From Polyporus tsugae (Eukaryota; Basidiomycota; Agaricomycetes; Polyporales; Polyporaceae), in NCBI GenBank assembly GCA_024305745.1, contig JAHRBS010000007.1, positions 3,951,776-4,015,775 on the forward strand: 64,000 nucleotides of DNA, in the 5' to 3' direction. Below the pieces are notes generated by a model. It had not been told where the DNA came from and did no database searches. It worked only from the letters and a program-made list of their open reading frames with translations. A program made the translations under genes and the position numbers. Positions 1 through 64,000 of this stretch are shown here, piece after piece (the first letter of the stretch is position 1; every line of letters starts with the position of its first letter).

Positions 1-553
1 CGGTTGTCGGACACGCTTGCGAGAGTACATTTAGACTTCGGTTACGGTCGACGCAGCGGCCCATTTGCAATTAAGTGACTGCGGCGGGCCCCAAGTTCGG
101 TGAGAACGTTTGGTTGCCCGAAAGCGGAAGTCGCGTGTGCATAGTTGGTAGAGCAGTACAGTATTCGTATTCGATGCAAACGATATACTTGTTGTGAAAC
201 CTAACTCGAGGTCATGATAATTTAGCCTCCTTCCCAACTCGTAAACGTAACGTGCCGGAGACAATCTCACGAGCGGATTTCAAGGCTGCCATGCCAGCGT
301 GGCAGCAGGTCAGCAGGTTCAAGCTCACAACTTTGGTTGAGAGGGAGCCATCTTGTTGTGGACTCCCGTCATGCACAACCGTCCGTTCGTGACGTCCCAT
401 ATCTATCAGCGCAGAGATTGACAGATGCAGTCAGCCCTTACTGGGAAAGATAAGTAAAGAGAAGAACGAGGTCTCACCTCCGTAACCGCCGAAACCGTTC
501 GCGCGCCAAACGAGACGGTTGTATTGACCATCTCAATCTTCGCGCCCCTGTCG
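1..553 (-). repeat. Left arm of a 550-bp inverted duplication
   Basis: The reverse complement of this stretch matches 17805-18355 almost base for base, with only scattered substitutions and a few small indels. It covers exon 4, the last intron and exon 5 of the thioesterase gene at 325-1245 plus about 320 bp of 3' flank. Similarity stops abruptly just upstream of exon 4, so the copied piece is a 3' gene fragment and not a whole gene. The repeat runs off the left edge of the window, so its true end is unknown. Confidence 0.9.
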
Positions 554-1245
554 AACGCGGAAAACGATGAGAAGCAGGGTTCAGGGACGGGTTCAAGGGC
601 GACCTGACAAACACACTACTGACTGTGGCACAGGGGCATGGAAGGTCGTGTTCAGCGCTTGAGACACGAAGTCGAAGTGCTTGGCGGTGTACATGCCAAG
701 GGCGGCCAACGCCATCGAGGAACAGCTGGAAATCGCACTCGGTGAGCATCAGGAGTAGTGCAAGTAAATGGGCCGAGATCCGACACGGCTGCGGATATAA
801 GCGGGAAGCCCATATGATGATGACGAGGAAGAACAAGACGCACACGTCAATAAGGAAGACGGCACACCCTCCGTGCATCGTTCCGTTCAGATTGACCATA
901 TCTGTTGGGCCATCCAGCGAAGCGTATGGCACAAGGATTTGCAGGCGGAGGGCGTTACGACATGAGTCCGTTAATTCCGGGCGAGCCTCGTGCAAGATGG
1001 TTGGGATTGCCGCGGCAGAGGCGGTGCGTACCTTCGTCGACGGTGAGCTCGAGTGTGACCTTGCAATGCGTCTTCCCATCCTTATCTCGCCTATACACCG
1101 CTGCCTCCTTCAGCTTGAGCCTCCTTGTTACCGATTGCGCGAAGCCTTCGGCGTCGATGAGGAGGTTTGAGTAGCTGGTTATCTGGTCCTTCAGGTCCTG
1201 GGTGAAGTCGCCCGTCCAGACGATGTCGCCCGTGTCCGACGTCAT
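325..1245 (-). CDS. Hotdog-fold acyl-CoA thioesterase (PaaI/THEM2-like), copy 1, intact
   Basis: Five exons read on the minus strand: 1245-1032, 901-844, 725-624, 547-478 and 402-325, giving about 173 residues. All introns are GT-AG, and the phases and the lengths of exons 2-4 (58, 102, 70 bp) are the same as in the copies at 28739 and 35099. Exon 2 carries the family signature: an Asn, then MHGG, then an Asp in FLID, corresponding to the catalytic Asn and Asp of THEM2-type thioesterases. The later block SFGART and the ending VHNKMAP are shared by all copies. Family members hydrolyse acyl-CoA thioesters as oligomers; the substrate here is unknown. The start is the first ATG (1245), since no ATG precedes it in frame. 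No disabling change is seen. Exons 4-5 are duplicated in inverse orientation at 17.8 kb. Confidence 0.8.
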
Positions 1246-1438
1246 GTCAGTGACAGAGAAGTACAAGTCGACTCAGAGAGCGTGTGGAACGGATGAAGGG
1301 GGCCAAGGCGGCATCGTCGAGATTGTGTCTGTGGACGTTCGGGACACTCGCAAAGTGGCACTGGTCGTCGGCAGTACGAGTTTGCCGGCCCGGCTCCAGT
1401 CGAGTTCGCTTCGCAAAATGTAAACCCGCTGCTTCCTC

Positions 1439-2943
1439 TCATGCGGGGAGCCCCGTCATGATCGGTTTCCTCAAAATGAGTTTGTATGGTAGCTCTACTT
1501 CTAATTGCTTTCTGCTCGTACAAGACAATCCGCGTGCTACAGTGCCTGCTGCAGACGCTGCGATGAGCAACTTCTTCCGACTCCGTTCAAAGTCGTCCGG
1601 CCTCAATATGACGTATGTCGCTGCAGGTACGCCCTCGATCCCCCCAAACCCCATCTCAATCACGTTCAGGGCATCCTGCATAGACTCGGGCCTATCGGGC
1701 ATGCCATATCAGCCACCACACACCATGCGGTCGGGAGCACGGAGGAAAAGGAAGACGACATACTTCGCCGTTCCGAGACTGAGTGCGCCTTTCCAATTAT
1801 TACGGAACGCCTCCTCCTTCTGGAAGCGTTGTGCGAGAAGCGGAACCACCGGTTGAAGGCCGACGCTTGTGAGTGCGTAGTCGTTTATTATGTCTTCATT
1901 GCGTGCACCCAGGAGCTGTGCGAACGATTCGGAACAGGCTAGATGAAAACGCGGGGAAGACCTCACGAAACTTTTAATATCGCCACGGAGAAGATCCCGG
2001 ACCTATCCTTGCCGGCTGCACGGAGAAACGGGGGTAAGGTACCCGCGAAACGCAGAGGAGCGTGAGGCGCTGATAGGTGCAATGAATGAGGCATGCTTGA
2101 TCGGGATGGTCACGAAGGTGGACGGCCACTTGCTCTAGGACGGGTCCAGTGGTTTTCAGGATGCGGGCATACAATTTTTGAACGTCTGCGCGGACCACAC
2201 ACGATAAGTCGGGCGCTGAGGGAGGAGAATACGAATACCGTTTCACTTACATCGGCTTCGTCGTCGGAAGATTCCTGTAACCTGCGCGGGCCGCATGTCG
2301 TGTCGTTCCGCTCCCAGAATCCGGTGACCCTCAACACCGCACGAAACGGACGTACTGTTTGGCAATGCCCACCGGGTCCAACGCCTCTTCTGGGGTCGAC
2401 GCTCTCACAAACTCCACGCCATCGACGGTCGGTGTCACGGTGTTGTACTTCTTGATCTCCACCTCCGCCCTGAGACCGAAAGACTTTCTTAATTCCGTCT
2501 GCTCGACACCCTCTTCCGATTCTGCGCGACGGCTCCCCGGATCGGAAGAGGAACAAAGGCCTCACGCGCGTGTTGCCCGCCGCGGAGGTCGCGTACCCGG
2601 CGCCAGAATCTCGGAGGTTGACGATGTCTTCGATATCGACGAAGGGCGGGGAGGAGGAGAGCGTCGCTTTGACGATCTCGGGGTCGACGGTCGGGAAGGA
2701 AGGAAACTCGGTGTTTGTACCGGTCGAAGCCAGAGAGGGAAGCAGGACGCAAGCTGCCGGGTCGAAGCAGGCGCGATCGGTGGGTACAGTAAGAACAGGA
2801 AGCAAGGCACAATCGGCTGAGGCTGAGGATGAGAGCGAGCTTGAGCTAATCAACTCGTGCTGCACCGGCCGGGCGGTACGGTTGGGTGGCCGAGCTCGGA
2901 TTCTTTCCAAGGCCAGCAGAGAACGAGATGGCAAGTTGGACAT
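1439..2943 (-). pseudogene. Fungal tyrosine/serine phosphatase (Y_phosphatase3-type), decayed
   Basis: Blocks on the minus strand follow the order of the fungal tyrosine-phosphatase family: an N-terminal VDIEDIVNLRDSG and LFLFRSGEPSR block (about 2530-2700), then VEIKKY and VDGVEFV (about 2400-2480), the catalytic loop start LIHCT (about 2085) with its remainder GKDRSGIF at about 2000, then NDYALTSVGLQP (about 1860) and the terminal PESMQDALNVIEMGFGG block (about 1625-1685). Known members are cytosolic dual-specificity phosphatases using a Cys-x5-Arg loop. A one-base insertion near 2530 shifts frame between the RSGEPSR and VEIKKY blocks, and no splice donor can be seen after LIHCT, so the catalytic loop can no longer be joined. 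The intron before PESMQ (GTATGT to GATAG) is still perfect. I read this as a recent pseudogene; sequencing error cannot be excluded. Confidence 0.65.
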
Positions 2944-5834
2944 GGGTATGTCTGCTCCCGGCCGATGAATGCGGGACCTTTGTCGATGCGAAAGTGAGCA
3001 AGAGCAGAACTCATGAGTGGGCTGGTTGTCGACACGAGTGATGCCGCAGTGATCCTATGATACCGCAGGACGCAGAGAGAGATTACACCGAAACAAGCCA
3101 GCGAGATTTGATAGCGTTGACCAGCAGCGAGTACAGCCCGAACGAAGAGGAGAGATGTCTGGTCAAGGCGTTGGAAGAAAGTTGGGCATGAAGCTTGCAC
3201 GATCCACGCCGGACGCGTCGTGGCTGGGCGCCATCAGGACGGCTGTTGTCCGGAAAGCGCCGTAAGACCTTTCCCTTCAACTTGAACCGGCCCACCCACA
3301 GCTGCGTGCGGTGCGAATCGTCACGCTTTCTCTTACTAACATCCCCGCGACCGACATACACATCCTTCATGGCGAATGTGCCCATAGGTAGATCTCTGTG
3401 ACGGACATACCGCACTGCCGATTCTCTTCAAGACGTCTCCAAGCTGTCGAGTCCCCCAAGCTGTCTCCCTTGGCTCAGGTCTGGGTAAGTACAGTCTCCC
3501 GCTCAGTCATTTGTCTTGTACGTTTGATGAGAAGTGAAGGGCTGCGCTGATTGTCGCTTTCATGCCAGGGACCCATGACCAAAGCCGACAAAGTCGAGGC
3601 AACTTCTTCCCTGAGGCCTCAGGCCTCGGACTCACATGAATACGTACCCGGGGATCAAACCCGTTCCGGCCTCTATGTACAACCCTCCGATCCCCGCGCA
3701 ATGTCGTCACATTTGTCATGAGCATTATTGTATTGTATGTCGGGCCACAGTTGTGTGTCTCACCCTCAGTAATGGCCGTTCGTACGGTGACCTACTGTAA
3801 CTGTCCCCCCGAGATAGGTATCTTACCGCACCACCCAGTGCCGGGCCCCGCAGTCCTCCTGGGCACAGCAACGGTCGCAAGAGTACGTCAGGCTCTTCGT
3901 CCAGCCCGACCCAGCTTCAACACGAGGGAGGGGGGCGTGCGATCATCGTGACCTCGCACGTTCGGAATCAGACTGGATCAGTATAACGCAAACGAAGCCA
4001 CGCAGACCCAAGGCCTAGATCACGCCCGGCGCTGTTTCGTGGAAGACCCTGCGCTCCAAAACGACGCCGCCCGCCCAGGTATGCGGTACGGACTGTACAT
4101 GTCATCACGCGAATCGGCAGGCCAGCGAGCTTAAATTTGTGTGTGTGTACCTGGAATTTATATTGTCCATAACTGCGTACGAAGAACCAACATACCCCTT
4201 GGGAAACCTGGGAATGCCGCACACACGAGGCATCATGCATGCTTCCTCGGAGTACTTACATACTTCGAACGAAGACTCCCACCGAAACCGTGGCCCTCTC
4301 GTAAGCACGCACAAGTTTGCCTTTGGGTGTTGCAACCGTGACTGTCTGTTGGTGTTTGACGAGAGCTGCGTGCGCCATCCATCACCCCGAGCTCAGCGCC
4401 CTGCTCGCCTGCTGACTTGCGGCAGCTACGGAGGACGCTGTATCAGTGATTCGCTCCTCCACTGCTGATGGCGGTTTCGCGCATCCAGCCTCGTTAGTGT
4501 CTCTCGCTTGCAGGGGGCCAGAGCGTGCTGAGAACGTTAACGACGTACTCTAGTGGAAATTACGTGCCTCTCGCAACTGTCTCCCAAGCTTCCCGCCGAC
4601 GTCGACTAAATCGCGCCTACTTCGGGGTGCAGGTGTGGCCTTCTGTGATTGTGATTGGGGGGGGGGGGGGGGGGGGTTCCTCGCTGCGACGTCAGCATAT
4701 GGCCACGAGCTCTTCACGTACGTACTTACGTGTGTGTACGCAGCGAGAGAAACATGAAACGAGGCCGAATCACCGTGAACTGCGTATTCATCATAGCCGC
4801 TCACAGCCCGTCGCATGTTGAACATGTTCAGGAAGGGTTTTTTCGACTCCGAATTTGAGCTTCGAGCTTCCGTGAATGCGAATTCGGAGCGCGCCCGCGA
4901 AGCAACGGACATCGCCTGCGTGGTGGAGATGCCAGCGCCCAGTAACTTACTGTACTAGTACCAACCGTGCTTACTACTTCTGATAAGTAAGTTAGTTTTG
5001 AACTTTTGAGCTTTGCCGCAGAGATCTCGGCCCCTCCTCCACTGATCCTGATCCTGATCTGTGATCTGTGTACTTCGACGCAGGAACGGTTTCCTTTTGC
5101 GATGTCGAGATGGTTCCGAGCGACGGCATTTCAACTCGTGCCCGGGTCTGAACGTCGAACGTCCGGGCCCCCACAGGCATAAGTCAGTAACTTATCATAC
5201 TGTATGATAATGTAGGCTCCCCACCCCCATCCCGTCCCTTACCCGATATGGCTCCCGCCAGCCTGTGGAGTGACGTTTGGATTAAGTAGTCTCCGTTGCT
5301 GGTGGCGTCCTGGGGCTGGGGCTGGGGCTGGGGGGGGGGGGGGCTCGATCGAATCAGAATCACACCCACCACCAAGTCAAGTCGCCAAGCCACAGCCATC
5401 AAACAAAGAAAGGATCGGGACGCGACGTCGAAATCGTCGATCGTCACTGGTCAGTCAGTCGACCATCGGAACCCAGGTACCCACCAGCTGAGCTCAGTGA
5501 GGGAGGGCACGGGACGCGGCGAAGCGAGTTGCCAGGGCCCCGCCCCGCCCCGCGTTCCCGGAATGGCGTGCGCCGCTCCGTTAGTGCGACAGGTCGGGCA
5601 GATGTTGGAAGAGCGTGTGGCGTCCATCCACGGGTAAGTAAGTGGAAGTGGCAGAGTGGACGCTGATGGCGTGAACGTTGATGGGATTGTGCAAAGCTGT
5701 CCGCGCAAGCGGTAACTTTGCTACCGAGTACTAAGTTTAAGTTACGGTACGCTTGCGAGTGTACAGTACAGATGGGAGTCAGGACGAAGGGCGAGCGTCA
5801 CCATGGCATGAGGGAGACGGACAAGCGGGCTCGC
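2944..5834. other. Intergenic, no supported gene
   Basis: No reading frame in this stretch shows a recognisable domain, family motif or consistent intron structure. It holds a G20 homopolymer at 4657-4676 and a (GGGGCT)-type run ending in G13 at 5331-5343. Short TACTGTACTAGTAC-like and GTAAGTAAG-like strings recur. I see nothing else. Confidence 0.5.
4657..4676 (+). repeat. Poly-G tract, 20 nt
   Basis: Uninterrupted run of twenty G. Similar tracts lie at 5331-5343 (13), 7038-7046 (9), 13281-13290 (10), 13626-13645 (20) and 38358-38373 (16). Exact lengths of such homopolymers are often unreliable in assemblies. Confidence 0.9.
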
Positions 5835-5887
5835 GAGGGTTGTTGTGAACAGTGACTGGCTGATGGGACGGCACTAGTACTGGCGGT

Positions 5888-5994
5888 GTAATGCGAAATC
5901 CGAAGCACGGAGGTCTGAGCGAGGTCAGGAAGCGAATCCGCCGGGCACGACATGACGCCTTGCAAGCAGACGGAGTCGAAACAGAGAGAAGAAC
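5888..5994 (+). repeat. Left arm of second inverted repeat pair
   Basis: This stretch aligns to the reverse complement of 14491-14611 with several short gaps. Shared blocks include TAATGCGAAATCCG, AAGCACGGAGGT, GGGCACGACATGACGCC and a block ending GTCGAAACAGAGAG. Weaker similarity (GCGGGCTCG...CGCGAGGG) continues upstream to about 5835. No coding capacity is visible. It may be a dispersed non-autonomous repeat. Confidence 0.7.
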
Positions 5995-6000
5995 GGGACG

Positions 6001-9000
6001 ATGAAGTGACCGTCGACGCGGCGGCTAACGTAAGTAACGGGTTGTGATGAACGTGTTTACTGAACGTAAGAGAAGCTGTGTTCCGAGTCTCTCGCTATGC
6101 TGTGCCGGCGGTAGTAGCGCCCTGATCCTGGAGGACCAAAGACTAAATCCGTACGCGTGCTTCAACTCTCACTGGCTGCTCCGAGTGTGGGGGAGCTAGC
6201 TGGACCCCACCCCAACAGTCAAGATCTGTCCAGCTCACCCGCAGATGTCGATGAAGACTACAGTACGATGACGACGAGCACACCGCCGCCAACACCGATG
6301 TCGCTTGCCGATGGGGCGTCGTGTCTACCAGACGTATGGTCCTGCCCGTACGCGTATCTCGCGGTCTGGATGAGTCCAAGACGCCCCGCGTAAGGATATC
6401 AGTACGACCGAGATGACTGGATCTGTGTGCCAGGGACGTGTTACTAGTTAGCACTAAGTAGCACTAGTGCCAGTCTAATGGCTGTCGAAACAAGTAGTAT
6501 TGATGCCGCACAAGTCCAGGGGGAGGCAAAGTGCCGCGGCAGCTAAATTTGGCTGAGATTCGAGCGATCGTGCCACTGCAAGCTGCTACAGTTACAGTAC
6601 AGTACAGTACCGTGTCCTCGAGGCCCGGGAGAGCGCCAAGTAAGCAGCGTTTACGGTACATCCGCCCAACGTGTCGACAGACACCGAGTTTCAAAATCAC
6701 AACGAAGCTTGTTCTGGCCAGCACCTGCCAGCACCTAGTACTAGCAGCGAGCGTGGCAGAACGGCGAGCACAAAAAGGAAAGCATGACGTCAAACAACGG
6801 AGGCATTTGCCAGGGAACGGCGTACCGATGTCAATGGGTGCGGATCCCGCACGTCACTCGCGCTGCGTATACGTATAGCAGGCAAAGTATACGGACGACG
6901 TAACGCCGCACGATGACGAAAGAGGCCTGGGGAGCGCTGGAAAATCAGCGGTATTCACTTGGACAGCTATCACGGCGCGCACAGAGCGTGCTTGCCTTAG
7001 CAGCCTTACTCGCCCGGCGCCTTGGCTCGATGCCAGAGGGGGGGGGGTTAACTTCCGACATCGCACACACAGAGTGACGGTCTGCGCGTAATCGTGTTCT
7101 GAATAGAATCCGAACGCTAGCTGATCAGGGTATAGTATTTTCGAACGCAGGCGCGAGAACATCAGAAGGGGGCGCTCGAGGCCCGACCGTGAGATTGGAA
7201 GACTGTCGGCACGAGTTCGGCGTGTGGGAGGCAGGCCGGACAAACGTAGGAAAGCGTCGACGGTGCGCAGGGAGAATGCATCTCAGAGAGCACGGCTATG
7301 TAGCTGAGTCGTAGGAAGAGAAGGACGGAGTAAGTTGCCGGCGCGGTGGCAGGAACCTGACGGCATCCGAGGCATGTGATACGAACACTGGGTCGGGCAA
7401 GGGACAAGGTTACGTCTTGCAACCTGGACGAGAACAAGGACGCAGATCGAGCTTGGTATTATTAGAGGGGGAGGTAGGGTTTGACGGGGAGAGGTTGCGT
7501 GGCAGCGGAGGATGGTCGTGCGCAATCGCCGAGGATAGTGGAAAGAAGAAGGCGTCCGAGTCGGCCACGTCCCAGTGCTTGTTGGTCGCAAAGCCGAGGG
7601 ATGAGACGAGATGGGTGGGTGTGTTCGTGATTCTGGGCCGCGATGATCAATGAAACCGGGGCGATTGGGCGGGCGATGGAGAGGAAGGGCTTCTGGGTTC
7701 GAGAATGCGGCGTCTGCCGGACCGACATGGGTGAGGACGTGGAACGTGGGAGGCGACGGCGGGCGGCAGAAACTACTAGCAGAAACATTGATGAGCAGAG
7801 TGAGACCCTCTTGGGCAGCGGGCCAAGAGGAAACTCGCAAGGACGTCGGCATTAGGAACAAGAGAGCGTTGGCAACCAGGAGCGCGACGGCGGCGGCACG
7901 GAAATCCGCCGAGCACGCACCACAGGCAGGTCGTGCTTCGTAATTGCGGGAATTCACCGGCGGCGGTCTGTCGGTCACTTGAACAACCAGACGCGCGCGA
8001 GCCTCGCCCTCGGTGAACAAAATGATCCAAGCGGAGTGTAGTTGCAACACAGAGACGTAAGTACAGATCAAGAGTGACTGAGCGTTCAGTTGGGGGAACC
8101 ATATTGACCTGAGACACGATTGTAGCTGCGGTCGACGGACGAGCACCCGTCTGATCTGTGTGAGAACCGGTGAGTAAGAGTCCCGCGAAGGCAGAGTAGC
8201 CAGCCATTCGAGGGTCGGGCGGCGTGGGTCGGGAGAAGACGTCTAAATGGACAGCGAATGAGCTGGGCGTAAAAGCGAGGAGCGGGCTGGACTGTGGACG
8301 TACGGTTAATGACGATCACCAAATTGCTCCATTGGGCCCGTACGGGCAACCAGACGCAGTCAACGAGCGAGGGGTGATCAGGGTACAAGCGTGCTGGACA
8401 GCCAAGTATCGGGGGTCGGTGTCTAGGAGAGGTGACCGCAGGAATGAATTCGGAGTGGAGAGCATGGGGGCAGCGTCCGCTTGGCAGTCTGGATGGAGGT
8501 GCGCAGAGATGCGCCCAAGAGGAGCATCTGTGACGACCGACCGGGTCCGAGAAGGTGGAGACGAGGCTCGAGATTTGGATGAGTGCAGACGGATCTGGTG
8601 CCGTGATCACTTACTTACTGCGAATGATCTCGAGCGGGGTGGAGATGAGATGAACACGACTTGTGGGATGCGGAGTTCAGCACGCTCAAGCTCGATCACA
8701 TGGAGGAGAGTACGAGGATCAATGCGACCTGAAGGCGGGCAGTTCGGAACTGCAGTGTACAAGCATGTACGCGTACTGTAGAGACTATTCTGGGTTGTAT
8801 GTTTGCAGCGTTTCAACGGACAACTTTCAACCGGTACGGATCACAGTCGGGTGGCTGTGAGGGCGCGGGCGCTGGGACGAGAAGTGAGCAAAATGGAAAG
8901 GAAGCGCAAAGGCGGGAGTGGGAAGGCAAGATGAACGGAACATGGAGATGGTCGGTGCAGAGGCTGTTGTCGGAGAGTGGTCGCGCAGCAGGGCAGAGAG

Positions 9001-9846
9001 AAGGGAGATAGGACGGATGAGATTGGGTTACGATGATGACATAGCGCAAGCGGGTCTGAGGGGCTATGGATCTGGGTGGAGGGGGGTGGAGGGCAAGAAG
9101 GGGTGGTGATGTGGTAAGTCGGGTAAAGCGGGTGTCAAAAGAGAGATTTAGCGAGAAGAGGTTGAAGGACGTGGGGGAAGAAAGGAGAATAAATTTAGAC
9201 GGCTGAGGTCGGACGGGGGGAATAATCAGATTAGAGGACGACGACTGGAGGAGGGTGGTCAGGCGAGGAGGAATACGGAGTAAAGTCGGAGCGGGAAGGG
9301 GGAAAGAAGGGGAGCGATGAGAAGGATATTGGTGGCGAGGAAACGATGATGGACGGTTGGTTGCTGGCTGGGGGACTCTGGGAGGCGATGGGGGGGGCAA
9401 AGTCGGAGGCGCGGGCGGTGGTTGCCGGTGGGTCAAGAGTAACGTGGTGATCCAATACGATGATGCATGCATGTGAAGATGGGGAGGAGGGGGGGCGACT
9501 GCAGCCGGGGGAGGTGGGAGCGGGCGAGGAGACAAGAGCGAGCGGCAAAGAGCGCAGATTGTCCAGCGTGTGCGTGTCCGATTCGAAAGAATCAACCGCT
9601 CGGTGGGAACGCGACCCTGACGTCGCGACCGGACGCTGGCTGGAGGACGACGCTAGCTATACTGGCGATGGTCGGGGCAGGCGCAATACGCGAGGGCGGG
9701 GGGTGTACTTAGCAACGGCGCGATGGGCTTTGTTTTGTCGGGAGGAGATGGGATTGGCGGGGCGGCGGCGGAGGGGGCCCGGAGTGGCCGGGGGAGGGGA
9801 GAGTTACCAAAAAAGGGGAAACTGGCCGGGCTGGGCCGAGGAGTAG
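6001..9846. other. Intergenic, no supported gene
   Basis: Long open frames on the minus strand (about 7.3-9.6 kb) are proline/serine/threonine-rich translations of purine-biased DNA and show no domain. The plus strand of 8.8-9.8 kb is strongly G-rich with GGAGG-type repeats, which makes such frames stay open by composition alone. I see no RNA gene. Confidence 0.5.
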
Positions 9847-9849
9847 ATA

Positions 9850-10417
9850 TATGGCCGGGCTCTGGGAGGCACAGCTGGAGCTCGCCCTCTCGCCGTCGCA
9901 TGGTTCTCGTCTGAAGGCTCCGCCCTCGCATCCCGCCCTCCCGTCCTGCTCCTTCTTCCCGCCCAGCCCTTAGCCGTCACAAGGATACCGCCTGGAGTAC
10001 GTCCCTCGCTTCACAATGCCCGACATTGACCTTATCGTCCCCATTTGCAGATCTCGCGACCCTTGCCGGCTTCTCTCTACCCGCCCTCCCCCATCACAAG
10101 CAAGACTACCCGCCCTTCAAACGACTTCCTCCCTTGTTAGTCCGCTCGAGTATCACTCGCGACTAGCTTTGCCCTCGCCCCCCCCCCGCCATCGACCGCC
10201 GAATACCGCCCCCTGCTTCTCCCCCCCCCCTCCGCCCCGCCCTCGAGATAAGTCGGATTCCGCTGATTCTATCGCGTACCCGTCTTCTCGCCCCCGCTTC
10301 CTCCTCCCCGTCCACGACCTGCTGTGAAACGTCCCTCCACTCTCTATAGACGGTTCCCGCTGTATCCTCCGCATCGCCACTTGCAGATCCCCCATCATCC
10401 ACTGTATCCTTACTACA
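9850..10417 (+). promoter_or_regulatory. Pyrimidine-rich promoter/5' leader of the bHLH gene
   Basis: Upstream of the ATG at 10418 the plus strand becomes strongly C/T-rich, a common feature of fungal promoters and leaders. A possible TATA-like string lies at 9847-9851. An ATG at 10016 opens a 103-codon frame that ends at 10327, before the main start; if transcription begins upstream of it, this would be an upstream ORF. Some of the leader may be intronic. No start site can be placed from sequence alone. Confidence 0.4.
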
Positions 10418-11968
10418 ATGGCCCTTCCTCTCGCTATCCCTGACTCGCCCTCCTCCGCCAACTCCCCCTCCGCCGGTAACTCCCCCTCCTCCACCGATAC
10501 CTCCAACGGCCCTCGCACACCCGTTGAACCCGATCACTCTGTTCAAACTCTCGCCCTCCCCCCGCCCGTCGACGGCGCTGCCCCTGCTCAGAGCACCTCG
10601 ACCAGCACTGCTCAGCCTAAGCGCAAGCCCAGCAGGCGCGCCAACACCGCAGAGCGCAGGGCAACTCACAACGCCGTTGAGCGCGCCCGTCGCGAGACCC
10701 TCAACGGTCGTTTCTTGGTACGTCCTCTTTTTTTCCCCCCTCCGCAGCGCCCTTCTCCCCGCTGACGCCCGTCCTTGCCGGCTCCACAGGATCTCGCTGC
10801 CCTCCTCCCCAACCTCTCCCAGATCCGTCGTCCCTCCAAGTCCTCCATCGTCAACTCCTCCATCGCCCACATCCACGCCTCCCGCAGGCACCGCCTCCTC
10901 GCCGCACGCGAGCTCCGTCTCCTCAAGCTCGAGTCCGACGCCCTCCGCCGCGAACTCAACGAATGGCGCGATCGCTCTGGTCTTCCCCGCGTTGACGAGC
11001 CCGTCCGCGGCGAGGCTTTCCAGATGATCCTCAGCGGTGAGGTCGAGATCATCAGCGCAGGCCCCATCGAGGAGGAGGGAGCTGATGGCGACTACGGCGA
11101 CAACGACTACGGCGATGACGATTTCGCTGGCTCCGTGCAGGGTGGTATGCACCACGACGACCCTATGGATGACATGCGTGCCCCTCTCACCCAACATATG
11201 CCTCTTGCCAAGGCAGGCGACGTCAACCCTTTCGTCCATGGCGTCCCGCAGCGCGCCGGTCTCCAGCTTCAGACCATCCTCCCTCGTCCCGCCACCCATG
11301 GCCAGCACACGCCGATGGTCGTCCAGAGCCCCAGCGCTGTTTCGTTCGACAACCCCGCTATCGCGTCCATGTACGACTCGCACCCCCACGCCGGCAACCA
11401 GATCCACCCCCAGTTCTCTGGTCAGTACATGCAGCACATGAACGGCCACCACGTTCAGGCTGTTTCCGATGACAAGGCCGCGTGGGGTGCTGCCCAGATG
11501 TTCGGTGCGCAGGTTTCCGGCGGGGCTGCCCTCTTCACCCCTCCCACGTCGTCGCATAGCGCTGTGAACGGGTCACAGATGAACGTCAACGTGTCCACCT
11601 CTCAACAGCAGGCCTACCTCCTCAACCTCCAGCGTCAGCAGCTCCTCCAGCAGCAACACCACCAGCGCATGACCGACGACGCTTCCCCTCCATCCGGCCC
11701 CGTCAGTGTCCGCCGCGAGCGCAGCGGCAGCATCAACAGCAACGGTAGCGGATACGGCAGCCCAGCGAGCAACCCTGGCAGCTACGAGATGCCGAGCGTC
11801 ATGAACGCCTCTGCCGTACCGCGGCGCATGGCTGGCCCTGGTGGCGCTAGCTGGGACGACGGCATGAACATGGGTATGGGTGGCATGGGTATGGGCATGA
11901 TGAAGAACGGCGCCATCAGCGTCGGAGGAGGCGGCAACGGTCATGGGTACGCCACCATGATGTTGTAA
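10418..11968 (+). CDS. bHLH transcription factor
   Basis: Two exons, 10418-10717 and 10790-11968, join in frame across a 72-bp GT-AG intron to give about 492 residues. The intron interrupts the bHLH domain. The basic region and helix 1 read ATHNAVERARRETLNGRFL, with the His-Asn...Glu-Arg-x-Arg-Arg pattern typical of E-box (CANNTG) binding bHLH proteins. After the intron the loop and helix 2 follow (DLAALLPNLSQ, then SSIVNSSIAHI), leading into a basic, leucine-containing helix that could extend the dimer interface. The C-terminal half is low-complexity: acidic around residues 205-225, then Gln/His-rich (about 385-410), Ser/Gly-rich, and a final Met/Gly repeat. These look like activation or disordered segments. 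The start has a good context (ACAATGG). It is a nuclear regulator; its targets cannot be told. Codons are C-ending and GC-rich, as expected of an active fungal gene. Confidence 0.9.
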
Positions 11969-14490
11969 ACCAGCCCTCTTTCGTCTCGCTGTCGGTCTCG
12001 TCTCGTCTCGCCTATGGATCACTCTCAAGCTATCATGGCCTATTGCTCGTGTATGTCCCTCCTTCTCATCGTCGTCGTCGTCGTCGTTTACTGCTGCTGC
12101 CACCTATGTTCCCCTGACGCCCGCTACCGGCCCACTGTATTTTTGACCTCTATCTATGCTCGCCAACGGTCGCTGGCTGATTATTTCTTGTGCTTTACGC
12201 TACGCTTCGTCGTACTCGATACCAACCCATTGTACCATTGCCCGACCCGGTCGCGTCCAGTCGTTGTCGCCTAATTCTTCCACACTCATTTCCTCGCTCG
12301 CTCGTGCTGAAATGGTGTGCCCTCGTGGAGGCTACTAGCTCTCGTTGGCACACACTACATACACGCACATGCACTCCATCCTGCGCCGTCCGTGTTTGAC
12401 CGTGACCCCCCCGTCCACTCATTTTGTACATAGAACGTCTGACGCTGCGCGTGGGTTGCACCGGACGGACTAATGGCGCATCGCGCTCAAGTCGTCCGGT
12501 ACTGCATGCCCTCTCGGGTGTCGACGTTCGACGCACCCCACATTCCTTTCGCTCTATCTCTCTCTTTATTCTCTAGTTTATACCCCAATGGGCCGGAAGC
12601 CTTGCGGGTCAAGGGCGCGTCGTGTACGTCGTCGACGTAGTAATACTAATAGGTACTTACGCTGTCTGTGTTGGACACGGAATACAGGCCTTGTAGTACT
12701 GCACCCAGCACCTCCCTCGTTGGCTTCCGGATCCTCTCTGTCGCCAGCAGGTCCCCTCGAGCGAGCTCTATACTTATATAGTCTCTAGATCTCGCGTTCG
12801 GCACTTTGCGCGCGCGTATCGGCCTGTACTGTATCTCTAGCCTGTCTCTGAATCTCGCTCCCACCACATCTCCTGTAGAACATATAAAAGGGCATCCGCG
12901 GTGTGCGTGGCGAACTCTCGAATTCGCGAGCGCGTTCTGTTGGAACGCGTACCGTGCGAGTCGATGCAGCAGAAGCTCTTCGAATTCCAACGTCATCGGG
13001 CGCGCGAGGCCTATAGCGCTAGCGAGAAGAAAACGACGGTGCCTGCCGCCTGAGCCTCGAGGCTCGCGAGGTCGGGGACGTCGGTCTGCAGGCTGGTCAC
13101 CCGACCGTGCGGGGGAGCGTCATGTGGGAAGCGGATCTGCCCACACTCAGGCCCTGCTCAGGCCGCACTCGGACTCTTTGACTCTGAGATCTGAGCCACT
13201 CTGGCCAGAGCCAGTGGGAGCTGGGAGCTGGGAACTCGCTGGACGCGGAACGCGATTAACGCCTCGAAGTACTTACAGTAGGGGGGGGGGAGATGCGCGA
13301 TCGGGCCCGGGGGATGCGGGGGATACGGGGGGGCGGCCTATGCCGTTTTCGGGCGGCGACTGCCCCGGATTTTTCGCTCCTTGGACTTCATTCGCGACGC
13401 AGGTGGTCAGTGGTCAGTGGTCTACCGTCAGTGGTCGGTGGGCCGGAAGGGCAGGAGCCTGAGGACGGGCGGCACGCCGGGACGGGGGCGCGATGCACGA
13501 ATGTGAGACTCCGGGGTCGATCGTTCATGGCAACGTTCAACTTCAGAAATTCAGAACCAGAACCGTGCGTACTTACACTGCAACGGTTCGTATGTATGTA
13601 GTAGCCTTAGGTGTGGGCTGCGTACGGGGGGGGGGGGGGGGGGGGATCGGCCGTGGCGGGATGTGGTTCGAATTTCCGGTTGGAGGCGCGACATCATCTG
13701 ACACCAATGTCACCGTGGTCGGAGCGTCGGAGGATTCAGAACTGCGCACGGTCGATACGTATGCGAGAGAAGATCCCGGGGAAGGAAGGCGCGATGCCAG
13801 TGGACGAGGTTACCCCGCACGGGTGGCTCGTTCCCTCGCTCGAGCTCGTTCTTCCGCAGAGAAGGCTAACTGCGGCCATACAGTTCGTGCATGGTGCGTC
13901 AGTGGCCATCGCGGAGTACCGTTCGGAGTTGAGGCTGTGACTGGTGGAGCGGAAGGACCAATTGGCAGAATCCGTCACTGGGCAGCGCTGAGTGCCTGTA
14001 CGTATACGGTGTACAGGCGCTTGAGACTCGCGCTTAAGACTTTGATGGGGCCGATTTCTCAGCGAGCGCTGCGTCGCATCAAAGGGAGGAAAAAGTAAAA
14101 TGGGAGAATTAAGGGGGGCTACATGTATGTCGGACCTTAAGTCACTCTCGCCGTGCATTGTCTGGACTCGCTTCGAGCAGGCTCGTCGAAACGCTGTGGA
14201 GCTAACTTAGTGTGAATCGTGTATGTCACGGTATCGCACTTAGCGGCCGGTGAGTCGGGGCGGTGACAAGCCGTGGTGGCGTACTACACGGTACAGTACT
14301 ACTACTAAGAACGTACCTCGGACAGGCCAGGCACGCCCGTACTACCAAACATGATTTCTTCGATCGAAGTCCCATGATGATGCGCCTCTGTCAACCCTCA
14401 ACTTAGATGGGATTCAGGGCGGCGCGTCAGAGTCGGAGCCCGGCGGGACCTCAGGTCGGTGCAATCGCGAAACGGTAAGTAGCGAGCCCT
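11969..14490. other. Intergenic, no supported gene
   Basis: Directly after the bHLH gene the plus strand is pyrimidine-rich and holds a (GTC)6 run at about 12070-12088, probably 3' UTR. Further on are G10 (13281-13290) and G20 (13626-13645) tracts. No frame shows a recognisable domain. Confidence 0.5.
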
Positions 14491-14611
14491 GTTCTTCTCT
14501 CTCTGTTTCGACTCCGTCTGCCTCAAGGGCGTCATGTCGTGCCCAGCGAACTCGTTTCCTACTAAACTCGCTCAAGTGACCTCCGTGCTTCGCGATCGGA
14601 TTTCGCATTAC
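14491..14611 (-). repeat. Right arm of second inverted repeat pair
   Basis: Reverse complement of the 5888-5994 element, with small gaps. It carries a CT-rich block (GTTCTTCTCTCTCTG) that is the complement of the GA-rich end of the left arm. No coding capacity is seen. Confidence 0.7.
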
Positions 14612-16129
14612 GCCGTCGGTTTACAACACCCTCGCGAGACCCGAGCCCGCGTAAAGACTTCAATAGAACGTGACTGCTGGGCGAGTAAGTACCGGTGTAC
14701 AGTATTGAGATATCAACTCTGTTGAACTACTTATGTAGTAGATGCCATCGCTGATCGCGCATCGAGTGAATCGAAAGATCGTCACATACTTACTGAGGTC
14801 CGGCGGCTTACCGTAGCCACGGGGACGATGAACTGCTTAAACTTGAATCGCCCTGGAATGGAGCAGGGATAGTGAGCAAAATCAGATTGTTATATGAGAT
14901 CTAATGCGATCATGTAAGTATTTGAAGTTCAGTGTCGGAGCCACATCCACGACGTTGCGACAAATGAGCACTGCACGTACGGTGTCAAACGAGTCCCTTG
15001 GGCTTCAACATACCTCCAACATTTCGACTCAATTTCTGCAGGGCCCGGGTGCCGCATCGCCTGCCTGAAGGCGAGCGTGCGGGTTCGCTTGCTCGGCCAG
15101 GCCCAGCGTTCCGTTCGGATTGGACAGCCTTCGGAGGGTCAACCAAGGTAAAATCCGTCAGGAAGGAATTTCTACGTACCTTCCACGCCTCAGGATTTAG
15201 GCAATGTGATCATCCGCCGGTGGTGGCGAGCGTCGTTCTGGGGACCTCGCGCGATTTGTTATGTGTGGAGTATGTCTCACATTCGCAAGAGCAATATCAA
15301 TAGGGCCCATCGTCGAAGTTCTCCAGTCGAAACACGGATTCACATTAATATTATGGAGTTCCGATAATGCGCCCGAGACACTCTGGACCCGCCGGCGACG
15401 CGTAATGATCGGTGCAGCCGATGCGCCGATGCGCCCCAGGCGGGGTTGGTGCTTAAAGCCGTCCGATGAACTTACTTGAGCTTGACCAGGTTCTTGGAAA
15501 CGGCGGTGGGTTCGCGTGCAGAAAAAGAATGAAACTTGGCCGCCGCGCAAGCACTGTAACAGTAACGGTGACGGTGGAGAACGCAGTGGCGCAACTTCGA
15601 GCCGATCTTTGATTTGGCGCCCACCGTGTCGCCGACGTCACTACTAGACACGGGGGTAGCATCGGTGTGGCGGCAGATTGGGGCGTTGATTCAAGAGCTG
15701 AAACTGAGGCGAGTTCAGCTTGTCTGCATCGCCATGATTGGGCCAGTGTCCATGAATTCGAGTCTAAAGAAAGATGAAGGTGAATCGTCTGTAGGAAAGG
15801 AATCATTAATCATCGGTCGGGCCCGAACGGACTGTCCGACAAACTTACGACGCTGAGTCGTTCGCAGGTCCCCCGGATTGACCAGAATTCCCGTTTCCAA
15901 CGTCCATTGACCGTGATATCGGACGAACAGCATTTTCCGGGGGCTGATTAGACTGGCACGCGCAATGGGACCGTCTAAATAGAACTCTGGGGCGGGACGA
16001 AGTTGGCCACCGGGATGCAAGGTCCAGAAGGGGAAGTCGACTGCGAGCGGATCTGGGGCGGCGACCGACTCCAGCTTACCTTTCAACCCGTCCTTGTCAA
16101 GACGCTGCCGGCATGGGCCATTGCCTGGT
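14612..16129. other. Intergenic, no supported gene
   Basis: On the minus strand around 15.9-16.2 kb there is protein-like sequence (for example WTLHPGGQL and FVRYHGQW) continuing into the duplicated block beginning near 16130. I cannot assign it to a family and it is interrupted, so I do not call a gene. Confidence 0.4.
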
Positions 16130-17804
16130 CGTCCTGCTGGATGGGGGTGAAGGAGACCCACGTCTCGCCTTCGCAGTGCTGGAAGGCATGAATCCAGACG
16201 ATTTTGTCGCGGTCACGGCTTGTAGGAGAAATCTCTCGGGGAGGGGTGGGACCGGTAAGCGGTAAGGGCGGAATAAGGATGAGTCCGACACGGTTGAGCG
16301 ACTCAAGCGGCCATAAGGTTTAAATGGGAACTCGCCTTTGGTCAGCATGTATAAATCAGTCGGTGAGTGCTCGTTTTGCGCCGGTCGACCTCTGGTTGGC
16401 TAGTATCCGATATCTAGTCCTTGGTGGCGAATGACCTAACCAAGTTGAACCAGCTAGTACTATATGATATACTTTGACCGATGGTGCCATGCTCAAGTTG
16501 GCCGCTATGAAGAGACTGATGAGCACAGACAACGGAAGAGCGTGTGTGGACGCTACCTGCTGACCCGCCGGCGGTGATTCCGTTGGAGGACGGTTAGAAT
16601 GTGTCCCCCGCCGGGAGACTCGTCTAGGACTGGTCAGTGGTCGCACTGGTGCTGGCACTCCAGACTCCGGTCACCCCGGCAAAGGTGCCGGGGTGGAGGT
16701 CCTTGTCCGACCGTCTCCGACGGACTCGGAGCAGCGGAGATCACGTGCTCCAGTGACTTGACCGTGTTCCGAGTCCCCGTCGCTTGACTTCACCTTCAGC
16801 TTCCGAGTCTCTGGCACGCTCACTGAAAAAGATCCGCTTGCATGGTCCTCCCTCTCGGCACCCGACATATAACGCCCATAGGGAACACGTCCAGGGTCTG
16901 CTTTGCGCGTGTTGATTCCGAGGTACGTGTCCAGGTCCTACATTACCCTGGCACTCTCCTTGGCCCCAGTATTTTTCGTATCGATTTCTCACCTAGCCAT
17001 GTCCAGGTCCCTGAGCATGGAGTTGGGTAGGCGGGACGGTGCATGACGAGCATGCGGCGTTCTGCTCCGTCAGAGTGTCACGCGCTTTTCGCCCAGAACG
17101 TTTGTACGGCACACACTCCGCTCCCTATTGCGCAGGAGACTGAGTGTGGTTCCTCGCACCGCCCGCGTTCCTCTTTCTCACTTTCTTCAATTCCACGGTT
17201 TTTACGTCTCGCGCAGTGACGATCGGCAACACCTGCTGCAAATCGTCCCATGGAAGTTCAGTCCGAGATCGCCATAAACTGCGCAGGCCGCCTACACCAC
17301 GCAAATAACTTGAAAGAGGTGTGATGCACAGTCCGTCCCCTGGAAGAACCTCCCGCTCATACTCCTAGGTAGCGGCGGGTACGCCGTGAAGAACATCGCG
17401 TGCTGCGGACGTACGCAACCGCGTGCTCGCTCGGTATCGAGCATGACATCGACCTCAACCTGCCGTGAAACGAGTAATTTGAGTGGCTTGGGCCGCGCCG
17501 TCAGCTCGAGGTGCTCGACAGCAACCTGGAGGCTCGAATCTTGAAGGATGGGTCCCTTGATGAGCTCCGATGCGCGCGCTTTACACAGGTCAAGCGCATG
17601 CCGCGTCGAGAGGCTAAGGCTAACGCGTAGTACAGGGCAGAATGTTGGGGGCATCTGTCTGAACTCGATCCTGCACCCTTGGTGCGGATGCGCGACGTGT
17701 CGCGCACAGGCGTCGCCGAGCACCTCGGCCGTGGCGGCTGCACGCTCACTGGCATGGTCCGATTGAGGACTTGGATGAAGGACTCGCGGGTACGCTCCCT
17801 CTCC
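16130..17804 (+). repeat. Segmental duplication block D1 (partner of 32.7-34.5 kb)
   Basis: This block is colinear with 32725-34545. Anchors include TTCGCAGTGCTGGAAGGCATG (16172) against TTCGCACTGCTCGAAGGCATG (32728), GTGTCCCCCGCCG (16600 and 32973), GCTTGCATGGTCCTCCC (about 16836 and 33196), and a long stretch around 17640-17760 against 34335-34460. Both copies carry stops in every frame of the aligned parts, so they look like gene relics; neither gives a domain I can name. The similarity resumes after the inserted thioesterase fragment at 18430-18590 against 34880-35030. Confidence 0.75.
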
Positions 17805-18355
17805 GCGTCCGACAGGGGCGTGAAGATTGAGATGGTCAATACAACCGTCTCGTTTGGCGCGCGAACGGTTTCGGCGGTTACGGAGGTGAGACCTCGTTCT
17901 TCTCTTTACTTATCTTTCCCAGTAACGGCTGACTGCATCTGTCAATCTCTGCGCTGATAGATATGGGACGTCACGAATGGACGGTTGTGCATGACGGGAG
18001 TCCACAACAAGATGGCTCCCTCTCAACCGAAGTTGTGAAGTTGAACCTGCTGACCTGCTGCGCTGGCATGGCAGTCTTGAAATCCGCTCGTGAGATTGTC
18101 TCCGGCACGTTACGTTTACGAGTTGGGAAGGAGGCTAAATCGCCTCCAGTTAGGTTTCACATTAAGTATATCGTTTACATTGAACACTGCACGTACTGCT
18201 CTGCCAACTATGCACACGCGACTTCCGCTTTCGGGCAACCAAACGTTCTCACCGAACTTGGGCCCGCCGCAGTCCCTGAATTGCAAATGGGCCGCTGCGT
18301 CGACCGTAACCGAAGTCTAAATGTACTCTCGCAAGCGTGTCCGACAACCGTGTTG
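17805..18355 (+). repeat. Right arm of the 550-bp inverted duplication
   Basis: Near-identical inverse copy of 1-553. It sits inside block D1 exactly where the D1/D2 alignment is interrupted, so this fragment was most simply inserted into D1 after, or during, the D1/D2 duplication. Confidence 0.9.
17816..18038 (+). pseudogene. Hotdog thioesterase fragment (exons 4-5 only)
   Basis: Exon 4 (17816-17885) and exon 5 (17961-18038) match the copy at 325-1245 in frame and in splice sites, ending GVHNKMAPSQPKL then TGA. Exons 1-3, including the catalytic Asn/HGG/Asp block, are absent upstream; that DNA is instead block D1. It therefore cannot make an enzyme. It is part of the inverted duplication and not an independent gene. 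Confidence 0.85.
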
Positions 18356-21231
18356 ACACTTCATCAATAGGACATTGAGGACAGGTACCCGGCTCCGACG
18401 AAAGGTCGCAGCTCACTGACGCGCGAGGGGGTCTGGATAGGTTTGAATTGCGCTAGTGGTAAGCGTTGTCCTAGCTTACACGGTATTATTCAACGCTGAT
18501 GGAGTATAATCACAGTCATTGAGGCAGACGTCCGTTTGGCTGGCCCGTCCGTTTGTGCGATTTAGAAGCCGGACACATACCTCCACCCGGCTCCCGGACC
18601 AACCTTCTCGGTATTACCAACGGACGAAAGCAACGGACTCGACGCGCCACCTCCTGAACGACCGCTGCTTCGCTTTCACCTTCCTTCCCCATCATTCCGG
18701 CTCCCTGGATGTCGATACTCGTCCTGCCGCGACGCTACGACCCTGGTCGAGTCCCGCACGATCGATGCGCAACACGGGAGACGGAGCGCCGCTGTCGTCC
18801 TGGTGTCGGTGCCTTCGCTACTTTTCAGTGCGTGGCGAGACCGACGCTAGAATATGGTCCCGCCTTCGCCGGTTAGGGACATCTGGAAGGGGCAACCGAC
18901 TATCAGGTCCTGGATATCACACCTTGTGGCAGACATTCCGGCATATTACTTCCGACCGTCTTCCTTCCACGGTCGTCGTATAGCTCGTGGACCGTATCTG
19001 GACCTTGAAACCATCCGTCGTCCCACGCTTTCCAACTTGGTGGTGCGTAACGTCGTGTGCGCCACGAGGGCGGCCCCTAGATCTGATGCACCGAGTAAAC
19101 AAAGCAGGTTACGCCCTACACTGTGGGGACACGCGACCCTGCGCGAGACTCCCGCTCGCGTGCTGGCTTTCCACGTCAAACCCACATGGCGCGTGTCGGG
19201 GTGTTCGTCCTCCGTCATACCTCTTCACCTCCCAAGGGCGAGTGCTCCGTAATGGACCGCCGTATCCCCGCACCGAACACGGTCAAACTGGACCGATCCT
19301 ATGATACTGTTCCGTCTGGATCATCTGACGGTCCGCAACTTGACTTTTGATTTTGGCCTTCCGTCTGATATTGTCTTCTTTAGGCCTTCACAATCCAATC
19401 TATACCGCTTCCATTCTTGAAGGCGCGATTTCTGAACAGATGGGCCGGACACGGTGTAGGTACGCAGGTCGATCGATATGATGCAACAACGACTGGACTT
19501 GTAACTCTTTGCAGCTGGCCAGGTGTGTGCGCGCCGGTGTGATGCCCCACATACGCTGACAGCGAGGGCCCGTTCATGCTGGCGTTGCTGTGCTACGTCC
19601 GGTATAGATGCGTCCATACGTAGCGCCTTTCAATCGGACATTGGACGCTGTTGGGGACTGCTGATGTGGGCCGTGGGCTTGCTGGGCATCCTCATCTGGC
19701 GAAGGAGTCACCTCAGACTTACGTCCGTTTTTTTTTCTCACTAGCAGGACTTTCGATCCGCGAGCACCTTCGTAAGTGCGACCAATCCGCATGATCACTT
19801 CAAACACTTGACACGGACACTGACCCGCTTTGAGCCAGGGTAACAACGCCAGCTCCGGTCCAGCGTTCTCGAAGACGAGCCCGTACGCTAGTCTCGCGTG
19901 GGCCATCATCTCCATCAAACGAGTGCTGGATGCATCCAGCATCCACGTCACGAAGAGCCGAGCAGCCCTGAGAGAGCCCGCCCAGAACGGGATGCGCGAC
20001 CAACGTACAGCCACCTCCGTATGCCTCCATCAATCCATCCTAGGGACAAAGATAACAACTTACCATTTCTGGAGGGACGACCGCTCGCGGGACGGGATAC
20101 GACTGCGTCGGCGGGGAGCCAATATCAATACTTGGTCCTCGAAAGATTTGGCGGTGAGCGTCGAGGCGCCCATTCTTGGACTAGTATCAGAGTTGATGTT
20201 ATAACGCAGCTTTCATCAATGATTGCGGAGGCGTACAGTAACGGGCGCGCTCAAAGGAGGAGGAGGAGGAGGGTCGACTCTTACGCGGTCAAGATTACAC
20301 CACGAGGCGCGATGTTAGGATCTTGATGGGCGTTGGAGGCGAGTACCAAGAAAGTCTCGCGACCATTGCTGACTGTGTGGACTAGTGCTCCGCCATGCGT
20401 CGCGGTCGGCTCGCCCGCGAGGCGAGAGCAGATGACGGGCTCGATGGCTACGGCGAGTGGGAAAGAATCAGGCAGTGCCTCGATACCGCACCGCACCGGA
20501 CGTCTGGCGAAGTAAGTAGGTGGGGTTTGCTGCGACACTGTTCCAGCCTGCCCGAGCTCAATGTGCATCCTCGGGGCGTGCTCGCTGCCGTCATCAGACG
20601 ACTTGCGAGCAGCACTGCGGTTTACCCCAGCTGTCGACGCCCGGTCGAGATGGCCAGGAAGCTCTCGCCTCCTCTCGGTGGATTGGATTAGAAGTGTTGA
20701 ACTGAGCTAGCGTGGGCCTTGCTGTAGATAGCGCATAGACGTACTAGTCGGCCGTGCTAACCAGGAACCATACTTTGATGGCGAGGAGCCGCGAGCACTG
20801 GGCGTAGTCGTCTTTGCTGTCCGCCGGAAGATGGCAACCTCAGCAGGTTTGCTGGGCTGAGCGACGGGACCGTGAGGGGGCAGTTGGTTTTGTGGCGCGG
20901 CCGCGACCGGAGCTTGTGGTTGACCTGCGACTTTCCGAGAAGGCTCAAGAAGCAGTGTAATGTCACAAGTTCGTCAAGAACGCAGCGTCGGAATGTGCCG
21001 ACAGAAGGACTGCCGTAAAACGAGTCTCCAGAGCATACTCTTACTAATAATACTTTCATCGAGGACGCAGGTCCTGGGCAGCCTGGCGAATGGCCGACGG
21101 CCGAAGGGCCCCGTCCCCGGTGCGCGCATTAGAATGACGACTCAGGCGGTATCACGACATAAGTACAAATCTAATGTGATTCTACAGGTTCCTCGTTCCA
21201 GCGAGTCGTACCAACTTGAACGAGAGCTGAC
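18356..21231. other. No firm gene; unassigned protein-like blocks on the minus strand
   Basis: At 18430-18590 the block matches 34880-35030. On the minus strand around 20284-20480 a frame reads PLAVAIEPVICSRL and GGALVHTVSNGRETF, and around 19750-19960 another reads MEMMAHARLAYGLVFENAG. These have protein-like composition and may belong to a broken gene, but I do not recognise a family and no clean exon chain can be built. Confidence 0.35.
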
Positions 21232-22894
21232 CTAGACTTCGCAGTCCAAACATCCAGACTTGTTCAATGCATCCCTCCACGCTTCCTCGACGTCGAAGAC
21301 GTACGCCACATCAGGCTCTGAATCGTTTCTATCCTCTTCGGCCAGGCCTTCACCGAGGAACCCCCCGACTGGCGCCCCGAGCGGCTCCATGAACTCTACG
21401 AGTCGGCGGCGGAAGCTGGAGGTCTCTGCTTGCACGTGGGTAGGTGATGGCACATCCGCGTTCCAGTGGCACGAGCTAGAGTTGAGCTCGCCGCCTGCGT
21501 CGCAAGAAGAGGGCGCAGTGGCAAAATGGAGGGACACGCTCAACTGGCTGCGGGCGGTCGTGTCCGTCGTCACGCCTGAGCGATCATAGTCCCACAGGTT
21601 GAGCACGAAGCGGGAGACGACGATGGATGTCAACCTAGAACATGGTCAGGCGACTGTGGGCCAACGGTCGGGTACTAAGGGATGACGGGACGCACGCTTC
21701 GCCTAGCGTGCCCATGAAGCTCGAAAAGAAGCCTGTCAACCAGCAGGCGAGGTGGACAAGATTGAGGAGGGAAAGGATGATGTGGTGGGGATGAGCGCGG
21801 GACGGACTGGCTAGAGCGAGCGAGCGGATCGACGTACACAAAGTAGAGAACGCCTAACGCCGAAGTCAGCAATGTGTGAGCTGCGTGTCAAGATGGCGCT
21901 GGAGGGAACCCATACCGTTCCGAAGAAGTATCCTCCCGAGAGAATACTTGAACGCCGCTTCTTTCGCCGCCTCCCGCGTGGCGCGCGTATATGTCCCAAC
22001 GCTGACAACGACGAGTATGTCCGCAAATATCATAGCGAGACGAGCGATAAGGGCGACTGCGGGGTCGTCCTTGCGTTTGAGCGTCATCAAGTGAGTAACG
22101 CGAAGAGAGCACGTACATCTGATGCACGTCGACTCATTTAGCATAGGCTGGGGGTAATAGTTGAAGGATCGAACGTACGCTGTATTGAGGTACCATGGAA
22201 GTCTGTCCACCTGGAGACAGAGCTGGGGATAAGAACAGTGGTGGGGCCCCTTTAGCAAACAAGAACTAGTCGAAATAAAGTCAGATTTAAGGCTTTGCGT
22301 TGAACAACAAAAGGAGGAGTGCTCACTGTCTGAGCGGCTACAGGGCAGAGATACATCACGAAAACAGTGGCAGGCAGCCAACGTGTCGTCGCGAAGGGGT
22401 AGATCCTGATTGTCGCAAAGGCTGAAACATAAATGTTACAGCTTATACCATGCAATCGCGGACGTGACTGACCGGCCCAAACGACATACATGGTAACGAC
22501 GAGGACGTTGGTAGTCATCACGAGGCGTGCACAGCTGTCAAGCATCACCGTCGGCACAGTATATGACGAGCGACAAAAGAAGCCGTACCTCTGAGACGAA
22601 AAGACATGAGTCAATTGTCATTCTCGACGGGTCAAAGTACCCACTACAGCCGTGCTGGGTAAAATTTGGGTCCAGACATCAACAGCGTACCGTGCCAAAG
22701 CGATATAACGGTTGAGGAGGAATATGACAGTCGGCGCCGTGAGCTTCCGTCTCCGCCGGAGTAGGCGCACTTCGAGGCTAAGAGTAAGGAGGTAGTCGTA
22801 GAAAACGAGACCTGACTACGGTTAGCATGCGAAGGTCTGTAACTATGTTCCTTGTGTACTTACCTGCTGATGCGGCCAAGACCCAGTGATCAAT
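21232..22894 (-). CDS. DUF6533-type multi-spanning membrane protein (5' end unresolved)
   Basis: The minus strand carries the hallmark N-terminal block of this large Agaricomycete family: FYDYLLTLSLEVRLL followed by FLLNRYIALARY, starting at 22811 after an intron; the preceding short exon (22894-22864) supplies the end of the first helix. Further blocks in order are a helix (LVMTTNVLVVTMYVVWAG), then FATIRIYPFATTRWLP with another helix, then ARLAMIFADILVVVSVG with SLGRILLRNG, a helix in LLNLVHLACWLTGFF, and the terminal SIVVSRFVLNLWDYD followed by a hydrophilic tail ending at 21232. About seven membrane segments are expected, with several short introns. The molecular function of the family is unknown. 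I could not join a start ATG (candidates near 22977) in frame, so the 5' end is open and the gene may be damaged there. Confidence 0.7.
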
Positions 22895-25106
22895 CTGCAA
22901 ATAGTACGATGTCACAAGCTACACAGGCTCATCTCCGGGTTGACTGACGTAGGGTATAAAGGGTATGAACCATTCATGGTCGTGACCACCCCGAATACGC
23001 CAGCTTCCATGTCGCAAGCGAAGGAGGAGCGGTAGTGAAGAGAAAACGTACGTTAGGGAGGGAGCATGACCCGGTATCAAAATCCTTGCAACTGACCTTT
23101 ATGACAGGACGGAAATACGGCATATGCTTGACAGTGCCATCACAAACATGGGTGTTTTGGTAATGATTTGGGTGGGGGGACGCCGACGCTGAGGAACAGC
23201 GCACAGAGGAAGAAGTACTGTCATGGCTTGGGCAGCGGAGACCACATCTGATCATCCACCGCAATTGCGATCAGTCTACGGTTGGAGTCCCAAATCTAGA
23301 TGGCGACGAACCTCGAATAACGACGTTTAGCTAGTAGGCTAAACATGGAGGGACTCCTTGCTCGCTGAAGACGTCAGTGAACCATACGTGACCGGTTTAG
23401 TCATTATCCTGGAGCGAGCACCAGTGAGACGGTCATGACGGTGTGGAACCAACAGTCTTGAGATAGCAAAGGACTGCTAGGTGGCGGCGTGAAAAGCCGT
23501 TTGAATCGCATCAGAGACGTATGTCCGCTTGCCCTGGGCCCATGACGACGCTCTGAGCCGGGAGGGCGATAGAAGAGCACCTATCGGTGGATAGAAACGA
23601 AGGAGGGACTTTGAACGGCACCGAAGAAGTCGATGGAGAGCATCCACACCGATGAACGTGGGGATTTGGCACCAGGGTCCAGCGGGATAGCTGAGGCCTG
23701 GACCTGGTCACCAGGACCTCGCTCGGATCAACTCAAGAGACGCACCTTCCGTGAATGGTTATCTTAAGAGGATATCTACGTGTAACACGTAGTTTCTATC
23801 CTCATGGAATAGACCTCAGTTGAAAGTTCCAGTCTAGACGCAACATCCTAGACAGACTGGCCGCGTCTACTACGGTTCGTGAAGGATGATGCCGACTGAT
23901 GATGTTTGCTTGCTGCTTGAGGGAATATCCCAGGACTTGACCTTGTATATCGATGCGTCGGTCGCTGGGGGTATCGCAAAAAAGACAACCGAGGTTGGAA
24001 GAAGGAGATGTCGGTCAAGAATCAAGACGGGTGGCACAGGCGCATCCTCATCCCAACCTCGAAGCGCCGGCGTCGTTGCCGAATCCCCGGGCGTCCCGAA
24101 CGAGCCGGGCCGGCTAGCGTCCCCTGTGCCTTTCGGAAATCGTACTTACCATCCTCCATGTTCGAAGGGATCCCTGTCCACACCACCTCCCTCAGGCACG
24201 CAGAGAACCTGATCACCGCCCCACGCCCCATCTACGCTTCAAATTCTTAAGTGCTCCCGCTGCGCTACCATCAACGCTCAGAGATTCGCAGCGCCGTTCA
24301 ACAAGTAAGTCCTTAGTACTGCCACAGTTACCGGGCCCCGCCCCAGATGAGCACGACGCCCTAGAGGGCAATCCTCACCGTCTAATACTGTCCATCTCCA
24401 AGCCGACGCTGTGGTGGAAAAAGATTTGCGATGTTGCTACACCGCACGGGACCGTGAGCACCGCCCAAGTTCGCAACTCTCCCGCAGTGTATCGAGAACT
24501 CCAAGTGCGCAGATCTGACGACATGATTCAGTGGCGAGACATCCAAGGTATAGCCGAAGGCCGTGATTGCGATTTCAGTAAACCGGGATCCGTCACTCAA
24601 ACAATTGTGGGACATGCAACAGGGAGGCAGTCTTCTGCCCCGAAAGCTGCGCTGCATGATCTCAGGAATTTTAGGGCAGATCGGCTCTGTGCGCCGCGTT
24701 CGTCGAGGGACGGAAAGACGTGCCGTATGATACGGCACTTCCACCATGACTTTTGAGGGCAGATGAAGTGACCGTCAACTCTCGAAGGATCCATCGCCAT
24801 CCTCGCCCGCACCGACAATTCAAGGATACACTCTCTCGAGTTCGAGACTCACCGCTGTAGAGGGATAGTACCAAACTCTCTCTGGGGATTCGTGTCTGCC
24901 TACTGACTATTCTTCCTAGCCTTGTACAAATTGCATCGGCTCTCACAGCCATCGTCACCTTCGGGCTCATCCGCATAGATTTATAAGGGCACGCAGTGGA
25001 GTCCAGAGGCGCCATGTAAGGCAGTCGAAAATGTCAATGCCAAAACCACGACACCCGCGTTGTCCCCGCCGAAAGCGCCGATGCAAAAGCCACTAGGTCG
25101 AACGTG
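22895..25106. other. Intergenic, no supported gene
   Basis: Apart from the missing 5' end of the DUF6533 gene near 22.9-23.0 kb, I see no frame with a recognisable domain and no structured RNA or repeat worth naming. Confidence 0.45.
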
Positions 25107-25640
25107 TCAAGCACACGTCTCATGAGGTCCTTCCAAGGAGACGATGCGCTGGCCTCTGCCAGCTCGGGTAATACCATGTCGCCGGTCGGTGCCCAGTCGC
25201 ACGACAAGCCTCAGGCGGCGCAACGGAAGCTGGCTCATAGACAAGCCGAGGTGTTCCTGCAGTGCCGTGTGGATTGCGGCCCGGACATCAGCTGGTGACA
25301 TATACGAGCCTAGCACTTGAAAGCGAACGCACTAAACGAGCACTCAAGTCGCATATCTCCTGAAGGAGCGCGATTTTGAGGGTGAGACACTCTAAGCGCG
25401 ATGCCCCCTCTTTCAGCAGCATCGCCGCCAGGCCGCCGTCAGGGTCGGTGAGGAAGCACCTCTCGATCTGCATCCGGAGGTGGAAGAGACGCGCGTACGC
25501 CAGGACATCCCGGAACATCTCCATGTGCGACACATCGAGCCATGTATACTTGACAACCATGCGCGTAATGGGACATGACCTCGACGAGAATATCGTAATT
25601 GAACTCCAACGCATGTCCGGATGTTGCGTCCATGCGAGCA
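25107..25640 (-). pseudogene. Possible F-box/LRR-like protein fragment
   Basis: A minus-strand frame reads LEFNYDILVEVMSHYAHG near 25600, resembling the start of fungal F-box proteins, and then in another frame TWLDVSHMEMFRDVLAYA and LECLTLKIALLQE, which have a leucine-rich-repeat feel. The blocks lie in different frames and no intron joins them convincingly, so the gene is probably broken. If real, it would have been an SCF substrate adaptor. The family assignment is weak. Confidence 0.3.
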
Positions 25641-26122
25641 GCAGGGGAACCTAGAAAGTTATAGGGCATTAGACTACGAACGGACGCGCTGTCTGGCAGC
25701 CTCACCTGTTCGCCCCTTGAAGATCAGGATGCGGGTGAGAGTTGAGGATGGTGAGGGAACAAAACAAGGGGTGGCACTGCGGGCAGACTCCTCATGCAAA
25801 CACTTACATAAGTCCTCTCCAGTCCCGGGGGATGTCATTGAGGCCACCCGTGACTCGTTCTGTCGCAATCCAGTCCTATTCACGTCTCTTGCACCCTGTG
25901 TATATCGGTCTCAGTGGCAAAATGACAAGGCTTAGCTCTCCGCTGGCCCATATTCTCCCTATGAGGGCCTCCACTCAGCCATCCGCAGCTCGCGCCTCCG
26001 AGTCGACAAGCTCATATCACGGACCAGATCGAAGCACCCGCAACACAGTGCATGTGCAAGGCGTTGCGCAGTCGATGTTCAGACCCAACGGTATACTGCA
26101 TACCGTCTACAGCAGGAGACGC

Positions 26123-26937
26123 TTATAGCTTTGGCTGTGACGGAGACATCTGGTTATGGATCCCCGTGGCGACAAGCCTCCAGTTCGTCGTATCCCATAT
26201 CTGCAGTCGAACACTCTGAGCGGCCAAGAGAAGCGCATACATACGGACTGAACACATACCTCCGTGCGACCTGACACTGTACGAGCTCCGAACGAGGTCG
26301 TCTTGTTCACGATTCGGAGTCTCGTGCCTCTGGGAGATACAGGTACGTTATTACGCCGGGATATACCTAAGCACGAGCAGGTCGTACGTACACTGTAGCA
26401 GGAGCATGGAAGACCGTCGTGATCGCCTGAGATACGAGGTCCACCCTTGCGTCCCGAGCGATGCCGAGTGCGAGGAGAGCGATAGAAGAGCATCTGCGCG
26501 GGGAGTAACACGATCCTTGTCAGTCGTAGTACAATGGCACGAGTCCAAGCCACAAGCGCCAGATCTCAGCGATCCACGTACACGTCAATTATGAACATGG
26601 TGCATCCTCCATGCAGATTCCCTCCAGCGTTGAGCATATCTTCAATCGGGCACCTTCAGAACCTGCAATCCTATTTCAGCCGTGCACCCAGGACGCACGC
26701 ACCTTCGTCCATGTCTATCTCGAACACCACCTCCGCATGCATCTTCCCGTCCTCCGGCCGCTCATACGCCGACACCTCGGACAGCTCTAGGCGCGACCCT
26801 GTCGCCTTCGCAAAGTCGCTTCAACCGCGCAGAATCGCGTCCGTTACCCAGAGGACGCGTGCTTGCTGCTCCGGCGTGAAGTTCCCCGTAAACTTGGCGG
26901 GTGAGTGTTGGCTGGTGACCGAGGATGATGGCGACAT
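26123..26937 (-). pseudogene. Hotdog-fold acyl-CoA thioesterase, copy with one nonsense codon
   Basis: Exons on the minus strand are 26937-26703, 26639-26582, 26493-26392, 26329-26260 and 26200-26123. Lengths 58, 102, 70 and 78 bp and all phases equal those of the copy at 325-1245, and splice sites are GT-AG. Exon 2 keeps the Asn, LHGG and Asp catalytic pattern; exon 4 keeps SFGART. One in-frame TGA lies in exon 1 at 26823-26821 (codon 39), between RVLWVTDAILRG and SDFAKATG. Everything downstream is intact and conserved, so inactivation is very recent or the base is a sequencing error. The deduced protein is clearly divergent from the other copies, so this is an older paralogue and not a recent duplicate. 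Confidence 0.8.
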
Positions 26938-28600
26938 CAGTGGAAATGTAGGCGAGTATGAAAGGCAGACGATACAAGAGCTATGTGGGTGAGGGATACT
27001 GAGGAGGACCGAGGTCGACATCGCTCCATAAGAAGTCGTGGACGGCGTTCTGAGAGTGATGAGCGCTCAACACTCAGGTGCGCAGTACTGTGCCAGAGCG
27101 GGGGCCTCCGGACCCTCCGGTAAACGTCGCCAAGCCATGTTCAAAGAAAAGGACTCGCCATAATTATTGGCTTGAAGCATTGGGGAGAAAACACAACTGA
27201 AGTTACCGGGCGGTCCGGGCGAGACTGGCATGCGATCGGTATCTTCCGATGGTGGCGCACGTGGAATAGACGCCAACGTGGACTGGCGGCATCGCGAGTT
27301 GCAACGCGACCGTGACTTTGCTCCTGAGGCCTGAGCTCTCTTGCAGTCCTGCTGGGTGCGTCGGACGTGCCGACGGTGCATCGATTTTTGTATTCAGCAT
27401 ACGCCACATACATGCCTAACGTAAACTTCGTGCACATCGAGCGTGGCGGCTCTCAGCTCTATTCGCTCGGTTATTGATTTTTCGGGCTCAGCCCGTGAAC
27501 TTCCTGGAGTAAAGCTCTCCCGTGCCAGTGAGTCCCCCCTTCCCAATACTCTCGACGCTGCTGATACTCACTAGAGAGGCAGGTATGCACTCTCGGCCAC
27601 TACGCCGCAGCTACATCAACGGTGCACCTAACCTCACCTGGTATCGGACGTCACCCTCGTCCTTCTCCTCACGACTTCCATGGCATCCTCTCCGTGCGAC
27701 GTGTCGGTCCCTCGGTATGCATGACCTAGCATGGGGATGTGCCTATCTCCTCGCTACGGCGGCTAGTGCGGCCAGGGATCGAATATCCCATGCCCACCGG
27801 ACTTTCGCAAGAGAAGCGCGACATTTAGGTAAGTCACCCTCAAATTCGCCCTCTTCCCTTCAACCTGTCGCTTCTCCAGCTCCCTTCCATCCTCTCCCGT
27901 CCGGCGTTATTTTTGTTGGCACCGCCCTGGCGCTGCTCGTACGTATGTCGTATGTCGCATGGGGCGGCGGGCAGCAAAAAGTGCCGCGACGTGAGACCGC
28001 AAGGGGCTGGTAGAATTGGATTGTGGCTTCGTAGAGATGCATGGATGCTGCCAGTCGAGGGAAAGCGTGTTACCCCCTCGGACTTTCCTCCTCGCCTAGC
28101 CATAGGATGCGCACGGACGGCAGCGATCCGGCTCGAAGCGTGTCCGGTTACTTGAATCTGCCTGCTCTCGGCGGAGAGTCGGATCCACCTTCGTGTGCAA
28201 TATGCGTAACTTTATCAGCCACATGGCCGCCACAAAGCCGTTGGCCTCACCGCCCTGACCCACCCCTTGGCCACGAAGCCAGCTCATGCTGCTTCTGTCG
28301 CTTGGACATCGCTGATTGTCCTGTACCGAGAGCACGCTTCAGCAAGGGCGCACGCATTCGCCTCTTCTCGCCTGACCGAGGATTCTGTCAGTACAAGCCC
28401 TCATATAAGGTTTCGTGCCGTACGGTGCCCAGAAACAGCCCACGGCACCTTCTCACTGCGTGATCTTGACATCGTTCAGTCACCTTTGTTGACGGCTGAT
28501 GTCTTGGCCGCGGGTCCGGTGTCCACTGCACGCAAGCGGCGTTTCTCAGGACTTGTCCACCTTGCGTGCTCGTGCATTCTCGAACATTGTCTTCATTAAG
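26938..28600. other. Intergenic, no supported gene
   Basis: No domain-bearing frame is visible on either strand. Open frames here are short and of ordinary composition. Confidence 0.5.
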
Positions 28601-28738
28601 CGAGTGCACGTCGTCTGCACATATATACATGCCCGCAGTGCCCCTCACGCTTCCCATCCCTCTCTTCAGCCTTTCGCTCAGGTTCAGCTTCTCATCTTCG
28701 TCCTGCTCTAGCCCCCTCCTCCCACAAGCGGCCCTACC
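28601..28738 (+). promoter_or_regulatory. Promoter-proximal region of thioesterase copy A
   Basis: A TATA-like string, ACATATATACATG, lies at about 28619-28631, roughly 110 bp before the ATG at 28739. It is followed by a C/T-rich stretch typical of fungal leaders. This fits a functional promoter for the intact copy. Confidence 0.45.
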
Positions 28739-29690
28739 ATGTCCCTCGCGACCTACGCCCACATCCCGACCTACACACCGACGAAGCCGAGCTCGGTGCT
28801 CTTCCAGGGCGACGTCCCGCCGTCGATCCAGCGGAAGATCGTCAAGTTCAGCGACTTCCACCTAAAAGACGTCAACTTTGCGCGGACGACGGGCCAACGG
28901 CTCGCGCTCAAGGAGGCCTCCGTGTTCAAGCGTGCTGAAGACGCGAAGCTCCAATCCCGGCTCATGTATGAGATCACCGTCGTGCAAGGTACGCCTCTCA
29001 CACGCCCGTCGAGGCTCTGTGACGGCCTATTTCCGTCTCTACGGTCCGGCTTGCGGCTATGTGTCTGTATCGCCGCAGGGATCGTCGCTGACGTCGAGAC
29101 CACTCATCGCAGATATGACGAACCGCCAGGACACACTGCACGGCGGGTGCACCGCGTTCCTCGTCGACGTGTAAGTGCTCGCCCCACGGCATCCCCGCGT
29201 ACATCGGATCCGTCGCTGACAGCGGGCCAAATGCATGTACAGGTGCTCGTCCGTCGGGCTGGCGTTCCTCGCCATGGTCCAGGGGAGGCCGTCGGACTTT
29301 GTCTCGCAGACGATCATTACGACATACCACGCCCCCGCTCCGCTGTGAGTTTCCCCCTGCCGGGCGCAGTCTTCCGAGAATCTCGGAAAATAGCGTCCCC
29401 CATCCCCTTCGACGTTCGAGCTGGCGCTGACATGGACACTGCACACAGCGGGGCGAAGCTCAACGTGGTCAGCACGACGACCTCATTCGGTGCGCGGACG
29501 GTCGCCTCCCGGATCGAGGTCAGTCCCTGTTTTAACGAGCTCCTCCGTGTTTCTCGGACCCCCCGTGGTGACGTCTGTGGTGCCGTTGCAGGTCTGGGAT
29601 ATGACGCACCACCGGCTGTGCGTGTCGGGCGTGCACAACAAGATGGCGCCGAAGCTGCCGACGCCGACGCCCGAGCTGGCGAAGCTTTGA
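28739..29690 (+). CDS. Hotdog-fold acyl-CoA thioesterase (PaaI/THEM2-like), copy A, intact
   Basis: Exons 28739-28988, 29113-29170, 29243-29344, 29449-29518 and 29592-29690 join in frame through four GT-AG introns to about 192 residues. The size suits a single hotdog domain. Residues about 84-103 read TNRQDTLHGGCTAFLVDV, containing the expected catalytic Asn and Asp around the HGG loop. Exon 4 carries SFGARTVASR and exon 5 VHNKMAPKLP. The N-terminal about 80 residues hold a conserved ARTTGQRLALKEASVFKR block. No signal peptide or peroxisomal SKL ending is seen, so a cytosolic location is likeliest. A near copy (B) lies 6.4 kb downstream in the same orientation with its 3' flank, so this is a tandem segmental duplication. 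Start context TACCATGTC is acceptable. Confidence 0.88.
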
Positions 29691-31045
29691 GCGTCCTCCG
29701 TGTCAGGCGAACCTTGGAAGAGGTCGGAGGAGGACGACACGAAGCGAGGGCGAGAGGGAGATGATGTTGGTGATGACTCCGATAGAGCTGGCTGCGTTCA
29801 CGCACTTGGAGTGTACGGGCACGCTGTTATGGATTGGGTTAGTAATTTCATGACACATGCGCGATGATGATTATCAGAACGGGCGTTCGGATGAGACAGC
29901 ACCGATGGTTTGAAGGTTCGCGAACGTAAACACAAGGTTCGAGGGGGACAAGCACGATTGAGTTTGAGGGCAACAAGCGTCTCATTACTCTGGACGGGGC
30001 CAGGGCCTGAGCTCGGAGCGGAAGACGGCGAGGATCGAGTGTGAAGGACCGGGGATATGAGCAAGCCGAATTGCTCGGAGCTGGCCGCGACGCGAGTGCG
30101 CTTCTCGCGAAGTTGAGTGTCCTTCCCGCGTCCTCGTTTTTGATCTGACTGGATGTTCCATTCGCCCCATCGTCCGTTCTTCTCGGGCCACGAGCCGCCT
30201 CGACACCACGCCGCAGTGGAAATCCCGCTGAGAAGTTGTCTTCGCCAAAACTACACTGGAAGTACGACTCCGCTTGCGACCAATATCCCCGGACCCGCAG
30301 GGCAGGTGTTCTGAACCGGATTTGCGCAGACGACTGGCAGTGCGCTCCGAGTTGTCCTGCGGCGGGGATCGTCCCCATAGCAAGCACCCTTCCCTATCAG
30401 TTACTACTGTGACCGTCGGCCCGCGCGCCAAACGAACAATTACGGGGCATGTTCAATGCGTGGAAGCGACCGGAAAACGAGATTCCCTACCTAGAGGAGG
30501 CCGTCTCTTTCGGATTTTTGAACGTGCAAAGGTTGCCAACGGTGAGAATTCAAGTTGTCGACGACCAAACCGGCTTGCTGATTAACATTCGTCTTTGTAA
30601 GGCAAGGCACGCATGCACATATGTATCACCGGGGCTACGTCGCCGTGTAACCGTGACTTAGAAAGGCGAAGACAGAACAAGCTCGGCTGTCACACACATG
30701 GCAGGGGCGCGATCCAAGCCTCCGTCGTCGATGCAGCGGCCTGCAGGCTGCAGCCAAGGACCCTGCATGCTCGAAGCCAAGGCCCCGGCCTGCGTCCATT
30801 TGCTGGGAGAGATCTCGGTTGGGTTCGAATCAATATCTGGACGTTGGACGGCGAAGGGTTCGGGTTTGCGCGCACGCTGGCCGCGACAACAGCACCGCTT
30901 GCTTACTCGGACTCTCTCGGCCTTGTTCGATCTGAGACAGGGCAGATCTTCGACTGGACTGGCGGGGGCGGCAATCGCACCTGGTGGGGGGCGGTTCGCC
31001 GGTATGAGGAGGACGACTTCCATTGCCGGGAGTCCGATCTAATTG
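29691..31045 (+). repeat. 3' part of duplication block A
   Basis: This flank is colinear with 36038-37044, downstream of thioesterase B, with indels. On the minus strand a frame conserved between both blocks reads WPEKNG followed by WGxWN and QSDQKRGRGKDTQLREK (about 30110-30200 and 36410-36500). On the plus strand near 30930-30990 RSETGQIFDWTGG matches RSEEGEIFDWTGG in block B. These may be pieces of a neighbouring gene copied along, but no full gene can be assembled. Confidence 0.7.
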
Positions 31046-31560
31046 CGGGTGGCACTGGGATCGGCCGGAGTGCCTGCCGCTAGCTACACAGACGTCAGAG
31101 GTGGATGCAGGACGGAAGGAGGTTCTCCTGCAGAACGGCGTTGAAGACGATCTGTGGCTACAGATCGAAGATGGGATGCGAATCTGGGAGGGAAGCATCA
31201 GCGTTGCGGTGGCTGCGTGGCACCCCTGGCGTCGTGCGGCCGACTCCGCAATTCGGGACACTGGACGCCACGTTCTCGTCGGAGGACCTTCCCCGTATAC
31301 CGTACGTCGGCCATTCTTTCCTCCGTGAGATCTTTTCCCGAATCGTCGGACAATCATCGCGACGTAATTGCGTACGCGCATACAGCCGTGCGCACAGGAC
31401 CTCACTGTAATCACCCGACGGGAGATAGCTCCCGAACAGTGTGCTCCTCGACCGCCGGTTCCCAAGATAGGCCACTGGGAGAACAAGAACCGAAGGCATT
31501 CATGGAGCACGGCGCGCGACACTGCCACTATTGTACAAACAACATCTGCTGCTTTTAGTC

Positions 31561-32368
31561 TCAAACATCCCAACGCTCTATCTCCGTGATCTCGGTCGCG
31601 TGGTGCTTCCAAATGTGGGCGTCGAGGTCATACTTCCGGGTGAAGCCAGTGCCAGCTTTCCAGCACCCCGGAAAAGGACAGACGTCGGTGCTCTGCCCGA
31701 GATGTACGACCGTCTTGTGAGCTTTCAAGTCATTGGTTCGAGCGAATGGCACTGCAGTGAATAAATGCTGAGCTGATGGCATTTATAGAGGAGAGAGTAT
31801 CCTGGCAGACTTACACGCATTACATCCACGCCAAGTACAGCGGAAAACCTTGGGCACGTCACGATGAGGGGACTCGGACGGGCGTGCGGTGACTTCATGG
31901 GCAGGTGCGCTGACGGTCGACTGTGCACGGTCAATGTGCTTTTTAAAGTCGAAGTACGTATCCCTACATACGGTGCAAGTAAAGGGCCACTGTGAGCTGT
32001 GCTTCTCCGGGACGTGTTGTTTCCAGTTCCGCTGAGTAGACAATTCTGCATCGTCAAACAGATGAGCACATCAATGCGGGCACAATGAAACACCACATCC
32101 ACCTTGTTGACATACGGAGTCGTGGCAGGGAGATCCGGCGGCGGTGGCTTCGATGTTCTCGTGGCGTGGACTGTTCGTCAAGGATAGTCCGGCCGACAGA
32201 CGTTGAGTGAGATAGTCCATGTCGCCAGCATTCCACATGACTGAAGATGTGTTGTGTTGGTAGTCGAACGTGGGGGACGTGAGGTGGATGAGGATGACTG
32301 GCAGGACGGAGAGGGATAGGTATTTGTACCGGTGGAGAGGCTTCAATGCTGCAGGAGCCGCAGCACAT
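31561..32368 (-). CDS. C2H2 zinc-finger protein
   Basis: Three exons on the minus strand, 32368-32116, 32045-31815 and 31751-31561, join in frame across introns of 70 bp (GTATGT to GATGCAG) and 63 bp (GTAAGT to CTGCAG), giving about 224 residues. The C-terminal half has finger modules: FTCTVCRDTYFDFKKH (first pair CxxC, partial His pair), FRCTWRGCNALPF...LKAHKTVVH spanning the second intron (C-x4-C and H-x4-H), and CPFPGCWKAGTGF...LDAHIWKHH near the C-terminus (C-x4-C, H-x3-4-H). A preceding QRNWKQHVPEKH supplies a further His pair. The N-terminal about 85 residues are Pro/His/Ser-rich and unassigned. A sequence-specific DNA-binding nuclear regulator is the likely role. The N-terminal exon is the least certain part. 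Confidence 0.7.
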
Positions 32369-32724
32369 GCAACATGCACCGGAATCGGCGCAGGCGCAGT
32401 AACGTTAAATACAAACTCGCGTTGAGCAGAGGCCGGATGACGCAAGTACTACCACCCACCTAGATTTGCCATGTCACAGTGCTAATCTCTTTATGCCGCA
32501 GCTCGGAAACCACTGAAGATAAAAGTATGCTGCGGCAATTCTGCAAGGTTGAATAGGAGCCTCCGATTCGTCGCAGGCTTCCTGAACTCTTCCTGCCCCC
32601 ACCACGAAGTTGCAGCCTGAGGTATGCACCTGATGACATTCAGCTAGCATCAGAGGGGGTCCAGTCTTGCCGCCTTCAGGCTGAACCACTCGATGGACTT
32701 GGAGGTGGAGCGGTCCAGTATCGT
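32369..32724. other. No supported gene
   Basis: Minus-strand protein-like sequence at about 32480-32760 (HAFEQCEG, HTSGCNF) is the partner of 15.9-16.2 kb. I cannot assign it. Confidence 0.35.
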
Positions 32725-35030
32725 GCCTTCGCACTGCTCGAAGGCATGGACCTAAATGATATGATTCCCACCACGGGTCATGGGAGAGATCTGTTGGGGA
32801 CCCTGTAGAGATGGTTACTGTAGTATCCGAATCGCCGTGAAACGACGCACCTGAAGGTGGTGTTAGCGGATACGCTGAGCGACTCAAAGCGGCGGTCGGT
32901 CATGGGATTGGGGACTTAACCGAAAAGTGTTCGCGGAGACACTATGCTCACCTTACGTTGGAGAGCTGGAACAGTGTGTCCCCCGCCGAGACTCGACAGG
33001 AGATCGCGATCGGAACAGCCAGTGACACGACAGGTCACAGATCATGTGATCTAGTGACTGGACCGGTTCCCACTTTGGCAGGCCACGCGTACGACGGTCA
33101 GGCCTCTTTGAATTCCCCGTCGCCTTGCTAAACTTCACCTGAATTTAGCTTCTCTCAAACCTCTATACTAGCTAGTTATATGTGCCCGCTGTCGCTTGCA
33201 TGGTCCTCCCAGAAACCCTGGATCCCTCGGCCCGCGTGATAAGTCCGGTCCTGCCACTGGCAGTGAGGTGCCAGTGACAGCCTTCATCGACCTGTGAATG
33301 GTTGGCCACACTTACCACATCCTGTCTTTATGTTTTATAGGCCATGGGGCGTGTCTGGGGTTTGAATCGTTGGTACGTGGCCACTATAGCGCATTTCATG
33401 CTCCGTCGACTTCGAGCGGAGGCTCGTGACGGAGCTCCTCACGCAAGTTGGCATGGCGCGAATCCGTTCAACCTGGCTGTAAGCACTCTGGTACGTGTCG
33501 CCTCGTTGACGTGGTTTAACTAGTCGCAGTCTGTCGCGCTCACGGTCTTCAAGCTTCAGCATCCTCGACACTCTCAGCGTGCACTTCCACCACCACCACA
33601 AGTGGGTCTCTCAGCTATCCATTTGTTGTGAGTCGTTCCTCCCTTCTCACCCGTTGTACATTTGGTTAACGCACGGTGCAAAATTTGTAGGGGCATCGGC
33701 CTGATAATCGATTCGTACGGTGCGGATGCATGAGACGAGGAAAGCGTCTGGATGCGGATCCTCCCAGACCACGGTGACCCGACGAATCCGTCTATTTTCT
33801 CTCTCGGGTCATCCCAGACAATACACACAGGCTTCAAGTTACCCCATCAACGCTCCTGCTTACTCGTTGGAGATGACATCCCTCCGTTCGGGGGTGTGTT
33901 TGAGTGCTCGGACTATCAGGCGGTGGGTCTCTTGGTAAGTTCCTCTGTCTCGCTTTCTTCAATTTCCCCATTTTCATCTCGCGTACTAGTGACAATTAGC
34001 AACACCCGCCGCAAATCCCAATCGTTTCATGGAAGCTCAGTCCGAGATCGCCAGAAACTGGGCAGACCGCCTAAACCACGCAGAGAACTTGAAAGAGGTG
34101 CGATGCACAGTACGCCCGCTGAAAGGACCTCTCGCTTATGCTCCTGGGTAGTCGCGGGTACACCGTGAGGTACATCGCGTGCGCGCTCGGTATCGAGCAT
34201 GACATCTACCTCAACCGGCCAAGTTGACGAGTACTGTGAGTAGCACGGGTCGCGCTGTCAGCTCGAGGTTCCTTACCGGTACGCACACTTTGCACAGGTC
34301 AAACGCAGGTCGTGTCAAGAGGCTAACATGTAGTACAGGGTAAAATGTTCGAGGTGTCTGTCCGAACTCGATCCCGCACCCTTAGTACGGATGCGCGACG
34401 TCTCGCGCACAAGCCTCACCGAGCACCTCGGCCGTGGCGGCTGACGCTCACTGGGATGGGCGATCAAGGACTTGGATGAACGACTCGCGCGTACGCTCCC
34501 TCTTCTCTCATTCTCTCCCGTTCTGAAATCTTTGATGCAATAGAGCACGTCCGTCACGTTTAAGACACCCAGAATCCGTCAGATGGGACCAACTCCGAGC
34601 CCAGGTCTACCCCCGACGGCTCGGACAGCAAGTCCTCGTAGACCTGGCACTCCTCGCTCCAACTCCGGAGTGACGGGAAGCGGATGGGCATCGTCACGTC
34701 GGAGTCCTTCGACGTGCCACGACTATCGCTCAAGTTGGAGCACAATGAATACGACAGGGGTCGGGACTCGGCATGCACAAGTGTGGAACGGGAGCGGGAA
34801 CGGGAAGACGCGATGGTTCTTCGATAGTCAGGGAATGGTCGGCAACGGCCGTGGCTCACTCATGCTCGAGGGTGTCGGGATGGTCTTGAATTGCGTTTGT
34901 GCTAAGCGTTGTCCTTTTATACTGTATTGTTCAACCCTGACAGAGTGTATTCCCAGCCGTGGACACAGAGGCCTGCTTGGCTTGCTCGTATTGGCACAAC
35001 TTAGAAGCCGGACATGCACCTAGACCAAAC
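32725..35030 (+). repeat. Segmental duplication block D2 (partner of D1)
   Basis: Colinear with 16130-17804 and, after the thioesterase fragment inserted in D1, with 18430-18590. A plus-strand frame around 33820-33940 (LPHQRSCLLVGDDIPPFGG) and another around 34025-34105 (SEIARNWADRLNHAENLKEV) look like exons separated by a GTAAGT to TTAG intron; in D1 the second reads with a stop. No family recognised. D2 ends just before thioesterase B. Confidence 0.7.
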
Positions 35031-35098
35031 CGAACACCTCCTGCTGATAGCGTGACCCGCGCCACTCAAAGTACTCGTTTCAAGGCAGGTCGAGGTAG

Positions 35099-36037
35099 AT
35101 GTCACCTCAGTTCGCGACCTACACGCCGACCAAGCCGAACTTGGTGCTCTTCCAGGGCGACGTCCCGCCATCGATCCAGCGCCATATCGTCGAGTTCAGC
35201 GACTTCCACCTCAAGGACGTCGACTTTGCGCGGACGACGGGCCAGCGGCTCGCGCTCAAGGAGGCCTCCGTGTTCAAGCGTGCCGAAGACGCGAAGCTCC
35301 AATCTTGGCTCGTGTACGAGGTCACCATCGCGCAAGGTACGGCTCCCACTGGCGAAGCTCTGTGACGGGTTATTTCCGTCTCTACGGTCCGGCTTGCGGC
35401 TATGCATCTGCGTCGCCGCAGGGATCGTCGCTGACGTCGAGGCCTACCCTACTCACCGCAGATATGACAAACCGCCAAGACACGCTGCACGGCGGGTGCA
35501 CTGCGTTCCTCGTCGACGTGTAAGTGCTCGCCCTCGGGCATTCCCGCGCACATCGGATTCGTCACTGACAGCGGACCAAACACAGGTGCTCGTCCGTCGG
35601 GCTGGCGTTCCTCTCCATGGTCCAGGGGAGGCCGTCGGACTTTGTCTCGCAGACGATCATTACGACATACCACGCCCCCGCGCCGCGATGAGTTTTCCCC
35701 CTTGCCGGGGCAGTTTTCCGAGATTCTCGGAAAAACCGCATCCCCCGTCCCATTCGACGTTCGAGAGCTGGCGCTGATATGGACGCTGCACGCAGCGGCG
35801 CGAAGCTCAATGTAGTCAGCACGACGACCTCGTTCGGCGCGCGGACGGTCGCCTCCCGGATCGAGGTCAGTTCTGTTTTGGAGCTCGTAGTACTCCGTGT
35901 TTCTCGGACTTCTCGTGCTGACGCTGCTTGTCATGAGGTTGCAGGTCTGGGATATGACGCACCACCGGCTGTGCGTGTCGGGCGTGCACAACAAGATGGC
36001 GCCGAAGCTGCCGACGCCCGAGCGGGCGAAGCTTTGA
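35099..36037 (+). pseudogene. Hotdog-fold acyl-CoA thioesterase, copy B, third splice donor lost
   Basis: Exons at 35099-35336, 35462-35519, 35586-35687, 35796-35865 and 35945-36037 correspond one for one to copy A. The catalytic TNRQDTLHGGCTAFLVDV is unchanged. The donor of intron 3, GTGAGT in copy A, is ATGAGT here (35688-35693). Without splicing, translation meets TGA at 35689-35691 immediately after HAPAPR, giving about 133 residues and losing the last two exons. The other three introns keep GT-AG ends and exons 4-5 are intact, so this single change appears to be the lesion. A weak alternative donor (GTTTTC) lies a few bases on. The gene may still make a shortened protein. Confidence 0.8.
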
Positions 36038-37044
36038 GCGTCCTCCGTGCCAGGCGAACCTTGGAAGAGGTCGGAGGAGGACACGAAGCGAGGGCGAGAG
36101 CGTGATATGACGGTGGTGATGACTCCGATAGAGCTGGCTGCGTTCACGCACTTGGAGTGTACGGGCATGCTGTTATCAAAACGGTCGTTCGGATGAGACA
36201 GCACCGATGGTTTGAAGGTTCGCGAACTTAAGGTTCGAGGGGGACAAGCACAATTGAGTTTGAGGGCAACAAGCGACTCATTACTCAGGCCTCAGGCCTC
36301 AGGACGGGGCCTGGGCCTGAGCTCGGAGTGGAAGACGGCGAGGATCGAATGTGATGTGAAGGACCGGGGATATGAGCAAGCCAAATTGCTCGGAGGGAGT
36401 GCGCTTCTTCTCGCGAAGTTGAGTGTCCTTTCCGCGTCCTCGCTTCTGATCTGACTGGACATTCCAGTCGCCCCATTGTCCGTTCTTCTCGGGCCACAAG
36501 CCAACTGTACACCATGCCGTAGTGGAGATCCCGCCGAGAAGCGTCTTCGTCGAAAGTTCGACTCCACTTATGATCAATATCCCCGGACCCGCAGAGCAGG
36601 TGTTCTGAGTCGGATTTGCGTCGACGATGGGCATTGTACTTGCGGTCCTCCGGCGGCGAGCGCCCCCATAGCAATGATGGAAATGCCATCCACTCGTTTG
36701 TAGGTTCGTCTCTTATACTCACGGCGTCAGAGATGCGAAGGCACAACATGCTCACCCTGGCCCGCGCTCGATCCAAGCCTCCGGCGCAGCCTGCAGCCCC
36801 AGTGCTTGCTCGACGTGGAGGTTCCCTCCACCCATTCGCCGGGAGAGATCCCGCTTGCACTTCGAATCTGGACGGCAATGTGTTCGATCGAATGCCCACG
36901 CTGGCCGCGACAACGCCGCTTACTCGGTCTCTCTCGGCCTTCTTCGATCTGAGGAAGGGGAGATCTTCGACTGGACTGGCGGCGATCGCACACAGTGGGG
37001 ATGGTTGCACACATGAGGAGGGCGACTTCCATTGGGAGTCCGGT
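36038..37044 (+). repeat. 3' part of duplication block B
   Basis: Colinear with 29691-31045. The copy ends near 37044, about 85 bp before the hairpin array begins. A CAGGCCTCAGGCCTCAGG run at 36286-36303 is specific to this copy. Confidence 0.7.
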
Positions 37045-37129
37045 ATATCCTTCAAGACAATTTAAAGGGTGCAAAGTTGGGGGGGATTATGGTTAGACCT
37101 AGGTTATGGCCACACGAATCCTGAAAACC

Positions 37130-38003
37130 TGCGAGAATGCAGGGCGACTGCAACCTCGCAGCGTTTACACGAGTGCATCAAGCGGGTGACTGCGAGATTG
37201 CAGGAGAACTGCGTTCTCGCAAGGAATGCACATAAGGTGCGAGGTAGCAGGGCAACTGCGTTCTCGCACCCATGCGTGAGATCAACTGCGAGAAAGCAGG
37301 GCGACTGCAATCTCGCAGCGTTTACAGGAATGTGTCCAACGGAAGAGTGCGAGATTGCAGGTGAACTGCATTCTCGCAAGGAACGGACATACGATGCGAG
37401 GTCGCAGGTGAACTGCATTCTCGCAATGTTCACGGAGGTAGATATTGTGAATGACTGCGAGAACGCAGGGCATCTGCTATCACGGAGCATTCACGGAAAT
37501 ATATAATATATGATTCACTGCGGGGTAGCAGGTGGCCTGCGTTCCCGCAAGCGACAAGAAGTGTCGATACGGTGCGAGAAAGCAGGGCGACTGCAACCTC
37601 GCAGTATACACATGAGTTGAAATGGGCGACTGCGAGGATGCAGGAGAACTGCATTCTCGCACGGATGGGTGAGATCGACTGCGAGAACGCAGGGCGACTG
37701 CAACCTCGCAGTGGTTGTATGAGTGCGTGAAACGGATGAGTGCGAGAATGCAGGTGAACTGCATTCTCGCAAAGAATGGACATACGGTGCGAGGTTGCAG
37801 GCGAACTGCGTTCTCGCAACGTTCGCAGAGGCAGACACTGTGAATGATTGCGAGAACGCAGGACAACTGCTATCTCGCAGCATTCACGAACGTGGATAGT
37901 GGCATTGGTGCGAGGTAGCAGGTGTCCTGCGTTCTCGCAGGAGTTGGATGGGAAAGTGAGGTATATGATATGTGCGAGAATGCAGTGAGACTGCATCCTC
38001 GCA
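37130..38003. repeat. Array of sixteen 31-nt hairpin units
   Basis: Units start at 37130, 37191, 37238, 37287, 37348, 37395, 37456, 37519, 37573, 37631, 37680, 37741, 37788, 37849, 37909 and 37973. Each follows one plan: TGCGAG, 3 nt, GCAG, 5 nt, CTGC, 3 nt, CTCGCA. The outer 6-nt and inner 4-nt arms are inverted complements, so each can fold as a 6-bp stem, a 3x3 internal loop, a 4-bp stem and a 5-nt loop, in DNA or RNA on either strand. Unit 7 is the most decayed, unit 8 has compensating changes (CGGGGT... CCCGCA). Spacers of 16-33 nt are not palindromic. No consistent ORF spans the array. It is not a bacterial CRISPR: the genome is fungal, spacers are repeated and there are no cas genes. 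Confidence 0.9.
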
Positions 38004-38319
38004 ACGTACGGGAACAGAACACAGCGGGCGACGTACGCGACAGAAAACGAGTGCGCCGAGGGTCTTTGGGGGCTATGACACGCGCTGCACGACGAATCAG
38101 GCAGGTGGAGTGGCTGGGGTCCAGGTGATCTTAACAGGCCTATTCGCCTAATACCGGGCCCAAGGGCCTAGGTTCCGCCCATCTCCGCCCCAAAGCGGGC
38201 CCCTCGGCGTGGGAAGGGGCCCATCGGAAAGCCGCCGCCGCCGCCGTCGCGACGGTCCCATTCCCATGAAAATCTGCCGCATTTTGAGCGCACACCGGAC
38301 CTCGCGCCCTGGAGCCTCG

Positions 38320-38322
<3 letters not shown>

Positions 38323-38358
<36 letters not shown>

Positions 38359-38373
38359 GGGGGGGGGGGGGGG
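38323..38373 (+). repeat. (CT)16 microsatellite followed by G16
   Basis: CT dinucleotides run from 38323 to 38355, then AA, then G from 38358 to 38373. The pyrimidine run next to a purine run could adopt non-B structures. Confidence 0.95.
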
Positions 38374-39007
38374 TCACATGACCCAGAGCAGGTCATGTGA
38401 CGTGATGAAATCGTGCGATCTGATCTGAAATCCATCAGAACTTAGAGCCAAGAAAGGGTTCCCCGAATGCGGCGAGCGCGCATCGCAGGGGTCCTCAACG
38501 GCTGAGATGTTTGCGAAATAAAAAAACTCGCTATTGCCTCTTCTAGGGCGCTTAATTGCCTTTTTGGGCGCCGGGCCACGCATTCGATCGATCGCCTCCC
38601 TCGGCGGCTTTGCGACGTCCTCAACTTCAATAATTCACCTGCATCTCTGTCCATCTTAATTCGTGCAAAATAAACTAAATCGTCAAAGCTAAAAAAGATT
38701 CGGTTTGCAGGTTTGTTTCCTCTCATTTGATCGATGCTTGGTCGCCTTTTTGGGGCGTGACTTTGTTGAGGTCGTCAGTATGCCATCCATCGTTTTGTTC
38801 CGCTTCATTTAGGCGCCAATATTAAGTAAGATGCCTACATCCTGTCTGATGCCCACTAAAGGGTTAGGGTCAGGAGGGTCTCTTAAGGCAGCAACTGATA
38901 TTGCGTCGTTAGGAACAGACCAGCCACTGAACCAGCTACGCCAAAAAGGGCGCAATATCAAGCTTGGCTGGTACTATTATATGTGTGCATCTCAGATGCC
39001 CTAGAAA

Positions 39008-39037
39008 TTAGGGTTAGGGTTAGGGTTAGGGTTAGGG
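39008..39037 (+). repeat. Interstitial telomeric repeat (TTAGGG)5
   Basis: Five perfect TTAGGG units followed by a degenerate GTAGG. A further GGGTTAGGGTCAGG lies at about 38862. TTAGGG is the usual telomere repeat of basidiomycetes. The array is internal, with tens of kilobases on both sides. Confidence 0.95.
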
Positions 39038-39505
39038 GTAGGAAACCCCATATCCGCAAAGCACCCCTATCTATATACTATTTAGAACGGGTTAGCTGAA
39101 ATCTTAGCGCAAGGATGCTATAATATTCAGCAGCAGGCATGGAATAGAATGGACAACTAAATGGACAAAGGCTCAATTGACCCTCATTCACACCCAAAAA
39201 GCAAGCATGAGAGGCATGCTCTAACAATAATCAAGCTAGCACCTGGATGGTAGCCAAAATAAAAACAAAACAATGCACTGGTCTATTGTCAGAATTGGAC
39301 CCTCAATCACCAATCTTGCCCCAGCACGGCCATATTCCGAGCAGACACCTTTTGACTACTAATACGGCCACAAGACCTCATATCTACAAGGAGTAGGAGT
39401 ATAGGGTCAATATATCCCCTCTTTTTGCTAGACTTGGAGAAAAGTGGGCTCAGATGCTGGTGTTACTTCTATATAAACTGATGATGTATATATGGTGTTT
39501 GACGA

Positions 39506-39605
39506 TGTCATGAATGCTTCATTTGGCGCCTGCTACCAGCATCTTAGTTTCCTTTTCCGGACAATCTACTTCTCACGTCACACTTATTGTTCTCCGTTGC
39601 ATTGT
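39506..39605 (+). mobile_element. Truncated A-family LTR
   Basis: The first 100 bp (TGTCATGAATG... to GTTGCATTGT) match the start of the LTRs at 47679 and 54266, then similarity ends. It is a broken solo LTR fragment. Confidence 0.85.
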
Positions 39606-39642
39606 GATGAACTCGAGGCTGTGGGGGGGGCAAGAGTTCCGA

Positions 39643-39732
39643 CTGTAAGTCAAACGCAAGGAGATCTTAGAGTCAGTGAGTGAACGACTTGATTGTATGT
39701 TACCAAGTACCTGTAAGTCAAACGCAAGGAGA
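39643..39732 (+). repeat. 22-bp direct repeats
   Basis: 39643-39664 and 39711-39732 are identical (CTGTAAGTCAAACGC...). A related AGTCAG(C/T)GAGTGAAC string occurs at about 39671 and 39790. Function unknown. Confidence 0.85.
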
Positions 39733-39890
39733 CTAAGGTAAAGTCGGTAACCACAAGTAAGAGAGAGGTATATATAGTGCTTACTCTTCAGTCAGCGAGT
39801 GAACAACTGAAGAGCAGGGAGCAGAGAATGCAGTCCTTATATACTACAAGAGGGAGTGCATGAGTAAGCGATAAAGAAGTCACACGTGCG

Positions 39891-40335
39891 TGTTACAAAC
39901 GGCTCATTGGCGCCTACACTCAGCGTCTTAGTTTCCTTTTCCGGACGATCCACCCTTTACATTGCACTTATTGTTCTCCATTGCATTGTATCTTGTTCTT
40001 TGTTTATTAGCACAATAGCTCCTTTATTGTCCATCATCGCTATTGTTGTGTTCCTATCATTCTCTCATAACCACAGTCACCCATTGTCCCGGTTTCCCAT
40101 TGTCCTCTGTACATATGTAAGCACCTGTACTTCACTGTCTGGAGACCTCAGTTTCGACCTCTTGTCTCCAGGTAAGCCTCGCTGTATTTTGCTTGTTAGA
40201 TACTTCGCTCAATACATCTCGTCTCCAGCCCCTGACCGTTGAGCCCTGCTCCACTCTCGCTGCAACAAGCGCTTATTGATGCCCTTGCTCGTCTCATAAG
40301 TCTCCCTGGTCCTTACTCGATGGCCAGTCGTAACA
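39891..40335 (+). mobile_element. 5' LTR of remnant element A1
   Basis: 445 bp, starting TGTTAC and ending GTAACA, aligned along its length to the LTRs at 47679-48696 and 54266-54711. The first 20 bp differ from the other copies. The sequence after it, TTAGGTCGAAAC, is the same as after the central LTR and is the presumed primer-binding region. Confidence 0.85.
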
Positions 40336-41203
40336 TTAGGTCGAAACTGCTTCACAAGCACCAGCGTACCCACAACCCTTTCCCCTTTCCTTCTCGTACG
40401 GTACGCACTTTTGATCCTCTGTGTTGGCCTAGCGTAGTACATGCTCTAGTCTCACACCATTGGACGTGGTCTTGATTCAACTCGAGGCTTGCCACTTTCA
40501 AGTGGTACAGTGCATGGAAAGCTCCTAACCCGAGACCCCGGCACTGACAAAAGTGGTCCGCCTCATGGCGTGGGAGGCTAGAGAAAGGCGGCAAAACGAA
40601 GCCAAGGCAGGACACCCCTGGGCCTGTGTCCCTTGAGGTTAAGACACAGCAATAGGCCGAGGAAGCTGAGCAGACAGTGTTGGATTGTGCACCTGCCGTC
40701 CCCATTCCTGGGATAGGAAACGAGACCCCCTATCCTTTTTCCATCCCACCACCCTCATCACTCCGCTGATGGCGATCCCTTCATTCACGCATGTGGCCGA
40801 GCTGAGTAACCTAAAAGCTTGGCTCAAGGCACTTGAGAAAGAGGTCCTGAAAGCACAAATCAAGATGCTTGGCAAGTGGATGGCCGCCCTCACACCATAG
40901 CCAAGGAGGAGGGTTTCTGATTTGAGCCGCACTAGATGCTGCGTGTGCCAGCTTGAGCCTCAATAGTCGTTTTTCAGTGCTGGGTTCGTCCTTTGTGTAC
41001 TAAGTAAATCATGATGGACAACACTTTCATATTCCTATACGGTTATTCAGCAAGCAGCGATATAAGGATACTGTAGCTATGGTTGATAGTGGAGCTACAT
41101 GTCACAGTTTTTCGCGCCACATTTGGTACCACAGTCACAGCCACCAACCCTAACTCCAGGTTCACCCATTTTCGGACTCCAGCCTGGACACTGGTCATCA
41201 TTA
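40336..41203 (+). mobile_element. Remnant A1: leader, gag end and protease start
   Basis: The leader matches element A2 (48697 onward), but most of gag is deleted. What remains is a helix-forming gag C-terminus (AELSNLKAWLKALEKEV) near 40797-40880, the gag/pol junction with heptamer GGGTTTC just before TGA (about 40911), and the protease start MVDSGAT near 41080. Homology to A2 stops near 41110, where other DNA and then element B follow. Confidence 0.75.
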
Positions 41204-41518
41204 TGTAATAGTACTTACCTCTTTGTTCTCCTTTTGGACTGGCTCACCTGCCATCAGTACCCAAGCCTGCCCTGAAGCCAGGTGGTCTGTGCACCTGTCA
41301 TGTATAGTATATAAGGGCTGTGATGTGGGCTCAGAGACCTTAGATTCTGTCTCTTGTTCATTCCCCCATCATCTGTAGGCAGCTTAACAGCCCCTGCCAT
41401 CCTCTGCCTTCTAGTCTAGGCCAATCTATCCTCTACTTCTGTTGCCACCCTCTGTGTGTCTCCATCAGTGAGCCCCCCCCTTTTGTTTGTTTTGTGGCAC
41501 AGTCGTTCGGCTGTGACA
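41204..41518 (+). mobile_element. Probable 5' LTR of element B
   Basis: About 315 bp beginning TGTAATAG and ending CTGTGACA. It holds a TATA-like GTATAGTATATAAGGG at about 41305 and is followed by TTAGACAG, similar in placement to the A-family TTAGGTCG. No second copy is found in the window, so the call rests on structure alone. Confidence 0.5.
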
Positions 41519-41552
41519 TTAGACAGAATCTCACACCTAGGCCCCTGGTTCA

Positions 41553-42269
41553 GTGCCCAAGTCACTAGCCAGCCGTCTCTCTTCCCTCCAGGAGTTTTAT
41601 ACACGTTTATCATCCCCCATTCCCTCTGCAGAGCAAGACCTCCAGGAGTTTACCCGTCGCCACTTCAAGAGGCACGGCCATCTCCCAGTCCAGGACCAGA
41701 TATCCTGTGTACTTGTGGACTCTGCTGAGGATCGCCTTTGCTACCGCCTTCGGGAGCACGCACCTCTGATCCCTCGTCGCAAGGCTCTGCCTCAATCTGT
41801 CCCCTACGCCCGACCTTTGCCCAACACACCCCGCATCCAGGCACCCACACCCACGCTACCAATCCCTGTCCTACCACTACCTATCCCCCTTGCGTGCCGC
41901 ATCTCTGCTGCACCACTTCTAGCTTTCACCCGCACCGACATCAATGACAACCTCGCTATCATCGAGACCAAGGCCCACGCCGTCCTCAAGCGCCTCCAAG
42001 CTGTCTTCGACCGCAAGGCGCTACTCGACGACCTTCCACACGACCATTGTCTAGCCATCCAACGTGTCGGCGACCAACTGGAGTGGATCAGTGACAACAT
42101 CAACCACAGCGGACCCAACTGGACCCACCGTCAACAGCAGAGCATTGACTGGTTCTGCAAGGAGTTTGGAAAGATAAAGTTTTCGGGTTTAGGACAACGC
42201 TTCCCTAGAGTAGTGAACGCAATTGTTGAGCTAGACAAGTTTGGGTACTTAGACTGGATCGTCCTGTAG
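41553..42269 (+). other. Open frame without ATG, upstream of gag in element B
   Basis: About 238 codons stay open between LTR B and gag, with no ATG in frame. The translation has a central Pro-rich stretch and a C-terminal part with regular hydrophobic spacing (LDDLPHDHCLAIQRVGDQL). It could be an extra 5' ORF of this element type, or the N-terminal part of gag read through lost signals. I recognise no domain. Confidence 0.4.
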
Positions 42270-42469
42270 TCTCCCCTTTGGTACAACAAACCCTGGAGTT
42301 TGGAATACATCATGTCTCGCTTTGAAGTTCTCCCAATGGATGCCTTTGGGCCCAATGAACCACGCACCCCACCCGGTGGAGGAAACCCACCTGAAACAGA
42401 AATGACCCCCCCCGGCCAGCATCTCAACACCCCACATGCCCGCCGTCACCAACACCGACCCTTGAACCA

Positions 42470-43899
42470 ATGCAGGAACCCACGACCTGGTCCTTTCAAG
42501 GCGTAGAGTACAACACACTCGAAGAGGCAATCCGAGTATCGGATACACACTTTGAAATCCATGCCTCATACATCAATTGGTTGCTAGCAGTAACCAACGA
42601 CATGTTCAGGAAGGATATTGTGGAAGTCTACAACCAGCTAGGAAACAAAATGTACGAACACCGAAACTCAACTGTTGTCGACATTCATGATCTCCGAACC
42701 CAACAAGAAAATTTTGTCACCCATGCAACACTTTGTAGGAACCTGGATGACCTGGAAACCCGCTGTTACGACTTGGAGACAGAGAACGACACACTCAAGG
42801 CTGAAAGGGAAGTCCTCAAAATGGAGATGGATGTCCTCAACACCAACACTATGATGCTCGTTGAGGCGATCAAGGAACTGAAAACGCAAGTTGCTTCACT
42901 CATTTCTCACCCGATCACGGCACCTACCCGCACGGCCCCGGCAATGGCCCCATTGCACAACACCCACCGGCCTAGAATCAGGGACCCTCCCAAGTTTAAA
43001 GGCAAGACCCCGGATCTTACGGTGGAGCAGTGGTTCCAGAAACTCGGTATTTGGTTCCGGTACCAGAACATCACACAGCAGACGATGACAAGATCACCAC
43101 CGCTTTGTTGTTCTTGGAAGGAGGAGCCCAGTCGTACATGGATGACTATGCCCAAAAAGCTGCAGACAACACCTACCTTGGCACCTGGACCAGTTTCGTC
43201 GACCAGCTCAAGAGCGGATACCGGGAACTAGCACCAGAGAAGTCCGCTCAACAATCTTTGGAGGAACTGTGTGCTAAGTCCCACTCGTCCCTCGCCTTGT
43301 TTGCGGAGAACTTCCACCATTTTGCCATCAAGTCTGGTTACTCTGATGTGGAGCTCATTCATTGTATTGACACTTAGTGCAAGGGTGATCTCCGTACCAC
43401 TATGATCACCCACCGCTCCTTGTCACCGTTTACTATTCCGACAAAGTGGGAGAACTTCCTTGACTGGGTGCTCAAAATTGAGATGAACTACCGAGGAAAC
43501 AAGTACCACAAGGCCGCCTCCTCTTCAAGAGCTGCCAGAGATCCCGATGCCATGGACATCGATGCAATGCGCAAGCCGGAGAAGCTCTCCAAGGAACAAG
43601 AGGACTGGCTAGCCAAGAAGATGTGCTTCCGGTGCAGCAAACACCCTTACAAGTCTGGCACCAAGTGTCGCAACCCGGTATACAAGGGGTACTATGAGCT
43701 TCCCGACTTTAAAGGCAAGGGTGTTGCACCAACCAAGATATGGGCCGTCGAGGAAGAAGCCAAGACCGAAGACCAGGACCGAATGGAGTTTGTTGTTAAT
43801 GCACTCAAGGAGTTTGAACTCAGGAGCAAGCAAGAGCACCAGGAAACCACTGCACGGATCGTTGAGACCAACGAGCAGGATTTTCTCCAGCGGATGTAA
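42470..43899 (+). pseudogene. Element B gag
   Basis: The ATG at 42470 opens a frame with a coiled-coil-like segment (about residues 90-150), then the capsid motif PPKFKGKTPDLTVEQWF. A frameshift near 43065 moves the reading to the frame that continues as ADDDKITTALLFLEGGAQ. A TAG at 43375-43377 interrupts it and it ends at TAA 43897-43899. A Cys-rich segment CFRCSKHPYKSGTKC lies near 43625, a degenerate zinc-knuckle candidate. Gag packages the element RNA in virus-like particles. This copy cannot do so. Confidence 0.75.
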
Positions 43900-46800
43900 C
43901 GGGGGACTGGCCGTAACATCCGATCTATATGTACTAGTAACGTAAACCACCTAGAGGAATCATTTGTACCTAAATCAAACTATCTATATCTCGCTTCATC
44001 ACGCAGACAGCGACAGTCACTCGATTTAAAACTCACCCTCAGGCAAGGAATACGTGAAATCCAGTCAGAAGGGCTCCTAGATTGTGGAGCCTATTCGAGT
44101 TTTGCACACTATCGTTTTGTTCAGGAACATGGCCTGGAATTACAACGCCTCTCACGAGAGATACGAGTGTTCAATGCCGATGCAATGGAGAACAAGAAGG
44201 GTCTGATCACGCACTATGTCCGGTGTCTTGTCACAATCGACAACCACACTAGTTGGCAGTCCTTTCTGGTCACAGATATAGGAAACGAGGATATCATTGT
44301 CGGCATGACTTTCCTCCGGGAACACAACCCAGAAGTTGATTGGAAGGCGGGTCAAGTAAAGTTTACACGCTGCCCGCACACCTGTCTACCCAGCCCAGTT
44401 TCGGTACAGGACAAAGAAATCCGGACGGTGGAGGAGCCCCGACTAGAGGAGTTTGCACGAGACACCTACGGTCAGCTAGACCGCGAGCCCTGGGACAGTG
44501 CCGAACAGTTTGTACATTGAATGCAGTTTTCTGATGACCCTGATGCCTGCGCTCTGCGAACACGGATTGAGGAGAAGAAGGAAGGAACACCAGTGCCAGG
44601 AAGCCAAGACAAGGACTACTGGTCTAATCATGTGCCCACCCACTATCATCAGTACGGTGACGTGTTTTCCAAGACAGCCTCAGAGCGGATGCCAACTCGC
44701 AAGCCCTATGCCCACCCCATTGAGTTTGTGGAAGGAGCAACACTGCCAAAGCCAGCAAAGCTTTACCCACTCAACCTCCAGGAACGGAACTCTCTCGATG
44801 GATGGATCAATGAACAGGAAGCTAAGGGATATATCCAAAGGTCAAAGAGCCCAGCTGCTGCTCCTGTATTCTTTGTCAAGAAAAAGGATGGCAGCCTGCA
44901 ACTGGTACAGGACTACCGCGCCCTCAATGCTGTCACCAAGAAGGACAAGTTCCCTATACCACGGATCCCGGACCTTATCGACCGTTTATCTCAGTCATCA
45001 ATCTTCACCTCACTGGACCTGAGGTGTGGGTACAATAATGTTTGTATACGGAAAGGAGATGAAGAGAAGGCAGCGTTTATCACTCACCGTGGTCTGTACG
45101 AGCCAACGGTGATGACTTTTGGTCTTTGCAATGCCCCAAGCACCTTCCAGGCTATGACAAATGAGATCCTCAAGGAGGAGATTGCTATGGGACATGTGGT
45201 AGTTTACATTGACAATATCCTCATCTTCACAGATGAACTCACACTCCACCGGCAACTCACAGAACAAGTGCTCCAGAAACTACGGGCAAACAATCTCTTC
45301 ATTAAGCCTGAGAAGTGCAAGTTTGAACAACAGTCGGTTGAATTCCTTGGGCTGATCATCTCGAAGGACTCCATCACCATGGACCCAGCCAAGGTTGAAG
45401 GTGTAAAGAACTGGCCAACGCCAACCAAAGTCAAGCATGTACAAGCATTCCTTGGCCTTGCCAACTTCTACTGATGTTTCATCAAGGACTTCTCAAAGAT
45501 AGCTCACCTGCTCACAGTTCTCACCTGCAAGGACGCACCTTGGCAGTGGGGAGAAGACCAAGAAAATGCCTTCCAGAGCCTCAAGACCGCCTTCACCACT
45601 GCTCCGATCCTCCAAATCCCCAATGACACTGCACCTTTCCGCCTGGAAACAGACTCATCTGACTTTGCCACAGGGGCAGTACTGGAACAGTTGGGTGAAG
45701 ATAAACTATGGCACCCAGTAGTGTTTTACTCCAAGTCCTTGAATGAGCATGAACGCAACTATGAGATCTATGACAAGGAGTTACTGGCCATCATACGCGC
45801 TTTGGAGGAATATCACCACTACCTGGAGGGACACCCTGAGCCGGTTGAGATCTGGTCGGATTACCTTAACCTCACCTACTTCTGGCAGGCCCAGAAGCTC
45901 ACTTGTCGCCAAGCTCGCTGGAGTTTATTCCTTTCCCGTTTCAACTTCAACCTACAACACCGATCTGGCAAGACAATGCTTCGTGCCGACCCTCTGTCCA
46001 GGAGGCCAGATCATGAGGAGGGGGTAAACAGCAACAATGATGGTTGAATGCTGCTGAAGCCGGAGTTTTTTGCCATCAAAGCCATGCAAACCACCCACAC
46101 CTCTGAAGTTGACGACAAGCAACTACTGGACAAGATCAAGAAGGCACTTGAAGATGACACAATGACCAAGGATTACAAGGCACTGCTCAATAGCAGCCCT
46201 CGGGAGTTTGGAAAGCCACTGCAAGAATGGAACTTCAAGAACGGTCTCCTGCTCTATCAGGGAAAGGTCTATGTCCCAAAGGACCAGGAACTACGACTGG
46301 AGCTGCTCAAACTCCACCATGACACCACACTCGCTGGGCACCCTGGCCAATGGAAGACCCAGGAACTTATCAGCCGCAACTACTGGTGGCCTGGAATGTC
46401 AGTCGATGTCAAGAAGTATGTCAAGGGGTGCGAAACATGCCAACGTAATAAAGCCTCACGCAACCCTCCCTTCGGACTACTGCAGCCAAATAAAGTCCCA
46501 GCTGGGCCATGGGAGATCTGGAGCATTGACCTCATCACTCAACTTCCTGAGTCCTGTGACAGACACGGCAATGTTTACACGGCCATCGCAGTGGTGGTAG
46601 ACCAGTTGACCAAGCGAGCCCACTTCTTTGCATGTGATGACCACTTCTCAGCCTCAGATGTGGCAGAGCTTGTCTACAAACACATACTCAAACATCATGG
46701 CCTACCCCGACAGATCATTTCAGATCGAGGAACACAGTTTGCCAGTGCGCTCTTCAAGGAGTTTTGTGGGAAGCTGGGCATCTGAGCCTCTATGTCAACA

Positions 46801-47667
46801 GCCTATCACCTCCAAACCGATGGTCAGACGGAACGAGTCAACCAGTCATTAGAACAGTACCTACGGATCTTCACCAAACACCGCCCAGACAATTGGGCCT
46901 CCCTTCTGTCCACTGCCGAGTTTTCCTACAACAATGCTGCACACGAGTCTACCGGCTTATCACCCTTCTTTGTGGAATATGGATACCACCCCAAGATGGC
47001 CCCAGATGTACAGGGAGAACTAGGTTTCCCGACCCTCAAGGACATCTTCCAGTACCAAACAGAGGCCCGGGAACAGGCACAAGCATCCCTAATCCTCGCT
47101 ACAGAACGGATGAAGTGGTACTACGACAAACACAAGAGTGAAGTGCCATTCAAGGTTGGGGACAAAGTCCTCCTCAAAGGAAGGGACCTCAGGATCAAAC
47201 AGTCATCAGCAAAGTTATCCGCAAAGAACTATGGGCCCTACAAAATCGTCAATCAAGTTGGGCCGGTCAATTTTCATCTACAACTCCCAGCCACAAACAA
47301 GGTCCACCCTGTCTTCCATGCTTCCAAACTCATCCCCTACCACGAGGACAAGATTGGCAACCATAACCCGTCGAAACCACCAGTCATAGAGGTGGAAGGA
47401 CATGACAAGTTTGAGGTCGAAAAGATCCTCGACTCCAAGACCTACTACGGATATGTCCGATACCTTGTGAAATGGGTTGGATACAATATCAGCGAAGCCA
47501 CTTGGGAACCAGTACAGAATGTCAAGCACTGCAAAGAACTACTCGATGAATTCCACACCTCGCACCCTGATGCTGTTCAACCAATATCCCTCACCAATCC
47601 ACGGCCGGTACAAGCTCAGTTTAATCATCAAGTTTGGTACGATCGCTTCGCTGGAGCTCAGCCTTGA
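43900..47667 (+). pseudogene. Element B pol (Ty3/Gypsy chromovirus) with four in-frame TGA
   Basis: The frame continues that of gag after its TAA. Order: protease (LLDCGAYSSF near 44080, so D-C-G), reverse transcriptase (FFVKKKDGS, LDLRCGYNN, catalytic box YIDN), RNase H (ETDSSDFATG), integrase (H-H-C-C zinc finger with WWPG; then SIDLITQLP, ISDRGTQF and the Glu in QTERVNQ) and a C-terminal chromodomain (FEVEKILDSK to ATWEPVQN). This order RT-RH-IN-chromodomain defines chromoviruses. Stops lie at 44518-44520, 45472-45474, 46045-46047 and 46783-46785; all are TGA where Arg is expected. The RT box has Asn for the second Asp. Dead element. Confidence 0.88.
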
Positions 47668-47678
47668 GGAGGGGGTAG

Positions 47679-48696
47679 TGTCATGAACGTTCCATTCAGT
47701 GCCTGCCACCAGCACCTTAGTTTCCTTTTCTGGACGATCTACTTCTCACGTCGTACTTACAGTCATCAACCAGCTGACGTAACACCCCCATCCAGTGTAA
47801 CATTTTGCCCATATCTCGATGGTGTGTCAAGCTTTCCTCTCCGTTCTTTTTGCAACATATTCCGTGTGTTGCAACCCAACTGTATCTAAAATATCGGCCC
47901 ACAATGTTGCCACAAACCTCAGAAATCTCACTGTAAATGCAGGCAGATTTGCCTGTTCTACGCTATATCCACTACCCATGAATATTTCCTTGATTCCTCA
48001 TGGGAAACACAATATCTCAAAACGAAGGTTTACACACTGAAAGTTCAGTTATTTTGAGACTATAATAAGGTCTTTCCTTGACAGAGACAGCTGCGCACTG
48101 GGATTGCGGCCGGAGTGTTACGTTGGGGTGAAAATATCACATTAAGCGCCCAAACGTCAATCCAGGTGGTAAAGCTCATGGTTCATGCAAACACAGTGCA
48201 CAAACCATTCTCAAACATTCAGAAGTAATATAGCTATTGTTTTATGCTAGAATCGTGGCAATAGCCCAAGAATTGACAGAGAAAATGCCAAAACTTCAAT
48301 TGGGCGTTACGTTGGGTGGTTGATAACTGTATTGTTCTCCATTGCATTGTATCTCGTCCTTTGTTCTCTAGCACAATAGCTCCTTATTGTCCGTTGTTGC
48401 TATTGTTTCGTTTCCATTGTTCACCCGTGTCCATAGTTACCCATTGTCCCCCGGTTCCCATTGTCCTCTATACGTATATAAGGACCTGTACTTTGCTGCC
48501 TGGAGACCTCAGTTTTAACCTCTTATCTCCAGGTAAGCCTCGCTGTATTTCGCTTGTAGACACCTACTTACTCAATACATCTTGTCTCCAGCCCTGACCG
48601 TTGAGCCTTGCTCCGCTCTTGCTGCACAAGTGCTTGTCGACGCTCCTGCTCGTCTCGTACGTATCCCTGATCCTTACTCAACGTCCAGTCGTAACA
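47679..48696 (+). mobile_element. Central LTR (A family), interrupted by a MITE
   Basis: TGTCATGAAC... to ...GTCGTAACA; without the 569-bp insertion and its TA duplicate it is about 447 bp, equal to the other A LTRs. A polypurine tract (GAGGAGGGGGTAG) directly precedes it. It serves as the right end of the A1/B composite and the left end of A2. Confidence 0.88.
47761..48329. mobile_element. Tc1/mariner-type MITE inserted in the LTR
   Basis: 569 bp flanked by TA on both sides (47759-47760 and 48330-48331); the uninterrupted LTR at 54266 has a single TA here. Terminal inverted repeats of about 28 bp start CAGT(C/T)ATCAACC and contain ACGTAAC. No transposase ORF. TA target duplication and CAGT ends are typical of the Tc1/mariner superfamily. 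Confidence 0.85.
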
Positions 48697-49630
48697 TTAG
48701 GTCGAAACTTCTCCATGAGCACCAGCGCACTTTTCCCCCAGGAGTTTACACACATTTATCATTCCCCTTTCCCCTCGTACGGTATGCACTCAGACCCTCT
48801 GTGTTTGCCTAGCGTAGTGCGCGCTCTAGTCACACCATCGGACGTGGTCTTGATTCAACTCGAGGCTTGCCACTTTTAGTGGTACAGTGCGCGGAAAGCT
48901 CCTAACCCAAGACCCCAGCACTGACAGAAGTGGTCCACCTCACGGTGTGGGAGGCTAGAGAAAGGCGGCAAAACAAAGCCAAGGCAGGACACCCCTGGGC
49001 TCATGTCCCTTGTGGTTAAGACACAGCAATAGGCCGAGGAGGCTGAGCAGACAGTGTTGGATTGTGCACCTGCCGTCTCTGTTCCTTGGATAGGAAGCGA
49101 GTTCCAACAACCTGGTGAGCTACAGTACATACGGGCACGTCTTCCATGTCGTCGCGGTCAAAGACCAGCATTGGAACGAGTTAGACTCACGGTGGTACAT
49201 CTGCAAACAACAACCCTGCCCCAACCGGTCGAACACCTTTGACTAGGACGAGGAAAGCTGGTCTCAATATCCCAGTTTTGTCGCAACCGCCCCAGAGCAG
49301 AACAATCTCATCACCCAGTCACGACCCAGAGTCCCCACCAACCGCCTTCCACGAGCAGCCTCTGCTGCTGCAATCAGCCGACCAGGCACACGTCCCCCTA
49401 GCTGTGCTCCTAGTCGTATCCCCACTCCCAGCGGATCACCCTTGTTGGGATCCATTCCACTTGGCCAAGCACTTGTGCTAGCCAGCGACCATATTGCACA
49501 ATGAACATCCAACCCCCCACCCACACCCTCTCCAGCAGGGACCCCTCCACAACAAACCATTGTTCTTAACACCCTGAGTAGTCCCTCACCTGTGCCAAGT
49601 CCCTCTCCACCCTCATCACCTGCTTCCACC
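48697..49630 (+). other. Untranslated leader of element A2
   Basis: Follows the LTR with TTAGGTCGAAAC (presumed primer site) and aligns to 40336 onward in A1. Pro/Ser/Thr-rich short frames near 49260-49600 precede the gag ATG; their coding status is unclear. Confidence 0.6.
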
Positions 49631-50467
49631 ATGGCCATGCCCGCTCCCTTCGATGTTTCCAAACTCCTCTCTCAAATTGCCCCTCACGAGTACGATGGAA
49701 AACTGGCGCAGGAAGGGCTTCACTTTGTAGCTAACGCCCGCATCTACTACAATCTTCTCGAGGCGCAAGGTGTCACGCACGGGATCCACTGGATCACGAT
49801 CCTCAACAAGTTGACTGGTGGCGCTGCTGAGTGGGTTGGCCCATACATTGTCACAGTGGCCAGTGGCAATGTTGTGTGGTCAGACTTTGCGGCCTTTGAA
49901 GGGTCATTCAAGGTGCACTTCTGTGCTGCGAATAACAAAGAAGCGGCTGTTGCAGAACTTGCCAAACTCTGCAAGGCTTCCCATTGGCTTGGAACCGTCA
50001 AGGACTACACCAGCCAATTCAATGCCATCGCTGCTCACACCAGGTTTGGTGATGCAGACAAACGCAAATGGTACCGCACGGCACTCCCTTACAAGATCAA
50101 GGACACCTTTGCGACCACAGCACACAACATCTCAGACCTCGCCAAGATCCAGAAAGTCGCACTGCAGATGGACCAGCAACTTGCCGTGCACGAGGAGGAA
50201 CGGCCGAAGCAATTTGGATGGAAGAAGAAGGGCGAAAAGGCAGCCGCCTCTGGTTTGGGCAAGAAGAAGTTCAATGGTGAGTGCTGGAACTGTGGTGAGA
50301 AAGGACATCCCGTGTTCCGCTGCCCAAAGCCCAAGGTCGAGGGCCAACGGGCTGCCTCTTCTTCCTCATCTGGTACCAACAAGCTCACAACACTCAAGGC
50401 CCAGCTCAAGGCAATGGAGGAGAAGATTGCCGCCCTTACAGTGGTTGATAAGAAAGAGGGTTTTTGA
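49631..50467 (+). CDS. Element A2 gag
   Basis: Intact 278-codon frame from ATG 49631 (context CACCATGG) to TGA 50465-50467. The capsid-like region includes HEYDGKLAQEGLHF, AEWVGPYI and FKVHFCAANNKEAAVAEL. A CCHC zinc knuckle, CWNCGEKGHPVFRC, lies near residue 220 and is followed by a Ser-rich linker and a helix ending just before the stop. Upstream codons remain open but have no ATG. The last codons contain the heptamer GGGTTTT, placed so that a -1 shift leads into the pol frame. Gag is the structural protein of the particle. Confidence 0.85.
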   Translation: MAMPAPFDVSKLLSQIAPHEYDGKLAQEGLHFVANARIYYNLLEAQGVTHGIHWITILNKLTGGAAEWVGPYIVTVASGNVVWSDFAAFEGSFKVHFCAANNKEAAVAELAKLCKASHWLGTVKDYTSQFNAIAAHTRFGDADKRKWYRTALPYKIKDTFATTAHNISDLAKIQKVALQMDQQLAVHEEERPKQFGWKKKGEKAAASGLGKKKFNGECWNCGEKGHPVFRCPKPKVEGQRAASSSSSGTNKLTTLKAQLKAMEEKIAALTVVDKKEGF

Positions 50468-50470
50468 TTA
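50457..50470 (+). promoter_or_regulatory. Candidate -1 ribosomal frameshift site (GGGTTTT)
   Basis: The zero frame reads GAG GGT TTT TGA. The heptamer G-GGT-TTT is of the XXXYYYZ type. The -1 frame from here is the pol frame, which stays open except for one TGA (about 50514) before the protease. Remnant A1 has GGGTTTC in the same place, with Arg at the position of that TGA. Confidence 0.6.
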
Positions 50471-50514
50471 GAACCGCATTGGATGCTGTGCATGCTGGTT
50501 CCTGTAGTAATAGT

Positions 50515-53500
50515 TGATTTTCTGTACTGGGTTCGTCATTTGTATATGAAGTAAATCACGATGGTCAACACTTTCATATACCGGTACAGTTAATTGGCAA
50601 GCAGCGACATAAGGACATTGTAGCTATGGTAGATAATGGTGCTACTACTAAGTTCCTACATAAACAATTCGTAGAACAGAATAGGGTTACCATGAGGAAG
50701 TTGGCAAGGCCAATTCCTCTGTACAACATCAACGGTTCAGAGAACCGTGATGGTACGATCACAGAGGTTGCCGTGTTGGATATGGCAATCGGAGACCACA
50801 GGGAGAAGGTGGTCTTTCTAGTGACAGATATAGGAGAAGAGGATGTCATCATCGGCCTGGACTGGCTACACGAGCACAACCCTGAAGTAGACTGGGAATG
50901 TGGCTTGCTGTGCCTGTCGAGATGTCCAGAGACATGCCCGGCTAACCAGAGAACCTCTGAACCTGTCGAGACCAAAGCGCGTGATACAGAGGTACGGCTT
51001 ATGGCGCGCCACGATCCTCAATGGGCAAAGAAGGTTAGGAAGGTTGGAAGGGTGTGTGTGGCCGTGATGACTGAGGAGAAGGAGGAGGATAGGCCCTGGC
51101 CGCCAGGATTCCTGCCATGGTGGGATGGAACTGAGACGTCTCTTCTCGATGCACGGGAGGACGGACAACGCCTTTATGGTGCTCCACAACTGTTTGCTTC
51201 AGCGACGTACACATATTCACAACAACTCGCTGAGCAAGAGTACCAGAAGAAGGAAGTCCGCCCCGTCAAAGAGACCATACCTGAGCACTATCATGAATAC
51301 TTGCATGTGTTCTCGAAGGAGGCATCCGAACGTTTGCCAGAACACGGACCCTATGACCATGCAATAGAGCTTGTGCCCGATGCAAAGATGTTCCATTCCT
51401 GTGTGTACCCCCTATCGCCCAGCAAACAAGGAGAGCTTGACAAGTTTCTCGCTAAGAACTTGGCCAAAGGCTATATTCAAGAGTCAAAGTCACCGATGTT
51501 GTCGCTGTTCTTCTTTGTCAAGAAGAAGGATGGTAGCTTATGTCCAGTCCAGGACTATCGGCGACTCAACAAGATCACCATTAAGAACCATTACCCACTG
51601 CCATTGGTATCGGATCTGATGGATCGACTCAAGAAGGCCAAGTACTTCACAAAGCTCGATATTCGCTGGGGGTACAACAACATGCGGGTTAAGGCCGGCG
51701 ATGAGTGGAAGACTGCCTTTGTGACCAATCGAGGGCTGTTCGAGCCAAACATTATGTTCTTTGGGCTAGCCAATTCACCCAGCACATTCTCTGCGCTCAT
51801 GAACGACATCTTCAAGGACCTCATCATACTCGGCAAAGTCACTATCTACCTCAATGACATCCTCATATTCACCAACAGTCTCGAGGAACATCGCACATTG
51901 GTGCGCAAGGTCCTGAAACGTCTTAAGGAGAACGATCTGTTCTGCAAGCCAGAGAGAAGTGCGAGTTCGAACAACCTAAGGTGGAATACCTCGGTGTACT
52001 TGTCTCAGAGAACTGTGTAGAAATGGACCGGGTGAAGGTGAAGGGTATTGCAGATTGGCCTGTCCCTCAGAATGCCACAGACGTATGGAAGTTCCGTGGT
52101 TTCGCAAACTTCTATTGGCGGTTCATAAAGGACTTTAGTGCCATCTGCAAACTCTTGGATCGCCTCACGGGCAATGCACCATGGCAATGGGGAGACAAAG
52201 AGCAGTCTGCCTTTAACAAGCTCAAGCGTTGCTTCACCAAAAGCCCTGTCCTAACGATCTATGATCCAGACTGCAACACCCGCATTGAAGTCGACGCATC
52301 TGGCTTCGCTACAGGCACGGTTCTGTCTCAGGAGGGGGAAGATGGCAAATGGCACCCCGTCGCTTTTCACTCCGAGTCGATGAACGACGCTGAACGCAAC
52401 TATGAGATCTACGACAAGGAGATGCTCGCCATCATTTGTGCCCTGCAGGCCTGGTGTCACTATCTCGAGGGTCTCCCCAGTGTGTTCGAAATCCAGTCAG
52501 ACCACAAGAACCTCGAGTATTGGCGCACAGCACAGAACCTCACACGCAGGCAGGCACAATGGGCTCTCTATCTGTCACGATTCGACTTTGTCATCTCGCA
52601 CAAGCCTGGGACGTCTAACGGTAGGGCCAATGCACTGTCAAGACGGCCCGACCACCAGCACAAGGATGCAGACGACAATCTCGGTCGAGTCTTGTTGCAG
52701 CCAGAACAATTCCAGGTATTGGCAGCCAAGAGAGGGCACCTATCGGTGGTTCCAGAGAAGGCACTGCTTCGGCATATCCGCAAGTGTGGAGAACACCAAC
52801 AGGAGGTTGTGGAGGCACTCAGTAAGCTGGACAAGCTTGGACCAGCGTGTCTTCAGAACGACTTGGTGGACTGGAACAGTGAGCAAGGCCTGCTACTGTA
52901 CCGAGGCAAAGTCTATGTCCCCAAGGACGACGCACTGCGTGCTGAGATTGTACGCATCCACCACGACCTCCCGCCTGCTGGACACCCTGGGCAGTCAAAG
53001 ACGTTGGAGTTGGTCACGCGAAACTACTGGTGGCCGGGCATGGCAAAGTTCATTAAGGATTACGTTGAGACCTGCAACACCTGTCGCCACGGCAAGGGTT
53101 CACATGCCAAACCACATGGTCCACTTCAACCAAACGAAATCCCTGATGGCCCGGGCCAGGTTGTGACGTGCAACTTCATCACTGGACTCCCAGAGGTGGA
53201 TGGATACAACGCGCTTCAGCTCATCGCTGACTGGCATGGAAAGATGATACATCTTATTCCTTGCACCGAGGAGATCGATGCAGAAGGAGCTGCGGATAAC
53301 TTCATCCGAGAACATTTTCATCTTCACGGGCTGCCACGGAAGATCATCTCTGATCGTGGGCCCCAGTTCTCAAGCAAGCTCTTCCGCGCCGTGCTCAAGG
53401 GACTCGGCATAGAAAGTGCAATGTCCACAGCCTACCACCCTCAGACGGATGGGCAATCGGAACGATGGAACCAGGAGATAGAGGTGTACCTTCATATGTT

Positions 53501-54233
53501 CTGCTCACAGCGCTGCGATGACTGGGTCCAGTGGCTGCCGATTGCAGAGTTCGCCTTTAACTCGCACCAGCACTCGTCAATGGGTTACTCGCCATTCTAC
53601 CTCATGTACGGCTCTGAACCCCAGTTCCATATTCCAATATTGCCTATGGCGGTGCCTGCGGCTGATGAACATCAAGAGGAGTTGCGACAGGCACGAGAGG
53701 ATGCAACCGCGGCCTTGACTCTGGCAGCTGAGCGGATGAAGGAGTACTATGATCGGTATGTCCGTGACGCTCCAGAGTTCAAGGAAGGCCAGAAGGTGCG
53801 GCTCGACACGAGGAACTTCCACGTTCCTGGAGTCTCTCGGAAACTGGTGGATCGGTACACTGGCCCGTATCCGGTTGTACACAGGGTGGGCAATCTAGCT
53901 TATGAGCTTAGACTCCCTAAGGACCTTGTAATCCATCCAGCGTTCCACGTCTCTCTCTTACTTCCGCACAAAGAGAGTCGACTCCCCGGTCGTCACCCGG
54001 CAGAGCCAGCAGCAATTGAGGTAGAGGGGGAGGAAGAGTACAAAGTGGAGGAAGTGTTGGAGTCACGGCGGTATGGGTGGTGGAAGAAACTGCAGTACCT
54101 CGTGCACTGGAAGGGTTGGGGCCCTGAACACGACAGCTGGGAGGATGCAGTAGACCTTGCAAATGCACCGCAACTTGTGCAGAAATTCCATTCAACGCAT
54201 GTAGAGGCACCTGGTCCTCTCAAGAAGACTTAG
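50515..54233 (+). pseudogene. Element A2 pol (Ty3/Gypsy chromovirus), broken by a 2-bp insertion
   Basis: Protease (MVDNGATTKF, D-N-G), reverse transcriptase (FFVKKKDGS, LDIRWGYNN, box YLND), then after a frame change RNase H (EVDASGFATG), integrase (zinc finger HH...CNTC, WWPG; NFITGLP, ISDRGPQF, Glu in QSERWNQ) and a C-terminal chromodomain (YKVEEVLESR to HDSWEDAVD). The frame is open from 50626 to about 51955 and again from 51981 to 54233. The break is an extra AG in GAGAGAAG near 51953, inside KPEKCEFE of the RT thumb. Besides this, three catalytic positions carry Asn: protease Ser to Asn, the first RT-box Asp, and the first integrase Asp. Otherwise this is the best preserved element here. 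Confidence 0.88.
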
Positions 54234-54265
54234 TTGTGAAGGCACGACCCTTAGGAGGGGGGTAT

Positions 54266-54711
54266 TGTCATGAACATTCCATTCGGCGCCTGCCACCAGC
54301 GCCTTAGTTTCCTTTTCCGGACAATCTACTTCTCACGTTGTACTTATTGTTCTCCGTTGCATTGTATCTTATCCTTTGTTCTCTAGCACAATAGCTCCTT
54401 ATTGTCCACTGTCGCTATTGTTCTGTTTCCATTGTTCACCTGTGTCCATAGTTACCTATTGTCCCCGGGTTCTCATTGTCCTTTATACGTATATAAGGAC
54501 CTGTACTTTGCTGCCTGGAGACCTCAGTTTTGACCTCTTGTCTCCAGGTAAGCCTCGCTGTATTTCGCTCATAGACACCTACTTACTCAATACATCTTGT
54601 CTCCAGCCCTGACCATTGAGCCTTGCTCCACTCTCGCTGCACAAGTGCTTGTTGGCGCTCCTGCTCGTCTTGTACATATCCCTGATCCTTGCTCGACGCT
54701 CAGTTGTAACA
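54266..54711 (+). mobile_element. 3' LTR of element A2
   Basis: 446 bp, TGTCATGAAC to GTAACA, preceded by the polypurine tract AGGAGGGGGGTAT. It contains TATA-like CGTATATAAGG at about 54487. The bases after it (CTCGG) do not match those before the LTR at 39891 (GTGCG), so no simple target duplication frames the A1-A2 composite. Confidence 0.9.
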
Positions 54712-55059
54712 CTCGGCATTATGAGTAGGAGCACAGACAAGTCTGTGCTCCGAGCTATCAATCTCGTACTGGCTCCGCCAACTTCCACTTTGGGTGGTCT
54801 ACATTACCTCAGCGAGTGGAGTTCAAACGAAAACAAATCTACGCTGTCCAACCTCATATATTTCCTCTTGATCTCTTGCTCGGTTATTGTCAGCTCATCC
54901 ATCACGTCACATCAATTGCTCTAGAATGCGGTCAGTGGCCAGTGGCCCCAAGGATTGAGCACCCCTCTTCACCTTGCTCTGGAATGCGGGCTCCGGTGTG
55001 AAGTACTTGACAGCGTACTCGTGCATACACTTGGGCAACTGGCTTCTGCTGATAAATGC
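54712..55059. other. Spacer between LTR and helicase remnant
   Basis: No gene. A small perfect hairpin, GGAGCACAGAC-AAG-TCTGTGCTCC, lies at 54728-54751. Confidence 0.6.
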
Positions 55060-56724
55060 TCATGCCACAGCGTCTAGCTTCTCTCGCTGCTCAGCGTCTT
55101 TGGCCACTGTCCTCGCACTCTTGCTCACCTGCTTGTCTTTGTCGCCTGGTGCTGGATCGAAAGCCCAATCCTCCACAAGCCACAGCATCGTCCCTTTCAG
55201 TGTCTGATTGCGCACGGCTCGACCTCCCTTCTGGAATGCCGAGCAAAGGTCCTGAGCACCGTAGATGATAGACCAGAGGATGTTAGGTACATTGCAACCC
55301 ATTCCTGCCGCATCCGTACAGAACAACCAGCGGATTTTTCCCATTCGGAAGGCCTCCATTGTTGTCTCCTTGTAGGCATCCGAGAACACCGCAATAAAGA
55401 CAGCGAGCATCTAGGTTGGCGGCAGAACCCTTCGGAGTAAGTTGCAGGCCTCTCAAGCCTCACGCCGTGTGCTGAAATAGAAGATGGATTTAGGAAGGTC
55501 GGATGGGGTTGCAGGTCCAGCCGGCACAAGCGGGAAGAGCACAGCAAACAATGATTTTGAGTATTCCATCGGCCGGACCCAGAGGGCGAGGTTTGGACGG
55601 TCGGAACCCAGGTCTGTTCCCCAGAAAGGACGGTGCTGGCCCATTCCCACTGATTCAAAGCAGAAGTTGAAGATCTCCGTCGGGAGAGTCGCTGAGAATA
55701 GAGCCCATGGAGTCTCCATACCAGTAAGCACCCGCAGTTGCTTCAATTCTGCGTAGTCTTTACGGAACTCCTTTGCCTAGTCAAACATCACATGGGCCTC
55801 GTCGACAATGACGGCCAAGAGACGCCTGCAAAAGGCCTCGCTCCGGAACAACTGCTTGAAGTTGTTGTTACATAGGAGACACTCGGGGGATGCGTAGCAT
55901 AAGTTCGTAGGGCCGTCCTCAAGAGCCTGAAATAACGATTTCTCATTATGATCCTCGTTTATGGCCACAGCAGATATCTGCCAATCACGTAGGTCAATGC
56001 TCCCTCTTTGACCATCTGAATCCTGGGTGACGGCGCGCTGACCTTTGGCACGTTGAAACTCCCATTACACCCGCCTAGTCCCTCACCTGCAGCCTCACTT
56101 TCCCCTGCCGGTGGTCCCCTAATCACAGCCAGAGCACTCTCCGCCAAGTCACCACCTGCTTCGCACCCTCGAGGCACATTGGATATGCACGGGTCCGGTG
56201 CTGCAGAGTCCAGTACAGCCGGACGACTGGCCCCAGTTGTATATGCGGCGACTGGTGTCTTTTCGTGTCGGGTATTCATGCGGCGAACCTAGTGCAGCAT
56301 GTAAGTAGTCAATCTAACTTCCGTCACCACCCATGCAGTGTACCTGATCGCTTTGCAGCGCTTTCAAAGGGCATATCACTAGTACAAGCCCATTGAAGCC
56401 ACCCGATGCAGCCGCAATGGCAACAAGAGCAAAGACCAGCGATTTTCCAGCCCCTGTTCCCGCAACTGTCATGACATCATGGCCCTCGAGGATCTTGTTC
56501 ATAGCGCGCAACTGCCATGGCCGCGGTGCGTATCCAAAAATTGTTTCCGCGCTCTCCTTGATGACATCCTCACTAACTCGTGTCTTGACCTTTGGCCAGC
56601 ACAACAGACCCTGTCCGGCACTGTGGTCTGGTGAGCCATCTGGGGTGGTGGAGTGAGTGGTCGAATACAGGACCTTAGATGACAAGCCAAAGAGAGTCTC
56701 ACTAGAAGGGGCCGGAGAGAGCAA
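55060..56724 (-). pseudogene. RecQ-like DEAH helicase, broken
   Basis: Minus-strand motifs in order: FGYAPRPWQLRAMNKIL (Q-motif area), Walker A AGTGAGKS, VICPLKALQSDQ, then after a likely 366-bp GT-AG intron (56343-55978) AINEDHNEKS, the DEAH box VDEAHVMFD, FSATLP (motif III) and CTDAAGMGCNVPNI (motifs V-VI region). From 55977 to 55060 one frame holds apart from three stops: TAG 55779-55777, TGA 55455-55453 and TAG 55413-55411, each explicable by a C-to-T change of CAG or CGA. RecQ-like helicases of this kind are often subtelomeric in fungi (TLH genes); whether this one is related is inference. The 5' end is not visible and element C begins 79 bp upstream. Confidence 0.8.
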
Positions 56725-56797
56725 TGGCTGGCCAGTTAGGGAGACTCTGGAGGGTCACGGGCTCTGTGTAGCCCTTCTGGGAGTCTTTCGGTGTCGA

Positions 56798-56802
56798 GGA
56801 GT
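56798..56802. other. Target-site duplication of element C, left copy
   Basis: GGAGT, repeated at 63987-63991 on the far side of the element. Confidence 0.85.
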
Positions 56803-57075
56803 TGATAAGGTCAGACCTCACGCTAGCAATAAGCAAAGGACTGGGGGACTAAAGACCAACTCGAAGCTGGGGAATTACCGCAGCTATCGAGGGGTTTATA
56901 TATTGGTTTGGAGCCCGTGCACGGACCAGGTGCTTCAGGGCAGGTCGTACATGTCGTTACAGGTGGTATTACTAATCGTGAAAGTCGTATCGTAACATTA
57001 CCCCCCTCTTTAGCTTCATGTCCCAGGAAGCCGCGAAGCGTTAGTGGTGGGGTAGTCGTTAATACCTTGGGTTAA

Positions 57076-60000
57076 CTAGTCATAAGCAAAATGTCGTACA
57101 TAGTCCTGTTGTGTATTGATTTCATTAGGATTTCGTCTTTTCCAGTCATTATATCTATGTGTCCAAAAGTCATAAGAATCTGTGTCGTATGTGATTATTT
57201 GTCCATGTTTGTCCGTAGCAGTGAGTAGGTAGCGAACGTGGATGCGCGGCGCGAACTTGTTCGCGGTGTAGAAAGCGGTGATGAGTTTCTTGGCCTCGTC
57301 CGTCTGGAGTTCATCTGTATCCGAAGGTACCCATTTGCGGTCAGCTCGTGTGAGTCCACACCATTGAACGAGGTAGTGAACTTTGCGAGATCGACCCGAT
57401 CCTTCTACGATCTTTGAATCTAAGATCGATTCAGCTTCTCGGTCGGGTTCCAAAAGAGTGGGTACTTCTCGACTGGTTTTCCCTTGATTCGGGAACTCGG
57501 GATCGTGTGCAGGGGTTAAGAGTACTTCGTTGAATATGGGATGACATAACTTCCACTTGGGTGGGAGCTTTAGGCGATATGCACTAGCGCCGACTTTTTC
57601 TTCAACTCGGAAAGGGCCGTAGTGCTTGTCTTCGAGTTTCTTGTTTGGTCGGTCGGTGGGGAAGTTCTGTGCGTCTATATATACGTAATCGCCTATCTTG
57701 TAATCTCGTGACGGTTGTCGGTGTTTGTCGTAATGTCGCTTCATCGCTTCTCGCGCTATCTCCAGCGCCTGCGCTGCTTGCTTCCCGATGTGTTGCATTC
57801 GCTCGGCGAATTGCTTGGCGGATTCATTGATGCCGTCTTTCAAAGTCTCGACTCTGGTGTTGGGTTCGTGACCGTGAGTCATGAAGAAAGGGGACATTCC
57901 TGTGGACGCGTGTACATGACATCGGTAAGCGAACTCTGCTAGTGGTAGCCATTCGACCCAGTCGTCCTGTTTGTGATTGATGAAGATCCGTAGATAGGTC
58001 TGGATCTCTTGATTCATGCGCTCGGTCTGGCTGTCGGTCTGGGGATGGTAGGCTGTACTAGGATTGCCTTCGATCCCCATCTGTCGGTAGACTTCTTTGG
58101 TGAAGGAGGACACGAGGGTAGAGCCTCGGTCCGACCATATGCGCTTGGGCAGGCTGTGGGGTACGACTACGTGTTTGATGAAGAGTCTCGCTTGTCCTTC
58201 TGAGTCTAGCGTTTTGAACAGGGGATAGCGATGTAGTCTTTGGATTTCATATCGACAAAGACTAGTATGGCATCATGTCCGTTGCATTCGGGTAATCCGG
58301 TCATATAGTCCATGGTGACGAATTGCCAGTTCTGGTCGGGAATAGGGTTGGGATGGAGTGGTGCGGCACGTGGTTGTCGATCAATCTTGACGCGCTGACA
58401 CGTGATGCATCCGGCGACGTACTTGGCAACGTCTTTCCGAATGGACGGCCACCAATAAGATCTCATGATCAGATCTTGTGTTTTGGCTGCGCCCGGGTGT
58501 CCAGCCGCGATTGAATCGTGGTGTGAAGCGATGACGCATCCGCGAAGTTCCGAGTGGTTTGGAACGACCATTCTCCCTTCCTGTAGATTAAGCCGTCCTC
58601 GGCTAACTCCCAATCATTGTCCTTTCCTAGTTTCTCAACGACAAGACGGTCATAAAGATTAACGTGTTCCAAACACATTTTCTTTAGATTGTCCGCTCCG
58701 TCTAGCGTATGAGAAGCCGCAAACCAGTGTTCCTTGAGCAACGTGAAGTTTTCGATCACGGGACCGGTTTCATGATCCACGCGTCTAGACAGAGCGTCTA
58801 CTTTGCCCATGGTACGACCTGGTTTATGGTGTAACTTGAAATGGTAGTTTGCGAGAGTTGTCGCCCAACGCGCTTGTCGCGCGTTTAGCCATTGTGGTTT
58901 TCGGAAGTATTCGAGGTTCTTGTGGTCATTATGGACCTCAAATTCTCGCGCGTTTTGGAGGAAGTGACGCCATTCTTGTAACGCGGCGATAACCGACAAC
59001 ATTTCTCGATCCCAGATCTCGTATCCTTTTTGTGCGGATGTTAAGGAATGTGATAGGAAGGCAATAGGTTTCCATAGTCCGTTCTGACACTGCGAGAGCT
59101 CGGCTCCGATCGCAAAGTTCGAGGCATCGCATTCGACTTTTAAGGGATCCGTGTCATTGGGTATGGCTAACACGGGGGCGTGTGTGATTGCGCCCTTGAT
59201 CCCTTCAAAAGCGAGTTGATGCTCTGGAGTCCATGTCCATACGTTTAGACCCGTGAGACGATTCATTGGTCCAGCGATCTTTGAGAAGTCCTTGATAAAC
59301 CGTCTATAGAAGTTTGCGAATCCGAGGAAACTCTGTACATCGCGTTTGCACGTGGGTACCGGCCAATCAGTGACACCTTTGACCTTGCCCGGGTCCATGC
59401 GGATCTCGCCGGGGGTGATGATATGACCTAGGTACTCGGTTTCCTGAGTTTCGAACTCGCACTTCTGGGGTTTACACGTAAGGTGATTGTCTCGAAGGAT
59501 CTGTAGGACTTGTCGTACTATGCGTCTGTGTTCCTCTAGATCGGCTGTACAGATGATGATGTCGTCCAAGTACACAATGACTTTTCCACGAAGAATCAGA
59601 TCTTGGAAGATCGAGTTCATCATCATTTGGAAAGTCGCCGGGGAGTTCGTTAAGCCGAAGACATGACGAGAGGTTCGTATAAGCCGCGATTTGTGATAAA
59701 CGCTGCTTTTTCCTCATCGCCTTTGACTATACAAAATATTGTTGTATCCCCAACGTAGTCTAACTTGGTGTAGTACTGGGCACCCTTCAGCCGATCTAGG
59801 ATCTGTAGCATTAGAGGAAGAGGGTACACGTTTTTCTTGGTCAAGGCGTTTAACTGTCTGTAGTCCTGGACGGGACGCAGTTTGCCGTCTTTTTTCTTGA
59901 CAAAGAAGAACGGAGCCCCCCACGAGGATTTCAATGGACGAATTCGACCCGTGGATAGATTTTCCTCTAAGAACACGTCTAGCGCTTGTTGTTTGTCTAG

Positions 60001-60640
60001 GGTCATGGGGTATATTTTTCCACAATACGGTCTAGCATTCACGGTTAATTCAATCGCGTGGTCATAAGGCTGTCGTTTGGAAGAGTGGAGAATGTCGCTT
60101 CGTCGAAGACGTCGCGGAATTCTCGATAGTACTCTGGGATCATTTCCTCAAACGTTTGTTTGCTTTGGCCTCATTCTGTTTGATTGCGATTTCCATTGCT
60201 ACCGACGTTTTCGCACGTATGTGGACTGATCGGGCGTCAAGCCACGATCGGGTATGTAGGGAGAAGATTCGATCACCAGCGCTGACGATGTGATGGCAAG
60301 TGCTCGGGCATCGGTCGAACTCAATGGTTTTGTTCTTCCAATGTATCGACAGATTGTGATGCTCAATCCAGTCGTGCCCAAGATATATGGCCATTTTGCC
60401 AAGATCAGTGACTAGAAGCGGGATTTGTTCCGCGTGGTCTCCGATCTGTAGTTGTACGTCAACGTAATGCGTGATTCTACCGCCTATGTTGGGAGATCCA
60501 TCAGCGTTGAATACGTCAATGGGATGTGGGAATGGTTTAGGTGATAGGCCTGCATGCTGAACGAAGTGTTCTATTGACACACGAACCGGTACAACCGGTA
60601 TCGCAGAGAGCCTTGGTGTCGTAAACCTGAAGAGTTTCTA
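57076..60640 (-). pseudogene. Element C pol
   Basis: Minus-strand order: protease (DTGCTGSC near 60590, then VTDLGKMAIYLGHDWIEHH), reverse transcriptase (FFVKKKDGKLRPVQDYRQLNA; box YLDD intact near 59570), RNase H (ECDASNFAIG), integrase (zinc finger HH...CITC with WWPS; MDYMTGLP, Asp-box WSDRG, Glu in QTERMNQ) and a chromo-type C-terminus (AESILDSK to ADRKWVP) with a 60-residue tail. Frame breaks: two bases lost in a GTGTGT run near 60580 (protease), paired small indels around 59735-59755 in the RT LDxRWGYNN region, one base gained near 58570, and one lost near 58215. Catalytic RT and integrase residues seem kept. Confidence 0.88.
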
Positions 60641-60962
60641 GGTTTTTGATCATGGACCGGTATGTCTAGTTGTTTGCTTCCGGTGCCGCGTGTGACTTTG
60701 AAGTACGTCGGGACCGTAGGACATTACTCGGATGGCATTAATGGGCGCACTAGGGGTTTTTTCGACTTTTTTTGTTATTTTTGGACGAGAAATTAAGCAA
60801 GGTTCTACCCGCGCGCTGGATCGTTGCCTGTGGGTTGGCTCCGACGATCAGTTGTCTCGTTATTTTTAATAAGTATAGTAACGTAACTGGGTAGGGTGGG
60901 GAATGGTGGAGTTGTCCGGTGAATAAGTAGGCATAGGTATCATACAACCCGGAACAGGTACA

Positions 60963-61860
60963 TCAGAGTCCAAGACAGAAAACCGATTCTGAAAAACTAT
61001 GTACAGTGACGGTCGCAGCGTAATGTGCGCTTATGTGGGGACCGTAGGGAAAATGCCTGCTCGTACTCGTCCATCTGTTTGTTGTATCTCGTTGTATCCA
61101 TCTGTGTATTCCTCCAGTGCGTGCTGTGGCTCTGGGTCCTCGTGATAGGTAGGGACCGTCACCCCGGCAATCTGTGCAAGGAAGTCCTCGGGGTCTTCTG
61201 ATGGAAACGTCTGACCTCTTTCGAGGAATTCCTCGCGACTGTCGCGTTCTCCATCGGCGCTTCTGTACCGCAGCTGCGCCGGTTCCGGTTGGGGATGTGG
61301 CCACATGTCTCCGATGAGCCCTTCTCGGTCTGCTTTGCACCGCACTTTCGGCATGGTCGGGCCCTGAGCCGATCAATGTCCATCGGCTGTCCGGCCTCCT
61401 ACGTATGTGACCCCTGTGCCTGTGCGTCGTCTCCCAGCATTGTGGGTAAATGGGATGTTGTGGGTAGTATGGCCGGGGCGGTGGGTATTGTGACGCTGGG
61501 GCGTTTTTATGGCGGATATCGTGACGGAGGTGAACGCCGGGGAATGCTCTGGGTATCGTGACGGATACCGTGCCTGGGCATTTCCTGGGTATCGCGGAGA
61601 GGGAGAGGGTTACCATAGCGCGGGGGAGGCATTCGGCGGTTGGGTACTGAGGTGGAGCACGTGGGGGTGGCTGTTGCGGGGTGGCGACGTTGAAGTCACG
61701 GATCTGGCAGTGAAGATGATGCAATCGTTATCCATGGCGATGATTGTAGATTTCCACTGAGCGTAGGTGGACAGGCTTACGGAATCGTTGCTATCGCAAC
61801 TAGAGCTGGATGGTTAGCGCGTTTTTGAGCCGATAAATAGTGTTTAGCCGTGTCTCTGTT
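60963..61860 (-). pseudogene. Element C gag remnant
   Basis: Upstream of protease, overlapping frames read MDIDRLRARPCRKCGA (near 61380) and SREEFLERGQTFPSEDPEDFLAQ (near 61200), fitting the basic, Cys-containing C-terminus of a chromovirus gag. Pieces of the upstream part (FTWAIAEPKTSFDEWDK) appear around 61890. Frames are broken and the capsid core is not recognisable. Confidence 0.45.
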
Positions 61861-63801
61861 TCCGTTGACAGGGCTGTCAGATCTTGTCCCATTCATCAAA
61901 AGAAGTCTTCGGCTCGGCGATTGCCCATGTGAATATGATCGAGTGCGATGATGTGCGTCGTAACGTAGTTATTGGTCGAAATTCGCTGTCAAACTCCGGC
62001 CCAGAACGCTGCTAGTACGGGTAGTTCCATCTTATTCCCATTTGCCACAAACTTGTCCTCTACGGAGATTACGCTTCCCATCGTTCACAGTTGTGCGAAG
62101 AATCAACCCTAAGACGGCAGATATTGCTGGATCGTTGCAAGGGCCGGCTCTCTGTGGTGTCTTTCTTTTTTGTTCTCTTTTTCCACGTAGACCTGGACGT
62201 CAGATTCATTGTTGACAGTCTGGGATGAGGCCATCGAACGTACTCGGGATGGGAGAGAGTCTAGGCGGGGAGTGGCCTACCTCCGCGTTGGGGTTGGGTT
62301 GCCGCAATGAAGTTTGCATCCCCCCGAGATCCAAGATTGCGTTGCCGCGTAAATGAAAATGTTTGTGCCATTTTCGATGAGCGCGGGTGGTTGGCTGATG
62401 TAACGGCGGTTTGGACGGAGTGGATGGGGTTTTGGAAATGCGTGGTAAGGATATGTGTCGTGGGAGGGAGAACGGGAGACGAGGTCTCGAGGGCCGGCAC
62501 AAATCGTATGAGTCAAGATCGATGACGATGGGAGGGTCACGATCGATCGTTCTGAGTCGTTGGAGGCGAGGGTTCTTCCGGGAGTTCTCGGATTAAAATC
62601 GGCTACTTCCAGCGGACCGGGGACGCCTCCGTGGATCATGCGACTTTGGACGGGGCTATAGGGGATGTGTGCGCAGGTGGGGTAGGTTCGCGAGACCGTC
62701 TGGACGCGGTCTGCGTGGGTCGGACTTCCGCGGGCGTACAACGGCTAAGGGGCGGCTTACGCGCACAAGTTCTTGGGTGAGGTGTTCCAGGTACCGGAGC
62801 TGTGTTACGGTGGCGGTTCGCGCGGGAGGGGAAACTCTGGGAGTTGTGAAAGCGAGGGGGTTCTGGCTGTGGACGGTTAGGACACGGTTTGTCTTTGTGG
62901 CACTGGGGAAGTTGCGTCGAAGAGGATGGGCGCGACTCGGACGTCGATCTGATTTCTGGAATGACAGTGCCGCTGCCTGCGCAAGCCGGGGTCCTATTCT
63001 TCCCGCGCGTTTATAGCGCGGAGACCGGTGGAAGGGGATGGAGACGGAGTTGGGTACGATTCGAGGCAGCCAGAATCCCAAGGGGTTCCATCACGAAATG
63101 CAAAGAACATTAGGTAAGCGTACGTGACGAGAGGTAGTTACACTAGCAGTTTAACACGTATGGTAACAGGGGTCCGCACCGAGTTTTGGACACGTGTCAC
63201 TGACACTCGGTTGGGATGGACACGTGTAGAATAGCGTCGGCGATAACGAAGGTATTAAGGACATGTGAAATACCCAATAGGGGGTTTGTACGATGCGATG
63301 ATTGCCGTAAGAGAAATAGGCGGGAAGGAAGGTGTTGACGGTGCGGGAAGCGGAAAAATGACGGTCCGGAAGGGACGGAGTAAAGGGAGCTGGGACGTAC
63401 GCCGTGACTATGTCCTTGGGAACAGCGGGGTGTGACCCTGTTGGGAGAAGTGGCGTGCGCAGGATGACGGTGGGATACGTTGATGTGGACGGGGATGCCG
63501 GCGTCTGAGTCGGATCAGAGCGGAGTCTACGGCGGGGCGGAGTGGAATCGGGAGTCTGAGTGTAAGGCGGGACTTGGGGATCGGACGAAGGTGCGGGGGC
63601 AGAAGATAGGTGGTGTCGACGACGAGACTGCGTCGGACGAGTTGGGAGGTTGTATACGGGACGAGGTTGGTGGATGTTGCCGTCGGCGAGACGCACGAGA
63701 AGCGGGGGGTTCGGGCCGGAGAGAGAGGAGGGGAGGATGATGAGGACGCACGGTTGCAACGAGACGTCGCGTAGGGCGAGGAAAGGGTAGACTTTGATTT
63801 A
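61861..63801 (-). other. Element C 5' region, no clear gene
   Basis: About 1.9 kb between the presumed gag and the 5' LTR. Pro/Ser/Thr-rich frames on the minus strand (for example 63759-63151) are open but have no domain; they may be the N-terminus of a decayed gag or an untranslated leader. Confidence 0.4.
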
Positions 63802-63986
63802 TGATAAGGTCAGACCTCACGCTAGCAAAAACGAAGACATGGGGACCCTAAAGACCAACTCGAAAGTTGGGAATTACCGCAGCTATCGAGGGTTATAATT
63901 GTTTAGAGCCAGTGCACGTGACCTTTACTGCAGGGCAGGTCGTACATGTCATAATGTGTATACTAATCGGAAATCGTATCGTAACA
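63802..63986 (-). mobile_element. 5' LTR of element C
   Basis: Aligns with 56803-56997 in the shared blocks GATAAGGTCAGACCTCACG, GAATTACCGCAGCTATCGAG, GGGCAGGTCGTACATGTC and TCGTATCGTAACA. Confidence 0.9.
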
Positions 63987-64000
63987 GGAGTGGCCCTGTA

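Follow-up and report, generated by a model that had tools for sequence, protein, structure and literature searches.

What are the sixteen short palindromes lined up near the end of this contig, and does their symmetry serve RNA or DNA? The window, meaning the whole analysed stretch of 64,000 nucleotides, corresponded to the final 64 kb of contig C7 (4,015,775 bases), in a genome of 43.2 Mb and 18 contigs. The original prediction, made from the letters of the window, had described a sixteen-unit array of 31-nt two-stem hairpins of no known class, in which pairing of the arms would be selected and the loops would be free.

The array and the chromosome-end element that carries it

The sixteen palindromic 31-bp units were found exactly where predicted (array A4, Table 1); when up to 3 mismatches were allowed, 100 dinucleotide shuffles of the window contained a mean of 0.01 matches. 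The plan that had been attributed to every unit was complete at all 20 fixed positions in 14 of the 16, units 7 (37456) and 8 (37519) carrying two mismatches each. The paired change TGCGGG/CCCGCA announced for unit 8 was present. In unit 7 two arm changes were uncompensated, so pairing was not maintained everywhere. Units 3 to 8 and 10 to 15 form a duplicated block (about 82% identical), and the 16 units are therefore not independent objects. A protein-coding array was rejected, since unit spacings are not multiples of three and two of the arrays described below are intronic.

Table 1. Coordinates of the element stub, its units and the five array positions (window positions unless a contig is named)
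Feature	Coordinates	Strand	Description
Element stub	37060..38130	+	1071 bp: left end, array A4 and start of leader before gene 1; aligns with 14 other copies
Fixed left end	37060..37129	+	ATTTAAAGGGTGCAAAG..., 70 bp ahead of unit 1; identical first base in 20/20 copies
Array A4	37130..38003	+	16 units x 31 bp, plan TGCGAGRWHGCAG-N5-CTGCDWYCTCGCA, start-to-start 47-64 bp; between left end and gene 1
Unit 1	37130..37160	.	0 mismatches
Unit 2	37191..37221	.	0 mismatches
Unit 3	37238..37268	.	0 mismatches
Unit 4	37287..37317	.	0 mismatches
Unit 5	37348..37378	.	0 mismatches
Unit 6	37395..37425	.	0 mismatches
Unit 7	37456..37486	.	2 mismatches; degenerate right half (CACGGA), uncompensated
Unit 8	37519..37549	.	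2 mismatches; paired change TGCGGG/CCCGCA
Unit 9	37573..37603	.	0 mismatches
Unit 10	37631..37661	.	0 mismatches
Unit 11	37680..37710	.	0 mismatches
Unit 12	37741..37771	.	0 mismatches
Unit 13	37788..37818	.	0 mismatches
Unit 14	37849..37879	.	0 mismatches
Unit 15	37909..37939	.	0 mismatches
Unit 16	37973..38003	.	0 mismatches
Leader towards gene 1	38004..38130	+	cut at 38130; runs into gene 1 in C17, C5 and C3 copies
Array A3	C17:8680-8180		in an intron of gene 1 (coordinates are those of the intron), donor GTGAGT, acceptor ACAG
Array A2			directly after gene 1
Array A1			intron of gene 2, after GTAAGT donor
Array A0			directly after gene 2; seen on C17 right only

As far as its copies tell, array A4 is the proximal end of a chromosome-end mobile element and not a free-standing satellite. 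The left end ATTTAAAGGG (window 37060) occurred 20 times in the genome. The 40-nt flanks upstream of these left ends were unrelated (42.5% identity in the best of 190 pairs), and the preceding base was T in 6, C in 5, G in 5 and A in 4 of them. All 20 left ends were oriented towards the nearest contig end; 15 lay within 45 kb of it, one on C11 at 71 kb and two on C14 at about 114 and 119 kb, so that 18 fell within 120 kb, and the two others were about 680 kb inside C1. Telomere repeats, which alone make a contig end a proven chromosome end, were seen among the retrieved ends at C1 left, C2 left, C3 right, C5 left, C9 left, C10 right, C13 left, C17 left and C17 right; the window's own end displayed none. 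No TTAGGG tract was found at the 20 element junctions.

Right ends were ragged. Homology of the window copy ended at 38130, with other DNA beyond. The copies of C1 left and C17 left were broken inside genes 1 and 2, and that of C5 left just past gene 2, each with telomere repeats beyond, and in a copy on C14 (L054) the break fell at the centre of unit 4, beyond which the sequence continued as TTAGGGTTAGGG. Several of the 14 copies aligned with the stub were shorter or internally deleted, and the number of units varied among copies through deletions between units (C1, C13, the second C17-right copy and the second C5 copy). A fixed left end, unrelated flanks and ragged right ends point to proximal attachment to chromosome ends, followed by wear or breakage from outside. 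As to whether the array is part of a known transposon, it does lie in a chromosome-end mobile element, and this element matched no described family.

Allowing up to 2 mismatches, the unit pattern had 248 sites in the genome. The retrieved element copies held 245 of these and three more were seen elsewhere in copies, so that by count all 248 lie in copies of the chromosome-end element, and a spread of the unit beyond it was rejected. The 202 exact sites (R at position 7, Y at 25, G or A centre on one strand; 99 + 77 + 26) formed clusters on C1, C2, C3 (both ends), C5, C7, C10, C13, C14, C16 and C17 (both ends). Among 474 half-sites in the genome, 443 were in the retrieved loci and the window and 5 more in L063-L067; the remaining 26 were about as rare as the 21 given by a reversed-pattern control. 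A prokaryotic genome collection yielded 6 single exact unit matches, viral contigs no unit match, and plasmids no match to 37060-38130.

Other pieces with a similar placement were observed. A second left-end family (AGGGTTATGGG / AGGGTTATGGGAACATCTCAGCC) had 15 of 15 sites near contig ends (within about 45 kb) and directed outward, on C3, C5, C6, C8, C13, C16 and C17 (e.g., C17:12655-12677), the first bases of AGGGTTATGGGAACATCTCAGCC being telomere-repeat-like. A third (ATCTCTATAATCC / ATCTCTATAATCCYGGCCCTAAG) had 23 of 23 sites within about 45 kb of contig ends, likewise outward, on C1, C2, C3, C5-C8, C10, C13, C16 and C17; CCT precedes it in the 12 junctions listed and in L065, and its true start is probably CCTATCTC. 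With two further families in the same orientation near ends, contig ends look like chains of such pieces.

Past the stub, from window 38131 onward (..CCTATTCGCCTAATACCGGGCCC), nearly identical DNA follows the broken unit of another copy (L064), and this common DNA is probably the start of another end-attaching family. Five interstitial TTAGGG repeats (39008-39037), about 1 kb beyond the array, probably mark a former telomere that later additions have covered. Further on, the window carried Ty3-type retrotransposon genes (44521-47664, 51927-54230 and 57079-58272; reverse transcriptase, integrase, chromodomain) and, on the minus strand at 56317-56754, a DEAD/DEAH helicase fragment (E 8e-12), perhaps the remnant of a telomere-linked helicase gene.

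Two conserved genes and five array positions

Longer copies of the element harbored up to five arrays and a pair of large genes in which no known domain was recognised. The C17 left copy reads towards the telomere, with gene 1 extending from about C17:11061 (aligned start of P0001) to a stop near 5045 and gene 2 starting probably near C17:2459; gene 2 is cut by the telomere there, and its end was reached on C5 and C17 right. Gene 1 was absent from the window copy, and no gene-1 match was found in the window's stretch of C7. Array centres were spaced by about 3.3, 3.8, 3.4 and 4.2 kb (C5 and C17 right coordinates). The Ganoderma leucocontextum protein is joined at the position of the A3 intron (GFKV/ITRTLD), and continuity of the G. 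adspersum homologue P0007 (1292 aa) indicates that gene 2 is one gene, which makes array A1 intronic.

Homologues of the two genes came from Ganoderma records or unnamed sources. Those of gene 1 shared 78-89% identity in G. leucocontextum and 35% in G. adspersum, on which basis the genome is probably that of a Ganoderma, and a distant homologue search with the gene-1 alignment returned only two G. leucocontextum proteins. The G. adspersum homologues of genes 1 and 2 bear adjacent locus tags (V8D89_006641 and V8D89_006640) and lie on contigs of equal size, which suggests a conserved pair. Values of dN/dS were 0.08-0.34 for six copies, all compared with C17 left and hence not independent of one another, and the compared blocks contained no stops and no gaps; by this measure genes 1 and 2 are under purifying selection.

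No confident Pfam match was obtained for genes 1 and 2 or their homologues, hence no reverse transcriptase in the part of the element seen, which stops short of the distal end of a complete copy. No recombinase domain was found in either gene, PHROGs gave no confident match for either, and PDB profile searches returned nothing for gene 1 and only E about 0.7 for gene 2. Gene 1 displayed a sub-threshold ddrB-ParB match (E=0.034; E=0.058 in one of four homologues), and its AlphaFold model was poor (mean pLDDT 38.4). The PF26608 tag on P0007 was not recovered in our own Pfam scans, leaving gene 2 without a credible domain match.

Next to the telomere of C17 right, a PHD-finger-like gene fragment (sub-threshold PHD matches) runs in the opposite direction, so further element genes may exist. 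Members of this PHD-finger-like family were seen near the element at C17:3053119-3053688 (running into the telomere), C11:2465188, C1:5008209 and C9:3292152. On C1 and C11 a left end and a PHD relative lie about 30 kb apart, and the interior block of C1 could reflect either a subtelomere that has moved or a join made in assembly.

A diverged relative of gene 1, with about 30% identity, was present at three more chromosome ends (C2 right, C13 right and C16 left). Its C2 copy holds, at L068:1588-1735, a tandem array of another palindrome, GTCCGCGCGGAC, with 4 exact and 2 degenerate copies at a 25-bp period. This array sits in a 248-nt phase-0 intron (GTGAGT donor, ACAG acceptor) whose position, by aligned codon and phase, coincides with that of the A3 intron. 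A scan for GTC[CT]GCGCGGAC over L012, L035-L056, L063-L068 and the window gave five matches in the L068 array and one at window 2184 (GTCTGCGCGGAC). From the one short tandem array read, in one of three genomic copies, it is suggested that the diverged relative carries a different palindrome in the intron equivalent to that of A3, although a 25-bp tandem repeat is short enough for the GTCCGCGCGGAC palindrome to have arisen by chance.

Half-site constraint and the reading of the unit

Each unit consists of two inverted 13-bp half-sites TGCGAGRWHGCAG with 5 bp between them. Among 78 half-sites out of 39 paralogous units, the bases of TGCGAG were each kept in 73-78 and those of GCAG in 77-78. The 3-nt part, predicted to be free, was itself restricted: position 7 was A or G in 77 of 78 half-sites, position 8 was A or T in all 78, and position 9 was never G. 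Among variable 3-nt columns, 16 of 17 stayed within R-W-H, the sole exception coming from the misaligned end of L054. The gap measured 5 bp in all 232 half-site pairs (at most 1 mismatch per half, partner within 12 bp); 22 left halves lacked a partner at that distance, some being degenerate or broken units and others chance words. A fixed spacing between half-sites in dyad symmetry, together with constrained positions, is what the site of a dimeric protein would be expected to show.

Arm constancy, as claimed at the outset, was well borne out by comparison of copies, which were trimmed and are related, so that the columns counted are not independent events. In the five nearly complete A4 copies (window, C10, C3R, C5L and C17L), variable columns amounted to 3/320 in arms vs 28/378 in spacers (p=2e-5), and across all 15 copies to 23/320 vs 72/378 (p=4e-6). 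Array A3 (6 copies) gave 0/140 vs 12/165 (p=6e-4), and A1 and A2 (3 copies each) pointed in the same direction at 0/100 vs 7/183 (p=0.054) and 0/80 vs 5/137 (p=0.16), neither significant alone. Arms mutating as freely as loops would have spoken against selection on the arms, and this was not observed among element copies: compared with the 3-nt and 5-nt parts, arms varied in 3/320 vs 11/176 columns (five copies, p=0.001) and 23/320 vs 24/176 (all 15 copies, p=0.024). Loop parts and spacers did not differ significantly (p=0.72 and 0.15). Of the loops described as free, the 5-nt centre was the freer part, and the 3-nt parts follow a symmetric R-W-H rule.

The same 3-nt parts bear on the choice between duplex DNA and RNA. 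In 40 distinct exact units, Watson-Crick pairs numbered 13 at positions 7-25, 14 at 8-24 and 11 at 9-23, vs 19.7, 22.3 and 13.9 in shuffled combinations; in 22 units more than 2 changes apart, they numbered 7, 10 and 5 vs 10.5, 13.2 and 7.5. The proposed selection for pairing was accordingly not recovered, pairing being at or below the shuffled expectation and most classes of arm variants being uncompensated. Judging from these counts, the 3-nt parts are constrained to a symmetric R-W-H and are not selected to pair. Arm variants comprised one compensated pair change (unit 8), some G-U pairs and several broken classes, with no excess of compensated over broken changes, and damage was often confined to one half with the other half intact. 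Loops of one type (GTGAA, GAGAA) were read in sense in A4 and in antisense in A1. The lack of excess 3-nt pairing, the broken arms and the loops in both directions favour recognition of half-sites in duplex DNA. Sequence evidence therefore makes it probable that a dimeric protein recognises the unit as duplex DNA, and less likely that the unit acts as an RNA hairpin; the suggestion that such a protein may bind the array sixteen times is the part of the original prediction favoured by the dyad constraint, the fixed 5-bp gap and the absence of excess pairing.

A chain of RNA hairpins, in which transcribed arrays would fold and either supply Dicer with substrate or govern the splicing, export or decay of transcripts, appears unlikely. 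All five arrays could lie in pre-mRNA (leader, introns, 3' regions), unit 8 is compensated with some G-U variants beside it, and the predicted RNA folding of the 874-nt array is far stronger than that of 20 shuffles (z -24.5), but any palindrome folds well, and the pairing, arm and loop-direction results above run against this reading. Rfam gave no family at gathering score; the best match, of two adjacent units, was mir-4650 (47.3 bits vs 80.7, E=4.8e-9). Small double-stranded RNAs from subtelomeres are mentioned in a passage of the discussion of the G. sinense paper (PMC4457147). An additional RNA role is compatible with these facts, and is best supported by the mir-4650 match below threshold and by unit 8 together with the G-U variants.

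It is decidedly improbable that the array is a neutral tandem satellite, with unit duplication and gene conversion keeping arms alike and the element a mere carrier. The duplicated block and the variation in unit number by deletions between units fit such a history, but duplication should carry spacers along, yet the two blocks differed at 36/123 spacer positions and only 4/120 arm positions (p=2e-8). An ordinary satellite would evolve in concert over unit and spacers, and the arms here diverged less than the spacers. Hairpin-templated correction would yield complementary 3-nt parts, which often are not complementary, and the unit recurs at five places of the element.

It is very unlikely that the units are sites for recombination or end-joining, at which a recombinase would attach the element or remove its distal part: the 13-5-13 plan is reminiscent of lox and FRT sites, which are built 13-8-13, and L064, L065 and the second C5 copy end at one place inside a unit, CTGCAACCT, before other sequence, but the next element begins with CCT in two of these three (CCT before ATCTCTATAAT in the 12 junctions listed and L065), so that the common breakpoint is partly that element's own start, most copies end elsewhere, no recombinase domain was found in either gene, and between most units crossing-over would be prevented by differences in the 5-bp centre.

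Under the preferred reading as a duplex-DNA site, each 31-bp unit, whose constraint was observed, would be a binding site with two inverted 13-bp half-sites 5 bp apart, and its dyad would be bound by a dimeric sequence-specific protein, perhaps the product of gene 1 or 2. Many copies of the protein would load onto five arrays about 3-4 kb apart along the element, and this loading may coat or tether it for silencing, holding, replication or delivery at chromosome ends. As its copy structure shows, the element attaches to a chromosome end by its fixed proximal end and is worn from the telomere side; the window retains just a proximal stub with array A4, hence sites without genes. Any single purpose for the arrays (tethering, silencing, maintenance or delivery) is much less certain than the binding site itself.

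Comparison with known end elements and site clusters

Fungal chromosome ends are often colonised by mobile elements, usually retroelements or helicase genes, as is generally held and as passages of two papers describe (PMC12857005, PMC7473861). Telomere-specific retrotransposons include FoTeR of Fusarium (PMC12857005), HeT-A/TART of Drosophila (PMC5537684) and MoTeR of Magnaporthe. Likenesses to them are the location at chromosome ends in one orientation, a fixed proximal end with variable distal truncation, internal tandem repeats and a helicase fragment nearby, here in the window. These retrotransposons have a reverse transcriptase, and none was found in genes 1 or 2. The element also differs from them in having no TTAGGG tract at 20 junctions, and its genes read towards the telomere, whereas HeT-A/TART read inward.

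For Agaricus bisporus, PMC7473861 mentions telomeric Penelope-like elements. Terminons and Penelope-like Coprina elements resemble the present one as long multi-gene elements on chromosome ends. No Penelope-type reverse transcriptase was seen in the element, no telomere-complementary repeat at 20 junctions and, unlike in terminons and Penelope-like elements, no hammerhead match from Rfam in the scanned window stretch. Palindrome arrays are not known to figure in the description of terminons or Penelope-like elements.

As clusters of short conserved protein sites, the arrays are comparable to yeast X/Y' STRs with Tbf1 sites, CENP-B boxes and bacterial parS clusters, which occur near chromosome ends or on selfish elements. 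They differ from these in the 31-bp dyad with 13-bp half-sites, in the placement within introns and gene gaps, and in a binding protein that is putative. As to an analogy with ParB-parS partition, gene 1, beside the sites, gave the sub-threshold ddrB-ParB match noted above. Double-hairpin elements of fungal mitochondria are also short repeated hairpin-forming units in non-coding DNA; the present units, unlike them, are nuclear, confined by count to one element and built on one fixed arm sequence.

The literature searched contained no description of the element or the unit, and neither 'palindrom' nor 'inverted repeat' occurs in the accessible text of the G. leucocontextum T2T paper (PMC10817607). 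Together with Rfam scores below gathering, this agrees with the view that the unit belongs to no known class. An end-attaching element with two conserved unclassified genes and five arrays of one exact dyad makes the search for a binding protein a sharp test; if the element encodes its own site-binding protein, it would be a eukaryotic counterpart of parS-like arrays and could readily serve to label the ends of chromosomes. Given the second palindrome in the A3-equivalent intron of the diverged relative, protein-site co-evolution would become testable within one genome.

A bolder proposal, which we put forward tentatively and with some doubt, is a new class of chromosome-end element in mushrooms, with two domain-less genes, no recognisable reverse transcriptase and its own multi-array partition or tethering, in which an element-encoded dimeric protein would sit on dyads in gaps and introns and evolve together with its palindrome, relatives keeping the positions and swapping the palindrome. 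In placement and truncation the element resembles the telomere-specific elements, but in the part seen it lacks the reverse transcriptase that they have, and its internal system of sites is unusual.
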